NCBI GenBank assembly: GCA_004293915.1
Contig: RDZG01000074.1
Span: 1 to 53,302, forward strand
DNA from: Bacteroidota bacterium
GTDB lineage: Bacteria; Bacteroidota; Bacteroidia; Cytophagales; UBA9547
Direction of reading: 5' to 3'
Length of the DNA stretch: 53,302 nt
Shown here: piece by piece, positions 1 through 53,302 of the stretch
How positions within the stretch are numbered: position 1 is the stretch's first letter
How the letters are laid out: each line of letters starts with the position of its first letter
Translations under genes and position numbers: made by a program
The notes under the pieces: model-generated
Told to the model about the DNA's origin: nothing
Database searches by the model: none
The model's input: the letters and a program-made list of their open reading frames with translations, nothing else

Positions 1-482
1 ATGTTTAGCAAACAAAGCCTCAATTTCCAGATGTATTATCTGCAAATTTATTGAGAGGTAAAATATAAATAACGGTCAACGTTATTTAGGCATGGACACT
101 TTGTTCTACTGTTTCTACCGCTTGGTGCCAGACTTTTTTCTGATATCAATTTTAAGCTGTTCTTCTGCAATATCTATGATTGCATTGAGCAGTTTATTGT
201 GCAATTGTGCCTTACGCAGTTCTTGCTGCAATTGCTTTACCTCATTAGAAAGCGGTGTCTCTTCTACTTTCTGTTCTTTGGGTTTGGAAGTTTTTTTTCG
301 GCTTTTGCCTTGATATTTCATAACCCACGAATGTACTATTCTGAAATCAATTCCATACTTGATTCCTATTTTTCGGTAACTCAAATTACCTGTTAAATAC
401 TCGGCTATTATTGCCTCTTTTTCTATCGCTTTTTTGTCCATTTTGTTTACATTTTATTGTAAACCTATTTTAGGACGAGACA
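1..482 (-). mobile_element. End of an IS3-type insertion sequence (continues past the window edge)
   Basis: Read on the minus strand, the element starts at 482 with the terminus TGTCTCGTCCTAAAATAGG. Just inside, at 445-464, is a perfect 7-bp inverted repeat (GTTTACA / TGTAAAC). It then carries an OrfA-like gene (115-441). The same terminal bases (TTTAGGACGAGACA in plus orientation) recur at 15480-15493, which supports their being an IS end. The transposase OrfB expected at lower coordinates is not recognisable in the remaining 114 bases: the -1 frame reached from OrfA stops at 86-88. The element may therefore be damaged, or OrfB may begin outside the window. Family assignment is inference from OrfA and the termini. 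Confidence 0.55.
115..441 (-). CDS. IS3-type OrfA (transposase DNA-binding subunit)
   Basis: This 108-residue protein has the usual OrfA layout. An N-terminal helix-turn-helix (about residues 8-45, including YRKIGIKYGIDFRIVHSWV) would bind the IS ends. A basic linker (GKSRKKTSKPKEQK) follows, then a leucine-zipper-like coiled coil (about 65-95) for multimerisation. Near the 3' end the codons AGA AAA AAG contain the heptamer A_AAA_AAG (133-139 on the plus strand), the classical -1 frameshift signal that IS3 elements use to make the OrfAB fusion. Here the -1 frame runs only about 15 codons before a TAA, so a functional fusion is doubtful. The gene lies 41 bases inside the element's terminus. 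An N-terminal HTH of this kind could in principle belong to another transposase family. Confidence 0.7.
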   Translation of the reverse strand: MDKKAIEKEAIIAEYLTGNLSYRKIGIKYGIDFRIVHSWVMKYQGKSRKKTSKPKEQKVEETPLSNEVKQLQQELRKAQLHNKLLNAIIDIAEEQLKIDIRKKSGTKR

Positions 483-614
483 GTGACTGAGGTTTTTTCT
501 TTCTATATGGTTTATACTATGGATTTTTGTTTTATGTATTTGTGCAGGTATGATGGCATCTGTGTTCTGTGTGCCACAGACCATGGAGTAGAATATACGA
601 AGTAGAATAAAATG

Positions 615-643
615 TTGTTGAAAAAATCTTTTGTCTATCTTTG
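615..643 (+). promoter_or_regulatory. Bacteroidota-type promoter for the TPR gene
   Basis: TTG at 615-617, 18 bases, then TATCTTTG at 636-643 match the phylum's -33 / -7 pattern (TTTG, TAnnTTTG). The -7 box overlaps the upstream in-frame TTG at 641, which argues that translation starts at the ATG at 662 and not further upstream. Confidence 0.4.
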
Positions 644-661
644 CAACAATATAAAAATATC

Positions 662-1483
662 ATGAGAAAAGGACAAATTTTTGGAATTGTCGTAGCCATT
701 TTTGCCATAATTGGGATGTATAATTTGCCAAAATCAATTATAAATAAAACAAATAAAGAAAAATTAGGCAAGACCGAAACCGCAAATACAGCCGATTTGG
801 TGGCTTCTTCGGCTAAAACTATTAGTGAAAATGATTTGAAAAAGATTGGTGCTTTAAGAAAATTATTTTTAAATACACAAGATATTAAAAAAAGTACTAA
901 TTTTGCGGATTCATTAGCAACGATATTTATTTCGCTTCAAAAATTTGATAGTGCATTAGTCTACGCTGATAAAATTGTTCTTTTACATCAGGAAAATAAA
1001 AATTGTTTAAAAACAGCTGGAAATATAGCTTTTGCTATTTATTCGGCAATTTCTGAGCCTCAAAAAGCTACTTTGTATGCCGAAAAAGCTCGAAATTATT
1101 ATCAACAGTTTTTGAAAACAGATTCATCAGACTTTGAAGTGCGAAATAATTTGGCAATGACGTATGTGGTAAGTAATACACCCATGCAAGCCATTATGGA
1201 ACTTCGAAAAGTGTTAGCAGCACAGCCTTCAAACGAGCAAGCACAGTTCAATCTTGGACTTTTGGCTATTCAATCGGGGCAATTCGACAAAGCAATAAAT
1301 CGTTTCAAAACGCTTGTAGATGCAAATGCAAAAAACTGGAAAGCAAAATATTATTTAGCCATTTCTTATTTAGAATCTGGCAAAAACACCGAAGCAAAAG
1401 CACTTTTTAGTGATATTGCCGAAAATGCAAATGATATAAGTTTAATGGAAGATGCAAAAAACAATCTTAAAAACCTGAATTAA
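662..1483 (+). CDS. Membrane-anchored tetratricopeptide repeat protein
   Basis: The protein has 273 residues from the chosen ATG. It opens with a short positive stretch (MRKGQ) and one hydrophobic segment (about residues 5-21), either an anchor or an uncleaved signal. The C-terminal two thirds are helical repeats. Three TPR-like units are clear around FEVRNNLAMTYVV, EQAQFNLGLLAIQSGQFDKA and WKAKYYLAISYLESGKNTEA. TPR proteins act as protein-interaction scaffolds; no enzymatic domain is visible. The gene lies 31 bases before a COX24-like ribosomal-type peptide and upstream of rng, all on the same strand. The start was moved from a possible TTG at 641 because that codon sits in the promoter -7 box. 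The specific role is unknown. Confidence 0.75.
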   Translation: MRKGQIFGIVVAIFAIIGMYNLPKSIINKTNKEKLGKTETANTADLVASSAKTISENDLKKIGALRKLFLNTQDIKKSTNFADSLATIFISLQKFDSALVYADKIVLLHQENKNCLKTAGNIAFAIYSAISEPQKATLYAEKARNYYQQFLKTDSSDFEVRNNLAMTYVVSNTPMQAIMELRKVLAAQPSNEQAQFNLGLLAIQSGQFDKAINRFKTLVDANAKNWKAKYYLAISYLESGKNTEAKALFSDIAENANDISLMEDAKNNLKNLN

Positions 1484-1514
1484 TTATATTTATTTACATT
1501 AAAATCTTAACATC

Positions 1515-1604
1515 ATGCCTTGCGGTAAAAAAAGAAAAAGACACAAAATTGCGACTCACAAAAGAAAAAAACGTTTGAGAAAAAATCGTCATAAGAAAAA
1601 ATAG
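1515..1604 (+). CDS. 29-residue basic AURKAIP1/COX24-domain protein
   Basis: This short ORF encodes MPCGKKRKRHKIATHKRKKR followed by LRKNRHKKK. More than half of the residues are Lys, Arg or His. It matches the small AURKAIP1/COX24-domain proteins conserved in Bacteroidota, which resemble the C-terminus of mitochondrial small-subunit protein mS38 and are thought to be ribosome-associated. It sits between the TPR gene and rng, a neighbourhood in keeping with RNA metabolism. Gene finders often miss it because of its length. The identification rests on the distinctive sequence; ribosome binding is family knowledge and is not visible here. Confidence 0.8.
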   Translation: MPCGKKRKRHKIATHKRKKRLRKNRHKKK

Positions 1605-1696
1605 TTTTTAATGGGCATTTGCAAATCTGTTTATGCCCATTTTATACTTATTTCTAATATTTTTTGGTTTAATTATTAATTCTCAAATTTACTATT

Positions 1697-3304
1697 ATGA
1701 GTAACGAGCTATTTATAAATAGTACTCAAAATGGTAATAGGATAGCATTATTACAAGAAAAACGTTTAGTCGAATACCATCTCGAAGGAAGTGGTGATAA
1801 ATTCAACGTTGGCGATATTTATTTAGGCATAGTTACAAAAGTTGTACCTGGCTTAAATGCTGCTTTTGTAGATATTGGTTACGAAAAAGATGCTTTTCTT
1901 CATTACCATGATTTAGGTCCAAATATTCGGACATTGAATTCCTATGTAAAAAATGTACAAGGAAAACAGCAACAAACCCACAAATTAGGCGGTTTCAAAA
2001 TCGAATCCGAAATTGATAAAGGTGGAAAAATTGATAAAGTTTTAACTAAAGGTCAGCAAATATTGGTTCAAGTTGTAAAAGAACCTATTTCTACCAAAGG
2101 TCCACGTTTGTCGTGCGAAATTTCTATTGCAGGCAGATATTTAGTTTTGGTTCCGTTTACAGACTCTATAAGTGTATCTAAAAAAATATCACAAAGAGAA
2201 GAGCGTCAGCGTTTGCAACGTTTGATTACTTCTATCAAACCTGATAATTTTAGTGTAATTATTCGCACTGTAGCAGAGCAAAAAGAAGTTGCCGAACTCG
2301 ATAGAGATTTAAAAAACTTAGTGAAAAAATGGGAAGATGGTTTTAATAAACTTAAAACTGCCAAACCTAAAGATGTGATTATCAGCGAAATGGATCGTAC
2401 TGCTTCTATTTTGCGTGATATGCTCAACGAAAGTTTTGACAATATTTATATTGATGACAAAACATTTTATGAAGAAACAAAAACCTACATAAAATCGATT
2501 GCTCCTGAAAAAGAAAAAATTGTAAAACTTCATGCTGGAAAAGAAAAACTTTTTGAGCAAACAGGTATTGAGCGACAACTCAAAGCTTTGTTTGGCAGAA
2601 CGGTTAGTTTGCCTGGCGGTGGCTATTTGATTATCGAACATACCGAAGCCATGCATGTGGTTGATGTAAATTCTGGAAACAAATCGAATCAAGAGTCAGA
2701 CCAAGAAAAAACGGCTATAAACATCAATCTAGAATCGGCAAAAGAAGTGGCTCGCCAACTTCGATTACGTGATTTAGGTGGTATAATTGTAATTGATTTT
2801 ATTGATATGAAAGATCAAGAAAATCGAAATGTTTTATACAATCGCATGAAAGCCGAAATGGAAGGCGATAGAGCTAAATATACCATTTTGCCTTTGAGCA
2901 AATTTGGAATTATGCAAATCACACGCCAACGTGTGCGTCCACAGCTTACAATTTCTACTTCTGAGGTTTGCCCATCGTGTAATGGCACAGGAAAAATTAC
3001 AGCTAGTGTTTTGGTTACAGACGAAATCGAGTCGAAATTAGAACATTTATTAACCAAACAAAACGAGAAAGATTTAACCATCGAAATGCATCCTTTTGTT
3101 TATGCACATTATACTAAAGGGGTGTTTTCAAAACGTTTCAATTGGTTTTTGAAATATAAAACGTGGATTAAACTAGAAAAAAATACCGCATTAGGAATTA
3201 TTGACTATCGTTTTAGAAACAAATTTGACGAAATCGACTTTGGTAATAAAAAGAAAGAAGATGACGAAGATGATGTTGCAGAAATTCTCTCTATAAAAGA
3301 GTAA
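1697..3304 (+). CDS. rng: Ribonuclease G (Rne/Rng family endoribonuclease)
   Basis: This is a 535-residue cytoplasmic endoribonuclease that cuts single-stranded AU-rich RNA, for example in 16S rRNA 5' maturation and mRNA decay. An S1-type RNA-binding domain occupies roughly residues 36-140 (VGDIYLGIVTKVVPGLNAAF, AFVDIGYEKDAFLH). The catalytic metal ligands are Asp323 in VVDVNSGNKS and Asp367 in GGIIVIDFIDM. The zinc-link cysteines are C425 and C428 in CPSCNGTG. The length fits RNase G and is much shorter than RNase E, with no degradosome scaffold tail. It follows the COX24-like gene by 92 bases and is closed by a strong terminator. Confidence 0.95.
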   Translation: MSNELFINSTQNGNRIALLQEKRLVEYHLEGSGDKFNVGDIYLGIVTKVVPGLNAAFVDIGYEKDAFLHYHDLGPNIRTLNSYVKNVQGKQQQTHKLGGFKIESEIDKGGKIDKVLTKGQQILVQVVKEPISTKGPRLSCEISIAGRYLVLVPFTDSISVSKKISQREERQRLQRLITSIKPDNFSVIIRTVAEQKEVAELDRDLKNLVKKWEDGFNKLKTAKPKDVIISEMDRTASILRDMLNESFDNIYIDDKTFYEETKTYIKSIAPEKEKIVKLHAGKEKLFEQTGIERQLKALFGRTVSLPGGGYLIIEHTEAMHVVDVNSGNKSNQESDQEKTAININLESAKEVARQLRLRDLGGIIVIDFIDMKDQENRNVLYNRMKAEMEGDRAKYTILPLSKFGIMQITRQRVRPQLTISTSEVCPSCNGTGKITASVLVTDEIESKLEHLLTKQNEKDLTIEMHPFVYAHYTKGVFSKRFNWFLKYKTWIKLEKNTALGIIDYRFRNKFDEIDFGNKKKEDDEDDVAEILSIKE

Positions 3305-3314
3305 ATACTATTCC

Positions 3315-3385
3315 AGACAATCTCAAAATTATATTCAAGTTTTATTTTTCTACTTGATTTTATATATTTGAGATTGTCTTTTTTT
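3315..3385 (+). terminator. Rho-independent terminator after rng
   Basis: A perfect 13-base inverted repeat (AGACAATCTCAAA at 3315-3327, TTTGAGATTGTCT at 3367-3379) runs directly into a T tract. The loop is long (39 bases). It lies 11 bases after the rng stop. Confidence 0.75.
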
Positions 3386-3403
3386 ATTTAAAAAATATTT
3401 GAA

Positions 3404-4336
3404 ATGACAAAAATATTAACGCTAACATTAAATCCATCTATTGATAAAAGTACAAATATAGATGCACTAATCCCAGAACAAAAATTGCGTTGTACCACAC
3501 CAAAATACGAACCTGGTGGCGGTGGAATAAATGTTTCGAGGGCATTGAGCAAATTGGGCACAACTTCAAAAGCACTTTATTTTTCGGGTGGACACACAGG
3601 TGAGATTTTTGACGAATTAATAGCACTAGAAAATATTGAATATCAGCGTGTTGCCATAAAAGGAAATACAAGAGAAAATATGATTGTGTTGGAAACTAGT
3701 TCGAACAAACAGTATCGTTTTGGGATGGATGGACCAACAATAGAAACCCAAGAATGGCAAAATTTGTTGGATGAAATTGCCAAAATGCAAGGCTTAGAAT
3801 TTTTAGTTGGAAGTGGAAGTTTGGCTCCTGGATTGCCAGTAGATTTTTATGCTCGATTAGCAAAAATTGCTACTAAAATTAATGCAAAATTCATACTCGA
3901 TACATCTGGCGAACCGTTGCAAGCTGCTGCTAAAGAGGGGGTTTATTTGCTAAAACCCAACATTGGAGAATTGGCAAATATGTGCGGACTTGAGGAATTA
4001 AGAACCGAACAAATTAAAGAAAAAGCCTTAGAAATAATTGTGAAAGGAAATTGCAAAATGGTTGTGGTTTCACTTGGTCCACAAGGTGCAATTTTGGTAA
4101 CAAAAGATGAGTATATAAAAATCCCTGCACCTACCGTAAAAAAACGAAGTACAGTAGGGGCAGGAGATAGTATGGTTGCTGGCATGGTTCATCAATTATC
4201 GAAAGCAAAATCTGTAAAAGAAATCGGAATGTTTGGCGTTGCGTGTGGCTCGGCAGCCACAATGAACTATGGCACAGAGCTTTGTAAAAAAGAAGATGTG
4301 GAAACACTATATGCTTGGATTGAAAAACAAGTTTAA
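3404..4336 (+). CDS. pfkB: 6-phosphofructokinase PfkB (ribokinase-type)
   Basis: A 310-residue PfkB-family sugar kinase, predicted to phosphorylate fructose 6-phosphate with ATP in glycolysis. It resembles Escherichia coli Pfk-2 in length and along its whole sequence. Shared features are the start LTLNPSID, the substrate motif PGGGGINVSRALSKLG (38-52), VVSLGPQGA (about 221-229), and the anion hole with catalytic base VGAGDSMVAG, where Asp255 corresponds to the known Asp256. The gene stands alone after the rng terminator. A 1-phosphofructokinase or tagatose 6-phosphate kinase role is the main alternative, but the Pfk-2-like features favour PfkB. Confidence 0.88.
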   Translation: MTKILTLTLNPSIDKSTNIDALIPEQKLRCTTPKYEPGGGGINVSRALSKLGTTSKALYFSGGHTGEIFDELIALENIEYQRVAIKGNTRENMIVLETSSNKQYRFGMDGPTIETQEWQNLLDEIAKMQGLEFLVGSGSLAPGLPVDFYARLAKIATKINAKFILDTSGEPLQAAAKEGVYLLKPNIGELANMCGLEELRTEQIKEKALEIIVKGNCKMVVVSLGPQGAILVTKDEYIKIPAPTVKKRSTVGAGDSMVAGMVHQLSKAKSVKEIGMFGVACGSAATMNYGTELCKKEDVETLYAWIEKQV

Positions 4337-4402
4337 AAGTTTTTGTTTTTCGGTTTGTTGTAGCTAAATAATTCTTTAATTTGTAACAAAAAAAGATTAA
4401 CC

Positions 4403-4774
4403 ATGAAAAAAATTATCATCATTCTGTTTCTACTTGTTGCATTGGCAATGATTGGCTTTTTTGTATTCATAAATGCAAGTTTTAGTGATGGTTTTAGAGC
4501 TGGAACCATGGTTAAAATAAGTAAAAAAGGCTATGTGTTTAAAACACTAGAAGGTGAATTGAATTTAGGGAATTATTTTACTGAAAAAGGTAGTCCAAGC
4601 ACTTCGATATGGAATTTTTCTGTTGCTTCAGACGCAGATTCAGTAATGACAAAACTTGAAAATGCAGTGCTTACTGGCAAACGAGTGAAACTGCATTATA
4701 AAGAAATGTACATGCAATTTTCGTGGCGAGGCGATACTAAATATTTTGTATATAAAGTTGTTGAAGCTCCATAA
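4403..4774 (+). CDS. Small membrane-anchored conserved protein of unknown function
   Basis: The 123-residue protein has an N-terminal hydrophobic segment (about residues 3-25, IIIILFLLVALAMIGFFVFI), then a periplasm-facing beta-rich domain. Recognisable stretches are FRAGTMVKISKKGYVFKTLEG and YKEMYMQFSWRGDTKYFVY. Similar short proteins are widespread in this phylum, some carrying misleading enzyme names, and I see no catalytic motif. It lies 66 bases downstream of pfkB on the same strand with no terminator seen between them, so co-transcription is possible. Confidence 0.6.
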   Translation: MKKIIIILFLLVALAMIGFFVFINASFSDGFRAGTMVKISKKGYVFKTLEGELNLGNYFTEKGSPSTSIWNFSVASDADSVMTKLENAVLTGKRVKLHYKEMYMQFSWRGDTKYFVYKVVEAP

Positions 4775-4956
4775 ATCATTTCTGATTTTTAAATTTGGAA
4801 GTTAATAATTTTTTCTTTATTCTAATTTAAACAACATTTGTTGAATTTCTTATAGTATTTGAAGATAGAAGTTCAAATCTAGATTTACTCTATTTTTTCC
4901 ACTAATTCACTAATTTTTAGTTTTTTTTTCGTGCATCAGTGGCAAATACTTATCAA

Positions 4957-4991
4957 TTATACGTATTTTATTTTTATATTTGCACGTATAA
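4957..4991 (+). promoter_or_regulatory. Probable promoter/operator of the toxin-antitoxin pair
   Basis: An 8-base inverted repeat (TTATACGT at 4957-4964, ACGTATAA at 4984-4991) brackets a TATATTTG -7 box at 4975-4982. This arrangement suits autoregulation by an antitoxin dimer binding over the promoter. No good -33 TTTG is present at the expected distance. Confidence 0.45.
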
Positions 4992-5002
4992 CAACTTTTG
5001 AT

Positions 5003-5248
5003 ATGGACACGAAATTGACTTTAAAGTTAGATAATTATATAATAGAACAAGCCAAAAACTATGCTAAAGAAAAAAACACTAGCTTATCCCTTTTGGTTGA
5101 AACGTACCTCGGAAAACTTGTTTTACCAAACGATACACATCAAGTTACTCCATTTGTTAAAAGTTTGTCAGGTGTGATTGATTTAACCAAAGATTTTGAT
5201 TACAAATCAGAATACATGAAACATTTAACAAAAAAATATGCAAAATAA
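5003..5248 (+). CDS. DUF6364-type antitoxin of a PIN toxin pair
   Basis: This 81-residue protein starts at the ATG at 5003, just after the inverted-repeat operator; an in-frame GTG at 4931 lies upstream of the promoter and is rejected. The N-terminus (MDTKLTLKLDNYIIEQAKNY) has the beta strand followed by helix of a ribbon-helix-helix DNA-binding domain, and the C-terminal tail would bind and neutralise the toxin. The stop overlaps the start of the PIN gene by 11 bases, the usual coupling in type II modules. The DUF6364 name is from recognition of the family pattern. Confidence 0.75.
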   Translation: MDTKLTLKLDNYIIEQAKNYAKEKNTSLSLLVETYLGKLVLPNDTHQVTPFVKSLSGVIDLTKDFDYKSEYMKHLTKKYAK

Positions 5249-5663
5249 TACTAAAAAGGTATTTGTTGATACTGATGTTTGCATTGATTTGTTGTCTGGT
5301 AGAATGCCTTTTAATAAAACAGCAGAAATATTATTTTCTTTAGCCGACAATAGAAAGTTAAAAATATGTGTTTCATCGCTATCTTTTTCTAATATTGATT
5401 ATGTACTACGATCTCAATATTCAGCTATAAACTCAAGGCAAATTATTGGCAAGTTTAAAACCTTGGTTACAGTGCTACCAGTGGATAGCAAGACAATTGA
5501 GTTGGCTATTTCATCAGACTTCAACGATTTTGAAGATGCAATTCAACATGCCTGTGCAATAGAAAACAGTTTGACTACAATTATAACCAGAAATATAAAA
5601 GATTTTAAAAAATCTTCTCTAGCTATTTTGACACCAGAAACGTTTATTTCATTATTAAATTAA
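5238..5663 (+). CDS. PIN-domain ribonuclease toxin (VapC-like)
   Basis: A 141-residue single-domain PIN protein. PIN toxins are Mg-dependent RNases held inactive by the cognate antitoxin. Visible acidic residues are Asp11 and Asp17 in FVDTDVCIDLL, Asp/Glu in SSDFNDFEDAIQHACA (about 108-122), and the late Asp in ITRNIKDFKKS, the spacing typical of the family's active site. It overlaps the upstream antitoxin and has no further partner downstream. The length matches VapC-type toxins. The RNA target cannot be inferred from sequence. Confidence 0.85.
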   Translation: MQNNTKKVFVDTDVCIDLLSGRMPFNKTAEILFSLADNRKLKICVSSLSFSNIDYVLRSQYSAINSRQIIGKFKTLVTVLPVDSKTIELAISSDFNDFEDAIQHACAIENSLTTIITRNIKDFKKSSLAILTPETFISLLN

Positions 5664-5730
5664 TGAAAACTCGTTTCTAAAAAAAGTAATAAGATTTTTT
5701 TGATATGTTAAGTCTGAACTAATTTTAAAA

Positions 5731-6255
5731 TTATTTTTTTTGAGCAAAAATCCAACTTAGGCAAATTGAAATTCCACTATTATATAAAAAATAAAAAATA
5801 AAGATTGAGTTATCAAATTCTTGTATCCCATTTAATCCTAAAAAATATGGCGGTAAAACAAGTATTGCTATTACTATAAAATAATGGATTTTAAGTTTAA
5901 TATCATAAAAAAACCATATAATTGTTAGAATCAATTGGGAACACCATGCTCCAATAAGCATATTTAAAAATTTATCATCAAATAATTTCCCTAGTGTTTT
6001 TACAAAAAAGAAAAGTCCACCACCTGTTACAAAAACTACAAAAAAGAGTAATGGCATAACTAAAAACCCAATAATTTTTATCCTTTGGTTTTTGGTATTA
6101 ATAAATGCAATAAAAAAACCATATATTAAAGGTATAAAAAAAGCACATGATTCAACTTCTGCTAATAATGATGAAAAGATATTGATTACAGTAAACCCAT
6201 AAAGATTTTCTTTTAATAAAGTTTTATCAATGTTATAAAATATTCTACCCCACAT
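5731..6255 (-). CDS. Multi-pass membrane protein of unknown function
   Basis: The 174-residue protein is strongly hydrophobic, with about five predicted membrane spans (for example IPLIYGFFIAFI, IIGFLVMPLLFFVVFVTGGG, IVIAILVLPPYFLGLNG). I recognise no family. I chose the ATG at 6255, which overlaps the end of the dedA gene by 11 bases; an ATG at 6288 would add 11 residues that lie inside dedA coding sequence. Phe, Ile and Leu content is very high and no charged catalytic motif is seen. It is translated right after the DedA-family protein and is probably co-transcribed with it. Confidence 0.55.
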   Translation of the reverse strand: MWGRIFYNIDKTLLKENLYGFTVINIFSSLLAEVESCAFFIPLIYGFFIAFINTKNQRIKIIGFLVMPLLFFVVFVTGGGLFFFVKTLGKLFDDKFLNMLIGAWCSQLILTIIWFFYDIKLKIHYFIVIAILVLPPYFLGLNGIQEFDNSIFIFYFLYNSGISICLSWIFAQKK

Positions 6256-6865
6256 TTTTTGTACTTTTTTTAGCTGTAAAAAGTCCACGAATCACAACAA
6301 TGCTTGTTAAGCCCACAAAGCCAAAAATAATGTATTCTAAATAATTTAATATTTGTGGAAATTTTTGTCCCAAATAAAATCCTCCTAAGATTAAAACAAA
6401 AACCCAAATGGTGCCGCCAAGCACATTGAAGAACATAAATCTACGGGCATCCATTTTTATGATTCCTGCTAACAAAGGTGCAAAAGTGCGAACTATGGGC
6501 AAAAACCGACCAATAATGAGTGTGTTTCCTGCATATTTTATATAATAATAGCGAGTTTTTACAATATATTCTCGCTTAAAAAATAGAGATTCTTTGGCTT
6601 TCATAAGCTTATCTCCTAATAATATGCCTGTAAAATAACCTAATGCGCTGCCACCAACAGCTGCTGCCCACACGCAGAGCAAAAGAATATAAATAGAAAC
6701 ATTAAAATCGCCTGTGCCACAAAATAAGCCAGCCGAAAACAAAAGATAGTCGCCAGGAAGAAAAAAGCAGAAAAAAACTCCGTTTTCCAAAAACACAATC
6801 AACGTAATAAGTAAAAGTCCGCCTCTGATGATTTGCTCAGAGCTTAATAAATCGGTAATGTTCAT
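6245..6865 (-). CDS. DedA family (VTT domain) membrane protein
   Basis: A 206-residue inner-membrane protein of the DedA/VTT superfamily, whose members act as lipid scramblases or flippases and support membrane homeostasis. Family signatures are FLENGVFFCFFLPGDYLLF near the N-terminus, ALGYFTGILLGDKL, and the conserved arginine/proline stretch IIGRFLPIVRTFAPLLAGI followed by MFFNVLGGTIWVFVLILGGF. Length and order of segments are normal. A second VTT-domain protein lies at about 35.7-36.4 kb; the two are not close paralogs. Confidence 0.88.
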   Translation of the reverse strand: MNITDLLSSEQIIRGGLLLITLIVFLENGVFFCFFLPGDYLLFSAGLFCGTGDFNVSIYILLLCVWAAAVGGSALGYFTGILLGDKLMKAKESLFFKREYIVKTRYYYIKYAGNTLIIGRFLPIVRTFAPLLAGIIKMDARRFMFFNVLGGTIWVFVLILGGFYLGQKFPQILNYLEYIIFGFVGLTSIVVIRGLFTAKKSTKNVG

Positions 6866-6989
6866 GGATTGGTTTATAAATTGGAATACAAAAGTGTCGA
6901 AAAAAATTAGTTTTAAGGTTAATACCTTGTTAATTTTTTATTTTAATGTTTTGACATAAATTTGTTCTCAAATAAAATTTTTAAATACT

Positions 6990-9314
6990 GTGTGGGCTAG
7001 TCTTTCTCGATTTATAATTCGTTATCGTTTGTTTTTTGTTATTGCAACCGTTGTGATTACAGCTTTTATGGGCTATATGGGTTCAAAAGTCGAAATGTCT
7101 TTTGAATATGCCACCATTGTGCCAGAAGACGATGAGGATATGATTTTTTTCCAAAAGTTTAAAAAAACCTATGGCGAAGATGGTAATATTTTAGTAGTTG
7201 GGGTGCAAGATGATAAACTTTTCAAGGTTGATAATTTTGCTCGTTTTCAAGAACTTGCAGAAAAAATTAAAAAAGTGGATGGTGTAAACGAAGTAATAAG
7301 TTTGCCAACCATGAAACGACTTTTTAAAGATACCATAGCTGATAAATTTGTTTTACAACCTGTTTTTAGCCAAAAAATACAATATCAAGCTGAGTTAGAT
7401 AGTATTTTAAATGTAGCAAATCAAGTTCGTTTTTATGATGGATTGTTGTATAACAAAGAAACCAAGTCAACACTATTGGCAATTTCACTCAGCAAAGAAT
7501 ACCTAAATTCTAAACGCAGGATTCCGTTGATAAATCAAATTATCACTTATTCCGAAGATTTTGGTTCGCAAACAGGCATCAAAACACATTTTGCTGGACT
7601 TTCTTACCTTCGTTATATTATGATGGGAGTGTTTATGAAAGATTTTAGAATGCTCATAGCCATGTCGAGTTTGGTTACTTGTATTATTCTTTTTATATTT
7701 TTTCGATCTTTCAGTTCAGTACTTTTCACTGTTTTGGTAATTATCATTACCGCAGTTTGGACAGCAGGTTTGATTACACTTTTTGGCTACAAAATGAGTA
7801 TGCTCACAGGTATGTTGCCCGCTTTGATTGTCGTAATTAGTATTCCAACGTGTATTTATATGTTCAATAAATACCATCAAGAATACCGAAAGCATGGCAA
7901 TAAAATAAAAGCAGTTGGAAGAATAATTGAGAAAATTGGGTTTGTAACTTTTATGACAAATGCCAACACCGCAGTTGGTTTTTTGGTGCTTTGTTTTACA
8001 GATATTTCGATTATAATTGAGTTTGGTTGGGTGGCAGGTATTATGAGTTTTGCCACTTTTTTGATTACCATTATTGTGATTCCAGCTTTACTTTTGTATT
8101 TACCAGAGCCAAGCGAAAAACAAGTTATGCACCTCGATACAAAACTTTTTACAAGCCTTAATAACTTTGTAGCCAATTTAGTATTGCATCGCAGATGGCT
8201 CATTTATACTATTACAATGGTGTTTGTTTTGGTTTCGATATATGGTGTAACAAAAATAAAACCGATAGGATATATTGTAGATGATATGCCAGAAGGTGGA
8301 CAAATTAAAAACGATTTAGCCTTTTTTGAGAAAAATTTTAGTGGTGTGATGCCACTCGAAATTTTGGTTGATATGGGCAAGAAAAAAGCCGCTTTCAAAA
8401 TTTCTAACCTCAAAAAATTAGATGAACTTCAAACTTTTTTAGATAATGAACCTAATCTTTCGCCTGCCATTTCTATTGTAAGTATAACCAAAAGTGCAAC
8501 CCAAGCATTTTATAATCAAGATGCTTCAAGTTATAGATTGCCAGACAATTCGGAGAAAAATTTTATATTAAAATATTTTGGAAAAGGAAATACAGACTTG
8601 TCGTTTTTGCGTTCTTTTGTCGATTCAAATGCACAAATTGTACGTTTTTCACTCAAAGTTGCCGATTTGGGAACACAAAAAATGGATTCGCTTTTTAATA
8701 TTCGTTTAAAACCCAAAATCAATGAAATCTTTAAAGATACCGATTTTAAAGTCAATGTTACGGGTACATCTTTGATGTTTTTAAAAGGCAATAAATATTT
8801 GTTAGCCGACCTCACACAAAGTATGGTTTTTGCTTTTATTTTGATTTCATTGATGATGGCTTTTTTGTTTTTTGATTTCAAAATGATTATCCTTTCTATC
8901 ATTCCAAATATTATTCCAATGCTCATCACAGCAGGCATTATGGGGCTTTTTGATATACGAATGAAAGTTAGTACAGCTATAATTTTTAGTATTTCTTTTG
9001 GAATTACCATCGATACTACCATTCATTATTTGAGTAAATTCAAACAAGAAATGATGATTCCAAACATTACTATTTTGGAAGCTGCCGTAAAAGCCATTCG
9101 AGATGCAGGAATAAGCATGGTTTATACCAGTTTGGTTTTAATGGCAGGTTTTGGAACATTTATGTTTTCGGAATTTGGAAGCACGCAAGCCTTAGGTATT
9201 TTGACTTGTTTTACTTTGTTTTCGTCTATTTTTACAAACATGGTTTTGCTCCCAGCCTTGTTGGTTACTTTCGTAAAAGACAAAAATGTGATTTTAAAAA
9301 AAGGTAAGGTTTGA
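6990..9314 (+). CDS. RND superfamily (MMPL-type) transporter
   Basis: A 774-residue proton-driven exporter with two halves. Each half has one N-terminal membrane helix, a large periplasmic loop, and a cluster of five more helices resembling a sterol-sensing domain. The first cluster spans about residues 215-385 and the second about 610-765. The early motif MSFEYATIVPEDDEDMIFFQ is typical of bacterial MMPL/hopanoid-type exporters. Such proteins without a MacA- or TolC-type partner gene nearby often move lipids or other hydrophobic compounds; the substrate is unknown. Translation is assigned to the GTG at 6990, because no ATG lies before the first helix. A TAAATTTG box at 6957-6964 may be its -7 element. 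Confidence 0.85.
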   Translation: MWASLSRFIIRYRLFFVIATVVITAFMGYMGSKVEMSFEYATIVPEDDEDMIFFQKFKKTYGEDGNILVVGVQDDKLFKVDNFARFQELAEKIKKVDGVNEVISLPTMKRLFKDTIADKFVLQPVFSQKIQYQAELDSILNVANQVRFYDGLLYNKETKSTLLAISLSKEYLNSKRRIPLINQIITYSEDFGSQTGIKTHFAGLSYLRYIMMGVFMKDFRMLIAMSSLVTCIILFIFFRSFSSVLFTVLVIIITAVWTAGLITLFGYKMSMLTGMLPALIVVISIPTCIYMFNKYHQEYRKHGNKIKAVGRIIEKIGFVTFMTNANTAVGFLVLCFTDISIIIEFGWVAGIMSFATFLITIIVIPALLLYLPEPSEKQVMHLDTKLFTSLNNFVANLVLHRRWLIYTITMVFVLVSIYGVTKIKPIGYIVDDMPEGGQIKNDLAFFEKNFSGVMPLEILVDMGKKKAAFKISNLKKLDELQTFLDNEPNLSPAISIVSITKSATQAFYNQDASSYRLPDNSEKNFILKYFGKGNTDLSFLRSFVDSNAQIVRFSLKVADLGTQKMDSLFNIRLKPKINEIFKDTDFKVNVTGTSLMFLKGNKYLLADLTQSMVFAFILISLMMAFLFFDFKMIILSIIPNIIPMLITAGIMGLFDIRMKVSTAIIFSISFGITIDTTIHYLSKFKQEMMIPNITILEAAVKAIRDAGISMVYTSLVLMAGFGTFMFSEFGSTQALGILTCFTLFSSIFTNMVLLPALLVTFVKDKNVILKKGKV

Positions 9315-9503
9315 TGTTTTATTTTGGTATTATAATAAGTTTATGATTTTGAAACCATCAAAAAGAGCATTGTTGAATATGATTACGAAAAGTGATTAAT
9401 CAAGAGGAGTTTAATTCCATATTAGTCAAAGTTATAGACTTTTCTAATAAGAACTTTTATGTACAATTATTGAAAGGTATTTCCGATTAAAAATATAAAA
9501 AAA

Positions 9504-10088
9504 CTATAAATCTTCACGAAGGTTTAGGTATTCGATTAGTTTGTTTATAGCAATCGAACGATGGCTAATTTTATTTTTTTCTACTATCGACATTTCTGCA
9601 AATGTTTTGGATTCTCCTAAAGGTATAAAAATAGGATCATATCCAAAACCTTCTTTTTCAGGTAGTTGATTTATGATTTCTCCTTTTACAATTCCAGTAA
9701 ATTGTGATTCAGAATTTAGACTTACAAATGTTATAACCGTTTTGAAAACAGCATTTCGGTTAGTTTTGTCTGCCAGTTCGGCTAAAACTTTATTGTTGTT
9801 ATCTGTTGCATTTCGTGTGCCAGCATAATGTGCGGAATCTACTCCTGGTTTGTTGTTTAAACTTTCGATTTCTAAACCTGAATCATCAGCAAAACATGCG
9901 ATATGATAATTTTTAAAAATATAATTTGCTTTTTGGGCTGAGTTTTGCTCCAAAGTGTTACCTGTTTCAGGCAAATCTTCACTACAACCAACATCTTTTA
10001 AGCTTAAAATTTGAAATGCATTGCCTATAATATTTTTTACTTCCTGTATTTTATGTTCGTTATTGGTGGCAAAACAGATTTTTTTCAT
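9504..10088 (-). CDS. rdgB: Non-canonical purine NTP pyrophosphatase (RdgB/HAM1)
   Basis: A 194-residue enzyme from the ATG at 10088, which hydrolyses ITP, dITP and XTP to the monophosphates and so keeps deaminated purines out of DNA and RNA. The N-terminal nucleotide-binding motif CFATNNEHKIQEVK, the active-site stretch DDSGLEIESLNNKPGVDSA, and GFGYDPIFIP are all present. An ATG 21 bases upstream would add MQLYFIF; I reject it because the family begins with the hydrophobic strand right before TNN. It is divergent from cinA and followed by about 190 bases without a gene. Confidence 0.93.
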   Translation of the reverse strand: MKKICFATNNEHKIQEVKNIIGNAFQILSLKDVGCSEDLPETGNTLEQNSAQKANYIFKNYHIACFADDSGLEIESLNNKPGVDSAHYAGTRNATDNNNKVLAELADKTNRNAVFKTVITFVSLNSESQFTGIVKGEIINQLPEKEGFGYDPIFIPLGESKTFAEMSIVEKNKISHRSIAINKLIEYLNLREDL

Positions 10089-10228
10089 AAATATAAAGTA
10101 TAATTGCATTTCAAAAATAGTTGTTTCTACTCAAATATTAAAATGGGAAATATCAATACTATTTGCATTTTTTTTGAAAACGTTTTAGCGTAATATTTAG
10201 TTAGATTTGCAAAACAAAATGCGTGAAT

Positions 10229-11485
10229 ATGAAACAAACTTTTGCAGAGGTAATTACAATAGGCGATGAGATACTTTTTGGTCAAATTACAGACACAAAC
10301 ACTCAATATATTAGCGAACAATTATCCTTAATTGGAATAAAAACCATTCGTAAATCTTCGGTAGGTGATAATGAAAAAGATATTTTAGGCGTATTGTCAG
10401 AAGCTATAAACAGAGCAGATGTAATTATTCTCACTGGAGGACTGGGACCCACAAAAGATGATATTACAAAATTAACATTATGCAAATTTTTAGGTACCGA
10501 TTTAATAATTCATGAACCAACTTTAGTACATGTTCGGTCTTTTTTTGAAAAACGTGGCAAACCAATGCTCGAAATTAATAACCAACAAGCTGCTGTGCCT
10601 CGTATTTGTGAAGTGCTATTTAATGATGTTGGCACAGCACCAGGAATGTGGATGATTTACAATGAAAAAATAATTATTTCGCTGCCTGGGGTGCCTTATG
10701 AAATGAAGTTTTTGATGCAAAATCGTGTTTTGTCAAAGTTAAAATCACATATCGAAACTCCATTTATTTACCACAAAATGATTCATACTGTGGCTATTGG
10801 CGAATCTTTTTTGGCGGAAACTATAAAAGATTGGGAAAATAATCTACCTAAGCATATAAAATTAGCCTATTTGCCATCACTTGGAATTGTAAAACTGAGA
10901 TTAACTGCAATAGGAGAAGATAGTAAAAAAATAATTACTGAGGTTGAACAATTGGTAGAAAAACTCGAAAAATTAATTCATCCGCACATTTTTGGATTTG
11001 ATTTAGATAATAAAATAGAAGAAGTAGTTGGTAAATTTTTAGTTTCTCAAAATAAAACTCTTGCAACTGCCGAAAGCTGTACAGGGGGCTATTTAGCTTC
11101 TTTAATCACTTCAATTTCAGGCTGTTCTGCTTATTTTAAAGGTTCTGTCTTAGCTTATTCAAACGAAGTAAAAATTAATGTTTTAGACGTAAATAAATTA
11201 GATTTAGAAACAGAAGGTGCCGTGAGCGAAAAAGTTGTGAAACAAATGGCACTTAATGTACGCCAAAAACTAAACACAAACATAGGAATTTCTATTTCAG
11301 GTATTGCAGGACCAAGTGGCGGAACAGTTGAAAAACCAGTTGGCACCGTTTGGGTTGGCTATTCTGATGAAAAAAATACCTTTGCTCAAAAATTTATTTT
11401 TGGAAATTTGAGAGAAAATAACATCAAACTCGCTTCGATTTATGCTTTAAATATGCTTTTAAAAGAATTGAAAAAAGTAAGTTGA
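10229..11485 (+). CDS. cinA: CinA-type competence/damage-inducible protein
   Basis: A 418-residue two-domain protein. The N-terminal molybdopterin-binding-fold domain (about 1-170) carries ITIGDEILFGQITDTN and LTGGLGPTKDDITK, associated with ADP-ribose pyrophosphatase activity. The C-terminal CinA_C domain (about 260-415) carries ATAESCTGGYLASLIT, SAYFKGSVLAYSNEVK and ISGIAGPSGGT, the nicotinamide mononucleotide deamidase active-site region (PncC). Full length suggests a bifunctional NAD-repair enzyme. A GTG two codons upstream is possible, but the ATG at 10229 is preferred. A TAGATTTG box lies at 10202-10209 as a possible -7 element. The gene converges with moxR, with only 29 bases between stops. 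Confidence 0.93.
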   Translation: MKQTFAEVITIGDEILFGQITDTNTQYISEQLSLIGIKTIRKSSVGDNEKDILGVLSEAINRADVIILTGGLGPTKDDITKLTLCKFLGTDLIIHEPTLVHVRSFFEKRGKPMLEINNQQAAVPRICEVLFNDVGTAPGMWMIYNEKIIISLPGVPYEMKFLMQNRVLSKLKSHIETPFIYHKMIHTVAIGESFLAETIKDWENNLPKHIKLAYLPSLGIVKLRLTAIGEDSKKIITEVEQLVEKLEKLIHPHIFGFDLDNKIEEVVGKFLVSQNKTLATAESCTGGYLASLITSISGCSAYFKGSVLAYSNEVKINVLDVNKLDLETEGAVSEKVVKQMALNVRQKLNTNIGISISGIAGPSGGTVEKPVGTVWVGYSDEKNTFAQKFIFGNLRENNIKLASIYALNMLLKELKKVS

Positions 11486-11514
11486 TTATTTTAGAAATTG
11501 ATTTTTAAATGTTA

Positions 11515-12471
11515 TTATAATAGTTTTTTTATAATATCTTCTACCGAAATCGATTCGGCTTCAGCTTTAAAATTGCGAACTATTCTATGGCGTAAAATGG
11601 GTTCTGCTACTGCCTTAACATCTTCTATGTCAGGCGAATACTTTCCAGAAAGTAAGGCATTACATTTTGCTCCTACAACCAAAAATTGTGATGCTCTTGG
11701 TCCTGCTCCCCACTCCAAAAACTCATTTGCTTCTTTCGAGCTTTGTGCTGTGTTTGGTCTGGTTTTGTGTACTAATTTTACGGCATATTCAATTACATTG
11801 TCTGCAACTGGTACTTTGCGTACAATTTCTTGGTATTCAAGTATTTGGCTTTTGCTAATTACTTTATTTGGAGTAAATTTTTTCTCCGAAGTTGTGTTTT
11901 TTACTATGTCAATTTCGGATTGAAAACTTGGATAATCTAGTTTGATATTGAACATAAAACGATCTAATTGAGCCTCAGGAAGCGGATAAGTTCCTTCTTG
12001 CTCGATTGGATTTTGGGTTGCTAATACAAAAAACGGTTTTTCGATGGTATAATGCACACCAGCAGCCGTTACAGCTTGTTCTTGCATGGCTTCGAGCAAA
12101 GCAGCTTGCGTTTTTGGTGGTGTTCTGTTTATTTCATCTGCCAAAACAATATTTGAAAAAATCGGACCTTTTATAAATTTTAAATTTCGATTCGAGTCTA
12201 ATGTTTCTGAACCTGTGATATCAGAAGGCATTAAGTCAGGGGTAAATTGTATGCGATTAAAGTCCAAATCCATTGTTTGAGCTATGGTTTGAATTAATAG
12301 TGTTTTTGCCAAACCGGGTACACCTACCAACAAACAATGTCCACGGCTAAAAATTCCTGTTAATAAAAGTTTTACTACATCGTCTTGTCCAATAATTACT
12401 TTTTGGATTTCTTTTGTGAGTTCTATATATGATTTTGCCAACGAATCGGCTAGTTCTACATCTGATTTCAT
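11515..12471 (-). CDS. MoxR family AAA+ ATPase
   Basis: A 318-residue AAA+ protein. It has Walker A GVPGLAKTLLIQ, Walker B VLADEINRTPPKTQAALLEA and the sensor 1 region FVLATQNPIEQEGTYPLPEA, followed by the C-terminal lid (about 220-318, with ending RHRIVRNFKAEAE). MoxR ATPases act as chaperone-like maturation factors and are usually encoded next to DUF58 and von Willebrand factor A proteins. None of these partners is adjacent here: cinA is on one side and an Rpn nuclease on the other, both on the opposite strand. The partner genes may be elsewhere. Confidence 0.9.
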   Translation of the reverse strand: MKSDVELADSLAKSYIELTKEIQKVIIGQDDVVKLLLTGIFSRGHCLLVGVPGLAKTLLIQTIAQTMDLDFNRIQFTPDLMPSDITGSETLDSNRNLKFIKGPIFSNIVLADEINRTPPKTQAALLEAMQEQAVTAAGVHYTIEKPFFVLATQNPIEQEGTYPLPEAQLDRFMFNIKLDYPSFQSEIDIVKNTTSEKKFTPNKVISKSQILEYQEIVRKVPVADNVIEYAVKLVHKTRPNTAQSSKEANEFLEWGAGPRASQFLVVGAKCNALLSGKYSPDIEDVKAVAEPILRHRIVRNFKAEAESISVEDIIKKLL

Positions 12472-12593
12472 TTATTACTATTCAACTTTTCGTATCTGAC
12501 AAAAATAATGCTAAAAATTAAACTACATAGAATAATAAAATTATATTTTAGTCTATAATCTTAATAAATTGTAATTTTTTGTAATTTTACTAA

Positions 12594-13517
12594 ATGAAAT
12601 TTGTAGATGTAACAAACGATATAGCTTTTAGAAAAATTTTTGGAAACGAAAACAAGAAAATAGTTTTGATTTCTTTCTTAAATGCTGTATTGGATTTTAA
12701 AGGACTGGATGCAATAAAAGATGTAGTGATTAAAAATCCTTATTTATTGCCGCAATATAGTGGTGGAAAAACCACAATTGTAGATATAAAAGCAACTGAT
12801 AATGCAGGTAATTCTTTTATAGTAGAAATGCAAGTGGCTGAAATTAAGGATTTTGACAAACGAGTTTTATATTATGCTTCTCAAAGCTATACCGACCAAA
12901 TTGACAGAGGTGATTTATATCCAGAATTAAAACCAACTTTTTTTATTGCTATTTTAAATTTTAATCAAACAAAAAATGTAAATTATATAAGCCGTCATAA
13001 AATACTTGATGTTGAAACTGGCGAAAATGTAATTAGAGATTTAGAATTTACGTTTATTGAACTAAAAAAATTCACTAAATCTGCTAATGAATTACAAACT
13101 ATAATTGAGCAATGGTTATATTTTCTTAAAAATGCCGAAAATTTAAATCTTATTCCTGATTCTATTACAGACGCAGGAATAATAAATGCGTTTGAACAGG
13201 CAGACAAACACAACTGGTCAAAAGATGAACTTTCTGATTACAATAAAGTATTTATGCGCCAACAAGATGAACGTGGTAGATATGAACTAGGAATGGAAAG
13301 GGCAGAAAAAATTGGTTTTGAAAAAGGAATAGAAAAAGGAATTGAAAAAGGAATAGAAAAAGGAATTGAAAAAGGAATAGAAAAAGGAATTGAAAAAACT
13401 AAAATAGAAATCGCAAAAAAGCTTTTTGAAAAAGGTATGGATATTGATTTTATATTGAATGCTACTGGATTTCAGAAAACAGAGTTAGAAAAGATATTTC
13501 CTGATTTTTTTTCCTAA
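12594..13517 (+). CDS. Rpn family (PD-(D/E)XK) recombination-promoting nuclease / putative transposase
   Basis: A 307-residue protein. The N-terminal third matches Rpn/PDDEXK-family proteins: VTNDIAFRKIFGNENKK, then the nuclease core IVDIKATDN with Asp64 and FIVEMQV with Glu78 and Gln80. Rpn proteins are DNA nucleases that promote RecA-independent recombination and are abundant in Bacteroidota. The C-terminal region contains six EKGI units (about residues 243-266) encoded by a 12-bp tandem repeat, a highly charged helical linker. The ending KLFEKGMDIDFILNATGF is also typical of the family. It ends four bases before the next gene, so read-through into the acyltransferase gene is likely. Confidence 0.85.
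   Translation: MKFVDVTNDIAFRKIFGNENKKIVLISFLNAVLDFKGLDAIKDVVIKNPYLLPQYSGGKTTIVDIKATDNAGNSFIVEMQVAEIKDFDKRVLYYASQSYTDQIDRGDLYPELKPTFFIAILNFNQTKNVNYISRHKILDVETGENVIRDLEFTFIELKKFTKSANELQTIIEQWLYFLKNAENLNLIPDSITDAGIINAFEQADKHNWSKDELSDYNKVFMRQQDERGRYELGMERAEKIGFEKGIEKGIEKGIEKGIEKGIEKGIEKTKIEIAKKLFEKGMDIDFILNATGFQKTELEKIFPDFFS
13320..13391 (+). repeat. 12-bp in-frame tandem repeat (six units) in the Rpn gene
   Basis: Six units of GAAAAAGGAAT(A/T) alternate A and T in the last position, so the higher-order unit is 24 bp times three. They encode (EKGI)6. The near-perfect repeat should be prone to slippage that adds or removes four residues without breaking the frame. Confidence 0.9.
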
Positions 13518-13521
13518 AACC

Positions 13522-14409
13522 TTGAAAAAATCGATTAATTTGTTTGTGTTTCTTAGTTTATACCCACTATTGCTTTTGCTTTCGCTTTTGCCAATGGCAC
13601 TTTTATATTTACTTTCTGATGGTTTGTTTACATTAATTTATAGACGAATTAAATATAGAAAAAAAGTTGTTTTTGAGAATCTCACTCATTCATTTCCTGA
13701 AAAATCAAAAAATGAAATTGAACAAATTGCAATTGACTTTTATCGCTTTTTTTGCGATTTTTTGGTTGAAAATATTAAATCAATTACTATTTCAAAATAT
13801 GAAATCAACAAACGAATTAGGTTTTTAGATAGTAAAGATTCTGATTTGTATGCTGCTAAAAATCAATCTGTTATAGGTGTTTTGGGGCATTATGGAAACT
13901 GGGAATGGGTAGCACAAGCAACCGAAATATTTAAACCATTTTTTTTAAATGTTATTTACAAAGAACTTTCAAACGCACAATTTGATTGGCTAATGAAAAG
14001 TACACGCTCAATGTTTGGTTCAAACATGATAGAATCCAAACAAGTTGCACAAATCATGTATAAACTTCGACATCGATTAAATGCTACTATTTTTGTTGCA
14101 GACCAATCGCCTCAGCCTGAAAATGCAATTTGGCTCACTTTTTTGAATCAAGAAACTGCTGTTTTTCGAGGCACTGCTATCATTGCACAAAAATTTAATT
14201 TACCCATTATTTATACTTCTATCCAACGAACTAAGCGTGGCTATTATAATGTTATTGCAAAAACCATAGTTGCAAATCCAAAAGAAAAAACAGAAAAAGA
14301 AATATTAGAAATTTTCATGCATCATTTGGAAGCAGATATAAAGAAAAATCCGCAATTTTGGCTTTGGACTCACAGAAGGTGGAAACATAAAAAACCTGCA
14401 AATGCCTGA
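13522..14409 (+). CDS. LpxL/HtrB-like lipid A acyltransferase
   Basis: A 295-residue membrane-associated acyltransferase that would add a secondary acyl chain to lipid A or a related lipid. An N-terminal hydrophobic anchor spans about residues 7-35. The catalytic HX4E motif is HYGNWE (His123, Glu128). Other family features are SFPEKSKNEIEQIA, FVADQSPQPENAIWLTFLN and NPQFWLWTHRRWKHK near the end. Translation begins at the TTG at 13522, since no ATG or GTG precedes the anchor in frame. The gene overlaps the exosortase gene by 8 bases, so envelope-lipid and sorting genes form one transcript. Confidence 0.85.
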   Translation: MKKSINLFVFLSLYPLLLLLSLLPMALLYLLSDGLFTLIYRRIKYRKKVVFENLTHSFPEKSKNEIEQIAIDFYRFFCDFLVENIKSITISKYEINKRIRFLDSKDSDLYAAKNQSVIGVLGHYGNWEWVAQATEIFKPFFLNVIYKELSNAQFDWLMKSTRSMFGSNMIESKQVAQIMYKLRHRLNATIFVADQSPQPENAIWLTFLNQETAVFRGTAIIAQKFNLPIIYTSIQRTKRGYYNVIAKTIVANPKEKTEKEILEIFMHHLEADIKKNPQFWLWTHRRWKHKKPANA

Positions 14410-14911
14410 TAAAAAATTAATTATATTAGTTGTAAAAGCTCTTTTCTTATACCTACTTTGGTATGGAGTTTATGTGTTTTGGCTTGCTCCAGATGGCAAA
14501 TTTGATGCTTGGATGAACGAATCTGTTGCCTATGGTGGCTGGCTTTTTGTTAATGCTTTGGGTTACGATGGCTGTATTGAAGGCACAAATATTTGTGTTA
14601 ATATTGTTTCTACTGTACGAATAAATAATGGCTGTAATGGATTTGAGATTTATTGCATTTTTGCAGGGTTTATTATCTTATTTGGTGGAAAATGGTGGGA
14701 AACTATTTTGTATATTATAATAGGAATTGCTATTCTTTATGTAAGTAATATCCTGAGAGTAGGCTTGTTAGCAATTGATCATTACAAAAGCTATAAAGTT
14801 TTTAGCTTTAATCATAAATTTACGTATGTGATTATGGTTTATTCAATTGTATTTGTGTTGTGGTATGTTTGGATTACAAAATTTGTAAAAATTAAACATG
14901 AAAACAGTTAG
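14402..14911 (+). CDS. Exosortase/archaeosortase family protein (XrtX-like)
   Basis: A 169-residue integral-membrane cysteine transpeptidase-like protein. The proposed catalytic triad of the family is intact: Cys78 in NNGCNGFEIYCIF, Arg119 in SNILRVGLLAI, and His138 in FNHKFTYV. Several membrane helices surround these residues. Exosortases cut a C-terminal sorting signal and transfer the protein to an envelope lipid. The gene overlaps the acyltransferase upstream and, by 14 bases, a small membrane protein downstream. That pairing resembles the XrtX system of Bacteroidota, in which the exosortase has a dedicated partner. No PEP-CTERM-like target is encoded nearby; the large secreted protein at 19.8 kb has a T9SS signal instead. 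Confidence 0.82.
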   Translation: MPDKKLIILVVKALFLYLLWYGVYVFWLAPDGKFDAWMNESVAYGGWLFVNALGYDGCIEGTNICVNIVSTVRINNGCNGFEIYCIFAGFIILFGGKWWETILYIIIGIAILYVSNILRVGLLAIDHYKSYKVFSFNHKFTYVIMVYSIVFVLWYVWITKFVKIKHENS

Positions 14912-15368
14912 GATTTTTGCTGTAATTATTTCAATTCTGGTATTTTCAATCCTTACTTTTTTGAAAAGTCAGCCGATAAAAACATTTGAAAAAAACTTTG
15001 CAAGTTTTTTTAATCAAAAACCAAATTGGGGTGCAGAAAAATATCCTACATCGTTTTCAGAATTTAATAAATTAGGAGATTATTCCTATAAATGGGGATT
15101 GACGTTTTTTTTTACATTTTTTTATATTGCTTCAACTTATTTGTTGATTTATGGATTATTTGCAAATAAAAAAGCACTTGGATACTTACACTTTATATAT
15201 CTATTGCTATTTTTTTTGATTGGAATTTTTGCCACAATTGGACTTATTTCTCACCGATTTGATATTGGTTTTGGAGTGGTTCAATACCTAAAAAGGTTAA
15301 TTCAGGGTATTTATTTAGCAATGTTTTTTGTAATTTATTTCTGGAAAATAGCACCATTAAAAAAGTAG
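14898..15368 (+). CDS. Exosortase-associated small membrane protein
   Basis: A 156-residue protein with about four membrane segments: FAVIISILVFSILTF at the start, then LTFFFTFFYIASTYLLIYGLF, YLLLFFLIGIFATIGLI, and IYLAMFFVIYFWKIA near the end. An extracytoplasmic loop (about residues 25-70) contains FNQKPNWGAEKYPTSFSEFN. Its position, overlapping the exosortase gene, and its size fit the XrtX-associated membrane protein family. The assignment depends mainly on context. The molecular role of these partners is not established. Confidence 0.6.
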   Translation: MKTVRIFAVIISILVFSILTFLKSQPIKTFEKNFASFFNQKPNWGAEKYPTSFSEFNKLGDYSYKWGLTFFFTFFYIASTYLLIYGLFANKKALGYLHFIYLLLFFLIGIFATIGLISHRFDIGFGVVQYLKRLIQGIYLAMFFVIYFWKIAPLKK

Positions 15369-15430
15369 AAAATAGACCTACCATACTTAATTCTATAATT
15401 TGCTATTTTTGTTTGTAAAAATTTAATGCT

Positions 15431-15493
15431 TGTTGGTCAGAAAATAAGACCAACATGGGCTGAAAAACTGTAAACTTTTTTTAGGACGAGACA
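15431..15493. mobile_element. Solitary IS terminus (relic)
   Basis: The bases TTTAGGACGAGACA at 15480-15493 repeat the terminus of the IS at 1-482 in the same orientation, so the missing element body would lie to the left. Just inside is a perfect 8-bp hairpin (TGTTGGTC at 15431-15438, GACCAACA at 15448-15455). No transposase gene is attached: the exosortase-partner gene ends only 125 bases before the terminus. The stop codon of the 527-codon gene lies 9 bases to the right. Confidence 0.5.
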
Positions 15494-15501
15494 CATTGCT
15501 A

Positions 15502-17055
15502 TCAATGTTTAAAGCCAAGTTCAATCATAAAGTGCATACCCTTTTTATATTCATTCGCTCCTTCTTCAATCAATTGCTGATTATTAAAGTGCATACCCTT
15601 CATCATTATCATCATTCCCAATTTTGTATTGAGTAATGGAAATTCGCTGTCAAGTTTTACGGTCTCTTTCAAAATGCTGATGCACTCATCAAACCTGTCT
15701 ACATAAATTTCGTTGAATTTCTCTGTTCCCTTTTTTATGTATTTGAACACTTCATTTTTAGTCAACAATATGAAAGGGTTCGTTTTGTCAAGTTTGTCTA
15801 ATTCACTTATCAATAAATCACCAATTTCTTTTGTGTTTTCATTGTACAAAATCCCTTTCATTATGTCGTAGTTAAATGTTGTCTCGACATATTGAACTTG
15901 TTTCATCAGTTCAGCTTTTACATTATCATTAGCTGCTTCATCAATGTTTGTTTCAAGTATTTTATTTGTATCGTTGAGAATTGATGCTAACGCAATTCCA
16001 TACTTTTTTGTAAAGTCTTGTTTTAATGAAGCGTAACTGTCATAGGGGAAGTAGGGATTTAGCTTTATTGATTTTACAATATGTTGAACTGCTCCTGTAA
16101 ACTGCTTTTGTTCAAGTAGTAATATAGCTTTATATCTCTCAACATAGCTTGTCCAAAAGTTAAGAAAGTCCTCTAATTCATTTTTATGAGCTTCTGAAAA
16201 ATTTACAGCATCATTTCTAATGTCAGCAATAAGTTTCTCAGTATCATCTAAAATGTAGTGAACATTGCTTAGGTCTTTAACATCAAGCATTAAGTCTGTC
16301 AGAGATTGTCCGAATAGCAGCAAATAAATTTTTATACTTAACTCAATCGTTTTAGAACTGTTTAAATCATTGTCGGCAGAAAGACTGTTTATCAGTCTTT
16401 CTGCATTGACTATCGGATTTGTATTAGTTAATCTATTCTTGTTGTAATTTATAATAAATGAAACATTTTGTTTATTAATGTCTCGAATGAAATGAAGTGT
16501 CGCCAAGTGTTTTTCCTTGATAACTCTTTTCATTATGAATTTATTAAGTCCATTATGTCCCAATAGAATGGGAATAAACTTTGGAATAATAATGATGTTT
16601 GTCTTAATGAGATTGGTGCGATAACTGAATAAAGTAGAAGTAACTGTTTTAGTTACTTTTTCTATTTTTTCATTTAGGTTTTCGGAGTCAATGTCAATGG
16701 TTAGGTATTCATTTTCTTTGACACTGAAACAACCATACAAGGCAACATTTATCGCTTCGTATTTTTTGAACAATTCTTTCCAAATGGCAACAGCGGTTGT
16801 TATTGTTGAAACAGAAACAATAACACTCAAAACAAACCTATAAGAAATAAATTGTCCAAGATATGTGTAGTCAGTCTTGAAGTTGAAGTAGAAAAATAGT
16901 CCAGTGATAATTAGTGTCAAATACCAATACTTAAATAAAGAGGTAAAAATAAACTTTGTCAATTCACGAACGAAAGCCACCAAGTTTTTTGGAAGAAAAA
17001 CTGCTGTCAAAAATGCAACTGATGCAATAATTATTCCTTCAATGAATTTTGACAT
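15502..17055 (-). CDS. Orphan membrane protein with cytoplasmic helical-repeat domain
   Basis: The protein has 517 residues from the ATG at 17055 (an ATG ten codons upstream is possible). Three hydrophobic segments near the N-terminus (IEGIIIASVAFLTAVFLP, YWYLTLIITGLFFYFNF, FVLSVIVSVSTITTAVAIW) anchor it. The rest is hydrophilic and mostly helical. The C-terminal part looks TPR-like: YKAILLLEQKQFTGAVQHIV, RFDECISILKETVKLD, LNTKLGMMIMMKG. I recognise no family and no catalytic motif. It sits on the strand opposite the upstream operon and its 3' end abuts a solitary IS terminus, suggesting acquisition with a mobile element. The function is unknown. Confidence 0.6.
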   Translation of the reverse strand: MSKFIEGIIIASVAFLTAVFLPKNLVAFVRELTKFIFTSLFKYWYLTLIITGLFFYFNFKTDYTYLGQFISYRFVLSVIVSVSTITTAVAIWKELFKKYEAINVALYGCFSVKENEYLTIDIDSENLNEKIEKVTKTVTSTLFSYRTNLIKTNIIIIPKFIPILLGHNGLNKFIMKRVIKEKHLATLHFIRDINKQNVSFIINYNKNRLTNTNPIVNAERLINSLSADNDLNSSKTIELSIKIYLLLFGQSLTDLMLDVKDLSNVHYILDDTEKLIADIRNDAVNFSEAHKNELEDFLNFWTSYVERYKAILLLEQKQFTGAVQHIVKSIKLNPYFPYDSYASLKQDFTKKYGIALASILNDTNKILETNIDEAANDNVKAELMKQVQYVETTFNYDIMKGILYNENTKEIGDLLISELDKLDKTNPFILLTKNEVFKYIKKGTEKFNEIYVDRFDECISILKETVKLDSEFPLLNTKLGMMIMMKGMHFNNQQLIEEGANEYKKGMHFMIELGFKH

Positions 17056-17151
17056 ATTGTTTTGTTTGTCGTTGATTTTTTGCACTGTCGGTTAATGTTC
17101 GCTCTGCCGTTCAAGCCTTGCCGCCATCTCTCAAACCTACCAAAATTCAAT

Positions 17152-17183
17152 CGTACTTTTTGAGTAACAATCCAAAAAGTACG
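17152..17183 (-). terminator. Hairpin at the end of the ftsX operon
   Basis: A perfect 11-bp stem (CGTACTTTTTG at 17152-17162, CAAAAAGTACG at 17173-17183) with a 10-base loop lies 15 bases after the metallopeptidase stop. On the minus strand it is followed by ATTGAATTTT, only moderately T-rich, so termination is likely but weak. Confidence 0.5.
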
Positions 17184-17197
17184 ATAAAAAAAGTTAT

Positions 17198-17893
17198 TTA
17201 GTCTCTGCGACCAAGCAATAGCGAAACATAATACAATAATTGAGCTAATGCTCCTAAAGCAGCCACTACATAAGTTAATGCAGCCCAGTTTAAGGCATCT
17301 TTTGCCATGCTGTGTTCTTGGCTTGTTACTACATTTTTGCGTTCGATCCATGCCAAAGCACGGTTGCTGGCATCGAACTCTACCGGTAAGGTTACCAAAG
17401 CAAAAACTGTTATCACTAAATTACATGCCACAATTATGGGCAAGGCAATATAAAATATGCCCGAACCACGCATCATCAAGCCACCAAACATCATTACCAT
17501 CATAATAATATTAAGTGTTTTGGCACTAAAATTTTGTACAGGAACCATTTTTGAACGAAAGCCCAACATGCTATATGCGGTGGCGTGTTGCACTGCGTGT
17601 CCGCATTCGTGTGCCGAAACGGCTACAGAAGCTGCACTTCTGCCATGATATACATCGTAACTCAAATTTACGGTTTTGTCCAACGGATTATAATGGTCTG
17701 TTAGCTGTCCATCAACAGAAATCACACGTACATCATAAATGCCATGGTCTTTGAGCATGGCTTCGGCTACTTCTTTGCCACTTACGCCAGAGCGAAGCCC
17801 AATTTGAGAATATTCTTTGAATTTTGATTTTAGTCTCCAGCTTACAAATAAGCTGATTAACATCGTTACAACACTGATAATTAAAATAGTCAT
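17198..17893 (-). CDS. Membrane zinc metallopeptidase (YugP-like)
   Basis: A 231-residue integral-membrane peptidase. The zinc motif HECGHAVQH places His95 and His99 as ligands and Glu96 as catalytic base. One membrane helix precedes it (residues 2-19), and two or three follow (for example TLNIIMMVMMFGGLMM and IVACNLVITVFALVTLPVEF). The stretch LPVEFDASNRALAWIE is a family hallmark carrying the third-ligand region. Substrates are unknown. It is the last gene of a leftward operon with ftsX, a thiamine-binding-like gene and rfaE2, 32 bases after rfaE2. Confidence 0.88.
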   Translation of the reverse strand: MTILIISVVTMLISLFVSWRLKSKFKEYSQIGLRSGVSGKEVAEAMLKDHGIYDVRVISVDGQLTDHYNPLDKTVNLSYDVYHGRSAASVAVSAHECGHAVQHATAYSMLGFRSKMVPVQNFSAKTLNIIMMVMMFGGLMMRGSGIFYIALPIIVACNLVITVFALVTLPVEFDASNRALAWIERKNVVTSQEHSMAKDALNWAALTYVVAALGALAQLLYYVSLLLGRRD

Positions 17894-17925
17894 TTTTGCG
17901 TTTGTTTAAGGTTTATAATTCAAAT

Positions 17926-18408
17926 TTACGTTGTTTTAATTTTATTTACAACAGCAGAAGTAGAATATCCACTTACTAATTCGATGGTTTTTACACTTCC
18001 GTTATGTTGTTTTACAATATTTGCACCAACTATGTTTTCTGCCAAATAGTCATTTCCTTTAACTAATACAGATGGAATAAGTTGCGAAATAAGCTCGAGC
18101 GGAGTTTCATTGTCAAAAAAAACGACTAAATCTACAAATGCCAAAGCTGCCATAACTCTGCTTCTCGAAATTTGGTCGGTTATGGGTCGGGTTGGACCTT
18201 TGATGCGACTTACCGAAGCATCGGTGTTTAATCCAACCACTAATTTATCGCCAAGTTTTGATGCTTTTTCGAGATAATCTACATGTCCTAAATGCAAAAT
18301 ATCAAAACAGCCATTGGTAAAAACCACTTTTAATCCTGATTTTTTCCAGTTTTGAACTTCTTCAATCGATTTTTGGGTGGATACTATTTTTGCAGATGTA
18401 TCAGACAT
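17926..18408 (-). CDS. rfaE2: D-glycero-beta-D-manno-heptose 1-phosphate adenylyltransferase
   Basis: A 160-residue nucleotidyltransferase that makes ADP-D-glycero-beta-D-manno-heptose, a precursor of lipopolysaccharide core heptose. The cytidylyltransferase-fold motif VVFTNGCFDILHLGHVDYL contains the HxGH signature (39-42). The stretches GLNTDASVSRIKGPTRPI and QISRSRVMAALAFVD match RfaE domain II. It corresponds to the adenylyltransferase half of E. coli HldE encoded as a separate protein, as is normal in this phylum; the kinase half is not in the window. It lies 20 bases after the thiamine-binding-like gene. Confidence 0.9.
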   Translation of the reverse strand: MSDTSAKIVSTQKSIEEVQNWKKSGLKVVFTNGCFDILHLGHVDYLEKASKLGDKLVVGLNTDASVSRIKGPTRPITDQISRSRVMAALAFVDLVVFFDNETPLELISQLIPSVLVKGNDYLAENIVGANIVKQHNGSVKTIELVSGYSTSAVVNKIKTT

Positions 18409-18428
18409 AGTAGATTTGGGTTTTAAAT

Positions 18429-18680
18429 TTAAGCCTTATATCTCAATTCGCCAGCAGCAATTTTTAAAACCATTACTGCTTTTTCTTTTTGAAAAATAGC
18501 CAACATTTCGGAAGTAAGCATTGTCATTATTTCAAAATAATCGCCAAAAAGTTGGGTGCTTAGTCTGTTTGTTTCTACTTTTATTTTGGGATATGTATGC
18601 AAGATTTTGATAAAATCCAAAACCACTTTTTCGTACGATTCGGTAAGTGGATATAAACTAATTTCTACGGTTGCTTGCAT
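18429..18680 (-). CDS. Thiamine-binding-fold small protein (YkoF/MTH1187-like)
   Basis: An 83-residue cytoplasmic protein matching the thiamine/hydroxymethylpyrimidine-binding fold. It begins with the strand ATVEISLYPL, then a helix (SYEKVVLDFIKILH), the strand IKVETNRLSTQLFGDYFEIM, and a second helix and strand. It resembles the MTH1187/YkoF family, whose members bind thiamine or its pyrimidine moiety. It shares one base with the ftsX stop. A link between this protein and cell division is not established; the coupling to ftsX may be only transcriptional. Confidence 0.7.
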   Translation of the reverse strand: MQATVEISLYPLTESYEKVVLDFIKILHTYPKIKVETNRLSTQLFGDYFEIMTMLTSEMLAIFQKEKAVMVLKIAAGELRYKA

Positions 18681-19561
18681 TAATATAATTCGTTTAAACT
18701 CATTTTTATGTATTTATTAACGGCAATAAACGAGCAAACAAAGCCAATCAATCCACCAAAAACGATAAGTCCGCCATTTAAAATCAAAACTTGTTCAATG
18801 TTTTCAAGAATTTGCAATTCTGGAATTTGCGAATACGCATATTGCAACACACCAAAAAGCAATAAAGAAGCCAAAAATCCTGCTAATACGCCATGTAAAA
18901 AAGCACGAATCAGAAACGGACCTTGTATAAACCAGCCATTTGCACCTACTAATTGCATGCTCCGAATCAAAAAACGTTGCGAGTATAAAGCTAATTTGAT
19001 ACTGCTGTTTATCAACACATATATAATAAAGATTAACAACATGGCAAAACCAATTAAGATTAAACTGATTTTATTAATATTAGTATTGATAGACTCGACC
19101 AAACTTTCGGTATATGAAACTTCGTATACACCTGCAATTTGCTCGATTTCTGATTTTATTCTACGCAACAGCATTTTGTCGGAAAATTCGGAGTTAATCC
19201 GAATGCGATAGGCATCTCTTAATGGATTATTGCCCAAAAATTGCACAAATTCTTCGCCAGTTTCTCTTGTAAATCGGGCTGCGGCAGAGTCTTTTGGTAT
19301 ATAAAAAATTTGCTTAATGTTGTTTTTTTGAGCCACATAATCTTGAAAATAAAAGCGTTTGAGTATTTTTTGCTCTTCGGCAGGTGTCAAATCTTGGTTG
19401 AGATACACATGCAACTCGATGTTTTCTTTAATTAAGGTAGAAAGTTTATTAGCAAAAATTAACAATACACCAAAAATACCAATCACCAAAAGTGCCATTG
19501 TGGTGCTAAAAAGTACGGATAGATAAGGATAACTGCCTAATGTTTTGCGTTTTATTGCCAC
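18680..19561 (-). CDS. ftsX: Cell division protein FtsX
   Basis: A 293-residue inner-membrane permease-like protein. One membrane helix (about residues 14-38) is followed by a periplasmic domain (about 40-165) with IELHVYLNQDLTPAEEQKIL, and three more helices in the C-terminal FtsX domain. The motif LRSMQLVGANGWFIQGPFLI (about 207-226) is the MacB/FtsX signature region. With the ATPase FtsE it couples cytokinesis to activation of peptidoglycan hydrolases; ftsE is not adjacent, as is usual in Bacteroidota. It heads the operon ending with the metallopeptidase. A TATATTTG box (minus strand, 19598-19605) is a possible -7 element. Confidence 0.9.
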   Translation of the reverse strand: MAIKRKTLGSYPYLSVLFSTTMALLVIGIFGVLLIFANKLSTLIKENIELHVYLNQDLTPAEEQKILKRFYFQDYVAQKNNIKQIFYIPKDSAAARFTRETGEEFVQFLGNNPLRDAYRIRINSEFSDKMLLRRIKSEIEQIAGVYEVSYTESLVESINTNINKISLILIGFAMLLIFIIYVLINSSIKLALYSQRFLIRSMQLVGANGWFIQGPFLIRAFLHGVLAGFLASLLLFGVLQYAYSQIPELQILENIEQVLILNGGLIVFGGLIGFVCSFIAVNKYIKMSLNELY

Positions 19562-19655
19562 TTATAAGGTTTATTAATTGATGTTAAATTGCTTCCACAA
19601 ATATATTTGAATTTATGTTTATTTGAAAAAAAAGTAATTAATGTAATGCTTACGC

Positions 19656-19730
19656 CTACTTTATTAAAAGCTACGTTTAATAAAGTAGTCAAAAACCTAG
19701 TTTAAATACTTAAAATATAAGTATTTAAAC
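19656..19730. repeat. Two adjacent perfect hairpins between divergent genes
   Basis: Stem 1 is CTACTTTATTAAA (19656-19668) with TTTAATAAAGTAG (19676-19688), a 13-bp stem and 7-base loop. Stem 2 is GTTTAAATACTTA (19700-19712) with TAAGTATTTAAAC (19718-19730), a 13-bp stem and 5-base loop. They lie in the 282-base gap between divergently transcribed ftsX and the giant secreted-protein gene, so neither can terminate those genes. No T tract follows. The rest of the gap holds a possible TAGTTTTG -7 box at 19807-19814 for the rightward gene. Confidence 0.7.
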
Positions 19731-19843
19731 CGTTTTAGTTTACAAAAATTTAATCTCAATAACACATACTTCATTTTTAGGTAATCTTTTGGAAACATGA
19801 GCGATATAGTTTTGCGACATTATTTATCTAAACCTATTTTACC

Positions 19844-22800
19844 ATGTTTAAAAAACTATTACTTACAAGTTGCTTGGTCGCTCTGAGCTACTTTTCGCAA
19901 GCACAGCTGCGAATAACAAATGCTGGTGGCACTGTGCCACTTGGTTTTAATACCAATGGAGGTGTAGCGGAAATTACTGCATTCGATCCAATCACTAAAC
20001 AACTGTTCTGTATCAATGGAAACACAAACCAGATTGCTGTTTATAATTTCAGTAATCCTTCAAACACAGCTTTGATGAGTCCTGTACAATTAGTTTCGGT
20101 GCCTGGTTCGGGTTCTATCAATAGTATTGCTTGTTTTAGAGGTTTATTAGCGGTTGTTTATGAAAATGCAACAGACCGTACACTTGCTGGAGCAGTTCAA
20201 CTTTATACCACAACGGGTATGGTTGCTATTGGTTCGCCAATTACCGTTGGTGCACAGCCTGATATGATAACTTTTACACCTAATGGCAGAAAATTATTAA
20301 TTGCAAACGAAGGCGAACCTAACGATTTCTATACAGTAGATCCAGAAGGTTCTGTTACTATAATTGATGTAACAAATCCTGCAAGTCCAGTTACTTCGCA
20401 AGTGAGTTTGGCGAGTTTAAACGGAACTGTGCCTCATCTTTCTACGCAACCAGCTGTAATGCCAAGTATTCGTATCTTTGGAATGATTAACTCATTGGAA
20501 ACTACAGCGGCTGGTTTTGCATTAAATAATACAAAAACACCTTCAACAGTGGCTCAAGATTTAGAACCAGAGTACATTACTGTGTCGTCAGACAACAATA
20601 CGGCTTGGGTAACTTGTCAAGAAAATAATGCAGTTTTAATTATAGATATTAATAATGCAAGTATTGTTAATTTAGTAGGTTTAGGATATAAAGACCACAA
20701 CACAGTAGGCAATGGCATGGATATTTCTCGTACTCCTACCACTACTACCAGTGTAAATATTGCTCCATTTCCTTTGAAAGGAATGTACCAACCTGATGGA
20801 ATTAGTGTTTCTAATATTGGAGGCGTAAATTATTTGTTTACTGCCAACGAAGGCGATGCTAGAGCTTACACAGGCTTTAATGAAGAGCTTGATATTACTG
20901 CTCCTTTTTTCACTCGTATTAATAATGGGGCTATTCCAACTGTAAACGGTTTGATAACAGCTTCTGGAATCAGAATTACAAATACAATGGGTAACACCGA
21001 TGGCGGAAACGTTTTTATGGCAAACTCTGTGGCTGGTGCAAACATAAATATAGGTAACAACTTTGAAGATTTATATACGTATGGAGCTCGTTCGTTTTCT
21101 ATTTGGAATGGTGCAACGGGAGCATTGGTTTGGGATAGTGGCGATGATATAGAAAAACGTACTTTTGCTGCATTTCCAAACAACTTTAATGCTGATCACA
21201 ACGGTACATCAGGCAATAATGTAAGACGCAGAAGCACAACAAAAGGTCCTGAACCTGAATCTATTGTTTCGGCTGCTATCGGAGATAGTGTGTATGCTTT
21301 TGTGGGTTTAGAAAGAATAGGCGGAGTGATGGTGTATAATGTTACCAATCCAGCAGCACCGTTTTTTAAACAATATTTGAATACACGTAACTTTTCTTTA
21401 TTACCAACAGCAACAAGTTCTGCTACTGGCAACGACTTAGGTCCCGAAGGATTGACTTTAATCAGTGCCGCAGATAGTCCAAATGGTTTACCCTATTTAG
21501 TGGTATCTAACGAAATAAGCGGAACAGTTAGAATATTTGCTTTAGAAAATAGAATCGTAACAAATCGTACAGTATTTCTTTCTATTCCAGCTTCGCAAAC
21601 GGTAAGTGGCGCACAATTATTGACTTTATCAGGTGCTGGATTGCCAAGCCCGCTTACTTTTACAGCTCCAGCTAGTTTTGAAGTGTCTTTAGCGAGTAAT
21701 TCAGGTTTCGGTCCGAGTGCAATACTAAACCACAGCGGTTCGGTTGCCAATGCTCAAGTTTTTGTAAGATACACAGGCACAATGCCATATACTTCTGGTT
21801 TTGTAACTATCACTGGTGCTGGTATGGCTATTCCTCAAATCTTATTAGCAGGCGAAAACTTAAAGTTTGCTCAATCCGATAAATCTTCTACATCTTCTCA
21901 AAGTTCTTATTTATTTACAACCGTGCCTGGTGCAAAATTCACAGCTATGATGACAGTAGGTGATGCCATTGGTGGATATGCTTTTTGCGGTATTCCAGAT
22001 GGTGTAGGTGCTTATGATAACAACAATGGCACGTTTACAATGCTTATTAATCATGAAATAGGTGCTGCAAACGGAGTAGTTCGTGCACATGGCGGTAGAG
22101 GAGCTTTTGTATCGAAATGGATTATAAATAAAAATACGTTGGAAGTTCAAAGTGGAAGTGATTTAATTCAAAATGTTAATTTATTTAACGCAACTACTAC
22201 TTCATATACAACTTATAATGCTTCAAATACAATTGCTGGACTTTCTATGGGTCGTTTTTGCTCTGCCGATTTGCCTGCTGTTTCTGCTTTTTATAATAGC
22301 ATCACAGGATTGGGAACGCAAGAACGTATTTTTATGAACGGAGAAGAAACAGGTGCCGAAGGTAGAGGTATGGCTCATATTGCTACGGGTGCTGAAGCAG
22401 GTGTGAGTTACGAATTGCCTCGCATGGGTAAATATTCGTTTGAAAACATCGTTGCAAATGCTACTGTTCAAAACAAAACTATTGCTGTGGGTACAGATGA
22501 TTCAGGCGGAGGTCAGATATATGTGTACATTGGTACAAAAACAAACGCAGGTAGCGATATTGATAAAGCTGGTTTAACAAACGGAAAATTATATGGTATT
22601 GCTGTTTCAGGTTTGCTCACTGAAGTAAATACATCTACAGGTGTAAGAACATTCACAATGGTAGATTTGGGTAACGTAGAAACCATGACAGGTGCTACAT
22701 TGCAAACAAATAGTGTGAATGCTGGTGTAACTGGTTTTTTACGTCCAGAAGATGCAGCATGGGATCCTTCAAACCTAAACACACTTTATTTTGCTACTAC

Positions 22801-24493
22801 TAATGCCTTTAATTCGCGTAGTAAATTGTGGAAAGCTGTTTTCTCTGATATTGCAAACCCAGAATTGGGAGGTACTATAGAAGATGTTTTAAATGGTACA
22901 GAAGGACAACAAATGATGGACAATATCGGTATTGATAATTTTAATCATACATTGATAGTGGAAGATGTTGGTAATAATGCTCATCTTGGTAGAGTGTTGC
23001 AATACGACAATATCACGGATAGATTAACTACTGTCGGAAGCCATGACCCTATTCGTTTTACTACCTTAGGAGGTGCTAATTTATTAACACAAGATGAAGA
23101 AGCTTCTGGAATCATAGATGTACAAGATATACTCGGACAAGGAATGTTTTTATTGGTTGATCAAGCACATTATGCTTTACCAGGCGAATTAGTAGAAGGT
23201 GGACAAATGTTAGCCTTTTTCAATCCCGAAACAGCAAGAGGTTCTTCGGCTAGAATTACTGTTACAAGTGCCAATTTAACATCTGGAGGAGCAAATTTTG
23301 ATTTATCAACCTTAGTTACATCAAACTCAACAGGTGCTAGAACGTTTACTGCTACGGGTTCAAATGCAAGTGTTACTTCAATGTCTATGTTGAATTATTT
23401 TGATGCGGGTGTTATTACCATCACAGGTACTATTGGCACTGTTTCAGGGTTTAATGCTACTATGTTTACAACCACTGTTACTGTAATTAGACAAAACCCT
23501 ATGGTAACATTTACAGGTATGACATTAACTATCGGTGGTGCTGCATTAAACTTAGGTGTTCCTTTTGCTACTAATTCTAATGGAGTAAAATCGTTTACTG
23601 TAAACGGTACTGCTGCTACATTAAACGGTAATGTATTGTCTGCTGCTCGTGCAGGTACTGTAACAGTAACTGGCGAAGTAGCTGCTTCGGCTGCTTTTAA
23701 TGCCAGTACATTACTTTATACGGCAGAGTTTACTGTTGTTACTCAAAATGCTACTGCAAACCTAAACTCAGCCATACTTACAGTAGGAGGAGCAAGTGTA
23801 GATGTGAATGCGTTGTTTACAACAAACTCAAACGGACCAAAATCATTTACTGTAAATGGTTCGGCAGCAACTATTGATGGATTTACTCTTACTGCTGTTG
23901 ATGCTGGCACGGTTACTGTTACTGGTTCTGTGGGTTCTACAACCGGATTTAATGCTGTTTCGGTATCTGCAATATTCACTGTGTTTAAACGCAGTCCGAT
24001 GATTACATTTACAGGTGCAACTTTAACGGTTGGTGGTGATAATCTAAATTTGAATACCTTATTTATCACTAATTCTACTGGTGCAAAAAGTTATTCTATC
24101 ACTGGAATTTCTGTAAATACAATACTTGGTAGCATTGGAGGTACAAATTTGGTTCCGTTAAGTGCAGGTTCTATAACGGTAACAGCTATGGTGGCTGCAA
24201 CATCTACTTTAACAAGTGGCATGGCAACCGCAGTGTTTACAATAGTGGCAAAAACCGTTACAAGTATCAAAAATGCTAGTCCGTTGCAAGCTGCGTTTGA
24301 TGTATATCCAAACCCAGTAAGTGGTGGAATCATCTATTTTACAAAAACTATATCTGGTGTTATTTATTCTATATCAGGAGTTGAAATAGTGAAATTCAAA
24401 AACGCTAATTATGTAGATGTAGCTGGTTTTGCAAACGGCACATACATTATAAAAACAAACGATATGGGTCAAAAAACTTTTATAGTTAAATAA
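19844..24493 (+). CDS. Giant T9SS-exported protein: choice-of-anchor I plus PhoX/DUF839 domains
   Basis: A 1549-residue modular exported protein. A signal peptide (1-20, ending FSQAQ) leads into a choice-of-anchor I beta-propeller-like region (about 21-600) with ITFTPNGRKLLIANEGEPND, ISRTPTTTTSVNIAPFPLKG and DLGPEGLTLISAADSPNGLP. A linker Ig-like domain (about 605-680) follows. A DUF839/PhoX-like region (about 680-1130) carries FCGIPDGVGAYDNNNGTFTM, MNGEETGAEGRGM and RPEDAAWDPSN; PhoX proteins are calcium/iron phosphatases. Four beta-rich repeats occupy 1138-1468. The C-terminus (1483-1549, VYPNPVSGG to FIVK) is a T9SS type A sorting domain. Surface location with phosphatase-type activity is inference. 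It is monocistronic and followed by a strong terminator. Confidence 0.85.
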   Translation: MFKKLLLTSCLVALSYFSQAQLRITNAGGTVPLGFNTNGGVAEITAFDPITKQLFCINGNTNQIAVYNFSNPSNTALMSPVQLVSVPGSGSINSIACFRGLLAVVYENATDRTLAGAVQLYTTTGMVAIGSPITVGAQPDMITFTPNGRKLLIANEGEPNDFYTVDPEGSVTIIDVTNPASPVTSQVSLASLNGTVPHLSTQPAVMPSIRIFGMINSLETTAAGFALNNTKTPSTVAQDLEPEYITVSSDNNTAWVTCQENNAVLIIDINNASIVNLVGLGYKDHNTVGNGMDISRTPTTTTSVNIAPFPLKGMYQPDGISVSNIGGVNYLFTANEGDARAYTGFNEELDITAPFFTRINNGAIPTVNGLITASGIRITNTMGNTDGGNVFMANSVAGANINIGNNFEDLYTYGARSFSIWNGATGALVWDSGDDIEKRTFAAFPNNFNADHNGTSGNNVRRRSTTKGPEPESIVSAAIGDSVYAFVGLERIGGVMVYNVTNPAAPFFKQYLNTRNFSLLPTATSSATGNDLGPEGLTLISAADSPNGLPYLVVSNEISGTVRIFALENRIVTNRTVFLSIPASQTVSGAQLLTLSGAGLPSPLTFTAPASFEVSLASNSGFGPSAILNHSGSVANAQVFVRYTGTMPYTSGFVTITGAGMAIPQILLAGENLKFAQSDKSSTSSQSSYLFTTVPGAKFTAMMTVGDAIGGYAFCGIPDGVGAYDNNNGTFTMLINHEIGAANGVVRAHGGRGAFVSKWIINKNTLEVQSGSDLIQNVNLFNATTTSYTTYNASNTIAGLSMGRFCSADLPAVSAFYNSITGLGTQERIFMNGEETGAEGRGMAHIATGAEAGVSYELPRMGKYSFENIVANATVQNKTIAVGTDDSGGGQIYVYIGTKTNAGSDIDKAGLTNGKLYGIAVSGLLTEVNTSTGVRTFTMVDLGNVETMTGATLQTNSVNAGVTGFLRPEDAAWDPSNLNTLYFATTNAFNSRSKLWKAVFSDIANPELGGTIEDVLNGTEGQQMMDNIGIDNFNHTLIVEDVGNNAHLGRVLQYDNITDRLTTVGSHDPIRFTTLGGANLLTQDEEASGIIDVQDILGQGMFLLVDQAHYALPGELVEGGQMLAFFNPETARGSSARITVTSANLTSGGANFDLSTLVTSNSTGARTFTATGSNASVTSMSMLNYFDAGVITITGTIGTVSGFNATMFTTTVTVIRQNPMVTFTGMTLTIGGAALNLGVPFATNSNGVKSFTVNGTAATLNGNVLSAARAGTVTVTGEVAASAAFNASTLLYTAEFTVVTQNATANLNSAILTVGGASVDVNALFTTNSNGPKSFTVNGSAATIDGFTLTAVDAGTVTVTGSVGSTTGFNAVSVSAIFTVFKRSPMITFTGATLTVGGDNLNLNTLFITNSTGAKSYSITGISVNTILGSIGGTNLVPLSAGSITVTAMVAATSTLTSGMATAVFTIVAKTVTSIKNASPLQAAFDVYPNPVSGGIIYFTKTISGVIYSISGVEIVKFKNANYVDVAGFANGTYIIKTNDMGQKTFIVK
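23255..24247 (+). repeat. Four tandem beta-sandwich-like protein repeats
   Basis: Residues 1138-1468 of the giant secreted protein hold four units of about 82 residues. Each has the pattern LT(V/I)GG-x-L-x-(L/V)-x-LF-x-TNS-x-G-x-K-(S/T)-F-T followed by AGT(V/I)TVTG. Middle units are the most alike. They are probably stalk-like spacers between the enzyme-like region and the sorting domain. Confidence 0.75.
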
Positions 24494-24545
24494 TACCTAC
24501 AAATTGTCGTTTAGTGTGTAGAAGTTTTACATGAATAATAAAAAA

Positions 24546-24571
24546 ACACGCTCTTTGAGCGTGTTTTTTTT
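24546..24571 (+). terminator. Rho-independent terminator after the giant secreted-protein gene
   Basis: ACACGCTC at 24546-24553 pairs with GAGCGTGT at 24557-24564 across a 3-base loop, and a T tract follows directly. It lies 52 bases after the stop codon. Confidence 0.9.
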
Positions 24572-24718
24572 GTGTATTAGAATAAAAATGTTTTTTAAAA
24601 AAGGTAATTAATAGCTTAATAGCTAACAAAAAGTTAAGTAATAATAACCCATTAAAACAAAAAATAAAACTATTCGTATGATACTGCTAATTTATTTTAT
24701 CATTTAAACAACTATATC

Positions 24719-25195
24719 ATGAATTCAAACGAAAATTTGGTATCGATAGTGATACCACCACCCGAATTGCAAGCTGTGCTTAATCATTTGCAGCAAGTTT
24801 CTACTATTTTGAAACCCTATTTGATTGCCCTTACGCAAGAAGAGCGTCAGACAATACCAAAGATGAAAGACAAAACCATCTCTTTCGTAGAAAAAGCCCT
24901 CGATTATGCCATTTCTAATCCTGAGTTTACACCTCCGTATATGAATGTGCCCGAATTAAAAATCGATTTAGATGCTGTAAAAGACCTCACAACTATTTTG
25001 CAACAAATCCAACCTTTATCATCTAACTTAAACGATACCGAAATGCTATCGGGCAGCGAAGCCTATGTGGCAGCACTTACGTATTACAACTCGGTTAAAC
25101 ACGCAGCCAAAATTAATGTTCCATCTGCCAAACCGATATACGAAGACTTGAAAAAACGCTTTGAAGGACAAGGCTCAAAAGATAAAAAAGAATAA
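24719..25195 (+). CDS. Conserved helical protein of unknown function (paralog of 28130-28579)
   Basis: A 158-residue soluble, helix-rich protein without signal peptide or known domain. Its layout is a long N-terminal helix (LQAVLNHLQQVSTILKPYL), a short conserved centre (ALDYAISNPEFTPPYMN, then LKIDLDAVKDL), and C-terminal helices (AYVAALTYYNSVKHAAKINV, SAKPIYEDLKKRF). The centre and C-terminus align with the protein at 28130-28579 on the other strand, so the two are paralogs that bracket the cytochrome pair. The protein ends in a lysine-rich tail (GSKDKKE). No function can be assigned. Confidence 0.65.
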   Translation: MNSNENLVSIVIPPPELQAVLNHLQQVSTILKPYLIALTQEERQTIPKMKDKTISFVEKALDYAISNPEFTPPYMNVPELKIDLDAVKDLTTILQQIQPLSSNLNDTEMLSGSEAYVAALTYYNSVKHAAKINVPSAKPIYEDLKKRFEGQGSKDKKE

Positions 25196-25205
25196 CACGT
25201 TAGTA

Positions 25206-25250
25206 AAAAACAAAACAAGTTTGGTCAAAAACCGAACTTGTTTTGTTTTT
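25206..25250 (+). terminator. Strong rho-independent terminator
   Basis: A stem of about 20 bp (5' arm 25206-25225, 3' arm 25231-25250, one G-T pair, 5-base loop) has an A-rich 5' arm and a T-rich 3' arm. The core is ACAAGTTTGGT with ACCGAACTTGT. It closes the 24719-25195 gene. Confidence 0.85.
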
Positions 25251-25264
25251 ATATCAACTGATTT

Positions 25265-25453
25265 AGTTAAAAACTAAACTAACGGAGTTAAAAACCCAAT
25301 CAATTAACTAAAAAACTAAATTGATTAAGTTAAAAACTAAACTTACTGACTAAAAAACCAAACTAGCTAAGTTAAATACCGAGTTCACTTACTTTTTAAC
25401 TCGCTTTACTTACCAAAAAACTAAACTACTTCGGTTATTAACTCGCTTCACTT
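25265..25453. repeat. 21-bp phased tandem array (nine units), degenerating to about 25495
   Basis: Nine consecutive units each measure exactly 21 bp, starting at 25265, 25286, 25307, 25328, 25349, 25370, 25391, 25412 and 25433. The first is AGTTAAAAACTAAACTAACG plus G. The common core is AGTTAAAAACTAAACT, with variants such as ACTAAAAAACCAAACT. The right-hand units are the most divergent, and two weaker units continue to 25495. Runs of A recur in phase every 21 bp, two helical turns. In one frame the units read LKTKLT(E/D), but TAA or TAG codons interrupt it, so it is not an open gene. The rest of the 25196-25660 gap holds the terminator and a possible TATTTTTG box at 25603-25610. Confidence 0.85.
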
Positions 25454-25660
25454 CGTTTTGAAGTGGGTAAATGTACTTTTTGAGTAATGTAAGTCTGTTA
25501 ATAATATTTTTAGTGGTTTATAAAACCTATTTAACAGTTAAAATTGTATCACAGTTATTTATTTGATAACGTAGCAATAACATTTTGGTAATACGCTAAT
25601 TGTATTTTTGTGCAGTATTATATTAAAATATGATACCAAAACAAGTTTTTACAAGCTTCA

Positions 25661-27586
25661 ATGTTATCTAAACCCCTTGCCGTTTTATTTTTTGTTCCAT
25701 TATTGATTTTTGTAATGGCATTTAAAACAGTTGATACCCAAACAGCCTATCAAAAGTTGTATTATCAACAATTTGAACAATTGAATTTTAATCATACAAA
25801 AATCGTTTCTGAAATAAAAGTTGCTGATTTTAATTTACAAAAGAATATACACGATATAAAACAACAAATCAAAAATTACAGACACAATCTAAAGACTTTT
25901 GATATATGGATGCGGTATTTTGAGCCTGTGGCGTACAAAAAAATTAATGGTCCGTTGCCTGTCGAATGGGAAACTGAAGTAAACGAAAAGTTCGAGAAAC
26001 CTTATAAACGGCTTGGTGCGGGTTTTACACTCGGTTTGTTGTATTTGGAAGAAAACAACATCAATAAAGATACATTATTACGTTTTTTTACACAATCGCA
26101 ACAGGCTTTGCAGGTTTATAATCACGATTCGATAACCAATCGATTGGCTGATTATCAACATTTTTTGTTTGCCAATAGGTTGTATTTACTCAATTTAGCT
26201 GCCATTTACACCACTGGTTTTGAGTGTAGCGATACGGCAGCTATTATTCCCGAACTCAAACACATGCTTGGATTTACAAAACAAATTTATACTGCCTATA
26301 ATCAAACCTTTAGCACAAAAAAAATCCCTGACGAATACCTAAAACTGTATGACGAAATGGTAAAATTTACCAACGCTCAACCCAATCTGTACACGCATTT
26401 TAATCATTATTTGTTTATCAAAAAATATGTAAACCTGCTTTTTAAAATAAATCAAACATGGATAAATACAACCAAAGCCAGCACCAAAAGCATGATTGAT
26501 TATAGTTTAACAAAAACAAGCACCAGTATTTTTGACAAAAATTTGTATCGAGCTCAAAACCCGAAAGGTGTTTTTTTGAGAGTTGCTGAAAAAAAAGACC
26601 TCGAAGTGATAAAAAACATAGGCAAGCTCTTGTTTTACGACCCAATTTTGTCTGCCAACAACCAACGCAGCTGTGCATCGTGCCATAATCCGACTCAATT
26701 TTTTACAGATACCACTTTCAAAACGCATCCGCATTTTAGCAAAGCTGTATCGCTCAGTCGCAACACGCCAAGTTTGATTAATGTGGCTGCCAATCATTTA
26801 ATTATGCTCGATGGCAAACATATTTCGCTTCAAAATCAAGCCAAAGATGTAATCACAAACGCCAACGAAATGGCAAGCGATGCCAAAGAAGTAGTCGAAA
26901 AAGTAATGAATTGCAAAACATACAACAAAACATTTACACAGCTTTTAAAACATACGCCACAAGAAACTTCGGTTACATTCGAGCATATAGTTTCTGCCAT
27001 CACACTCTATTATAACAGTTTTAGTGCCTATGATTCGCCTTTTGATGTAGCCATGAATACGCAAACAGAGGCTTCGGAAACGGTAATAAAAGGCTTTAAT
27101 TTGTTTATGAGCAAAGCCCAATGTGCTACTTGCCATTTTGTGCCTCAATTTAATGGTGTAAAACCACCTTATACTAATTCTGAATTTGAAGTTTTAGGCA
27201 CACCAGCCGACAAAAACTATAAAAACCTAAGTCAAGACTTAGGCAGATACACCCAAAACGCAGCCTTAGAAACCAAAAACGCTTTCCGAACAGGCTCACT
27301 CAGAAATAGTGCCAAAACAAAACCCTATATGCACAATGGCGTGTTTGATACACTCGAAGAAGTGATAGCATTTTACAACACTGGCGGTGGAGCAGCACAC
27401 GGATTAAGTGTAGATAATCAAACACTTAGTTCGGATTCGTTGCCTTTGACAACAAAAGAAATCTATCAAATAAAAACATTCATCGAAAGCCTTACCGAAA
27501 ACATAGCGTTTGATTCAGCACCAAAAACATTACCTAAATCAGCTCAAAAAGCCATAAATAACCGTAAAATTGGCGGAGAATATTAG
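25661..27586 (+). CDS. Di-heme cytochrome c peroxidase (CCP/MauG family)
   Basis: A 641-residue exported protein. The signal sequence is at residues 1-22 (LAVLFFVPLLIFVMA). A helical domain of about 300 residues follows, without a known motif but typical of the long Bacteroidota members. The peroxidase part then carries two heme attachment sites: CASCH (338-342) and CATCH (488-492). Other family features are LGKLLFYDPILSANNQRSC, SRNTPSLINVA, FRTGSLRNSAKTKPYMHNG and LEEVIAFYNTGGGA. It would reduce hydrogen peroxide in the periplasm, or carry out MauG-like oxidation, using electrons from a small cytochrome. Such a cytochrome is encoded 29 bases downstream. Confidence 0.88.
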   Translation: MLSKPLAVLFFVPLLIFVMAFKTVDTQTAYQKLYYQQFEQLNFNHTKIVSEIKVADFNLQKNIHDIKQQIKNYRHNLKTFDIWMRYFEPVAYKKINGPLPVEWETEVNEKFEKPYKRLGAGFTLGLLYLEENNINKDTLLRFFTQSQQALQVYNHDSITNRLADYQHFLFANRLYLLNLAAIYTTGFECSDTAAIIPELKHMLGFTKQIYTAYNQTFSTKKIPDEYLKLYDEMVKFTNAQPNLYTHFNHYLFIKKYVNLLFKINQTWINTTKASTKSMIDYSLTKTSTSIFDKNLYRAQNPKGVFLRVAEKKDLEVIKNIGKLLFYDPILSANNQRSCASCHNPTQFFTDTTFKTHPHFSKAVSLSRNTPSLINVAANHLIMLDGKHISLQNQAKDVITNANEMASDAKEVVEKVMNCKTYNKTFTQLLKHTPQETSVTFEHIVSAITLYYNSFSAYDSPFDVAMNTQTEASETVIKGFNLFMSKAQCATCHFVPQFNGVKPPYTNSEFEVLGTPADKNYKNLSQDLGRYTQNAALETKNAFRTGSLRNSAKTKPYMHNGVFDTLEEVIAFYNTGGGAAHGLSVDNQTLSSDSLPLTTKEIYQIKTFIESLTENIAFDSAPKTLPKSAQKAINNRKIGGEY

Positions 27587-27615
27587 CTGTATATATTCAA
27601 AAAACAAACCCTAAA

Positions 27616-27972
27616 ATGTTAAAAACCAATCTATTTATTGTATTATGCTTGTGTGTTAGTTTTTTAGCTTCGGCACAAAAATCTAAAAAAGTTGAATATA
27701 GTTTTCCAGCCGAAATGAAACCTCATGTACAAGAAGCCTATATCTTAGAATTTGCCAAAGGCAAGATATTATATGATATAAATTGTGCCAAATGCCACTC
27801 GAGATTTGAAAAAAAGAAAGAGATAATACCCAATTTTACAACCGAGCAGTTCGAAGCCTATAAAATTAGGATTGCCAACCCCGACCACGAGCAAACCATG
27901 ACCGAAGAAAAGCTTTTGCCCGAAGAATTAGGTATGATAATTACTTTTTTGACGTATAGAAAAAAAGATTGA
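27616..27972 (+). CDS. Small periplasmic monoheme cytochrome c
   Basis: A 118-residue protein with a signal peptide (1-20, LFIVLCLCVSFLASA) and one heme site, CAKCH (57-61), inside KGKILYDINCAKCHSRFEKK. The distal methionine is probably in the region NPDHEQTMTEEKLLPEELG. The C-terminal helix EELGMIITFLTYRKK is short. Coupling to the di-heme peroxidase gene 29 bases upstream suggests it is the electron donor or a regulatory subunit; this is inference from context. A terminator hairpin follows 116 bases after the stop. Confidence 0.8.
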   Translation: MLKTNLFIVLCLCVSFLASAQKSKKVEYSFPAEMKPHVQEAYILEFAKGKILYDINCAKCHSRFEKKKEIIPNFTTEQFEAYKIRIANPDHEQTMTEEKLLPEELGMIITFLTYRKKD

Positions 27973-28088
27973 TTTCTAAAAACAAAAACTTGTTTTTAAA
28001 ATATCATTATTCATTAATTTTTTGGTAACTGTTTGGTAATAACTAAAAAATAGATTTGCAAAAAATAAGGTTTTTAATAACTAATTTT

Positions 28089-28128
28089 CAGCGTGTCCGT
28101 GCTCGAACCACGGGCATAGCTGTTTTTT
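28089..28128 (+). terminator. Terminator for the cytochrome operon
   Basis: A hairpin spans 28089-28122 with CAGC/GCTG at the base and CCGTG/CACGG at the tip (loop CTCGAAC), followed on the plus strand by TTTTTT at 28123-28128. It lies at the convergent junction with the leftward gene at 28130-28579, whose transcripts would also cross it. Confidence 0.7.
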
Positions 28129-28129
28129 A

Positions 28130-28579
28130 TTAAACCGAAAAAGATTCGATTTCTAAATATGCTTCTTTTGCCTCAACCACTTCTAGTTTCATAGCTTGTT
28201 TTACAGTTTTTTTAAACGCCATTGCAGTAGTTTGCGTATTTGTTTTTGCTTTTTTAGAAACATTACGATAATGATTCGACAAGTTTTTGAGTTTTGCACT
28301 AATGATGTCGAGTTTTACAAAATTCTCTAAATCAATTTTAGATTCTGATTGCTCAACATAAGGAGGCACAAATTGTGGATACTTTTCCATTACTTCTAAA
28401 GTATTTTGCAAAGAAGTTTCGTTCATTTGCTTATCTTTTTTTGAACCACTCACTTCAGAATTATACGCTTCAACGCATTTTTCGGTCAGTTTTTTTATTT
28501 CATCTAAGTGTACTTGAATGGCATCAACCATTTCGGTAGTTAATAATTTACTGGATGTTTTTTCTGTTTTTTTAACCAT
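28130..28579 (-). CDS. Conserved helical protein of unknown function (paralog of 24719-25195)
   Basis: A 149-residue soluble helical protein. The alignable core with the other copy is LEVMEKYPQFVPPYVEQSES, then KIDLENFVKLDIISAKLKNL, and a C-terminal helix TTAMAFKKTVKQAMKLEVVE. The N-terminus is lysine-rich (MVKKTEKTSSK). No signal peptide or metal-binding motif is visible. It points toward the cytochrome operon and has a good promoter of its own at 28608-28638. Similar proteins exist in the phylum without assigned function. The pair of copies around the peroxidase could be chance or could mark a stress-related locus. Confidence 0.65.
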   Translation of the reverse strand: MVKKTEKTSSKLLTTEMVDAIQVHLDEIKKLTEKCVEAYNSEVSGSKKDKQMNETSLQNTLEVMEKYPQFVPPYVEQSESKIDLENFVKLDIISAKLKNLSNHYRNVSKKAKTNTQTTAMAFKKTVKQAMKLEVVEAKEAYLEIESFSV

Positions 28580-28607
28580 AATATATTTAATGTTAATTAA
28601 TTGTTAA

Positions 28608-28638
28608 CAAAAATAAGTGGTTTGATTCAATTTACAAA
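28608..28638 (-). promoter_or_regulatory. Bacteroidota-type promoter of the 28130-28579 gene
   Basis: On the minus strand, TTTG (28635-28638), exactly 19 bases, then TATTTTTG (28608-28615) match the phylum consensus. The -7 box lies 28 bases before the start codon. Confidence 0.6.
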
Positions 28639-28954
28639 CAAACAGATGTATGATATTTTGTGATAAGTATAAATTACGTTTAAAATAGAATTTAAAATAG
28701 CAACTAATTTTTTTTACAGTGAATAAAACGACAAAAAATAAAATAGGGAATGTATTAATTAGATGTAGTTTTTAAACTTAAAATCAATTTTTTAGATTAA
28801 TAGTAAATTGATTTTTTGGTAATTATAAACTAATATCACAAGGCTAACTTTGCAAAACAAAATTAATTTAATGTGAAACCTTTTAGTAAAATTTAGTTCT
28901 GTTCAATTAAATATAGTAGTTTAAAAAAAAGCATAAAAATTTATTAATTTAGCA
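28639..28954. other. AT-rich intergenic stretch without a gene
   Basis: This separates two divergent genes. I see no ORF or strong hairpin. A TAACTTTG box at 28845-28852 could be a -7 element for the histidine kinase, but its TTTG (28815-28818) is 26 bases away, longer than usual, and the leader would be about 100 bases. Confidence 0.4.
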
Positions 28955-30817
28955 ATGTTTAATACTTCATTAAAGTCTAATTTATTAATTTCATATTCGT
29001 TTTTTATTATCTTGATTTTTGGCGTTGGTGCAAGTAGTTTTTGGTATTTTTTACAATTATCAGAGATTCAAGAACTCCAAAAAAATACATTTAGCATCAT
29101 TATTAATTTATCAAAACTAAAAGAATACGAAACTAATTTTTACGAAAACGAATCTATTGATTCAAATTTTTATATAACTAATCAAAGTAAAAATCAAAAG
29201 CTTTTAGAAAACACTATTTTAATTATTGAAGATAGAATTTTAGATATAAATACTGATAATAATTATCACAAAAAAGCCATTGATTCGTTGATTGAAAAAA
29301 TAGGAATAAACTTACTTAGTTATCGCAATCAAGTTGATGATATTATAAGTTTGTATCATACAAAAGGATTTAAAGATTATGGTTTAGAAGGCAAAATGCG
29401 GTCTTATATACATAAAATTGAAAAAGAATACCCTCGTTTTAATAAAATCACACTATTATCTACACGTAAAAATGAAAAAGATTATATAATAAGAAAAGAT
29501 TTGGCTTATGTAAAAAAAATGAATACGTCCCAAAAGAATATATTAAATGAAGTAAGAAACGATTCAAAACTTACTGCACTGTTTCAAGGCTATTTTGCAT
29601 GTTTCGATTCGATAGTAATAATTGATTCTAAAATTGGATTTACGAACCAAAGCGGTAAAAAACTAACTGCGAATACTTATTTTCATCAAATTACAAGTCT
29701 AAGTGCAGATTTAGAAGAAAATGTAGATAAAAGTTTAGCTGTTTTAAAAGCTGATATTAAAGTTAAATTTATAAGTTTATTGTTTTTTACTTTTTTGATT
29801 GCTGTTTTAATGAGTTTTGTATTTAGAAAATCCATTGTTTCAAATCTTGACGAGCTTTTAAATGCCATAGAAAACAACAAAATTGGATTTTTTAAAAATG
29901 TGCCAACATTTAAAAAGCCTTCTAAAATATATGAATTTAAAACATTACAAAATAAGTTTTTACAAATGTCAATAGCTATTACCGAATACACTACTGATGT
30001 GGAAGTGAAAAACAAAGAACTGATAAACATTAATTCGTTACTCAAATCGAGCAATGAAGAACTGAGTTTTCAAAAAAAAGAACTACAAAAGTTAAATACG
30101 GTAAAAGAAACGTTTTTGTCCATTATTTCTCATGATGTAAAAGGACCATTAATGACTCTTCAAAAGTTTTTAGAAATCATTATTAATTCGCCAGAGTTAT
30201 TATCGATGAGCGAACAACAAAAACATTTTAAAAAGCTGAAAGATGCTACAGATGATCAATTGATTTTGCTACAAAACTTGTTGCATTGGTCTAGAAGTCA
30301 GAGCGAAGAATTTATATACAAACCAGCCAATTTTAATGCACTTAAAATGAGTTTTGATGTCGTTCGATTGTTACAGCCAATGGCAGATGCAAAAAAAATA
30401 AGCATACAAAATTATATTGAAAACGAAAACATACATTCGGATGTAAACATGACCGAACTTATCGTAAGAAACATATTATCAAATGCAATTAAATATTCAA
30501 ATGTCGGAGGAGTTATTACGATTCAGTCACATATTACAAAAAACAGCAAATTTATTTTAGAAATTATAGATAATGGAGTAGGAATGGCACCTGATTTGCT
30601 AAAAAAACTCAACGAAAACAACTTTTTTCATTCCGAAGAAGGTACTTTAAAAGAACGAGGCACAGGTTTTGGACTTATGTTTTGCAAATCGTTTGTCGAA
30701 AAAATGGGTGGGAGTTTACAAGTCGATAGTATAGTTGGACAAGGTACTTCGGTTAAAATAATGTTTACACATATTAGTTTCAGTAAAATCAGATTGCAAA
30801 AAGCGTCATCAAATTAA
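28955..30817 (+). CDS. Membrane sensor histidine kinase
   Basis: A 620-residue two-component sensor. Helix 1 (about residues 10-32) and helix 2 (about 270-288, FISLLFFTFLIAVLMSFVF) enclose a 235-residue periplasmic helical sensor domain of no known family. A coiled linker (about 340-380) leads to the HisKA domain with phospho-acceptor His393 in ISHDVKGPL. The ATPase domain has the N box IVRNILSNAIKYSN, G1 IDNGVGM and G2 RGTGFGLMFCKSFVEKMGG. The phospho-acceptor motif has VKGP in place of the common LRNP/LRTP, a usual variant in the phylum. No response regulator gene is adjacent, so it is an orphan kinase. Confidence 0.9.
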   Translation: MFNTSLKSNLLISYSFFIILIFGVGASSFWYFLQLSEIQELQKNTFSIIINLSKLKEYETNFYENESIDSNFYITNQSKNQKLLENTILIIEDRILDINTDNNYHKKAIDSLIEKIGINLLSYRNQVDDIISLYHTKGFKDYGLEGKMRSYIHKIEKEYPRFNKITLLSTRKNEKDYIIRKDLAYVKKMNTSQKNILNEVRNDSKLTALFQGYFACFDSIVIIDSKIGFTNQSGKKLTANTYFHQITSLSADLEENVDKSLAVLKADIKVKFISLLFFTFLIAVLMSFVFRKSIVSNLDELLNAIENNKIGFFKNVPTFKKPSKIYEFKTLQNKFLQMSIAITEYTTDVEVKNKELININSLLKSSNEELSFQKKELQKLNTVKETFLSIISHDVKGPLMTLQKFLEIIINSPELLSMSEQQKHFKKLKDATDDQLILLQNLLHWSRSQSEEFIYKPANFNALKMSFDVVRLLQPMADAKKISIQNYIENENIHSDVNMTELIVRNILSNAIKYSNVGGVITIQSHITKNSKFILEIIDNGVGMAPDLLKKLNENNFFHSEEGTLKERGTGFGLMFCKSFVEKMGGSLQVDSIVGQGTSVKIMFTHISFSKIRLQKASSN

Positions 30818-30881
30818 CTTTTTGCTTTTACAAAACATTAAAACTACTTTTGGTTATTGATACACAAAAAAGTAAATCTTA

Positions 30882-31946
30882 ATGCCGCAGGTTTTTAATG
30901 TAATAGGTTTGATGTCAGGCACATCGCTCGATGGATTGGATATTGCCTATTGTCAATTTAAAATAGCAGATAATGCCAAAATAGACTTTACTATTATTGC
31001 TGCCGAAACTGTTGCGTATGCCAAAAGCATAAAACAGGCATTTATTGCAGCCGAAACTTCGCCTACATTATCTTTTATTGCATTTGATAGAAAAATTGGA
31101 ACGTATTTTGGAAATCAAGTACAGCTTTTTTTGCAAAAACATAAACTCAAAAACCCCGATTTTGTGTCTTCACACGGGCATACCATTTTCCACGACCCAG
31201 CAAATGGATATACCGTACAAATCGGACATGGTGCAAACCTAGCCGCAGCAGCAAAAATGCCCGTTGTTTCAGATTTTCGCTCGCTCGATGTGGCTTTGGG
31301 AGGGCAGGGTGCACCTTTGGTTCCTATTGGCGATTTTTTGTTGTTTAATGATTATTCGCATTGCCTCAATTTGGGAGGAATAGCCAATATTTCGTATCAA
31401 AAACAAGAAAAACAAATAGCTTTTGATATTTGTGCATGTAATATACCCCTCAATTTTTTGGCAAATAAATCAGGATTTGAATATGACAAAAACGGAGCAA
31501 TAGCCCGAACCGGAACGGTTGATGATATGTTGTTACATCAATTAAATGATTTGTCTTATTTTTCTCAACATCCACCCAAATCATTGGGAAAAGAATGGGT
31601 TGAATCGCAATTTTTGCCACTCATTTTAGCTTCGAAGTCAAGTATCAAAGATATTTTAGCCACTGTGGTAGAGCATATAGCCATCAAAATAGCAAAAGAA
31701 ATTTCTGGAACGGCTAATCAGTTGTATATCACGGGTGGGGGAGCGTTTAATACGTATTTGGTCGAACGCATCAAAATTAATTCATCCATAAATGTGATTA
31801 TTCCTGACGAAAATATAGTAAAATTTAAAGAAGCACTTATATTTGCATTGCTAGGTTTATTGCGTTGGACAAACCAAACCAATACCTTAAAAACCGTTAC
31901 AGGAGCTTCAAAAGATTCTATTGGAGGAAGTATTTACATCAACTAA
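30882..31946 (+). CDS. anmK: Anhydro-N-acetylmuramic acid kinase
   Basis: A 354-residue sugar kinase that hydrates and phosphorylates 1,6-anhydro-MurNAc to MurNAc 6-phosphate during cell-wall recycling. The N-terminal phosphate-binding loop GLMSGTSLDGLDIAYCQF, the substrate stretch SSHGHTIFHDP, VSDFRSLDVALGGQGAPLVP, LNLGGIANIS and the ATP-binding ITGGGAFNTYLVERI are all present. The length is normal. It starts a rightward run anmK, mreC, mreD, secreted protein, tadA, with 12 bases to mreC. Linking wall recycling to the rod-shape genes fits envelope function. Confidence 0.95.
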   Translation: MPQVFNVIGLMSGTSLDGLDIAYCQFKIADNAKIDFTIIAAETVAYAKSIKQAFIAAETSPTLSFIAFDRKIGTYFGNQVQLFLQKHKLKNPDFVSSHGHTIFHDPANGYTVQIGHGANLAAAAKMPVVSDFRSLDVALGGQGAPLVPIGDFLLFNDYSHCLNLGGIANISYQKQEKQIAFDICACNIPLNFLANKSGFEYDKNGAIARTGTVDDMLLHQLNDLSYFSQHPPKSLGKEWVESQFLPLILASKSSIKDILATVVEHIAIKIAKEISGTANQLYITGGGAFNTYLVERIKINSSINVIIPDENIVKFKEALIFALLGLLRWTNQTNTLKTVTGASKDSIGGSIYIN

Positions 31947-31958
31947 TTTTAAAAAAGC

Positions 31959-32804
31959 GTGCAGAAAGTCATCCAGTTTTTAATTCTCCGCATCAATTTT
32001 ATTATATTTTTATTTTTTGAAATCCTTGCTTTGATATTGTATTTTAGCAATAATCCCTATCAAGGAGCAGCATTTTTCAATTCATCCAATGCCATTTCGG
32101 CATCGATGATGGATTTTTCGAGCAACACTCGACATTATATAGAATTGCAAGATGTAAATGATAAATTAGCTAAAGAAAACGCCAAACTTCGTTTCCTTTT
32201 AAGCTCCAAAATCGTGCAAAATGATATTTCTAATCGCATTAAAAACGATACTTCTACGATTAAAAAATTTAATTATATCCCTGCAAAAGTGATTAATAAC
32301 TCCACCGATAAATACAAAAACTTTATAACCATCAATAAAGGCTCGGCAGACAGCATTGCCGTGGGTATGGGTGTAGTTTGTTTTGATGGCATTGTGGGTA
32401 AAGTAAAATCGTGCTCAAAAAATTATGCCACCATCACATCTGTTTTGCATCAAGACATGCTGATTTCGTCTAAATTAAAGCGAATTGGAGCTATTGGAGC
32501 TTTGCGTTGGGATGGAAACAATGCCCAAATGGCAAAATTGTTTTACATTCCACGTCATTTAGAAGTTAAAAAAGGCGATACCATTGTGTCTTCTGAACAC
32601 AACTCGGTTTTCCCCGAAGGCGAAATGGTGGGTAGGGTTACATCCATAAACATAAAAGGTGATGAGAATTTTTATACCATTAATGTGCGATTAAGTACAG
32701 ATTTTAACAAACTTTCGTATGTATATGTAATTAAGAATAAGTTCAAAATAGAACAAGATAGTTTGGAAAGTTTAAATAATTTGGGCAAAAATGAAAGCAA
32801 ATGA
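31959..32804 (+). CDS. mreC: Rod shape-determining protein MreC
   Basis: A 281-residue protein. A short cytoplasmic N-terminus and one membrane helix (about 8-28, FIIFLFFEILALILYF) are followed by a coiled coil (about 60-85, IELQDVNDKLAKENAKLRFL) and the periplasmic beta domain with FITINKGSADSIAVGMGVV, IVGKVKSCSKNYATITSVLH, and KKGDTIVSSEHNSVFPEGEM. MreC links MreB, RodA and penicillin-binding proteins of the elongasome. It starts with GTG at 31959, the only suitable start before the helix. Its end overlaps mreD by 14 bases. Confidence 0.92.
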   Translation: MQKVIQFLILRINFIIFLFFEILALILYFSNNPYQGAAFFNSSNAISASMMDFSSNTRHYIELQDVNDKLAKENAKLRFLLSSKIVQNDISNRIKNDTSTIKKFNYIPAKVINNSTDKYKNFITINKGSADSIAVGMGVVCFDGIVGKVKSCSKNYATITSVLHQDMLISSKLKRIGAIGALRWDGNNAQMAKLFYIPRHLEVKKGDTIVSSEHNSVFPEGEMVGRVTSINIKGDENFYTINVRLSTDFNKLSYVYVIKNKFKIEQDSLESLNNLGKNESK

Positions 32805-33306
32805 TATTGTAAAAACGGCTCTTTCTTTCATGATTTTTGTTATCTTTCATGTACTTATTGTTAAGTATTTTGTTATAGGAAGCGTAGGTTTATGTTTTTT
32901 CTATTTAGGTTTTTTGCTCACTCTTTCGCTTTCCATACCAATTCCGTTGCTGTTGTTGATATCGTTTTTGGTTGGTTTTTTTGTCGATTTATTTTATGAT
33001 ACGCCAGGTATTCACACATTTGCAAGTGTAGCAATTATGTTTTTGAGACCAAAAATAATTACCCTTTTAACCCCACTTGGAGGATATGACGAAATCGATG
33101 AAATCACTATTTCTTCGATGGGAGTACGTTGGTTTATAACTTACACACTAATCTTGTTGGTTTTTCATACCCTAATTGTATTCTTAATGGAAGCATCGGG
33201 TTTTTCGTATTTTCATTGGACATTATCTAAAGTTTTTTGCACCACTATTTTTACAACTTTTATGATTTGTTCGTTTCAGTATCTATTATTTACACCAAAA
33301 TCTTAA
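32791..33306 (+). CDS. mreD: Rod shape-determining protein MreD
   Basis: A 171-residue integral-membrane protein with about five helices. The family pattern is seen in FVIGSVGLCFFYLGFLLT, IPLLLLISFLVGFFVDLFYD and GIHTFASVAIMFLRPKII. It works with MreC in the elongasome. It overlaps mreC by 14 bases and sits directly before a secreted-protein gene. Length and position are normal. In Bacteroidota penicillin-binding protein 2 and rodA often follow; here they do not. Confidence 0.88.
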   Translation: MKANDIVKTALSFMIFVIFHVLIVKYFVIGSVGLCFFYLGFLLTLSLSIPIPLLLLISFLVGFFVDLFYDTPGIHTFASVAIMFLRPKIITLLTPLGGYDEIDEITISSMGVRWFITYTLILLVFHTLIVFLMEASGFSYFHWTLSKVFCTTIFTTFMICSFQYLLFTPKS

Positions 33307-33314
33307 TCTCAAAA

Positions 33315-33992
33315 ATGAAGAAATCAAATATTATCCTGTTTTTAGTAGCTGTTTTCCAACTTGCTTTTAGCCAAACAACTAAAAAAATGGAGATTTTAAA
33401 AGCTATTACCATCGAAATTCCAGCAGAGTTTAATTTAATGACTGATGATGAAATTGCTCAAAAATATCCATCTTACCGAAAACCATTAGCAGTTTACTCA
33501 AATGCTAAAAAAACGGTGGATATTGGTGTAAATTATAGTATTAATAAGTGGAATAATAAAAATTTAAGCATCTTAAAAGATATGTACAAATCGACAATAA
33601 GCTCGGTATTTACTTCTGTTGATTTCATACAAGAAGGGAATATTAAAAAAATAAATAATCGAGATTTTATTGTTTTTGAGTTTGTTTCTATGCTTTCTGA
33701 GGAAAATAGTTTGCAAAAAGGAGCATCGATTCAAACCTATTCGTACATTGCTTATACGCTTTATGAGAAAAAAATAATTATTATAAATTTTAATGCACCT
33801 GCATTAGAAAAAAATAATTTTGCTTCGGTATTTGAAAAAGTGCTTAATACTGTAACTATTTCTGACAAACTAAAATTACAAGAATTTTCGCCTTATGAAA
33901 CCACTCGACCAACGCTTCCCAAAAGCGAAAACGATGCGCAATTAAAGATTTTGCGACAAATGAAAAAAAGCAAAGCCAAAAACCCACAATGA
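33315..33992 (+). CDS. Secreted protein of unknown function
   Basis: A 225-residue protein with a clear signal peptide (KKSNIILFLVAVFQLAFS, residues 2-19) and a mature domain of mixed strands and helices: VDIGVNYSINKWNNKNLSIL, MYKSTISSVFTSVDFIQEGN, SYIAYTLYEKKIIIINFNAP. This pattern resembles the PsbP/Mog1-like periplasmic fold seen in other small secreted proteins, but the match is only structural in feel. The ATG at 33315 is chosen because the in-frame ATG at 33237 lies within mreD. The end overlaps tadA by four bases (ATGA). A partner role in envelope assembly would be a guess. Confidence 0.65.
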   Translation: MKKSNIILFLVAVFQLAFSQTTKKMEILKAITIEIPAEFNLMTDDEIAQKYPSYRKPLAVYSNAKKTVDIGVNYSINKWNNKNLSILKDMYKSTISSVFTSVDFIQEGNIKKINNRDFIVFEFVSMLSEENSLQKGASIQTYSYIAYTLYEKKIIIINFNAPALEKNNFASVFEKVLNTVTISDKLKLQEFSPYETTRPTLPKSENDAQLKILRQMKKSKAKNPQ

Positions 33993-34435
33993 CAACAGCC
34001 GAAAGACATGCTTATTTTATGAAAATGGCATTGAAACAAGCTCAAATTGCTTTTGAAATTGGCGAAATTCCAGTTGGTGCAGTAATTGTTCACAACGACA
34101 CCATTATTTCAAAAGCCTATAATCAAACCCAATTATTGAAAGACCCTACTGCACATGCCGAAATGCTTTGCATTACTAGTGCTTGCCACCAATTAGGTTC
34201 AAAATATCTTACAGATTGTAGTTTATATGTAACCCTTGAGCCTTGCCCAATGTGTGCAGGAGCAATAAAATGGGCACAACTAAAAAGCATTATTTGGGGA
34301 GCATCTGATGCCAAAAGTGGTTATTTGGCAGTTTCATTGCCACATATTTTCACTAAAAAAACTAATCTAATTTCTGGGATTTTAGAACCCGAATGTGCAA
34401 GTTTGATGAAAGCCTTTTTTGAAAACAAGCGATAA
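33989..34435 (+). CDS. tadA: tRNA-specific adenosine deaminase TadA-like
   Basis: A 148-residue zinc deaminase that converts A34 to inosine in tRNA-Arg. The catalytic motif HAEMLCIT supplies one zinc ligand and the proton-shuttle Glu; PCPMCAGAIKWA supplies the two cysteine ligands. Other family features are EIPVGAVIVHND and SDAKSGYLAVSLPHIF. Length and order fit TadA. Its start codon overlaps the preceding stop, so it is translated from the mre transcript. Generic cytosine/guanine deaminases share the fold, but the motif context favours TadA. Confidence 0.88.
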   Translation: MTTAERHAYFMKMALKQAQIAFEIGEIPVGAVIVHNDTIISKAYNQTQLLKDPTAHAEMLCITSACHQLGSKYLTDCSLYVTLEPCPMCAGAIKWAQLKSIIWGASDAKSGYLAVSLPHIFTKKTNLISGILEPECASLMKAFFENKR

Positions 34436-34480
34436 TAATCATTGACTTGTTTCTTTTAAAACTTATTTTTTTATTGAAAT

Positions 34481-34966
34481 TTAATCTAAACACATTTCAT
34501 TTATTATTTCTTTAAAATCAGGAAATTGATGTTGAAGTGCTGTTTTTTTAGCCATTTCAAAATCTACAAAATCAAAACCTGGAGCAACGATGCAACTTAC
34601 TAACGAAAACCCCGAATAGTTTTTTACACGTGATGAAAACCAAGTATTTGCAGGAACATACGCTTGCAAAACTTCGCCTTCTGAAATGTTTTTTCCAAGA
34701 TTTATTGTTTTGAGTTGATTATCCAAAAAATAAACAATTTCTAAACTTGTGCCTTCATGAAAACACCAAATTTCATCAGATTTGATGCGATGAAAATGAG
34801 ATTTATTTTCGTTCTCGAGCAAAAAATAAATGCTAGTAGCTATATTACGTTTGTCCGAAAAGTCGCTAAATTCTTGAGAAATAGGATTTCTATACATTTC
34901 ACGATAAAATCCACCTTCGGGATGTGAAATTAATTGTAATTGATTTTTATAAAATGCAGCATTCAT
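34481..34966 (-). CDS. Cupin domain protein (DUF985 family)
   Basis: A 161-residue single-domain cupin of the DUF985/YML079-like family. Signatures are LISHPEGGFYREMYR at the N-terminus, SIYFLLENENKSHFHRIKSD with likely metal-binding histidines, EIWCFHEGTSLEIVY, GEVLQAYVPANTWFSS and SLVSCIVAPGFDFVDFEMA. Family structures bind small ligands, and the reaction is uncertain. It converges with tadA (45 bases between stops) and is divergent from the pseudouridine synthase gene. Confidence 0.85.
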   Translation of the reverse strand: MNAAFYKNQLQLISHPEGGFYREMYRNPISQEFSDFSDKRNIATSIYFLLENENKSHFHRIKSDEIWCFHEGTSLEIVYFLDNQLKTINLGKNISEGEVLQAYVPANTWFSSRVKNYSGFSLVSCIVAPGFDFVDFEMAKKTALQHQFPDFKEIINEMCLD

Positions 34967-35049
34967 TTTTAGAAGTTATTTTTAATAGCAAAATAATAGT
35001 AAAACAACTTGGAAATTGTACTTTTGATTAAAAAAATATAGATTAAAAA

Positions 35050-35754
35050 ATGAATTTCCCTTTTTCAGTTGTTTTTGAAGACAATCACTTGCTGGTTGTT
35101 AATAAAAATGCAGGTTTATTGGTACAAAGCGACCATACAGGAGATTTGTCTTTGGTAGATTATGCCAAGCAATATTTGACTGAAAAATATCAAAAACAAG
35201 GTAATGTTTTTTGTGGTGTGGTACATCGGCTCGATAGACCCGTGAGCGGATTAGTGATTTTAGCCAAAACATCTAAAGCATTGGAACGTATGAACGAGCT
35301 TTTTAGAGATCATGATTTAGATAAAATATACTTAGCTATAGTTGATAGAAAGCCTAAAAATGAGCAAGATACATTGGTGCATTGGCTTGTAAAAAATAGT
35401 ATGAAAAAGTACAGCATGGTTTTTACAAAAGAAACTCCCAACAGCCAAAGAGCTGAGTTGGATTTTGAAGTTTTGGCAACAGTAAAGCAGCACACTTTAT
35501 TGAAAGTGAAATTAAAAACAGGTCGTTTTCATCAAATTAGAGCTCAGTTGTCAAAAATTGGAAGCACAATTATTGGAGATTTGAAATATGGAGCAACTCA
35601 ACCCAATCCAGATGCAAGTGTTTGTTTACATTCTTTTTATACTTCGTTTGTCCATCCCGTAAAACAAGAAGAAGTCAAACTTTTTGCTCTTCCTCCAAAT
35701 CAGTTTGCTTGGGCTGATTTTTCTGAAATAACAGCTTCATTATTAGTAAAATAG
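35050..35754 (+). CDS. RluA family RNA pseudouridine synthase
   Basis: A 234-residue enzyme that isomerises uridine to pseudouridine in rRNA or tRNA. The catalytic motif GVVHRLDRPVSGLVILAKTS contains Asp62. Other motifs are the N-terminal VFEDNHLLVVNKNAG, LKTGRFHQIRAQLSKIG and IIGDLKYGA. There is no N-terminal S4 domain, so it is a short RluA/TruC-like form. Its 3' end overlaps the convergent VTT-protein gene by about 80 bases. A TACTTTTG box at 35019-35026 is a possible -7 element. The target uridine cannot be told from sequence. Confidence 0.9.
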   Translation: MNFPFSVVFEDNHLLVVNKNAGLLVQSDHTGDLSLVDYAKQYLTEKYQKQGNVFCGVVHRLDRPVSGLVILAKTSKALERMNELFRDHDLDKIYLAIVDRKPKNEQDTLVHWLVKNSMKKYSMVFTKETPNSQRAELDFEVLATVKQHTLLKVKLKTGRFHQIRAQLSKIGSTIIGDLKYGATQPNPDASVCLHSFYTSFVHPVKQEEVKLFALPPNQFAWADFSEITASLLVK

Positions 35755-36184
35755 ATATAATTCCTAATATAATTAAAATAGTTTTTTGTAAAGTAGAATT
35801 TTCGCTTGGGTTCATCAAATCTTTGGCATTTATGCCTAACCAAACGGCTAAAATACTGCGAGGTAACATACCCAAAAGTCCTGCCCAAGTAAAAACCCAA
35901 AAATTTATTTGTAACATACCAAAAATCAGATTAGTTAGTGAAAACGGCAAAACAGGAGAAATACGAGCCAAAAAAACGAGTTTGGATTGATTGGTATGTA
36001 TATTTTCTAGTAAATAATTTAGCTTTTTTGAATTTCCCAAAAAGGAAATCATTGTACCACTGTCGATTTTTTTAGCTATATAATATCCTATACTTTGTGC
36101 AAAAAAATACAGAGGGATAATATAGAATAATGTTTGCCAACCCATCAAAAAACCTGATGCCAAACATGTAAAAGTGGTTGTCAT
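35675..36184 (-). CDS. TVP38/TMEM64-type VTT membrane protein, start uncertain
   Basis: From the first ATG (36184) the protein has 169 residues and holds the VTT core: SIGYYIAKKI, LENIHTNQSKLVFLARISPV, LPFSLTNLIFGMLQINFWVF and GLLGMLPRSILAVWLG. The frame stays open upstream to 36382, adding 66 codons that read as a proper family N-terminus with two hydrophobic segments (SLVSLFFVSVLPFL and YVVLFFILIFALVIG). No ATG, GTG or TTG exists in that extension. The full-length protein of about 235 residues would match the family, so the normal start appears to have been lost, probably when the neighbouring gene was duplicated. The role would be lipid movement or membrane maintenance. Confidence 0.7.
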   Translation of the reverse strand: MTTTFTCLASGFLMGWQTLFYIIPLYFFAQSIGYYIAKKIDSGTMISFLGNSKKLNYLLENIHTNQSKLVFLARISPVLPFSLTNLIFGMLQINFWVFTWAGLLGMLPRSILAVWLGINAKDLMNPSENSTLQKTILIILGIISILLIMKLLFQKNQPKQTDLEEEQKV

Positions 36185-36368
36185 ACAGCCAATTACAAGT
36201 GCAAAAATGAGTATAAAAAAAAGAACAACATATTGATAATTAGGAAGTTGAAAAAAATAATCTTGATGAGAGATAATAAACCATGCAGAAAAACTACTAC
36301 ATAAAAAAGGTAAGACTGAAACAAAAAATAAGGATACTAAAGACGAACGTTTGATGATTTTTTTATAC

Positions 36369-36879
36369 TTATAAATTAAAATCTATTGCATTATGATTTG
36401 GTTGCATGGTAAAAATATTATCGGTAATTCGAGCAAAATAAATGCCGTTTTCTTTTGTAAGTGCAATAGCATCTTTGTCGCCAACATCCACCACAGCCAA
36501 AATGCCGTACAAATGTTTGTCTTTATATTCTGGAAAAAGTGTTTTAAATTCTTTCAATTCTTCAACCAGTTCGTAAACATGCTTTGCTTCAAGTTTACTT
36601 TTGATTTCAACAATTACTGCATTGTTTACTTTGCCATTGCAATAGCCAAAAACATCGTATTCGACAGTTTTAGTAGGCGAAAATTTGCGTTTGAATCGAG
36701 GAGTAACCAACTTGTTTTCCAATATTGTTTATGTATGCTTCGGTTTTTAAACTCCTGATTTCAAATTCTTTTCTGCTTTTTTCTGCTTCAATTCTCGACT
36801 TTTCAGCTTCAATAGCTGTTTTTTCTTGGAATTCAAGTAATCTATCTAAAGCAAAATTAATTTCTTCTAACGTTCTCAT
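36369..36879 (-). pseudogene. Broken duplicate of the DUF3782-type gene
   Basis: This copy matches the intact gene at 36908-37489 almost throughout but carries two changes. A 92-bp deletion (junction at 36708/36709; the missing stretch corresponds to 37248-37339 of the intact copy) joins two ACC triplets and shifts the frame. A 21-bp in-frame duplication adds SRIEAEK in the coiled coil. The result is two ORFs: 36670-36879 (69 residues, coiled coil with a nonsense tail) and 36369-36722 (117 residues, nuclease-like half from an internal ATG). The copies are head-to-tail and 28 bases apart. The C-terminal half could still be expressed, but its coiled coil and linker are gone. Confidence 0.85.
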
Positions 36880-36907
36880 AAAGCAAATTTAAGAAAAAAG
36901 TAATAAA

Positions 36908-37489
36908 TTATAAATTAAAATCTATGGCATTAGGATTTGGCTGCATGGTAAAAATATTATCGGTAATTCGAGCGAAATAAATACCGCTTTCTTTTGCAAG
37001 TGAAATAGCATCTTTGTCGCCAACATCAACGACAGCCAAAATACCGTACAAATGTTTGTCTTTATATTCTGGAAAAAGTGTTTTAAATTCTCTCAATTCT
37101 GCAACCAGTTCGTGAACGTGTTTAGTTTCAAGTTTACTTTTGATTTCTACAATTACAGCATTGTTTACCTTGCCATTGCAATAGCCAAAAACATCGTACT
37201 CGACAGTTTTCGTAGGCGAAAATTTACGTTTGAATCGTGGTGTAACCGTATTTATTAAAAACTGTTTTTCCAATATTTTTTCCATCGTTGGCAAAGCCAT
37301 GCCTTCGGTAAAATAGCCAAATTTTTCGCCTAATCCACCAACTTGTTTTCCAATATTGTTTATGTATGCTTCGGTTTTTAAACTCCTGATTTCAAATTCT
37401 TTTCTCGATTTTTCAGCCTCAATAGCCGTTTTTTCTTGTAATTCAATTAATCTATCTAAAGCAAAATTAATTTCTTCTAAGGTTCTCAT
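36908..37489 (-). CDS. DUF3782-type PD-(D/E)XK nuclease-like protein
   Basis: A 193-residue protein. An N-terminal coiled coil (about residues 5-50, EKTAIEAEKSRKEFEIRSLK) is followed by the linker GGLGEKFGYFTEGMALPTME and a restriction-endonuclease-like core: Asp99 in VEYDVFGYC, Glu115 and Lys117 in AVIVEIKSKL, then a helix LVAELREFKTLFPEYKDKHL and strand YGILAVVDVG. This matches DUF3782-type proteins. They are common in genomes with many mobile elements, and their activity is unproven. A TAAATTTG box lies at 37494-37501 on the minus strand. The gene has a broken tandem copy downstream. Confidence 0.8.
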   Translation of the reverse strand: MRTLEEINFALDRLIELQEKTAIEAEKSRKEFEIRSLKTEAYINNIGKQVGGLGEKFGYFTEGMALPTMEKILEKQFLINTVTPRFKRKFSPTKTVEYDVFGYCNGKVNNAVIVEIKSKLETKHVHELVAELREFKTLFPEYKDKHLYGILAVVDVGDKDAISLAKESGIYFARITDNIFTMQPNPNAIDFNL

Positions 37490-37575
37490 ATAGCAAATTT
37501 AATAAAAATGCACAAAATCAGAACAATATTTTTCTGGTTTTGTGCATTTTATGGTTTGAAAAATTTATTAAATAT

Positions 37576-38364
37576 TTATTTCAGGTTTTTCAAATACAAA
37601 TTTGCAGCTATAGATTCAATCATTGATTTTGGCAAAAAGTAAGTAGACCAAACGGTAATAATATTCACAAATCCTGGCACAACTTCATTTTTTTTCGCAA
37701 ACATAGCATCAATTCCAAATTTGGCAACTACATCTGCTGGCATACTAAATTTATCGGCTGTTGCCTGTAAATCAGACGATTTGCTCATGCCAGATCGATT
37801 TGTAAAATTTGTTGTGGTAGCACCCGGACTCAAACAAGTAACAGATACCGAAGTCTTTTTTAATTCAAATCGTAAGGCTCTTGAAAATGAAAGCACAAAT
37901 GCTTTTGTAGCAGAATATACACCTAAACCTGGCACTGCTTGATATGAAGCCGTACTTGCAATATTCAAAATATAGGCTTGTGGTTTTGTTTTTAATGATG
38001 GCAAAAATAAATACGTAAGTTCCACCAAAGCATTCATGTTGAGCAACATCATACTTTGTTGGTTTTCGTAAGAAATTTGATCGAAATAACCCCAAAGTCC
38101 ATATCCAGCATTATTAATTAAAATTGAAACAGAAATTTTTTCTTTTTCAACCCAATGTAAAATTTGCTTTGGAGAATCTGATAACGATAAATCAAGTGCC
38201 AAAAACAGAACATTTACATGGAATTTAGATTTTATCTCTTCTTTTGTAGCTAATAATTCGGCTTCGTTACGGGCAACCAATAAAATATTATACCCTTTTT
38301 CGGCTAAAATAAAAGCCATTTCTTTTCCAATTCCTTTGCTTCCGCCAGTTATTAATGCGTACAT
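37576..38364 (-). CDS. Short-chain dehydrogenase/reductase
   Basis: A 262-residue SDR enzyme. The NAD(P)-binding motif is TGGSKGIGKEMA (about 6-17), followed by LINNAGYGLWG (NNAG motif), the catalytic serine region LNIASTASY, and YSATKAFVLSFS with the catalytic Tyr and Lys. An Arg after the third strand (VARNEAE) suggests NADPH preference. The C-terminal tail ends with a hydrophobic stretch (VNIITVWSTYFLPKSMIESI), as in DltE/YqjQ-like SDRs. It is the last gene of the leftward lipA run, 21 bases after the AIM24-like gene. The substrate is unknown. Confidence 0.88.
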   Translation of the reverse strand: MYALITGGSKGIGKEMAFILAEKGYNILLVARNEAELLATKEEIKSKFHVNVLFLALDLSLSDSPKQILHWVEKEKISVSILINNAGYGLWGYFDQISYENQQSMMLLNMNALVELTYLFLPSLKTKPQAYILNIASTASYQAVPGLGVYSATKAFVLSFSRALRFELKKTSVSVTCLSPGATTTNFTNRSGMSKSSDLQATADKFSMPADVVAKFGIDAMFAKKNEVVPGFVNIITVWSTYFLPKSMIESIAANLYLKNLK

Positions 38365-38385
38365 AATAATGTTTTTATAAGTTAA

Positions 38386-39162
38386 TTATTCTTCAAATAT
38401 ACTACCTAAACCACCAAGCAAACCACCACCTTCTCTGCCTCTATTGCCTCCCATTGGCGAAAGTACCGAAATTAATTTTCCGATTGGCATAGATTGCAAC
38501 CAAATTCTGCCTGTGCCTCTCAATGTAGCCAAAAACAAACCCTCGCCACCAAAAACCATTGATTTGAGGTTTCCAGCTCTTTGGATATCAAAATCGATTT
38601 GTGGCTCAAAGGCAACTATACAACCTGTATCTACTCGTAATGTTTCGTTATTCAAATATCTTTCTATTACGGTGCCTCCTGCGTGTATAAAAGCCATGCC
38701 ATCGCCTTTAAGTTTTTCGAGAATAAACCCTTCGCCACCTAAAAATCCAGCTCCTAGTTTTTTATTAAATGTTATCGAAACATTTGTACCTAATGCTGCA
38801 CATAAAAATGCATCTTTTTGACAAATTAATTCTCCTCCAACCGATTGCAAATTAATAGGAACAATTGTTCCGGGATATGGAGCAGAAAAAGAAACGTGTT
38901 TTTTTCCATATCCTTTATTTGTAAAATGAGTCATAAAAAGCGATTCGCCAGTGAGCAAACGAGAACCAACTTGCATCAATTTCCCCATAAATCCTTGATT
39001 TGGCTGACTTCCATCTCCCATTTTGGTTTCAAAATCTATACCTTCTTCCATATACATCATTGCACCAGCTTCTGCAATAATAGTTTCTTGTGGATCTAGC
39101 TCAATTTCAACCAATTGTATGCCATCACCAATAATTTTATAATCTACTTCGTGCGATTTCAT
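38386..39162 (-). CDS. AIM24 / TIGR00266 family protein
   Basis: A 258-residue cytoplasmic beta-rich protein of the AIM24 family. Features are the start [37 protein letters not shown], the glycine-rich repeats [20 protein letters not shown] and [20 protein letters not shown], and a glycine-rich C-terminus ([17 protein letters not shown]). Family proteins form TRAP-like beta-sandwich rings, and their biochemical role is unknown. It lies between plsC and the SDR gene. A TAGATTTG box (minus strand, 39194-39201) suggests an internal promoter. Confidence 0.88.
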
Positions 39163-39244
39163 TTATACTTTTTGTTTTATAAATTTATAGTTGCAAATCT
39201 AAAAACTATAATGAATTTACAGCTGTTTTTATAGTATATTTTAA

Positions 39245-39967
39245 CTAAATCTTGCTTTCTATTTTGGTAAAAACATCATCTTTTAATGTTTGTAAGTCGT
39301 TGATTGTCATGCCAATAGTTTCAATTGGTTCGTGAAAATACACTATACATCGTTTTAATGACACATTTAGTTTATCATTGTCGGGAAGTATTTTATAATT
39401 ATTTGGTATAGAAATGGGAACAATTGCAATTTGTTTTTCGATCGCAATTCTAAAAGCTCCATCTTTAAACGGCAACATTTTTGGGCTTCCGCTGCGAGGA
39501 ATTGTACCTTCTGGAAAAATAATAAGTGATTTGTTTTTATCAATAGCTTGTTTCATGCGTTCGATGGTTTCTTTTTTAGAATTTCCATCGTGTCTGTTCA
39601 CTAAAATGTGCATGGTTTTGTATAAATATCCAAAAAGTGGAACTTTACCTAACGAACTTTTTCCAATAAAACTTAAATTGCCATACACCGAACAATACAT
39701 GGTTGGAATGTCTAAATATGAAGTGTGATTAGCACAAAAAATATAGTTTGTGTTAGGCTTTAATTTGGTTTTTTGTATTATTTTGTATCTCAACCCACAA
39801 AAAAACATTACTAAAAATCCCCAAATGCGATAAATCCAATGAACAATATTTTCACATGATTTAAACCAAATAAAAATATAAAAAAATGGACACAATGCTA
39901 AAAATATGCCTATAAAAATTAGTAAAGCATAACTTGCATAGATTTTTTGAAAAAAACTTTTTATCAC
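39245..39967 (-). CDS. plsC: 1-acyl-sn-glycerol-3-phosphate acyltransferase
   Basis: A 240-residue membrane acyltransferase making phosphatidic acid. An N-terminal hydrophobic region spans about residues 12-60. The catalytic HX4D motif is NHTSYLD, and the glycerol-phosphate-binding motif is FPEGTIPRSG. The third block (IAIVPISIPN) follows. The length is standard. It starts 3 bases after the lipA stop, so the two are co-translated. It could also be an ornithine- or other lipid acyltransferase, since the motifs are shared. Confidence 0.88.
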   Translation of the reverse strand: MIKSFFQKIYASYALLIFIGIFLALCPFFYIFIWFKSCENIVHWIYRIWGFLVMFFCGLRYKIIQKTKLKPNTNYIFCANHTSYLDIPTMYCSVYGNLSFIGKSSLGKVPLFGYLYKTMHILVNRHDGNSKKETIERMKQAIDKNKSLIIFPEGTIPRSGSPKMLPFKDGAFRIAIEKQIAIVPISIPNNYKILPDNDKLNVSLKRCIVYFHEPIETIGMTINDLQTLKDDVFTKIESKI

Positions 39968-39970
39968 AAC

Positions 39971-40846
39971 TTAAATATGTTTTTCGGCATGATAAGATGA
40001 ACGAACCAAAGGACCAGATTCTACATATTTGAATCCACGTTTCAAACCTTCCTCCTTGTACATAGCAAACGTTTCGGGATGTATAAATTCTTTTATTTCG
40101 AGGTGTAATTTGGTCGGTTGTAAATATTGCCCGAGTGTTAAAACATCTAATCCATTGGCAATGAGGTCGTCCATTGCTTCAAAAACTTCTTCTTTGGTTT
40201 CGCCAACGCCAAGCATGATTCCAGATTTAGTACGTTTTCCAAAATCTTTAATACGTTTAATTTCTTCTAAACTGCGTTCGTATTTTGCTTGCGGACGCAC
40301 CATTCGATAAAGCCTTTTCACTGTTTCCATGTTGTGCGATACTACTTCTTGACCACCTTCAATCATACGAATAAGTGCATCCCAGTTTCCTTTTACATCT
40401 GGAATTAGCGTTTCCATAGTTGTTTCCGGACTCAACTCTTTGGTTTGAACGACAGTTTGGTACCAAACTTCGGCACCTCTGTCGGCTAATTCGTCCCGAT
40501 TTACAGATGTAATTACAGCATGTTTTACTTTCATTACTTTAATAGCCTCTGCCACTCTGCGTGGCTCGTCTAGGTCGTATTCGGTTGGTTTGCCCGTTGC
40601 CACAGCACAAAAAGTGCAACTACGTGTGCAAACATTACCTAAAATCATAAAAGTTGCTGTGCCAGCACCCCAGCATTCTCCCATATTAGGGCAATTTCCA
40701 CTTTCGCAAATGGTATGGAGTTTATTTTCGTCCACTATTTTGCGAACAGAAGCGTATTCTGGACCAGTTGGTAGTTTTACACGCAACCAGTCTGGTTTTT
40801 TATTTTTTCGCTCTGTTTGAGCTTCAATTATGGGTAATTCAATCAT
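39971..40846 (-). CDS. lipA: Lipoyl synthase
   Basis: A 291-residue radical SAM enzyme that inserts two sulfurs into octanoyl-bound lipoyl domains. Auxiliary cluster cysteines are C47, C52 and C58 in [13 protein letters not shown]; the SAM cluster is C73, C77 and C80 in [15 protein letters not shown]. The C-terminal serine ligand is in RSSYHAEKH. Other conserved stretches are [12 protein letters not shown] and [14 protein letters not shown]. It heads the operon lipA, plsC, AIM24-like, SDR and has a well-spaced promoter 35-66 bases upstream. Confidence 0.97.
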
Positions 40847-40881
40847 TTTTTGATTTGAATATGATTCATTTTTATGGTTTG

Positions 40882-40912
40882 CAAAAATAGTTAAAAATAA
40901 ACCTTTTTCAAA
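40882..40912 (-). promoter_or_regulatory. Bacteroidota-type promoter of the lipA operon
   Basis: On the minus strand, TTTG (40909-40912), exactly 19 bases, then TATTTTTG (40882-40889). The -7 box ends 35 bases before the lipA ATG. Confidence 0.6.
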
Positions 40913-40931
40913 TTTTGGGTATTGATTAAAC

Positions 40932-42446
40932 CTAATGGTCTGATTTTGTTAAAATAAAATTGTGATATTTTAACAAAGTGTTTTTGTTTTCAATAAATTT
41001 TGAATCAATATTTAGTTCACACCAATTAGTATTAATTTCTCCTTGATTATTTGGAATTAGGTTTAGTTCAAAAGTTTTAGATAATAAATCAATATTTTGC
41101 TTGTTGGTTAAATTAAAATATTCTGAAATTTGATAATTAAATCCGCAATTACGATTTATTGCAATATTTTTTTCATCATATTTAAGAGTAAAGTTTTTTC
41201 CGAGATAAAAAATATAGTTCATTTTGTTGTTTATGTACATTTTATGTCGTTCATTTTGTTTTATGAAACAAGCATTAAAGTTGATTATTGTAGAGTCGAA
41301 ATAAAAAACAATAAGATCAAAGCTAGTATTGTTATTTATCATTAGTCTGTGTTCTTTTTTTTGGTCTAAAGTGTTTTTAGTGCCGAAAATAGGATTCAGA
41401 AATGGATTATTACCAGTATATTTTTCAATGTAATTATCATCGGATGTTACGTTTTTATCAAATCTGTAAGCAACCATTTTTCTAAATCCTTTTATATCTT
41501 TTTCCGAAATAGTATTATTAATGAGTTTAATATTATTATAGTTGATATTTTCGTTTTTAGACGAGTTAGTTGTTTCGTTTTTAGAGCAATATTTTAATGC
41601 ATTAAAGGCAAAAATAAAAGCAAAAATTAAATATGCCCATTTAGAAGAAACTCCAGTTGCAGATGAAGAAAATGTATTATGATTACTTCGTATTAGTTTG
41701 ATATATTCTTCATCTGTACAATTAATTTTTAAAAGATTTGAGCTTATTCCTATTAAAATTACTTTATTGTATTTTTTTAAGTTATGATATGCAACAGTTA
41801 AGTTGATTAATCGTGCAGTAATTTCGTTTTTTTGGTCTTCAAATTCTTCGGGCAAAATATTAATAAAAGCAGATAAAGAATGTTGTGTTAAAAATTTTAA
41901 ATCATTATTTTGTATCTCAAAAATTCTTGATTCAAGTTCATTTAAAAACAATGTAAATGTATTTAATGATTTTTGAACCTCTTCATAACATATATTTTTA
42001 TACTTTTCAGATAAATTACACATTAAAAAAAAGGCTTCTTCGGCTTGTGAAAAAATGTGTGTATTAACCCCTTTTTTGAATTGAATGATAAATCTAGTAT
42101 ATAGGATGTTTTCTAGTTTTGATTTTATATTTTCGTTTAATTCAAGTTTTGAATATAAATTATAATTTAATATTTGACTTTCGTCTTCTAGGTAATTTAA
42201 TAACAAATTGTTGTTAAAAATAAAATCATGTAGTTCTAAATTTGGGTTTCCTAATAACGCATCAATTGTTTTAATGATTTGATCTTTGCTATATTGCTTT
42301 TGGTTTACTTTAATAGTAGTTTCTCCGCTCAAATTAAGTTCAGCCAATAATTGTTTTCTTAAACGAATTAAATTTGCATCATTAATTTCAAATGAATCCT
42401 CAGTTGCAAAGCCTTTTATTATATGTAATGGAGATTGATAGCTCAT
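40932..42446 (-). CDS. Single-pass membrane protein of the Hsp70/GrpE-like operon
   Basis: A 504-residue protein of no recognised family. The first 265 residues are hydrophilic and helical (for example [20 protein letters not shown] and [18 protein letters not shown]). One membrane helix follows (about 269-286, [18 protein letters not shown]). The C-terminal 215 residues are Asn-, Ile- and Phe-rich and probably beta-structured ([40 protein letters not shown]). Orientation is likely N-in/C-out, but this is not certain. The start codon overlaps the Hsp70 stop by one base (TAATG), which means translational coupling and a shared job. The cytoplasmic half may be the client or membrane docking site of the chaperone. 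Confidence 0.7.
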
Positions 42447-44938
42447 TATCCTAGTCCTGTTCCCGAAATTTTATCAAAAGTAACCACGTGATTTGCCAAA
42501 TTAAGTAATTGCATTAAAACACCTTTTAATTCCTCATAATTTTTTCTTTCTAAAGCTTTTTCGCCTCTTTCTATTACTTCTTTAGCTTGTTTGTAGTTTT
42601 TATACTCACTTTCACCTTTAGTAGCATATTCATTAAAAAATAGGATAAGAATAGATGGCGTATTAAATATAATTTTATTGTAAATTCTAATTTGTGCTTT
42701 TTGTAAACCATCTAATTGAAAAAAACTATTACTTGCAAATGCTGCACTTTCTTTTTCTTTAATACTTTCGTATTCTGTTTTAATGTTAGCAGGTATGTCA
42801 TCATAAAAATCAAACCAAAAATTAATATTACTTCTCATGGAATAATACTCTTCTTTTACTTCAACCATTTTAGGATTTGTTTCAGAACCATAAATATCTT
42901 GTGCTAATTTCCGTTTTTGTTCTTCAAGCTGGTATTTGGTGTCGCTCAAATCGTTAGGATTAAGTTGCATTACTTTTTCATACAGTGCATTGAATTTTTC
43001 GTTTGTATCATTTAATTCGGCTGCTTTTTCATAATCCTCTTCATTTGATGCTTTATTCAATTCAATAGAAAGCATATTTTTTATTTCTTTTATTTCATCT
43101 CTCAATTTCGTAATGCTCACATGTTTTTCGGTTGGACTAAAAACATTGCTAAACTGTTGATTGAATAATAATAAATTGACTTTTACGCTCACATCTCTGC
43201 TCTCGCTCATTTCAATTTTAATTTCCACATCACTGCCTTTTATTAAATCGCCTTGCAAATCTTTAGCTGCAATTTCTATTACACCTATGGCTTGGTTAGT
43301 ATTAGGGTGAGCTTTGCTGTTGCCTTCCAAAACATTTATAATTAAATAATCGTCCCCCTTTTTTTTAATGGTTTTACTCATTTCTCTATAAAGTGTTTTT
43401 ACCAAAGGCAAAATGCTATTTCGCTCAAAAATAGGTAAACATTTAGTGGTATTATTGTCAATATCATCTACTTCAATAGAAATATCTTCGGGCAAAGGTT
43501 GTCCAAATAAATTAAATAAACCGTGTGTAATTTGTATAAAAGTATGCTGTGTTTTTAATTCTGTTTGTTTTGCATCTAAAATTTTAAACGTAAAGTCATT
43601 GATTGTGTTTTGTCTTAAAGTTACAAATTCTCCAAATTTTAGTTTCAGTGGTTTTAAGCCTGTATCAAAGCCTCCATCGTTTCGGGTAATGCGATAAAAA
43701 CAATTTTCTGGACAATTTGCAACTAAGGCTGTAATGTATTCCTCGGTATCTTTGGTGGTTTTATTATAAGAAATTTGCAAATCAATATCTGTTTGAGTTT
43801 GAGCAATATCTGCATTTGTAGTAATTACATTAGTTGTTTTATTACCTGCATAATAGGCTGCACCAATGGCAACTGCTGTTGATGGGTCGGCACTAGTATT
43901 TACAATTAAGCCTGTTTTTTCAAAAATTTGTTGTCGCACATAAGGTATGTAAGTGCTTCCACCTATCATAATTATTTGTTGTAAATCAGTAAACGTTAAA
44001 TTGTTACGTTTTACTACTTTTGAAATCATTTCAATAGTATCGTTAATTCTTGTTTTGATACATTCATTAAATTCTTCTTTGTTTATTGTAATAAAATAAT
44101 CTTTCTCATCTCCATTTTCTTCAAAATCAAAATTAAACTCAATTTCGGTGGAATTAACTGAGCTTAATTCTTTTTTTGCCTCTTCGGCTTTTAGTAAAAG
44201 AATGTAGTATAGTTTTTCATATTTACCTTTTAGTTTATTTAGTTCTGATTCTAAATCTGTACAACCAGTTTGTCTAATTAATTTTGGTAAAATAATTTCC
44301 ATCACGATGCTATGATCAAAATCTAAACCACCCAAAAAATTATCGCCTTGATGGTCAAGCACTCTCATTTCTCCGTTATTAATGCCGATTAAGGCTACAT
44401 CAAAAGTTCCACCACCTAAATCATATACCAACCATTTTCCATTGGTTTCGTTTTCTGCTTGTTTATTAAAAAAAGCTAAAGATGCTGCTATAGGTTCTTG
44501 TAATAACACTACTTCTTTAAAACCTGCTTCGTAACCAGCTTTTTTAGTGGCATTACTTTGCATAGTATCAAAACTTGCTGGAATTGTAATCACTACGGAT
44601 TCAGGTTTTTCTTGAGTATGTACAAAGTTTTTCAATTCACTTAACACATAAGAAGATAATTGTATGGGTGTATAAAATTCATTTTTTGTCAAAGAAAAAT
44701 AAGATTCAGATGTTCCCATTTTTCTTTTAAAACTTCCAAATACATTTAAAGGATCTTTTAAAAGCCACTCCCTTGCTTTATCTCCTATAATAATACGTTC
44801 GCTTCTAAATGCCACACAACTTGGCAAAGTTTCTTTAAAACCAATTGGGTTTTTAAATACTTCAACTCCTGCTGAATTGTATTTTGCTATTAAAGAATTA
44901 GTTGTACCTAAATCTATTCCGAAGTTAATAGTTTGCAT
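42446..44938 (-). CDS. Divergent Hsp70 family protein
   Basis: The 830-residue protein has a well-preserved ATPase domain (1 to about 370): phosphate 1 NFGIDLGTTNSLIAKYN, phosphate 2 LVYDLGGGTFDV (170-181), and the adenosine motif IIMIGGSTYIPYVR (322-335), closing with DPSTAVAIGAAYYAG. The canonical interdomain linker and DnaK peptide-binding domain are not recognisable. Instead about 460 residues follow, with a beta-rich part (about 380-620) and a helical part (about 630-820, DEIKEIKNMLSIELNKASNE, ERGEKALERKNYEELKGVLM). It is thus an accessory Hsp70, not the housekeeping DnaK. It lies 11 bases after a GrpE-like gene and overlaps the membrane-protein gene by one base. No J-domain protein is nearby. 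Confidence 0.9.
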   Translation of the reverse strand: MQTINFGIDLGTTNSLIAKYNSAGVEVFKNPIGFKETLPSCVAFRSERIIIGDKAREWLLKDPLNVFGSFKRKMGTSESYFSLTKNEFYTPIQLSSYVLSELKNFVHTQEKPESVVITIPASFDTMQSNATKKAGYEAGFKEVVLLQEPIAASLAFFNKQAENETNGKWLVYDLGGGTFDVALIGINNGEMRVLDHQGDNFLGGLDFDHSIVMEIILPKLIRQTGCTDLESELNKLKGKYEKLYYILLLKAEEAKKELSSVNSTEIEFNFDFEENGDEKDYFITINKEEFNECIKTRINDTIEMISKVVKRNNLTFTDLQQIIMIGGSTYIPYVRQQIFEKTGLIVNTSADPSTAVAIGAAYYAGNKTTNVITTNADIAQTQTDIDLQISYNKTTKDTEEYITALVANCPENCFYRITRNDGGFDTGLKPLKLKFGEFVTLRQNTINDFTFKILDAKQTELKTQHTFIQITHGLFNLFGQPLPEDISIEVDDIDNNTTKCLPIFERNSILPLVKTLYREMSKTIKKKGDDYLIINVLEGNSKAHPNTNQAIGVIEIAAKDLQGDLIKGSDVEIKIEMSESRDVSVKVNLLLFNQQFSNVFSPTEKHVSITKLRDEIKEIKNMLSIELNKASNEEDYEKAAELNDTNEKFNALYEKVMQLNPNDLSDTKYQLEEQKRKLAQDIYGSETNPKMVEVKEEYYSMRSNINFWFDFYDDIPANIKTEYESIKEKESAAFASNSFFQLDGLQKAQIRIYNKIIFNTPSILILFFNEYATKGESEYKNYKQAKEVIERGEKALERKNYEELKGVLMQLLNLANHVVTFDKISGTGLG

Positions 44939-44949
44939 ATGGACAGAAA

Positions 44950-45243
44950 TTATTTTTTAGATTCAACTATTACAACACCTCGTTGTGCAATTTGATTGTC
45001 TTTTATCACAATGGGTTTAATGACTTTTGTAATGACCAATTTAGTCATAGTTTCACCAACAATAGAGGCTTCTAAATCGGTGCGTGTTTCATTATATGTT
45101 TCTCCAATTGGAATCGAATAGCTATAACCTATTTCATCAAAGGCTTGTTTGATGCGATTAAAATTACGTTCAAACTCATCATTACTACCAATCTTTTGTT
45201 CTAATACTGTGAGTTGATTGATAATTTCTAAAATTTGTTTCAT
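44950..45243 (-). CDS. Minimal GrpE-like nucleotide exchange factor (proposed)
   Basis: A 97-residue protein. A short N-terminal helix (about residues 1-38, with EFERNFNRIKQAFDEIG) leads into a segment that aligns by eye with the C-terminal beta domain of GrpE: YSIPIGETYNETRTDLEASI for the PxGxxFDPxxHEA region, and VIKPIVIKDNQIAQRGVVIV for the QKGYxLxDRVIRPAxVxV region. The long dimerisation helix of true GrpE (197 residues in E. coli) is missing. Being first in the operon with a divergent Hsp70 makes a dedicated exchange factor plausible. The similarity is seen by inspection only. Confidence 0.6.
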   Translation of the reverse strand: MKQILEIINQLTVLEQKIGSNDEFERNFNRIKQAFDEIGYSYSIPIGETYNETRTDLEASIVGETMTKLVITKVIKPIVIKDNQIAQRGVVIVESKK

Positions 45244-45562
45244 ATATAGTCCAAGTAAAATGTATATTTTGCAAACATGAAATTAAATTATTGCTATAAG
45301 TGGCTTCGCTAGGAATTTTTAACTTCTTAACAATCAGTTGCTTAGTTACATTATATAAAATATAATATAAAACTAATTAATCAAATATAACCAATTAAAA
45401 CGAATGAATCGTGCTGTTTAATGCAATAAAATTGTGGTTAAATATAAAAATTAAATTTTCAAACCACCTATTTTTTTGTACCTTTGATTAAGAAAATTTT
45501 GAAATTTGAAATCAAAATAAATAGTTTTTGAGTTTTTAAAATCAAATTAAAATAGATTAAAA
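45244..45562. promoter_or_regulatory. Divergent intergenic region with a promoter for the RelE-type pair
   Basis: On the plus strand, TTTT (45456-45459), 19 bases, then TACCTTTG (45479-45486) give a near-consensus promoter for the rightward toxin-antitoxin genes. I find no equally good promoter for the leftward chaperone operon, and no ORF or strong hairpin in the rest of this 319-base gap. Confidence 0.4.
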
Positions 45563-45778
45563 ATGGAAACATTTATTATTAAAACTAAAACAAAACTTCA
45601 AGCTAAAACAATTAAAGCTGTATCAGAGGCTATGGGTTCTAAAATAGAAAACATAGAAGATTTACTCGATCAAGGTTTAGCCAAAATGATGGATGAGGGA
45701 GAAAAAGATTACTTAAGTTCAGAAGAACAAAAACTCTTTATGCAACAACTGAAAAAAGGAGAAGTTGGAAAAGTATGA
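45563..45778 (+). CDS. Putative antitoxin of a RelE-type pair
   Basis: A 71-residue, charged, mainly helical protein (METFIIKTKTKLQAKTIKAV, then ENIEDLLDQGLAKMMDEGEK). Its stop overlaps the start of the RelE-type toxin (ATGA), the standard type II order with antitoxin first. There is no obvious DNA-binding domain, although the initial strand-helix part could be a reduced ribbon-helix-helix. The antitoxin role is deduced from context. Confidence 0.65.
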   Translation: METFIIKTKTKLQAKTIKAVSEAMGSKIENIEDLLDQGLAKMMDEGEKDYLSSEEQKLFMQQLKKGEVGKV

Positions 45779-46038
45779 AAATTGTAATTGGTAGGAAATT
45801 CCATAAAGATGTAATTAAATTATCTAGCGATGTACAAAAAAAGGTTTTTGTGCTATTACATGAAATTGAAAAAGCAGGAGATTTAAAAAAGTTTGATGTA
45901 ACAAAAATAGTAGGCTATAAAAATTACTTTCGTATTAGAATTGGAAATTACAGAATTGGATATCAAGTTGCAGAAGATGGCACTTTGCTTTTTGAGCGAG
46001 TAGCAAAAAGAGATGAGATTTATAAAATATATCCTTGA
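45775..46038 (+). CDS. RelE/ParE-family toxin
   Basis: An 87-residue RelE-fold protein: MKIVIGRKFHKDVIKLSSDV at the start, then DLKKFDVTKIVGYKNYFRIR and IGNYRIGYQVAEDGTLLFER. The GxxxxFRIRxGxYRI(G/I)Y pattern is the hallmark of the family, with basic residues for mRNA cleavage at the ribosome (RelE) or gyrase inhibition (ParE). The C-terminus RVAKRDEIYKIYP has the final strand. It overlaps the antitoxin gene by four bases. The target cannot be determined from sequence. Confidence 0.85.
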   Translation: MKIVIGRKFHKDVIKLSSDVQKKVFVLLHEIEKAGDLKKFDVTKIVGYKNYFRIRIGNYRIGYQVAEDGTLLFERVAKRDEIYKIYP

Positions 46039-46086
46039 TTTTACATTGGTAAATAAATAGATTTATAAAATAAAATCGTAAAAACA

Positions 46087-46341
46087 ATGTCAAGACTTGC
46101 AGGAATTACCACGCAAACAAATAGCAAAGGCGTACTAACCCATATTACCATTGATTTAAAAAAACGTCCTGAAGCCAAAGAATCGCTTACTAAATTGGGT
46201 TATATCCCAAAATCAGTAGAAGAAATCGAAAAGGAAGAGTTTGAAAAAGAATGGAACGACCCCACAAATTTGACATCAGAGCAAATGTGGACTTCTATGC
46301 AACACAAAATAGATTCATTGAAATGGGAGAAAGATATTTGA
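46087..46341 (+). CDS. Small antitoxin-like protein without intact partner
   Basis: An 84-residue acidic protein. The N-terminus SRLAGITTQTNSKGVLTHIT, then IDLKKRPEAKESLTKLGY, resembles small Bacteroidota antitoxins that start with a short sheet followed by a charged tail (EEIEKEEFEKEWNDP). It follows the RelE-type pair by 48 bases. In similar loci a PIN or RelE toxin follows; here only a 23-codon ORF overlaps its end. It may be an orphan antitoxin or a third member of the upstream operon. Function is inferred weakly. Confidence 0.5.
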   Translation: MSRLAGITTQTNSKGVLTHITIDLKKRPEAKESLTKLGYIPKSVEEIEKEEFEKEWNDPTNLTSEQMWTSMQHKIDSLKWEKDI

Positions 46342-46451
46342 TAAAGGATATTATTTCACCAAAAACAAAAGCTTACAAAGAAATTATTGGTTAGCTTGCA
46401 GTAAAGTTACCTATCTACGGCATTTAGATTAAAGTTTTTTATCTTCAATTT

Positions 46452-46970
46452 TTATTGCAATTCTAGTGTTGGGTAAATTTTTTCAAATAGATGCTTACAA
46501 GAATTTACATACTTTTCTAATTCTGAATGACACTTATTTGCAAAAAAATATACACTATACCTGTCAGAATATACGTGTTCAAAGGTTCCAATTCCAAATA
46601 AGTTTGCACTAATCTTAGAATATAATTTATACCGTTTAGTGTTATCTAATGACTCATGAATTGAATTTATACCAATAAAACCAAACGAAGCACTTGGGCT
46701 TGACTTATGAATGCTTGAAAGTACATTCAAGCACGTACGGATTATTCTTGTGGCTATGCCATCGCCTGTAAGCTTACTAAATCTATATGGATTATTTTTG
46801 TCTTTTCGGTCATAGAATTTTATTATATAAATTTCTAAATCATATAATTCTACCTCACATATATAAGTCCTTTTTGGAGTATTAAACTTATATAAATAGA
46901 TTTTTCTAATATATTGACTGTCTGAGGATTTAATACCTGATTTTGAGAAACTAAAACTACTGTCAAACAT
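46452..46970 (-). CDS. Hypothetical protein, coupled to a 56-residue upstream ORF
   Basis: A 172-residue soluble protein with alternating strands (YICEVELYDLEIYIIKFYD) and a GNAT-like feel in its middle (RFSKLTGDGIATRIIRTCLN, PSASFGFIGINSIHESLDN). The C-terminus is helical and cysteine-containing (NSCKHLFEKIYPTLELQ). I do not recognise the family. The GNAT resemblance is not strong enough to name it. Its ATG overlaps the stop of a small ORF (TAATG), so the two are one translation unit. Confidence 0.55.
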   Translation of the reverse strand: MFDSSFSFSKSGIKSSDSQYIRKIYLYKFNTPKRTYICEVELYDLEIYIIKFYDRKDKNNPYRFSKLTGDGIATRIIRTCLNVLSSIHKSSPSASFGFIGINSIHESLDNTKRYKLYSKISANLFGIGTFEHVYSDRYSVYFFANKCHSELEKYVNSCKHLFEKIYPTLELQ

Positions 46971-47140
46971 TAAGGTATCAAATACTTGTATGCAGAATTT
47001 CTTCGTTTAGTATGCTCATCATGTGTTAAAACTTTCCAATCCAAAGTATTTGAATTTAGTGTAAGTACTTGTAATCTAGAGTTACCACTAGGTTTACTAA
47101 AAATATTTTTTTTATTAGATGTATTGTTTGTAACTAACAT
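46970..47140 (-). CDS. 56-residue small protein coupled to the 172-residue gene
   Basis: The ORF begins MLVTNNTSNKKNIFSKPSGN and ends with KRRNSAYKYLIP, its TAA overlapping the next ATG. It is short, basic and polar, with no recognised domain. The TAATG overlap and the shared strand suggest a two-gene module like small toxin-antitoxin pairs, but there is no direct evidence of that role. About 108 bases of AT-rich sequence separate it from the next gene's stop at 47249. Confidence 0.5.
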   Translation of the reverse strand: MLVTNNTSNKKNIFSKPSGNSRLQVLTLNSNTLDWKVLTHDEHTKRRNSAYKYLIP

Positions 47141-47248
47141 AACTGTTTTAACTAAGTAAACGAAGTTTAATTGAAATTAGTTATGCAAACAAAATCATTT
47201 TAGATATCAAATGCAAAAATTATCTACTTTTTAAATTAAATTGGTTAA

Positions 47249-47647
47249 CTAACTTCTTTTTTGCAAAATATGTTTATACATGGTTTCTTCGGCTTTTTCA
47301 GCATCTGTAGTATGCTCGTTATCAGCAAAAAGATAAAGTTCTCCGATGGTGTCTGTGATTTCTGTTTCGGTTATTTCTGTGTGTAAAGTTCCCCATCCAA
47401 AATAATAGGTATTTCCAATTTCTGTATCGAGTTTGTCCGAATAACAATATATCAACCCGATTTTACCTTTTGCAAATTTAGGATAAAAAATAAAAGTCAA
47501 TGATTTGTCGTATTTGATTTGTCCGGGAAATCGGTCAAATATGCTTTTTGAAATATCAAAAGGCATATAGTCGCTTCCATATCCTTCATCCATTTTAATG
47601 GTAATATTTAAACTTTTGAAATCGAATGGTTTTTTGGGTTTGCTCAT
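47249..47647 (-). CDS. Hypothetical protein downstream of mazF
   Basis: A 132-residue acidic, beta-rich protein (FDFKSLNITIKMDEGYGSDY, SLTFIFYPKFAKGKIGLIYC, YYFGWGTLHTEITETEITDT) with a helical tail (DAEKAEETMYKHILQ). It has no recognised family. It lies 41 bases after mazF on the same strand, so it may be part of the same transcript. The first 14 codons of a second copy survive at 48309-48349 (MCKPKKSFDFKSLK against MSKPKKPFDFKSLN), evidence that this gene and mazF were once duplicated together. Confidence 0.55.
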   Translation of the reverse strand: MSKPKKPFDFKSLNITIKMDEGYGSDYMPFDISKSIFDRFPGQIKYDKSLTFIFYPKFAKGKIGLIYCYSDKLDTEIGNTYYFGWGTLHTEITETEITDTIGELYLFADNEHTTDAEKAEETMYKHILQKRS

Positions 47648-47688
47648 ATTGTGATATATTATTTACTAAACAAATTTAAAATGTAATT

Positions 47689-48012
47689 TCAATCTACATA
47701 CGTTTCTTGGATGACATTTTTTAATTTGATGATTTCTTTTTTACTAATTGAACCTAAAACTTTTATTGTTCTTGTTTTATCAATGGTTCTAATTTGATCT
47801 ACTGCTATTTGACCTAATTTGTCGTTATGATTTACAACTACTCGTGTGGGATAGCTTTTTAAGCTACTTGTCATCGGTACTACTACAATCGTTTGTAAAT
47901 ATTTATTCATTTCATTTGGCGAAACTATCACACATGGACGTGTTTTTTTGATTTCGCTTCCAATCGTAGGGTCTAGATTTACTAAAACTATATCATATTG
48001 TTTTAATTCCAT
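47689..48012 (-). CDS. mazF: MazF/PemK family mRNA interferase toxin
   Basis: A 107-residue toxin of the PemK/MazF fold. Characteristic stretches are YDIVLVNLDPTIGSEIKKTR, PCVIVSPNEMN, TIVVVPMTSSLKSYPTRVVV and QIAVDQIRTIDKTRTIKVLG. These proteins cut mRNA at short sequence motifs when not bound by MazE. The start overlaps the mazE end by 10 bases. The length is normal. Confidence 0.9.
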   Translation of the reverse strand: MELKQYDIVLVNLDPTIGSEIKKTRPCVIVSPNEMNKYLQTIVVVPMTSSLKSYPTRVVVNHNDKLGQIAVDQIRTIDKTRTIKVLGSISKKEIIKLKNVIQETYVD

Positions 48013-48248
48013 TCTTCAAGATTATCTTTTTCAAATACATCGGGCATTAGTAACAGGTCGTCTCCATTTTGATTCATTTCCTTAAAAGATTTTTCCCATC
48101 CCATTCTTGGCGTTGGTTTTGGTTTCAAAATGAGATAATCATTTTCTAAAATCAGCTCAATTTTATCTTGAAAATTATATTTTTCAATGACAGTTTTTGA
48201 AAGCCTTATTCCCTTAGAATTTCCGATTGAAATGATAGAAGTTTCCAT
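48003..48248 (-). CDS. mazE: MazE/AbrB-type antitoxin
   Basis: An 81-residue antitoxin with an N-terminal AbrB-type swapped-hairpin DNA-binding domain (TSIISIGNSKGIRLSKTVIE, KYNFQDKIELILENDYLIL) and an acidic tail (DVFEKDNLEEWN) for binding MazF. The ATG at 48248 is preferred over one four codons upstream because MazE-type proteins start right before the first strand. A well-formed promoter lies 23-53 bases upstream. Confidence 0.88.
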   Translation of the reverse strand: METSIISIGNSKGIRLSKTVIEKYNFQDKIELILENDYLILKPKPTPRMGWEKSFKEMNQNGDDLLLMPDVFEKDNLEEWN

Positions 48249-48270
48249 ATTTAATAACATTTTGTACTTA

Positions 48271-48301
48271 CAAAGTTATTACTTATATCTTGGTTATCAA
48301 A
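48271..48301 (-). promoter_or_regulatory. Bacteroidota-type promoter of mazEF
   Basis: On the minus strand, TTTG (48298-48301), exactly 19 bases, then TAACTTTG (48271-48278), one of the best consensus matches in the window. It lies next to the duplicated relic at 48309-48447. Confidence 0.65.
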
Positions 48302-48308
48302 ATGGTTT

Positions 48309-48447
48309 TTTAAACTTTTGAAATCGAATGATTTTTTGGGTTTACACATATTATGATATATTGTTTACTAAATAAATTTAAAATATAATGTCAATCTACA
48401 TGTGTTTCATGGATTACGTTTTTTAATTTAACAACTTCTTTTTTATT
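48309..48447 (-). pseudogene. Relic of a duplicated mazF / 47249-gene junction
   Basis: This stretch aligns without gaps to 47607-47745, at a constant offset of 702 bases. It contains the end of a mazF copy (about 19 codons), the 41-base spacer, and the first 14 codons of the hypothetical gene downstream of mazF. The rest of that mazF copy has been replaced by sequence leading to the Fic gene. Many substitutions show it is not recent. Confidence 0.8.
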
Positions 48448-48483
48448 ATAGTATACAAGAATTTATTTTATATTTTTTTCATT

Positions 48484-49311
48484 TCAAAAGAAAAAAGCCA
48501 TTCCTTTATTGTTACTATTGTCGATTTTTGATTTTGTTTGATTTGATTTTAGTAGTTCTAATTCTTTAATTAAGAGTTTTGTATGTTGATTTTCCATAAA
48601 AGTTTTAAACACCTTTATATCTTTTTTTTCTCTAGTTTCAATTAATGCTTTGATATACTCTTCTTTATCTTCTGCATAAACAATACTTAAAGGCTCTTTA
48701 AAAAGCATTTGGATATAATTCATCAACAAACGAGAAGTTCTGCCGTTTCCATCGCCAAAAGGGTGTATGGTTACTAAATTATAATGAGCTTCAAATGCTA
48801 TATGATGTTTTTCAATGGATGTTTTTGCGTTTCCAATAGCCAAGTTTAATGTTAAAATAAATTTTGCCATTGCATCAGGAACTTTATCATGTGTCATATA
48901 ATATCCTCCAGAAGCTGCTCTGACAGCAAAATTTCTTATTTCTCCATTGCCTGTATCAATTGTTCCGAGTATATAATTTATAATTGAACCCGTATTTTTC
49001 ATTACTTTTTTATTGATTTCTTGAATAAAATCAATTGTTAATATTTTAGCATTTTGGTTTTGTGAATAGTTTTTTAAAAACAAATAGGCATTATGATAAT
49101 CTCTAACCATGTCATGGTGCAACATAGGTTTGCCTTTGATAGGGATTTGATTTTCTAAAAATATGGCAGTGTCTGTTTGAGTTAAAGTAGAACCCTCAAT
49201 TGCTGTTGAATGAAAAGCAGAAATATAGGAAAATACACGTTCAAAATCAAAAACATCTTGAATGGCAGATTTTTTAAAAGTTTCGTTTATTTCTTCAAAT
49301 TGGGAATTCAA
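48484..49311 (-). CDS. Fic domain protein (class II, self-inhibited)
   Basis: A 275-residue protein with the Fic core motif HPFGDGNGRTSR (His183 to Arg194) for transfer of AMP or another nucleotide phosphate to target proteins. The N-terminal inhibitory helix carries the motif STAIEG (residues 35-40), which fits (S/T)xxxE(G/N), and puts the regulatory glutamate at Glu39. The preceding substrate flap is GGYYMTHDKVP. There is no C-terminal winged-helix domain, only a lysine/asparagine-rich tail. Self-inhibition means no separate antitoxin is needed; its neighbours, however, include mazEF and defence-type genes. Confidence 0.88.
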   Translation of the reverse strand: MNSQFEEINETFKKSAIQDVFDFERVFSYISAFHSTAIEGSTLTQTDTAIFLENQIPIKGKPMLHHDMVRDYHNAYLFLKNYSQNQNAKILTIDFIQEINKKVMKNTGSIINYILGTIDTGNGEIRNFAVRAASGGYYMTHDKVPDAMAKFILTLNLAIGNAKTSIEKHHIAFEAHYNLVTIHPFGDGNGRTSRLLMNYIQMLFKEPLSIVYAEDKEEYIKALIETREKKDIKVFKTFMENQHTKLLIKELELLKSNQTKSKIDNSNNKGMAFFF

Positions 49312-49327
49312 AATGCTTTTTTATTTA

Positions 49328-49360
49328 CAAAATTACTTAAACAATTTGATATTTTTACAA
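49328..49360 (-). promoter_or_regulatory. Possible promoter of the Fic gene
   Basis: On the minus strand, TTG (49358-49360), 22 bases, then TAATTTTG (49328-49335), 16 bases before the start codon. Spacing is at the long end of the phylum's range. The remaining 200 bases to the next gene show nothing recognisable. Confidence 0.35.
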
Positions 49361-49559
49361 CATGAAAGATTATAGGGTTTAAAACTCTCAGCCCCCTAAT
49401 AAGAACTAAAATCTAATATTTAGCTTTACTCATTTTGTTTTTATTATCTACTCATTTGGTATTTGTTACAAAATACAGAAAAATGATGTTTACGATATAA
49501 ATGTAAAATATATTGAGTTGGCTTGTGCGGTTTTTAATTGTGCTTGCAAATTGTGTTGG

Positions 49560-51635
49560 CTATTTATGTGTCTCATCAAATTTATTTTCAAATTCTCTTT
49601 TCTTATTTTGTTTGTCTTCTGAATCAGTTAAACGATTAAAACAAAATGAGCAAATCATCCAAAGTCCAATTAATGGTGCGTACATTAAAGCTCGTAATGT
49701 GTTTTTTTGTGTTTCACTTTCTAGTCTATCAATTGCTGTAATTATTTTATACGAATAATTGTAAGTCCAGTCTTTACAACAAAACTGTAATACCGTAAAT
49801 ACAACTATTAAAATTCCAACAGGAATCAACCAATATGCAGGTTTTGCCCATTTTCTAATATCCTCTTTAACCGTTTTAATTTTAAGTGCCGCCTTTAGTC
49901 TTTTTACTTCCTGCTCTTTTGAATTAAGTTTAATGCCTTGTTCATCTGTTTTAGATTCGAGGTCTTCTATTTTTACCGATGTTGCTACTTTATGGGATTC
50001 AAAACTGTATTCAAGAACTGAATGCTTTGCTGAAAGTTCATCAAGATTTTGTTCAAGTGTTGTTTTTGCGAATGATTTTGATTGTTCAATTATTTCATCA
50101 TCGCTAAAGCCTTTTTGCAATACATCTTTGAATTTCTTTTCTACTAAAATTTTAATAATGGACGATTGCTTTTCCGCATCTTCTGTTATTTCACTTATAC
50201 CAGTTAATATTAACTGTAACTTTTCATAAGAAATTTCTTTTTCACCTTGTGGCATGTTTAGAAAACTAACAAAGCTTTTAAAGTCATCATTCGTCCGCTT
50301 TACATATCGCAACAAAATACTCATCCATTGGCTTGGGAGCAAAACAATAGGAGTTACATTGCTTCTTTGAAAATCCCATCTTCTTAATCCTTGGTCAGTT
50401 GATAGAAAAAAGAATTTTGTTTCTACTAAGTTGGCATCTTTTCCATCTCTTCTTTTTTCAATGAGATGAATATTTTTAGCGTCCCAATTTGATGTTTCAA
50501 ATCCATTTATTGATCCTTCTGATGATTTGTAACTATGAATGTTCCCTGCAATTTCATTCAAGAGTTTTGCTGTCTTTTCTTCCTTTTCATCAAATGGCAT
50601 TTTGTAGTCAATTGATGCCTTAAACTTTTTGATTAAATCTTCAAAAAGTACGTTTATATGTGATTCAAAATAATCTAAGCTAGTATTGGTTCTGTTTATT
50701 CTCCATTTGTGATAAAAATCAAAGAAGTCACTTTGAGCTTTGAATGCAGTAAAAACTCTTGGATTAATACGAGGTGAATTGTGTTTTGCTATTAGAGAAA
50801 TGTAATATTTAACTGTAGCTTTAAATTCAGTTTCTGAAAATCGAGAAATAATGAGAGTTTCACCTGCCTCATTAAATTTTGTAAGAAATGATATTGTCCT
50901 TTTTTGTCGATTCTCACCATTAATACCTAATGCTCTAAAAATTACATTTGTGTCAAGGTAGAAAGTTTTATTTTTAAGGCTGTTTAGGTGAATAGAATTT
51001 GCAGAATTGTTTGTTATCAAACAGTATTCAATGCCATAGCTTGCTATATCAAATATTGCTTTGTTCTTACCATCATTATCCCAACTTAAAAAGTTGTTTA
51101 TAATTTCCCTTTCTAACTCATTGAATTGCGACTGTTCAACATTAATTAATTCAGTTAGTTGCTTTTTGCTATTCAATAACTTTGAAAACCCACTTATATT
51201 TGAATTTATCAAGTCATACAAAAATTTGTACAGTAAACCTTTGGCATCTACAACATTGTTTACCTTTTCATCTTGCTTAATAAATTCGGTAATAAAATAG
51301 TCAATGTTCTGTGTGTTAATTTTCGATAAAAGTGTTTGTCTTCTTTGTTCTGTAAGGCATACTAAATAATTATTGCCTTTGTCCTTTCCTAAATGAAAAC
51401 CATCTTCTTTTGGACTTGTAACGATTGATTTTATTTCTTCTTCGTCAAATGTAAAATGATAATTGGCTTCTATAAAATCAATTATTTGGTGAATAGTCAT
51501 TTGCTTATTTTCATTATCAAACAAAGATGATTCAATGATTTTTCTATGAATAGTTTTTGAACTAACCTCATAGTTGTTGTCAGCATACAAAACTGCTGCT
51601 AAACGGAATAATTGATTTTTAGATTCTACAGTCAT
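49560..51635 (-). CDS. Large PIN-domain protein with C-terminal membrane anchor
   Basis: A 691-residue protein. Residues 1-220 are helical and hydrophilic, with no clear family. A PIN-like nuclease core then begins at FYLDTNVIFRALG (Asp228), continues with LIISRFSETEFKATVKYY, and reaches FFLSTDQGLRRWD (about 415-427) with the late acidic residues. A helical and coiled-coil section follows (about 500-590, LEQNLDELSAKHSVLEYSFE). Two membrane helices lie near the end (YWLIPVGILIVVFTVLQF and MYAPLIGLWMICSFCF). It lies 10 bases after the hsdS gene and is probably co-transcribed with the restriction genes. A membrane-bound RNase defence effector is a reasonable guess, not shown. Confidence 0.65.
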   Translation of the reverse strand: MTVESKNQLFRLAAVLYADNNYEVSSKTIHRKIIESSLFDNENKQMTIHQIIDFIEANYHFTFDEEEIKSIVTSPKEDGFHLGKDKGNNYLVCLTEQRRQTLLSKINTQNIDYFITEFIKQDEKVNNVVDAKGLLYKFLYDLINSNISGFSKLLNSKKQLTELINVEQSQFNELEREIINNFLSWDNDGKNKAIFDIASYGIEYCLITNNSANSIHLNSLKNKTFYLDTNVIFRALGINGENRQKRTISFLTKFNEAGETLIISRFSETEFKATVKYYISLIAKHNSPRINPRVFTAFKAQSDFFDFYHKWRINRTNTSLDYFESHINVLFEDLIKKFKASIDYKMPFDEKEEKTAKLLNEIAGNIHSYKSSEGSINGFETSNWDAKNIHLIEKRRDGKDANLVETKFFFLSTDQGLRRWDFQRSNVTPIVLLPSQWMSILLRYVKRTNDDFKSFVSFLNMPQGEKEISYEKLQLILTGISEITEDAEKQSSIIKILVEKKFKDVLQKGFSDDEIIEQSKSFAKTTLEQNLDELSAKHSVLEYSFESHKVATSVKIEDLESKTDEQGIKLNSKEQEVKRLKAALKIKTVKEDIRKWAKPAYWLIPVGILIVVFTVLQFCCKDWTYNYSYKIITAIDRLESETQKNTLRALMYAPLIGLWMICSFCFNRLTDSEDKQNKKREFENKFDETHK

Positions 51636-51645
51636 AAATTTTTAT

Positions 51646-52959
51646 TTAAACTTCAACTGGTTCTTTCCTCAAAGCCTCTCTTAAAACCTGTTGCAGTAAT
51701 GTTGAATTTTGTGATTCACTTTGTTTGATGCTTGTTTCCAACTCATTACAATACTGCATCAATTCTTCTAATTTTTGAACGATGCGAATTTGCTCTGATA
51801 CTGGGGGAAGTGGAATTGGCATTTTTTTCAATGATATTCCTGTCAAATGCTGAATTCCTGAACCTGTTAAGTAGTCTTTAATTTTTCCATTTGAACAAAT
51901 TAAATCCAAGTAAAACAAATAAAGCTTTGCTGGGATATTACTATAAAACCTTACCCGATGTATTGCCTTTTGAAACTTAAATGTTTCATCATCTGATTCC
52001 CAAATTGCACCTCGTCCAGGATAACCGCCTTCACAAATTAACAAGTCACCCTTTTTTACAGAGTATTCCTCTAATTCGGATTCTTCAAATTTCATCAGTA
52101 GCACATCATCTAATTCAAATCGGTACCACTGTACATTTAGATTTCTAAAGTATGGATAATATTCGCCTTTATTCTTAGTGCCGTCAAGCATTTTACCCAA
52201 ACGAGTATCACAAATCTCCCCCAACCTACACCACACCCAATTTTCAGGAATTTCAAAAGGAATTTCTTCGGGTTTGATAGGTGGTAGTTCTTTTTCTTTT
52301 TTTAGTTTCTTTTCTGCAATCGGTTTTTGTTTTTCGGCTTTTATCTTTTTAAGCAATTCCCTTGCTGGTTCGTCTTTTTTATTTTGCTCCACCAATTTGC
52401 CTTGCACAGCATCTTGCAATAATTGTTGACGGAGTTTTTTTACTAAAGTGAGTTGGTGGGTTAGTTCGGAGGAAATCTGTTAGCCATTTTTCTCCAATAG
52501 TTGAATATTAGAAATTAGACGTCTTTGAGTTTTAATATCAGGTAGCATCAACTCCAATTCAAACAATTGAGTAGTATTGATTCTTTGTGTTGCTACTCCC
52601 GAAGCAATTTTAGAAAGTTCCAAATAGAAATTACCTTGTTTGAAGTAGTAAAATATAAATTCAGGTAAGCAAGATTTGTCCACATCAAAAGCTGGTAAAT
52701 CAGAACTGCTTTCAAAGCCATCTAATTCTGGTGGAACAATTCCAAATGCACCTTTATGGAAATTTTGTTTGCCGTAAATAAATTGGCCCGCTTTTCTAAT
52801 ATATTGTTTTGTTGCACCTTCTACTTCATTTTCCAATCCTCTTTTTTCGACTCCAAAAACCTTTAATCTTACCGTAATCCTTCGGTCTGGATTAGGGTTT
52901 TCTGAAACGATTTTGCTTTCAGTTAAAATATCTCCCAATTTTACTTTCTTCCTACTCAT
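51646..52959 (-). pseudogene. hsdS: Type I restriction specificity subunit hsdS, split by one in-frame stop
   Basis: Two ORFs, 52480-52959 (159 residues) and 51646-52419 (258 residues from a TTG), are the two halves of one HsdS. They share a reading frame. The first ends with EKNG and a TAA at 52480-52482; the next 20 codons (QISSELTHQLTLVKKLRQQL) and then LQDAVQGKLV continue as an ordinary HsdS central conserved helix. The first half holds target recognition domain 1 (YGKQNFHKGAFGIVPPELDG). The second holds domain 2 (LGEICDTRLGKMLDGTK, GIQHLTGISLKKMPIPLPPV) and the final helix (EQIRIVQKLEELMQYCNELE). Half-subunits can sometimes dimerise, so partial function is possible. Confidence 0.85.
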
Positions 52960-53204
52960 ACTTCTTTCTCCTTTTTATTCTCCCACAACTCAAATAATTC
53001 GTGGAGTTTAGTTTGTAATAATTTTTTATTGGGCAATAGTCTTTCGTATTGGCTTACCAGTGTTGGCGAAAGGTTGCGATTAAGGGCATATTCTACCACT
53101 TCATCATCTTTGCCTTTGCAGAGCAAAATACCTATGCTTGGGTTTTTGTTTTCGTTTTTTACATCACGGTCAAGGGCTTCTAAATAAAAATTGAGTTGCC
53201 CCAA
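52956..53204 (-). pseudogene. C-terminal fragment of a DUF1016 (YhcG-type) PDDEXK nuclease
   Basis: The 82 residues begin LGQLNFYLEALDRDVKNENK and continue with NPSIGILLCKGKDDEVVEYA and LSPTLVSQYERLLPNKKLLQ, the well-conserved end of DUF1016/YhcG nucleases that accompany type I restriction systems. Upstream of the TTG at 53204 the frame hits a TAA after three codons, and the family's preceding sequence is absent, so the gene is truncated at about 53205. Its stop overlaps the hsdS start (ATGA), the usual order in such operons. Confidence 0.8.
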
Positions 53205-53302
53205 GGTACTGTCTTAAAAACCAAATATAATTATATAAATATTTCAAGAAATTTTAATTAACTTTGTGCCAAGGAAAAAGAGGGTATACCGACATCTGAC
53301 GG
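53205..53302. other. Unexplained sequence beyond a gene-disrupting junction
   Basis: The last 98 bases begin GGTACTGTCTTAAAAACC, are very AT-rich for about 55 bases, and encode no part of the interrupted nuclease. This looks like the end of an inserted element running off the window. I do not recognise the terminus. Confidence 0.35.

Follow-up and report, generated by a model that had tools for sequence, protein, structure and literature searches.

A recurrent three-gene Hsp70 operon in Bacteroidota with a predicted stalkless GrpE and a membrane-anchored partner protein

A divergent Hsp70, a small protein with a predicted GrpE fold and a membrane-anchored partner (here called P3) are encoded side by side in a genome of the Bacteroidota, and the recurrence of the same three-gene set in other genomes is more than chance. 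We propose, with confidence evenly divided for and against, that the products of this operon work as an Hsp70 machine that is self-contained and insulated, sits on the cytosolic side of the inner membrane and would have an activator other than a standard J-protein.

Conservation of the three-gene set

The window, meaning the whole analysed stretch of 53,302 nucleotides (contig RDZG01000074.1), carries the three genes on its reverse strand: mini-GrpE (44950..45243, 97 aa), Hsp70 (42446..44938, 830 aa) and P3 (40932..42446, 504 aa). According to the open reading frames, 11 bases separate the first two genes and a one-base TAATG overlap joins Hsp70 to P3, as the initial annotation had described. 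Other contigs of the source genome carry an ordinary dnaK, one grpE and two J-domain genes.

Examination of relatives covered the top 80 among 341 confirmed stretches; Chitinophaga arvensicola DSM 3695 (L059) belongs to the members. The 88 loci comprise 87 distinct ones, as L014 and L102 cover one and the same piece of a contig; L102 is omitted from the counts given as distinct (68 for synteny, 81 for the C-terminal tail), and all other counts include it. Synteny counts also omit L032 and the plasmid cousins L007-L013. Where at least 2 kb were available on each side of Hsp70 (window included), all three genes are found in 65 of 68 distinct loci, the small gene in 67 and P3 in 66, so that the suggested search for the same gene order elsewhere reveals a conserved module. 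The small gene lies on the Hsp70 strand in every one of the 86 loci where it was found, within 60 bases in 73 of them (median gap 10). P3 is present in 79/88 loci: 77 of these encode a family totalling 107 proteins, 106 of them distinct, and L063 and L066 are the other two; two borderline P3-like proteins in L030 (E 0.006 and 0.76) were counted as absence. Counts of neighbour families around the 88 loci revealed no conserved fourth gene, the commonest family after P3 being an ABC-type ATPase cluster (8/88). Presence in the phylum is sporadic: a relative occurs in 8 of 395 sampled genomes, own genome included, and one of these eight (G186, locus L032) is a distant cousin (E 1e-7) with neither small gene nor P3 detected.

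The Hsp70 ATPase domain and its J-protein contact site

Residues 1-378 (43805..44938, reverse strand) form the ATPase domain. Pfam model PF00012 matches residues 6-377 (E 2e-68, 231.5 bits against a gathering score of 20.6), and the catalytic residues are intact, as had been claimed from the sequence. The NCBIfam models of DnaK (score 224.3, cut-offs 648 and 822.55) and HscA (score 220.6, cut-off 708.55) remain below threshold. The residue alignment contains 82 family Hsp70s and six of the seven plasmid cousins L007-L013 (L012 was left out), in total 88 rows, 87 of them distinct; six of the 88 loci have no Hsp70 longer than 780 residues and lie outside the residue and tail counts. Equivalents of DnaK K70, P143, E171, D194 and T199 are present in all 88 rows.

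HPD contacts in DnaK include R167 and the linker residue L391 (PMC8215388). The corresponding site of the window Hsp70, VLLQEPI at residues 144-150 (44489..44509, reverse strand), has V, Q and I at the equivalents of R167, N170 and T173, while the E171 equivalent is retained. Across the alignment, R is found at the 167-equivalent in 0/88 rows (87 distinct), Q occupies the 170-equivalent in all of them, and the 173-equivalent is always I or V; R, N and T are present in 20/20 comparison DnaKs. Similarly, a VLLLD-type linker pattern is found in 0/88 rows as compared to 20/20 DnaKs. The bare string LLLD occurs in two rows (L054, L058). As judged from this alignment, the family Hsp70s have lost the J-contact residues and the linker pattern of DnaK while the catalytic residues stayed, which is a new observation.

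Insert, substrate-binding domain and C-terminal tail of the Hsp70

In place of the short hydrophobic linker of DnaK, an insert of about 90 residues (residues about 385-470; 43529..43786, reverse strand) lies between the ATPase domain and a divergent substrate-binding beta domain (residues about 502-597; 43148..43435, reverse strand). The latter matches the substrate-binding domain of DnaK in hhalign comparisons (E 8.6e-7 and 7.7e-9; the best of 30 column-shuffled controls reached E 0.042) and that of HSC70 in a profile search of the PDB (E 6.3e-5). Detection depends on the breadth of the alignment: narrower alignments had given E 0.0014 in hhalign, the C-terminal part with nine close relatives yielded two PDB matches only (E 0.31 and 0.61), and the domain became detectable against the PDB only when the alignment was widened. 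By these profile comparisons a DnaK-type peptide-binding domain exists in this Hsp70, in divergent form, and the initial annotation erred in seeing none. What is unfamiliar in this Hsp70 is the insert ahead of the domain and the C-terminal region behind it.

The C-terminal region (residues about 605-815; 42494..43126, reverse strand) is presumed to be the lid, and no match to the DnaK substrate-binding and lid profile was found for it. The protein ends in GTGLG (42449..42463, reverse strand), and a tail of the form TG[ILV] terminates 76 of 81 distinct full-length Hsp70s, against a background of 0.77% per 9-mer and regardless of the orientation of the partner gene. Eukaryotic cytosolic Hsp70 carries a C-terminal EEVD peptide after a variable linker; both tails are conserved C-terminal peptides that follow a variable linker, with the family sequence differing in being TG[ILV].

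The small protein with a predicted GrpE fold

The AlphaFold model of mini-GrpE (pLDDT 91.4, pTM 0.80) retrieves GrpE chains at ranks 1-12 of a Foldseek search of the PDB (best E 5e-3), and superposes on 1dkg_A over 95 residues (Z 9.0, rmsd 4.0), 95 of the 97 residues being aligned with the span 89-196 of E. coli GrpE. The predicted fold consists of two helices, which align with the part of GrpE preceding the beta wing, and of the beta wing itself; the long N-terminal helical stalk of GrpE is lacking in the model. The proposed likeness to GrpE is accordingly borne out by structure prediction, whereas its restriction to the beta domain is not, given the two helices.

On the level of plain sequence, no match to mini-GrpE was found in Pfam, NCBIfam or PADLOC and none that is convincing in the PDB; PF01025, the Pfam model of GrpE, gave no row at E up to 10, and a back-translated genome-wide search with this protein as sole query recovered no relatives. 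The recommended profile comparison with GrpE gave a divided result with a narrower alignment, namely P 0.013 with none of 30 column-shuffled controls doing equally well, but a probability of 3%. Judging by the predicted model, mini-GrpE has a GrpE fold, which supports its assignment as a putative exchange factor private to the neighbouring Hsp70.

The membrane-anchored partner P3

P3 consists of a conserved helical domain (residues 1-265; 41652..42446), a single membrane helix (residues 267-286; 41589..41648) and a variable distal part of 218 residues (287-504; 40935..41588), all on the reverse strand; this layout, first read from the sequence, is borne out by the AlphaFold model, in which part of the distal region is a predicted beta domain. 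One hydrophobic helix is found by hydropathy at the same place in 90 of 107 family members, the P3 of the window itself falling below threshold. The mean net charge is 1.1 before and 0.26 after the helix, a weak positive-inside signal. Of 68 distal parts, 50 were scanned, and these include one FGE-sulfatase and one TonB_C domain. Since domains of both kinds usually sit outside the cytoplasm, an N-in topology is indicated, and the helical domain is presumed to lie in the cytosol. P3 is hence a family with a conserved helical domain, one membrane helix and a swappable far end. On a Pseudomonas plasmid, a relative has the P3 domain behind TPRs (E 4e-47) and no membrane helix by hydropathy, which points to the P3 domain itself as the constant partner.

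No PDB match at E 0.001 or better was obtained with the whole P3 model. The helical part retrieved mainly designed repeat proteins (Z up to 11), which are uninformative; matches to the VHL beta domain reached probabilities up to 0.99, at E of at least 0.12 over 55-69 columns, and this fold is not claimed.

Proposed mechanism and alternative explanations

Fold and synteny favour the earlier idea of a dedicated Hsp70 machine with a minimal exchange factor beside a membrane protein, and we infer that the three proteins act together. The helical domain of P3 would do the job of a J-protein, drawing Hsp70 to the membrane and setting off ATP hydrolysis through a contact that would differ from HPD-R167; possibly P3 docks the conserved Hsp70 tail. 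On hydrolysis a client or segment would be clamped at the membrane, resetting of the cycle would fall to the private GrpE, and the distal modules of P3, being swappable, may connect the machine to varied extracytoplasmic jobs. Because R167 and the linker are lost, housekeeping DnaJ should not drive this Hsp70. The most likely role concerns envelope proteins, either their quality control or their assembly. Counting against this mechanism are the weak positive-inside signal, the sporadic presence, the lack of significant J-domain similarity of the P3 N-terminus and of a distinctive PDB match for the helical part, and an ordinary J-protein gene at locus L027.

In the strict sense, the absence of a J-protein stands: a standard J-domain gene lies in the fetched surroundings of one of 88 loci (L027, beside the operon), and the HPD string occurs in 2 of 103 P3 domains (residues 62 and 91), in neither case at the J position between helices II and III. 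P3 may instead carry a true but highly degenerate J-domain without HPD, in a system working much like HscC with the tail-anchored DjlB/DjlC, an explanation we consider doubtful. The predicted N-terminus (helix 8-13, helix 23-40, a hairpin, helix 54-64 and helix 70-78) does run parallel to the order of J-domain helices I-IV, minus the HPD. Moreover, the partners of four proteobacterial plasmid cousins match DnaJ weakly with their N-termini (P 0.0014), and the Pseudomonas P3 protein has a C-terminal domain in common with two of these four. However, P3 itself has no such profile support: its N-terminal 90 residues reach a non-significant P 0.083 against J-domains, with one of 30 column-shuffled controls doing equally well. 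The comparison with the J-like part of these cousins gave P 0.031 and that with a longer region P 0.039, in another stretch; the fold search with whole P3 barely covered residues 1-87.

Alternatively, P3 could be a dedicated client, with Hsp70 keeping the often tail-anchored protein insertion-competent or controlling its assembly. P3 is the sole constant partner, is often duplicated (2-5 copies in 23 of 77 loci) and diverges more than Hsp70 among four near relatives (29-39% versus 66-71% identity). The Pseudomonas protein, with its TPRs and without membrane helix by hydropathy, is easier to reconcile with a role as adaptor than as insertion client, and we regard the client explanation as unlikely.

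A conflict or stress role had also been suggested, and a system akin to the HSP70-GrpE-DnaJ theme of GAP1-N2 GTPase systems would be of this kind. The window neighbours fit, as the operon adjoins ParE, PemK, Fic and type I R-M specificity genes; an Hsp70 cousin adjoins BREX genes on a Haliscomenobacter plasmid, another, on a Shewanella plasmid, lies immediately downstream of Tn7-like transposition genes, and occurrence is sporadic. Family-wide, this role is unsupported as far as tested. A PADLOC scan covered 126 neighbour proteins from 22 of 88 loci (after removal of 4 short or shadow ORFs from 130), and 86 models matched at least one protein, these being raw counts without a control set; the commonest, mad3 and AriA, matched 6 of 126 each and are in our judgement broad regulator and ATPase models. 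With no conserved effector or fourth gene, two pattern sets that found no relative among viral contigs, and seven Chitinophaga loci whose common neighbour genes suggest inheritance in place, a conflict or anti-phage system appears the least probable explanation.

Comparison with known systems and significance

With DnaK-DnaJ-GrpE the proposed insulated machine shares a catalytic Hsp70 ATPase, a substrate-binding beta domain and a GrpE-fold partner. Unlike DnaK, the Hsp70 has 830 residues, an insert between the two domains, its own conserved tail, and neither R167, N170 and T173 nor the linker pattern; the predicted GrpE is stalkless and the partner has no HPD. HscC with DjlB/DjlC, as described in PMC8215388, is likewise a specialised Hsp70 whose membrane-anchored partners are linked to it in the genome and which occurs sporadically in bacteria. 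By that published description, HscC has 550-580 residues and J-domain protein partners, and no interaction with GrpE is expected of it, which sets it apart from an 830-residue protein that neighbours a GrpE-fold gene and whose partner lacks HPD. The GAP1-N2 theme (Kaur et al. 2020, PMC7159879) also links HSP70 and GrpE genes to a third, rapidly evolving protein, which in that theme has FNIII repeats and is fused to DnaJ or TPRs; its core is a GTPase with GAP1, mainly in actinobacteria and firmicutes, whereas no fourth gene recurs at the 88 loci by counts of neighbour families, as distinct from GAP1 or GTPase models. Among the literature matches listed, no title or abstract opening describes the family.

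We tentatively put forward that these proteins form a further bacterial Hsp70 branch beside DnaK, HscA and HscC. Here the HPD-R167 switch would be replaced altogether: P3, as a membrane-tethered helical adaptor with swappable extracytoplasmic modules, would activate the chaperone through a new contact, by docking the TG[ILV] tail, and the stalkless GrpE would reset the cycle. If true, this would be an Hsp70 cycle running without any J-domain. A family lacking the J-receiving residues, with a partner lacking HPD, yet with a private putative exchange factor, offers a natural experiment on the trigger of Hsp70 hydrolysis, and its Hsp70 is a possible orthogonal chaperone for engineering. Such a reading would assign a testable role to Bacteroidota genes labelled "Hsp70 family" and "hypothetical", of which there may be hundreds.

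Operon Arrangement and Genomic Setting

The three genes, read from their open reading frames, all run leftward: a small gene encoding a 97-residue protein (mini-GrpE; 45243–44950), the Hsp70 gene (44938–42446) and the gene of a membrane-anchored protein, P3 (42446–40932). The first two are separated by an 11-base gap and the last two overlap by one base, in agreement with the initial annotation. The window is one contig of a 3.85 Mb draft genome, whose other contigs carry an ordinary dnaK, one grpE and two J-domain genes, so that the operon represents an additional chaperone set. Two further genomes from this genus carry a different gene upstream of lipA, which makes the operon an accessory element at this position.

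Further observations concern the rest of the window. The type I restriction specificity domain (Methylase_S) is matched separately by two ORFs (51646–52419 and 52480–52959), a pattern that would fit a split hsdS or a tandem pair of partial copies. The adjoining ORF (49560–51635) encodes a 691-residue protein for which no Pfam match at E 0.001 was found; by eye, two hydrophobic segments can be seen close to its C-terminus. The leftward neighbours 36369–36722 and 36908–37489 are near-identical over their C-terminal ~100 residues, the first lacking the N-terminal part, and are probably the product of a recent duplication.

Conservation and Spread

Scanning a species-genome collection yielded 341 stretches coding for relatives of the Hsp70 ATPase segment. 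The best 80 of these 341 loci, nearly all labelled as Bacteroidota, were examined; adding the window and seven further loci taken from other genomes gives 88 loci, 87 of them distinct. The small gene is present in 86/88 loci, on the Hsp70 strand in 86/86 and at a median gap of 10 bases. Where 2 kb or more of sequence flanks the Hsp70 gene on each side (68 distinct loci), the small gene occurs in 67, P3 in 66 and both in 65 (68, 67 and 66 of 69 including the duplicate); the three genes noted in the window thus recur together in other genomes. The next commonest neighbour family, an ABC-type ATPase cluster, lies near 8 loci. In a sample of the phylum, 8 of 395 genomes gave a match, the source genome included, one being a distant cousin. 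In two loci from related genomes (L029 and L031), the operon adjoins genes resembling gldKLMN of gliding/type IX secretion.

Distant cousins on plasmids of Pseudomonas, Sinorhizobium, Aminobacter, Shewanella and Vibrio are full-length Hsp70s, directly preceded by a gene for a protein of ~115–123 residues. Its identity to the small protein of the window is 41% in Pseudomonas and 14–16% for the putative counterparts in the others; on a Haliscomenobacter plasmid, the protein upstream of the Hsp70 cousin has 299 residues. The operon on the Shewanella plasmid (L011, 1–18040), which also includes genes for an AAA ATPase and for a peptidoglycan-binding protein, lies immediately downstream of Tn7-like transposition genes. 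The annotation of Sinorhizobium meliloti pSymA (L012, 5825–7620) gives the long partner gene as a pair of overlapping ORFs, where the plasmid cousin L008 has a single one. Partner proteins beside related Hsp70 genes in three cousins (L007 5516–7636, L011 13390–15408, L013 11845–13464) share a C-terminal domain, weakly DUF6585-like in two; the N-terminal part differs, consisting of TPRs and a P3 domain or being J-like.

Hsp70 and Mini-GrpE

The Hsp70 ATPase domain matches PF00012. An insertion of ~90 residues separates it from a region (residues ~502–597) that hhalign aligns with the DnaK substrate-binding beta domain at E 8.6e-7 (88 family rows), or E 7.7e-9 including six plasmid cousins; the best of 30 column-shuffled controls reached E 0.042. 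The insert and the C-terminal region gave no match to the DnaK substrate-binding profile in hhalign. A PDB search with a 30-sequence profile returned the HSC70 substrate-binding domain at E 6.3e-5. By profile comparison, the Hsp70 possesses a peptide-binding domain, and the initial annotation, which recognized none, was mistaken on this point.

After a variable stretch, the Hsp70s end in a conserved tail: in 76/81 distinct full-length proteins (77/82 including the duplicate), TG[ILV] falls in the final nine residues; its background frequency is 0.77% per 9-mer. The tail is kept in 34/34 loci whose downstream partner is co-directional and in 34/34 (33 distinct) where it is convergent, as raw counts ignoring kinship, and is therefore not a by-product of the start of the next gene. 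The tailless Hsp70s are those of L026, L028, L030, L103 and L111. All five are among the 14 loci without a P3 gene counted directly downstream (kinship again ignored), a hint that the tail is linked to the type of P3.

None of the sequence libraries searched names the small protein. Its AlphaFold model (71 sequences; pLDDT 91.4, pTM 0.80) consists of two helices and six strands. With Foldseek against the PDB, ranks 1–12 are GrpE or GrpEL1 chains only (E 5e-3 to 0.26, probability 0.84–1.00), none reaching E 0.001. VIA-align places 95/97 residues onto E. coli GrpE 89–196 (Z 9.0, rmsd 4.0; first unrelated row Z 2.7). Profile-profile comparison with GrpE is in register yet weak (P 0.013, probability 3%), with 0/30 column-shuffled controls as good. 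The long GrpE stalk is lost; the parts present form the dimer bundle and the DnaK-binding wing in GrpE. According to its predicted fold, the small protein is a GrpE, as initially proposed.

J-Protein Contact

The residue comparison covered 82 Hsp70 rows from the loci and 6 from plasmid cousins, 88 in all, of which 87 are distinct, alongside 20 DnaKs from relatives. Equivalents of K70, P143, E171, D194 and T199 are present in 88/88 Hsp70 rows. The 20/20 DnaKs have R, N and T at 167, 170 and 173, whereas the Hsp70 rows have R at 167 in 0/88 (V 52, L 16, F 5 and seven others), Q at 170 in 88/88 and I or V at 173 in 88/88. R151 is lost as well (S in 79/88), and the linker pattern of 20/20 DnaKs occurs in 0/88 rows, a bare LLLD string being found in 2/88. 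In DnaK, R167 and the linker residue L391 are touched by the HPD motif, as PMC8215388 states. HPD was found at the J place in 0/103 P3 domains, and the string stands elsewhere in two. Judged by alignment, this Hsp70 has lost its side of the J-protein contact, and its P3 partner has no HPD.

One of the 88 loci (L027) has a J-domain gene in its surroundings: at 11321–12514, a J-protein gene and a 96-residue gene lie divergently, ~190 bases from the mini-GrpE gene and 543 from the Hsp70 gene. By resemblance, the products are presumably CbpA-like and CbpM-like.

The Membrane-Anchored Partner

With an iterative profile of the first 320 residues, 107 P3 proteins (106 distinct) were collected in 77/88 loci, 23 of which hold two to five copies; two further loci contain P3, and L030 has a borderline pair. 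AlphaFold (pLDDT 83, 77 sequences) predicts for P3 of the window (504 residues) an almost entirely helical domain (up to residue 265), another helix spanning 267–286 and then a beta region, confident in part. A single hydrophobic helix closes the domain in 90/107 members, followed by 0 to 548 residues. A domain scan of 50 of 68 distal parts identified one FGE-sulfatase and one TonB C-terminal domain, and no match for the distal part in the window. P3 is a family whose members combine a conserved half with a variable one.

On the Pseudomonas plasmid, a P3 domain (E 4e-47) follows TPRs and precedes another domain; hydropathy revealed no membrane helix in this protein. Its last domain also occurs on partner proteins of two proteobacterial cousins with weakly J-like N-termini. 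This shared domain is the main hint for the P3 domain as a putative J-protein stand-in.

Possible Mechanism and Role

Beyond the parts list, predicted folds and conservation documented here, we infer a working scheme in which the P3 domain would recruit the Hsp70 to the membrane and trigger it without HPD. The Hsp70 tail may dock on the P3 domain, mini-GrpE would reset the Hsp70, and the distal modules would assign each P3 copy its job outside the cytoplasm.

Of known arrangements, HscC and its tail-anchored partners DjlB and DjlC come closest. According to PMC8215388, HscC differs in that these partners are J-domain proteins and an interaction with GrpE is not expected. GAP1-N2 conflict systems, as outlined in PMC7159879, likewise combine HSP70 and GrpE with a third, variable protein; they are built around GTPases, however, and are found mostly in other phyla. 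A conflict role, also raised in the initial annotation, is possible for the operon in the window, with ParE, PemK, Fic and type I specificity genes as neighbours; as far as tested, however, the family as a whole does not share it. The initial observation of the operon is real and its core inference good.

Among the matches listed for open-licence full texts, no title or abstract start describes this Hsp70/mini-GrpE/P3 family. What is new beyond the first reading is the loss of J-contact residues in the Hsp70, a constant partner without HPD and the conserved tail, which make the operon more interesting than first claimed.
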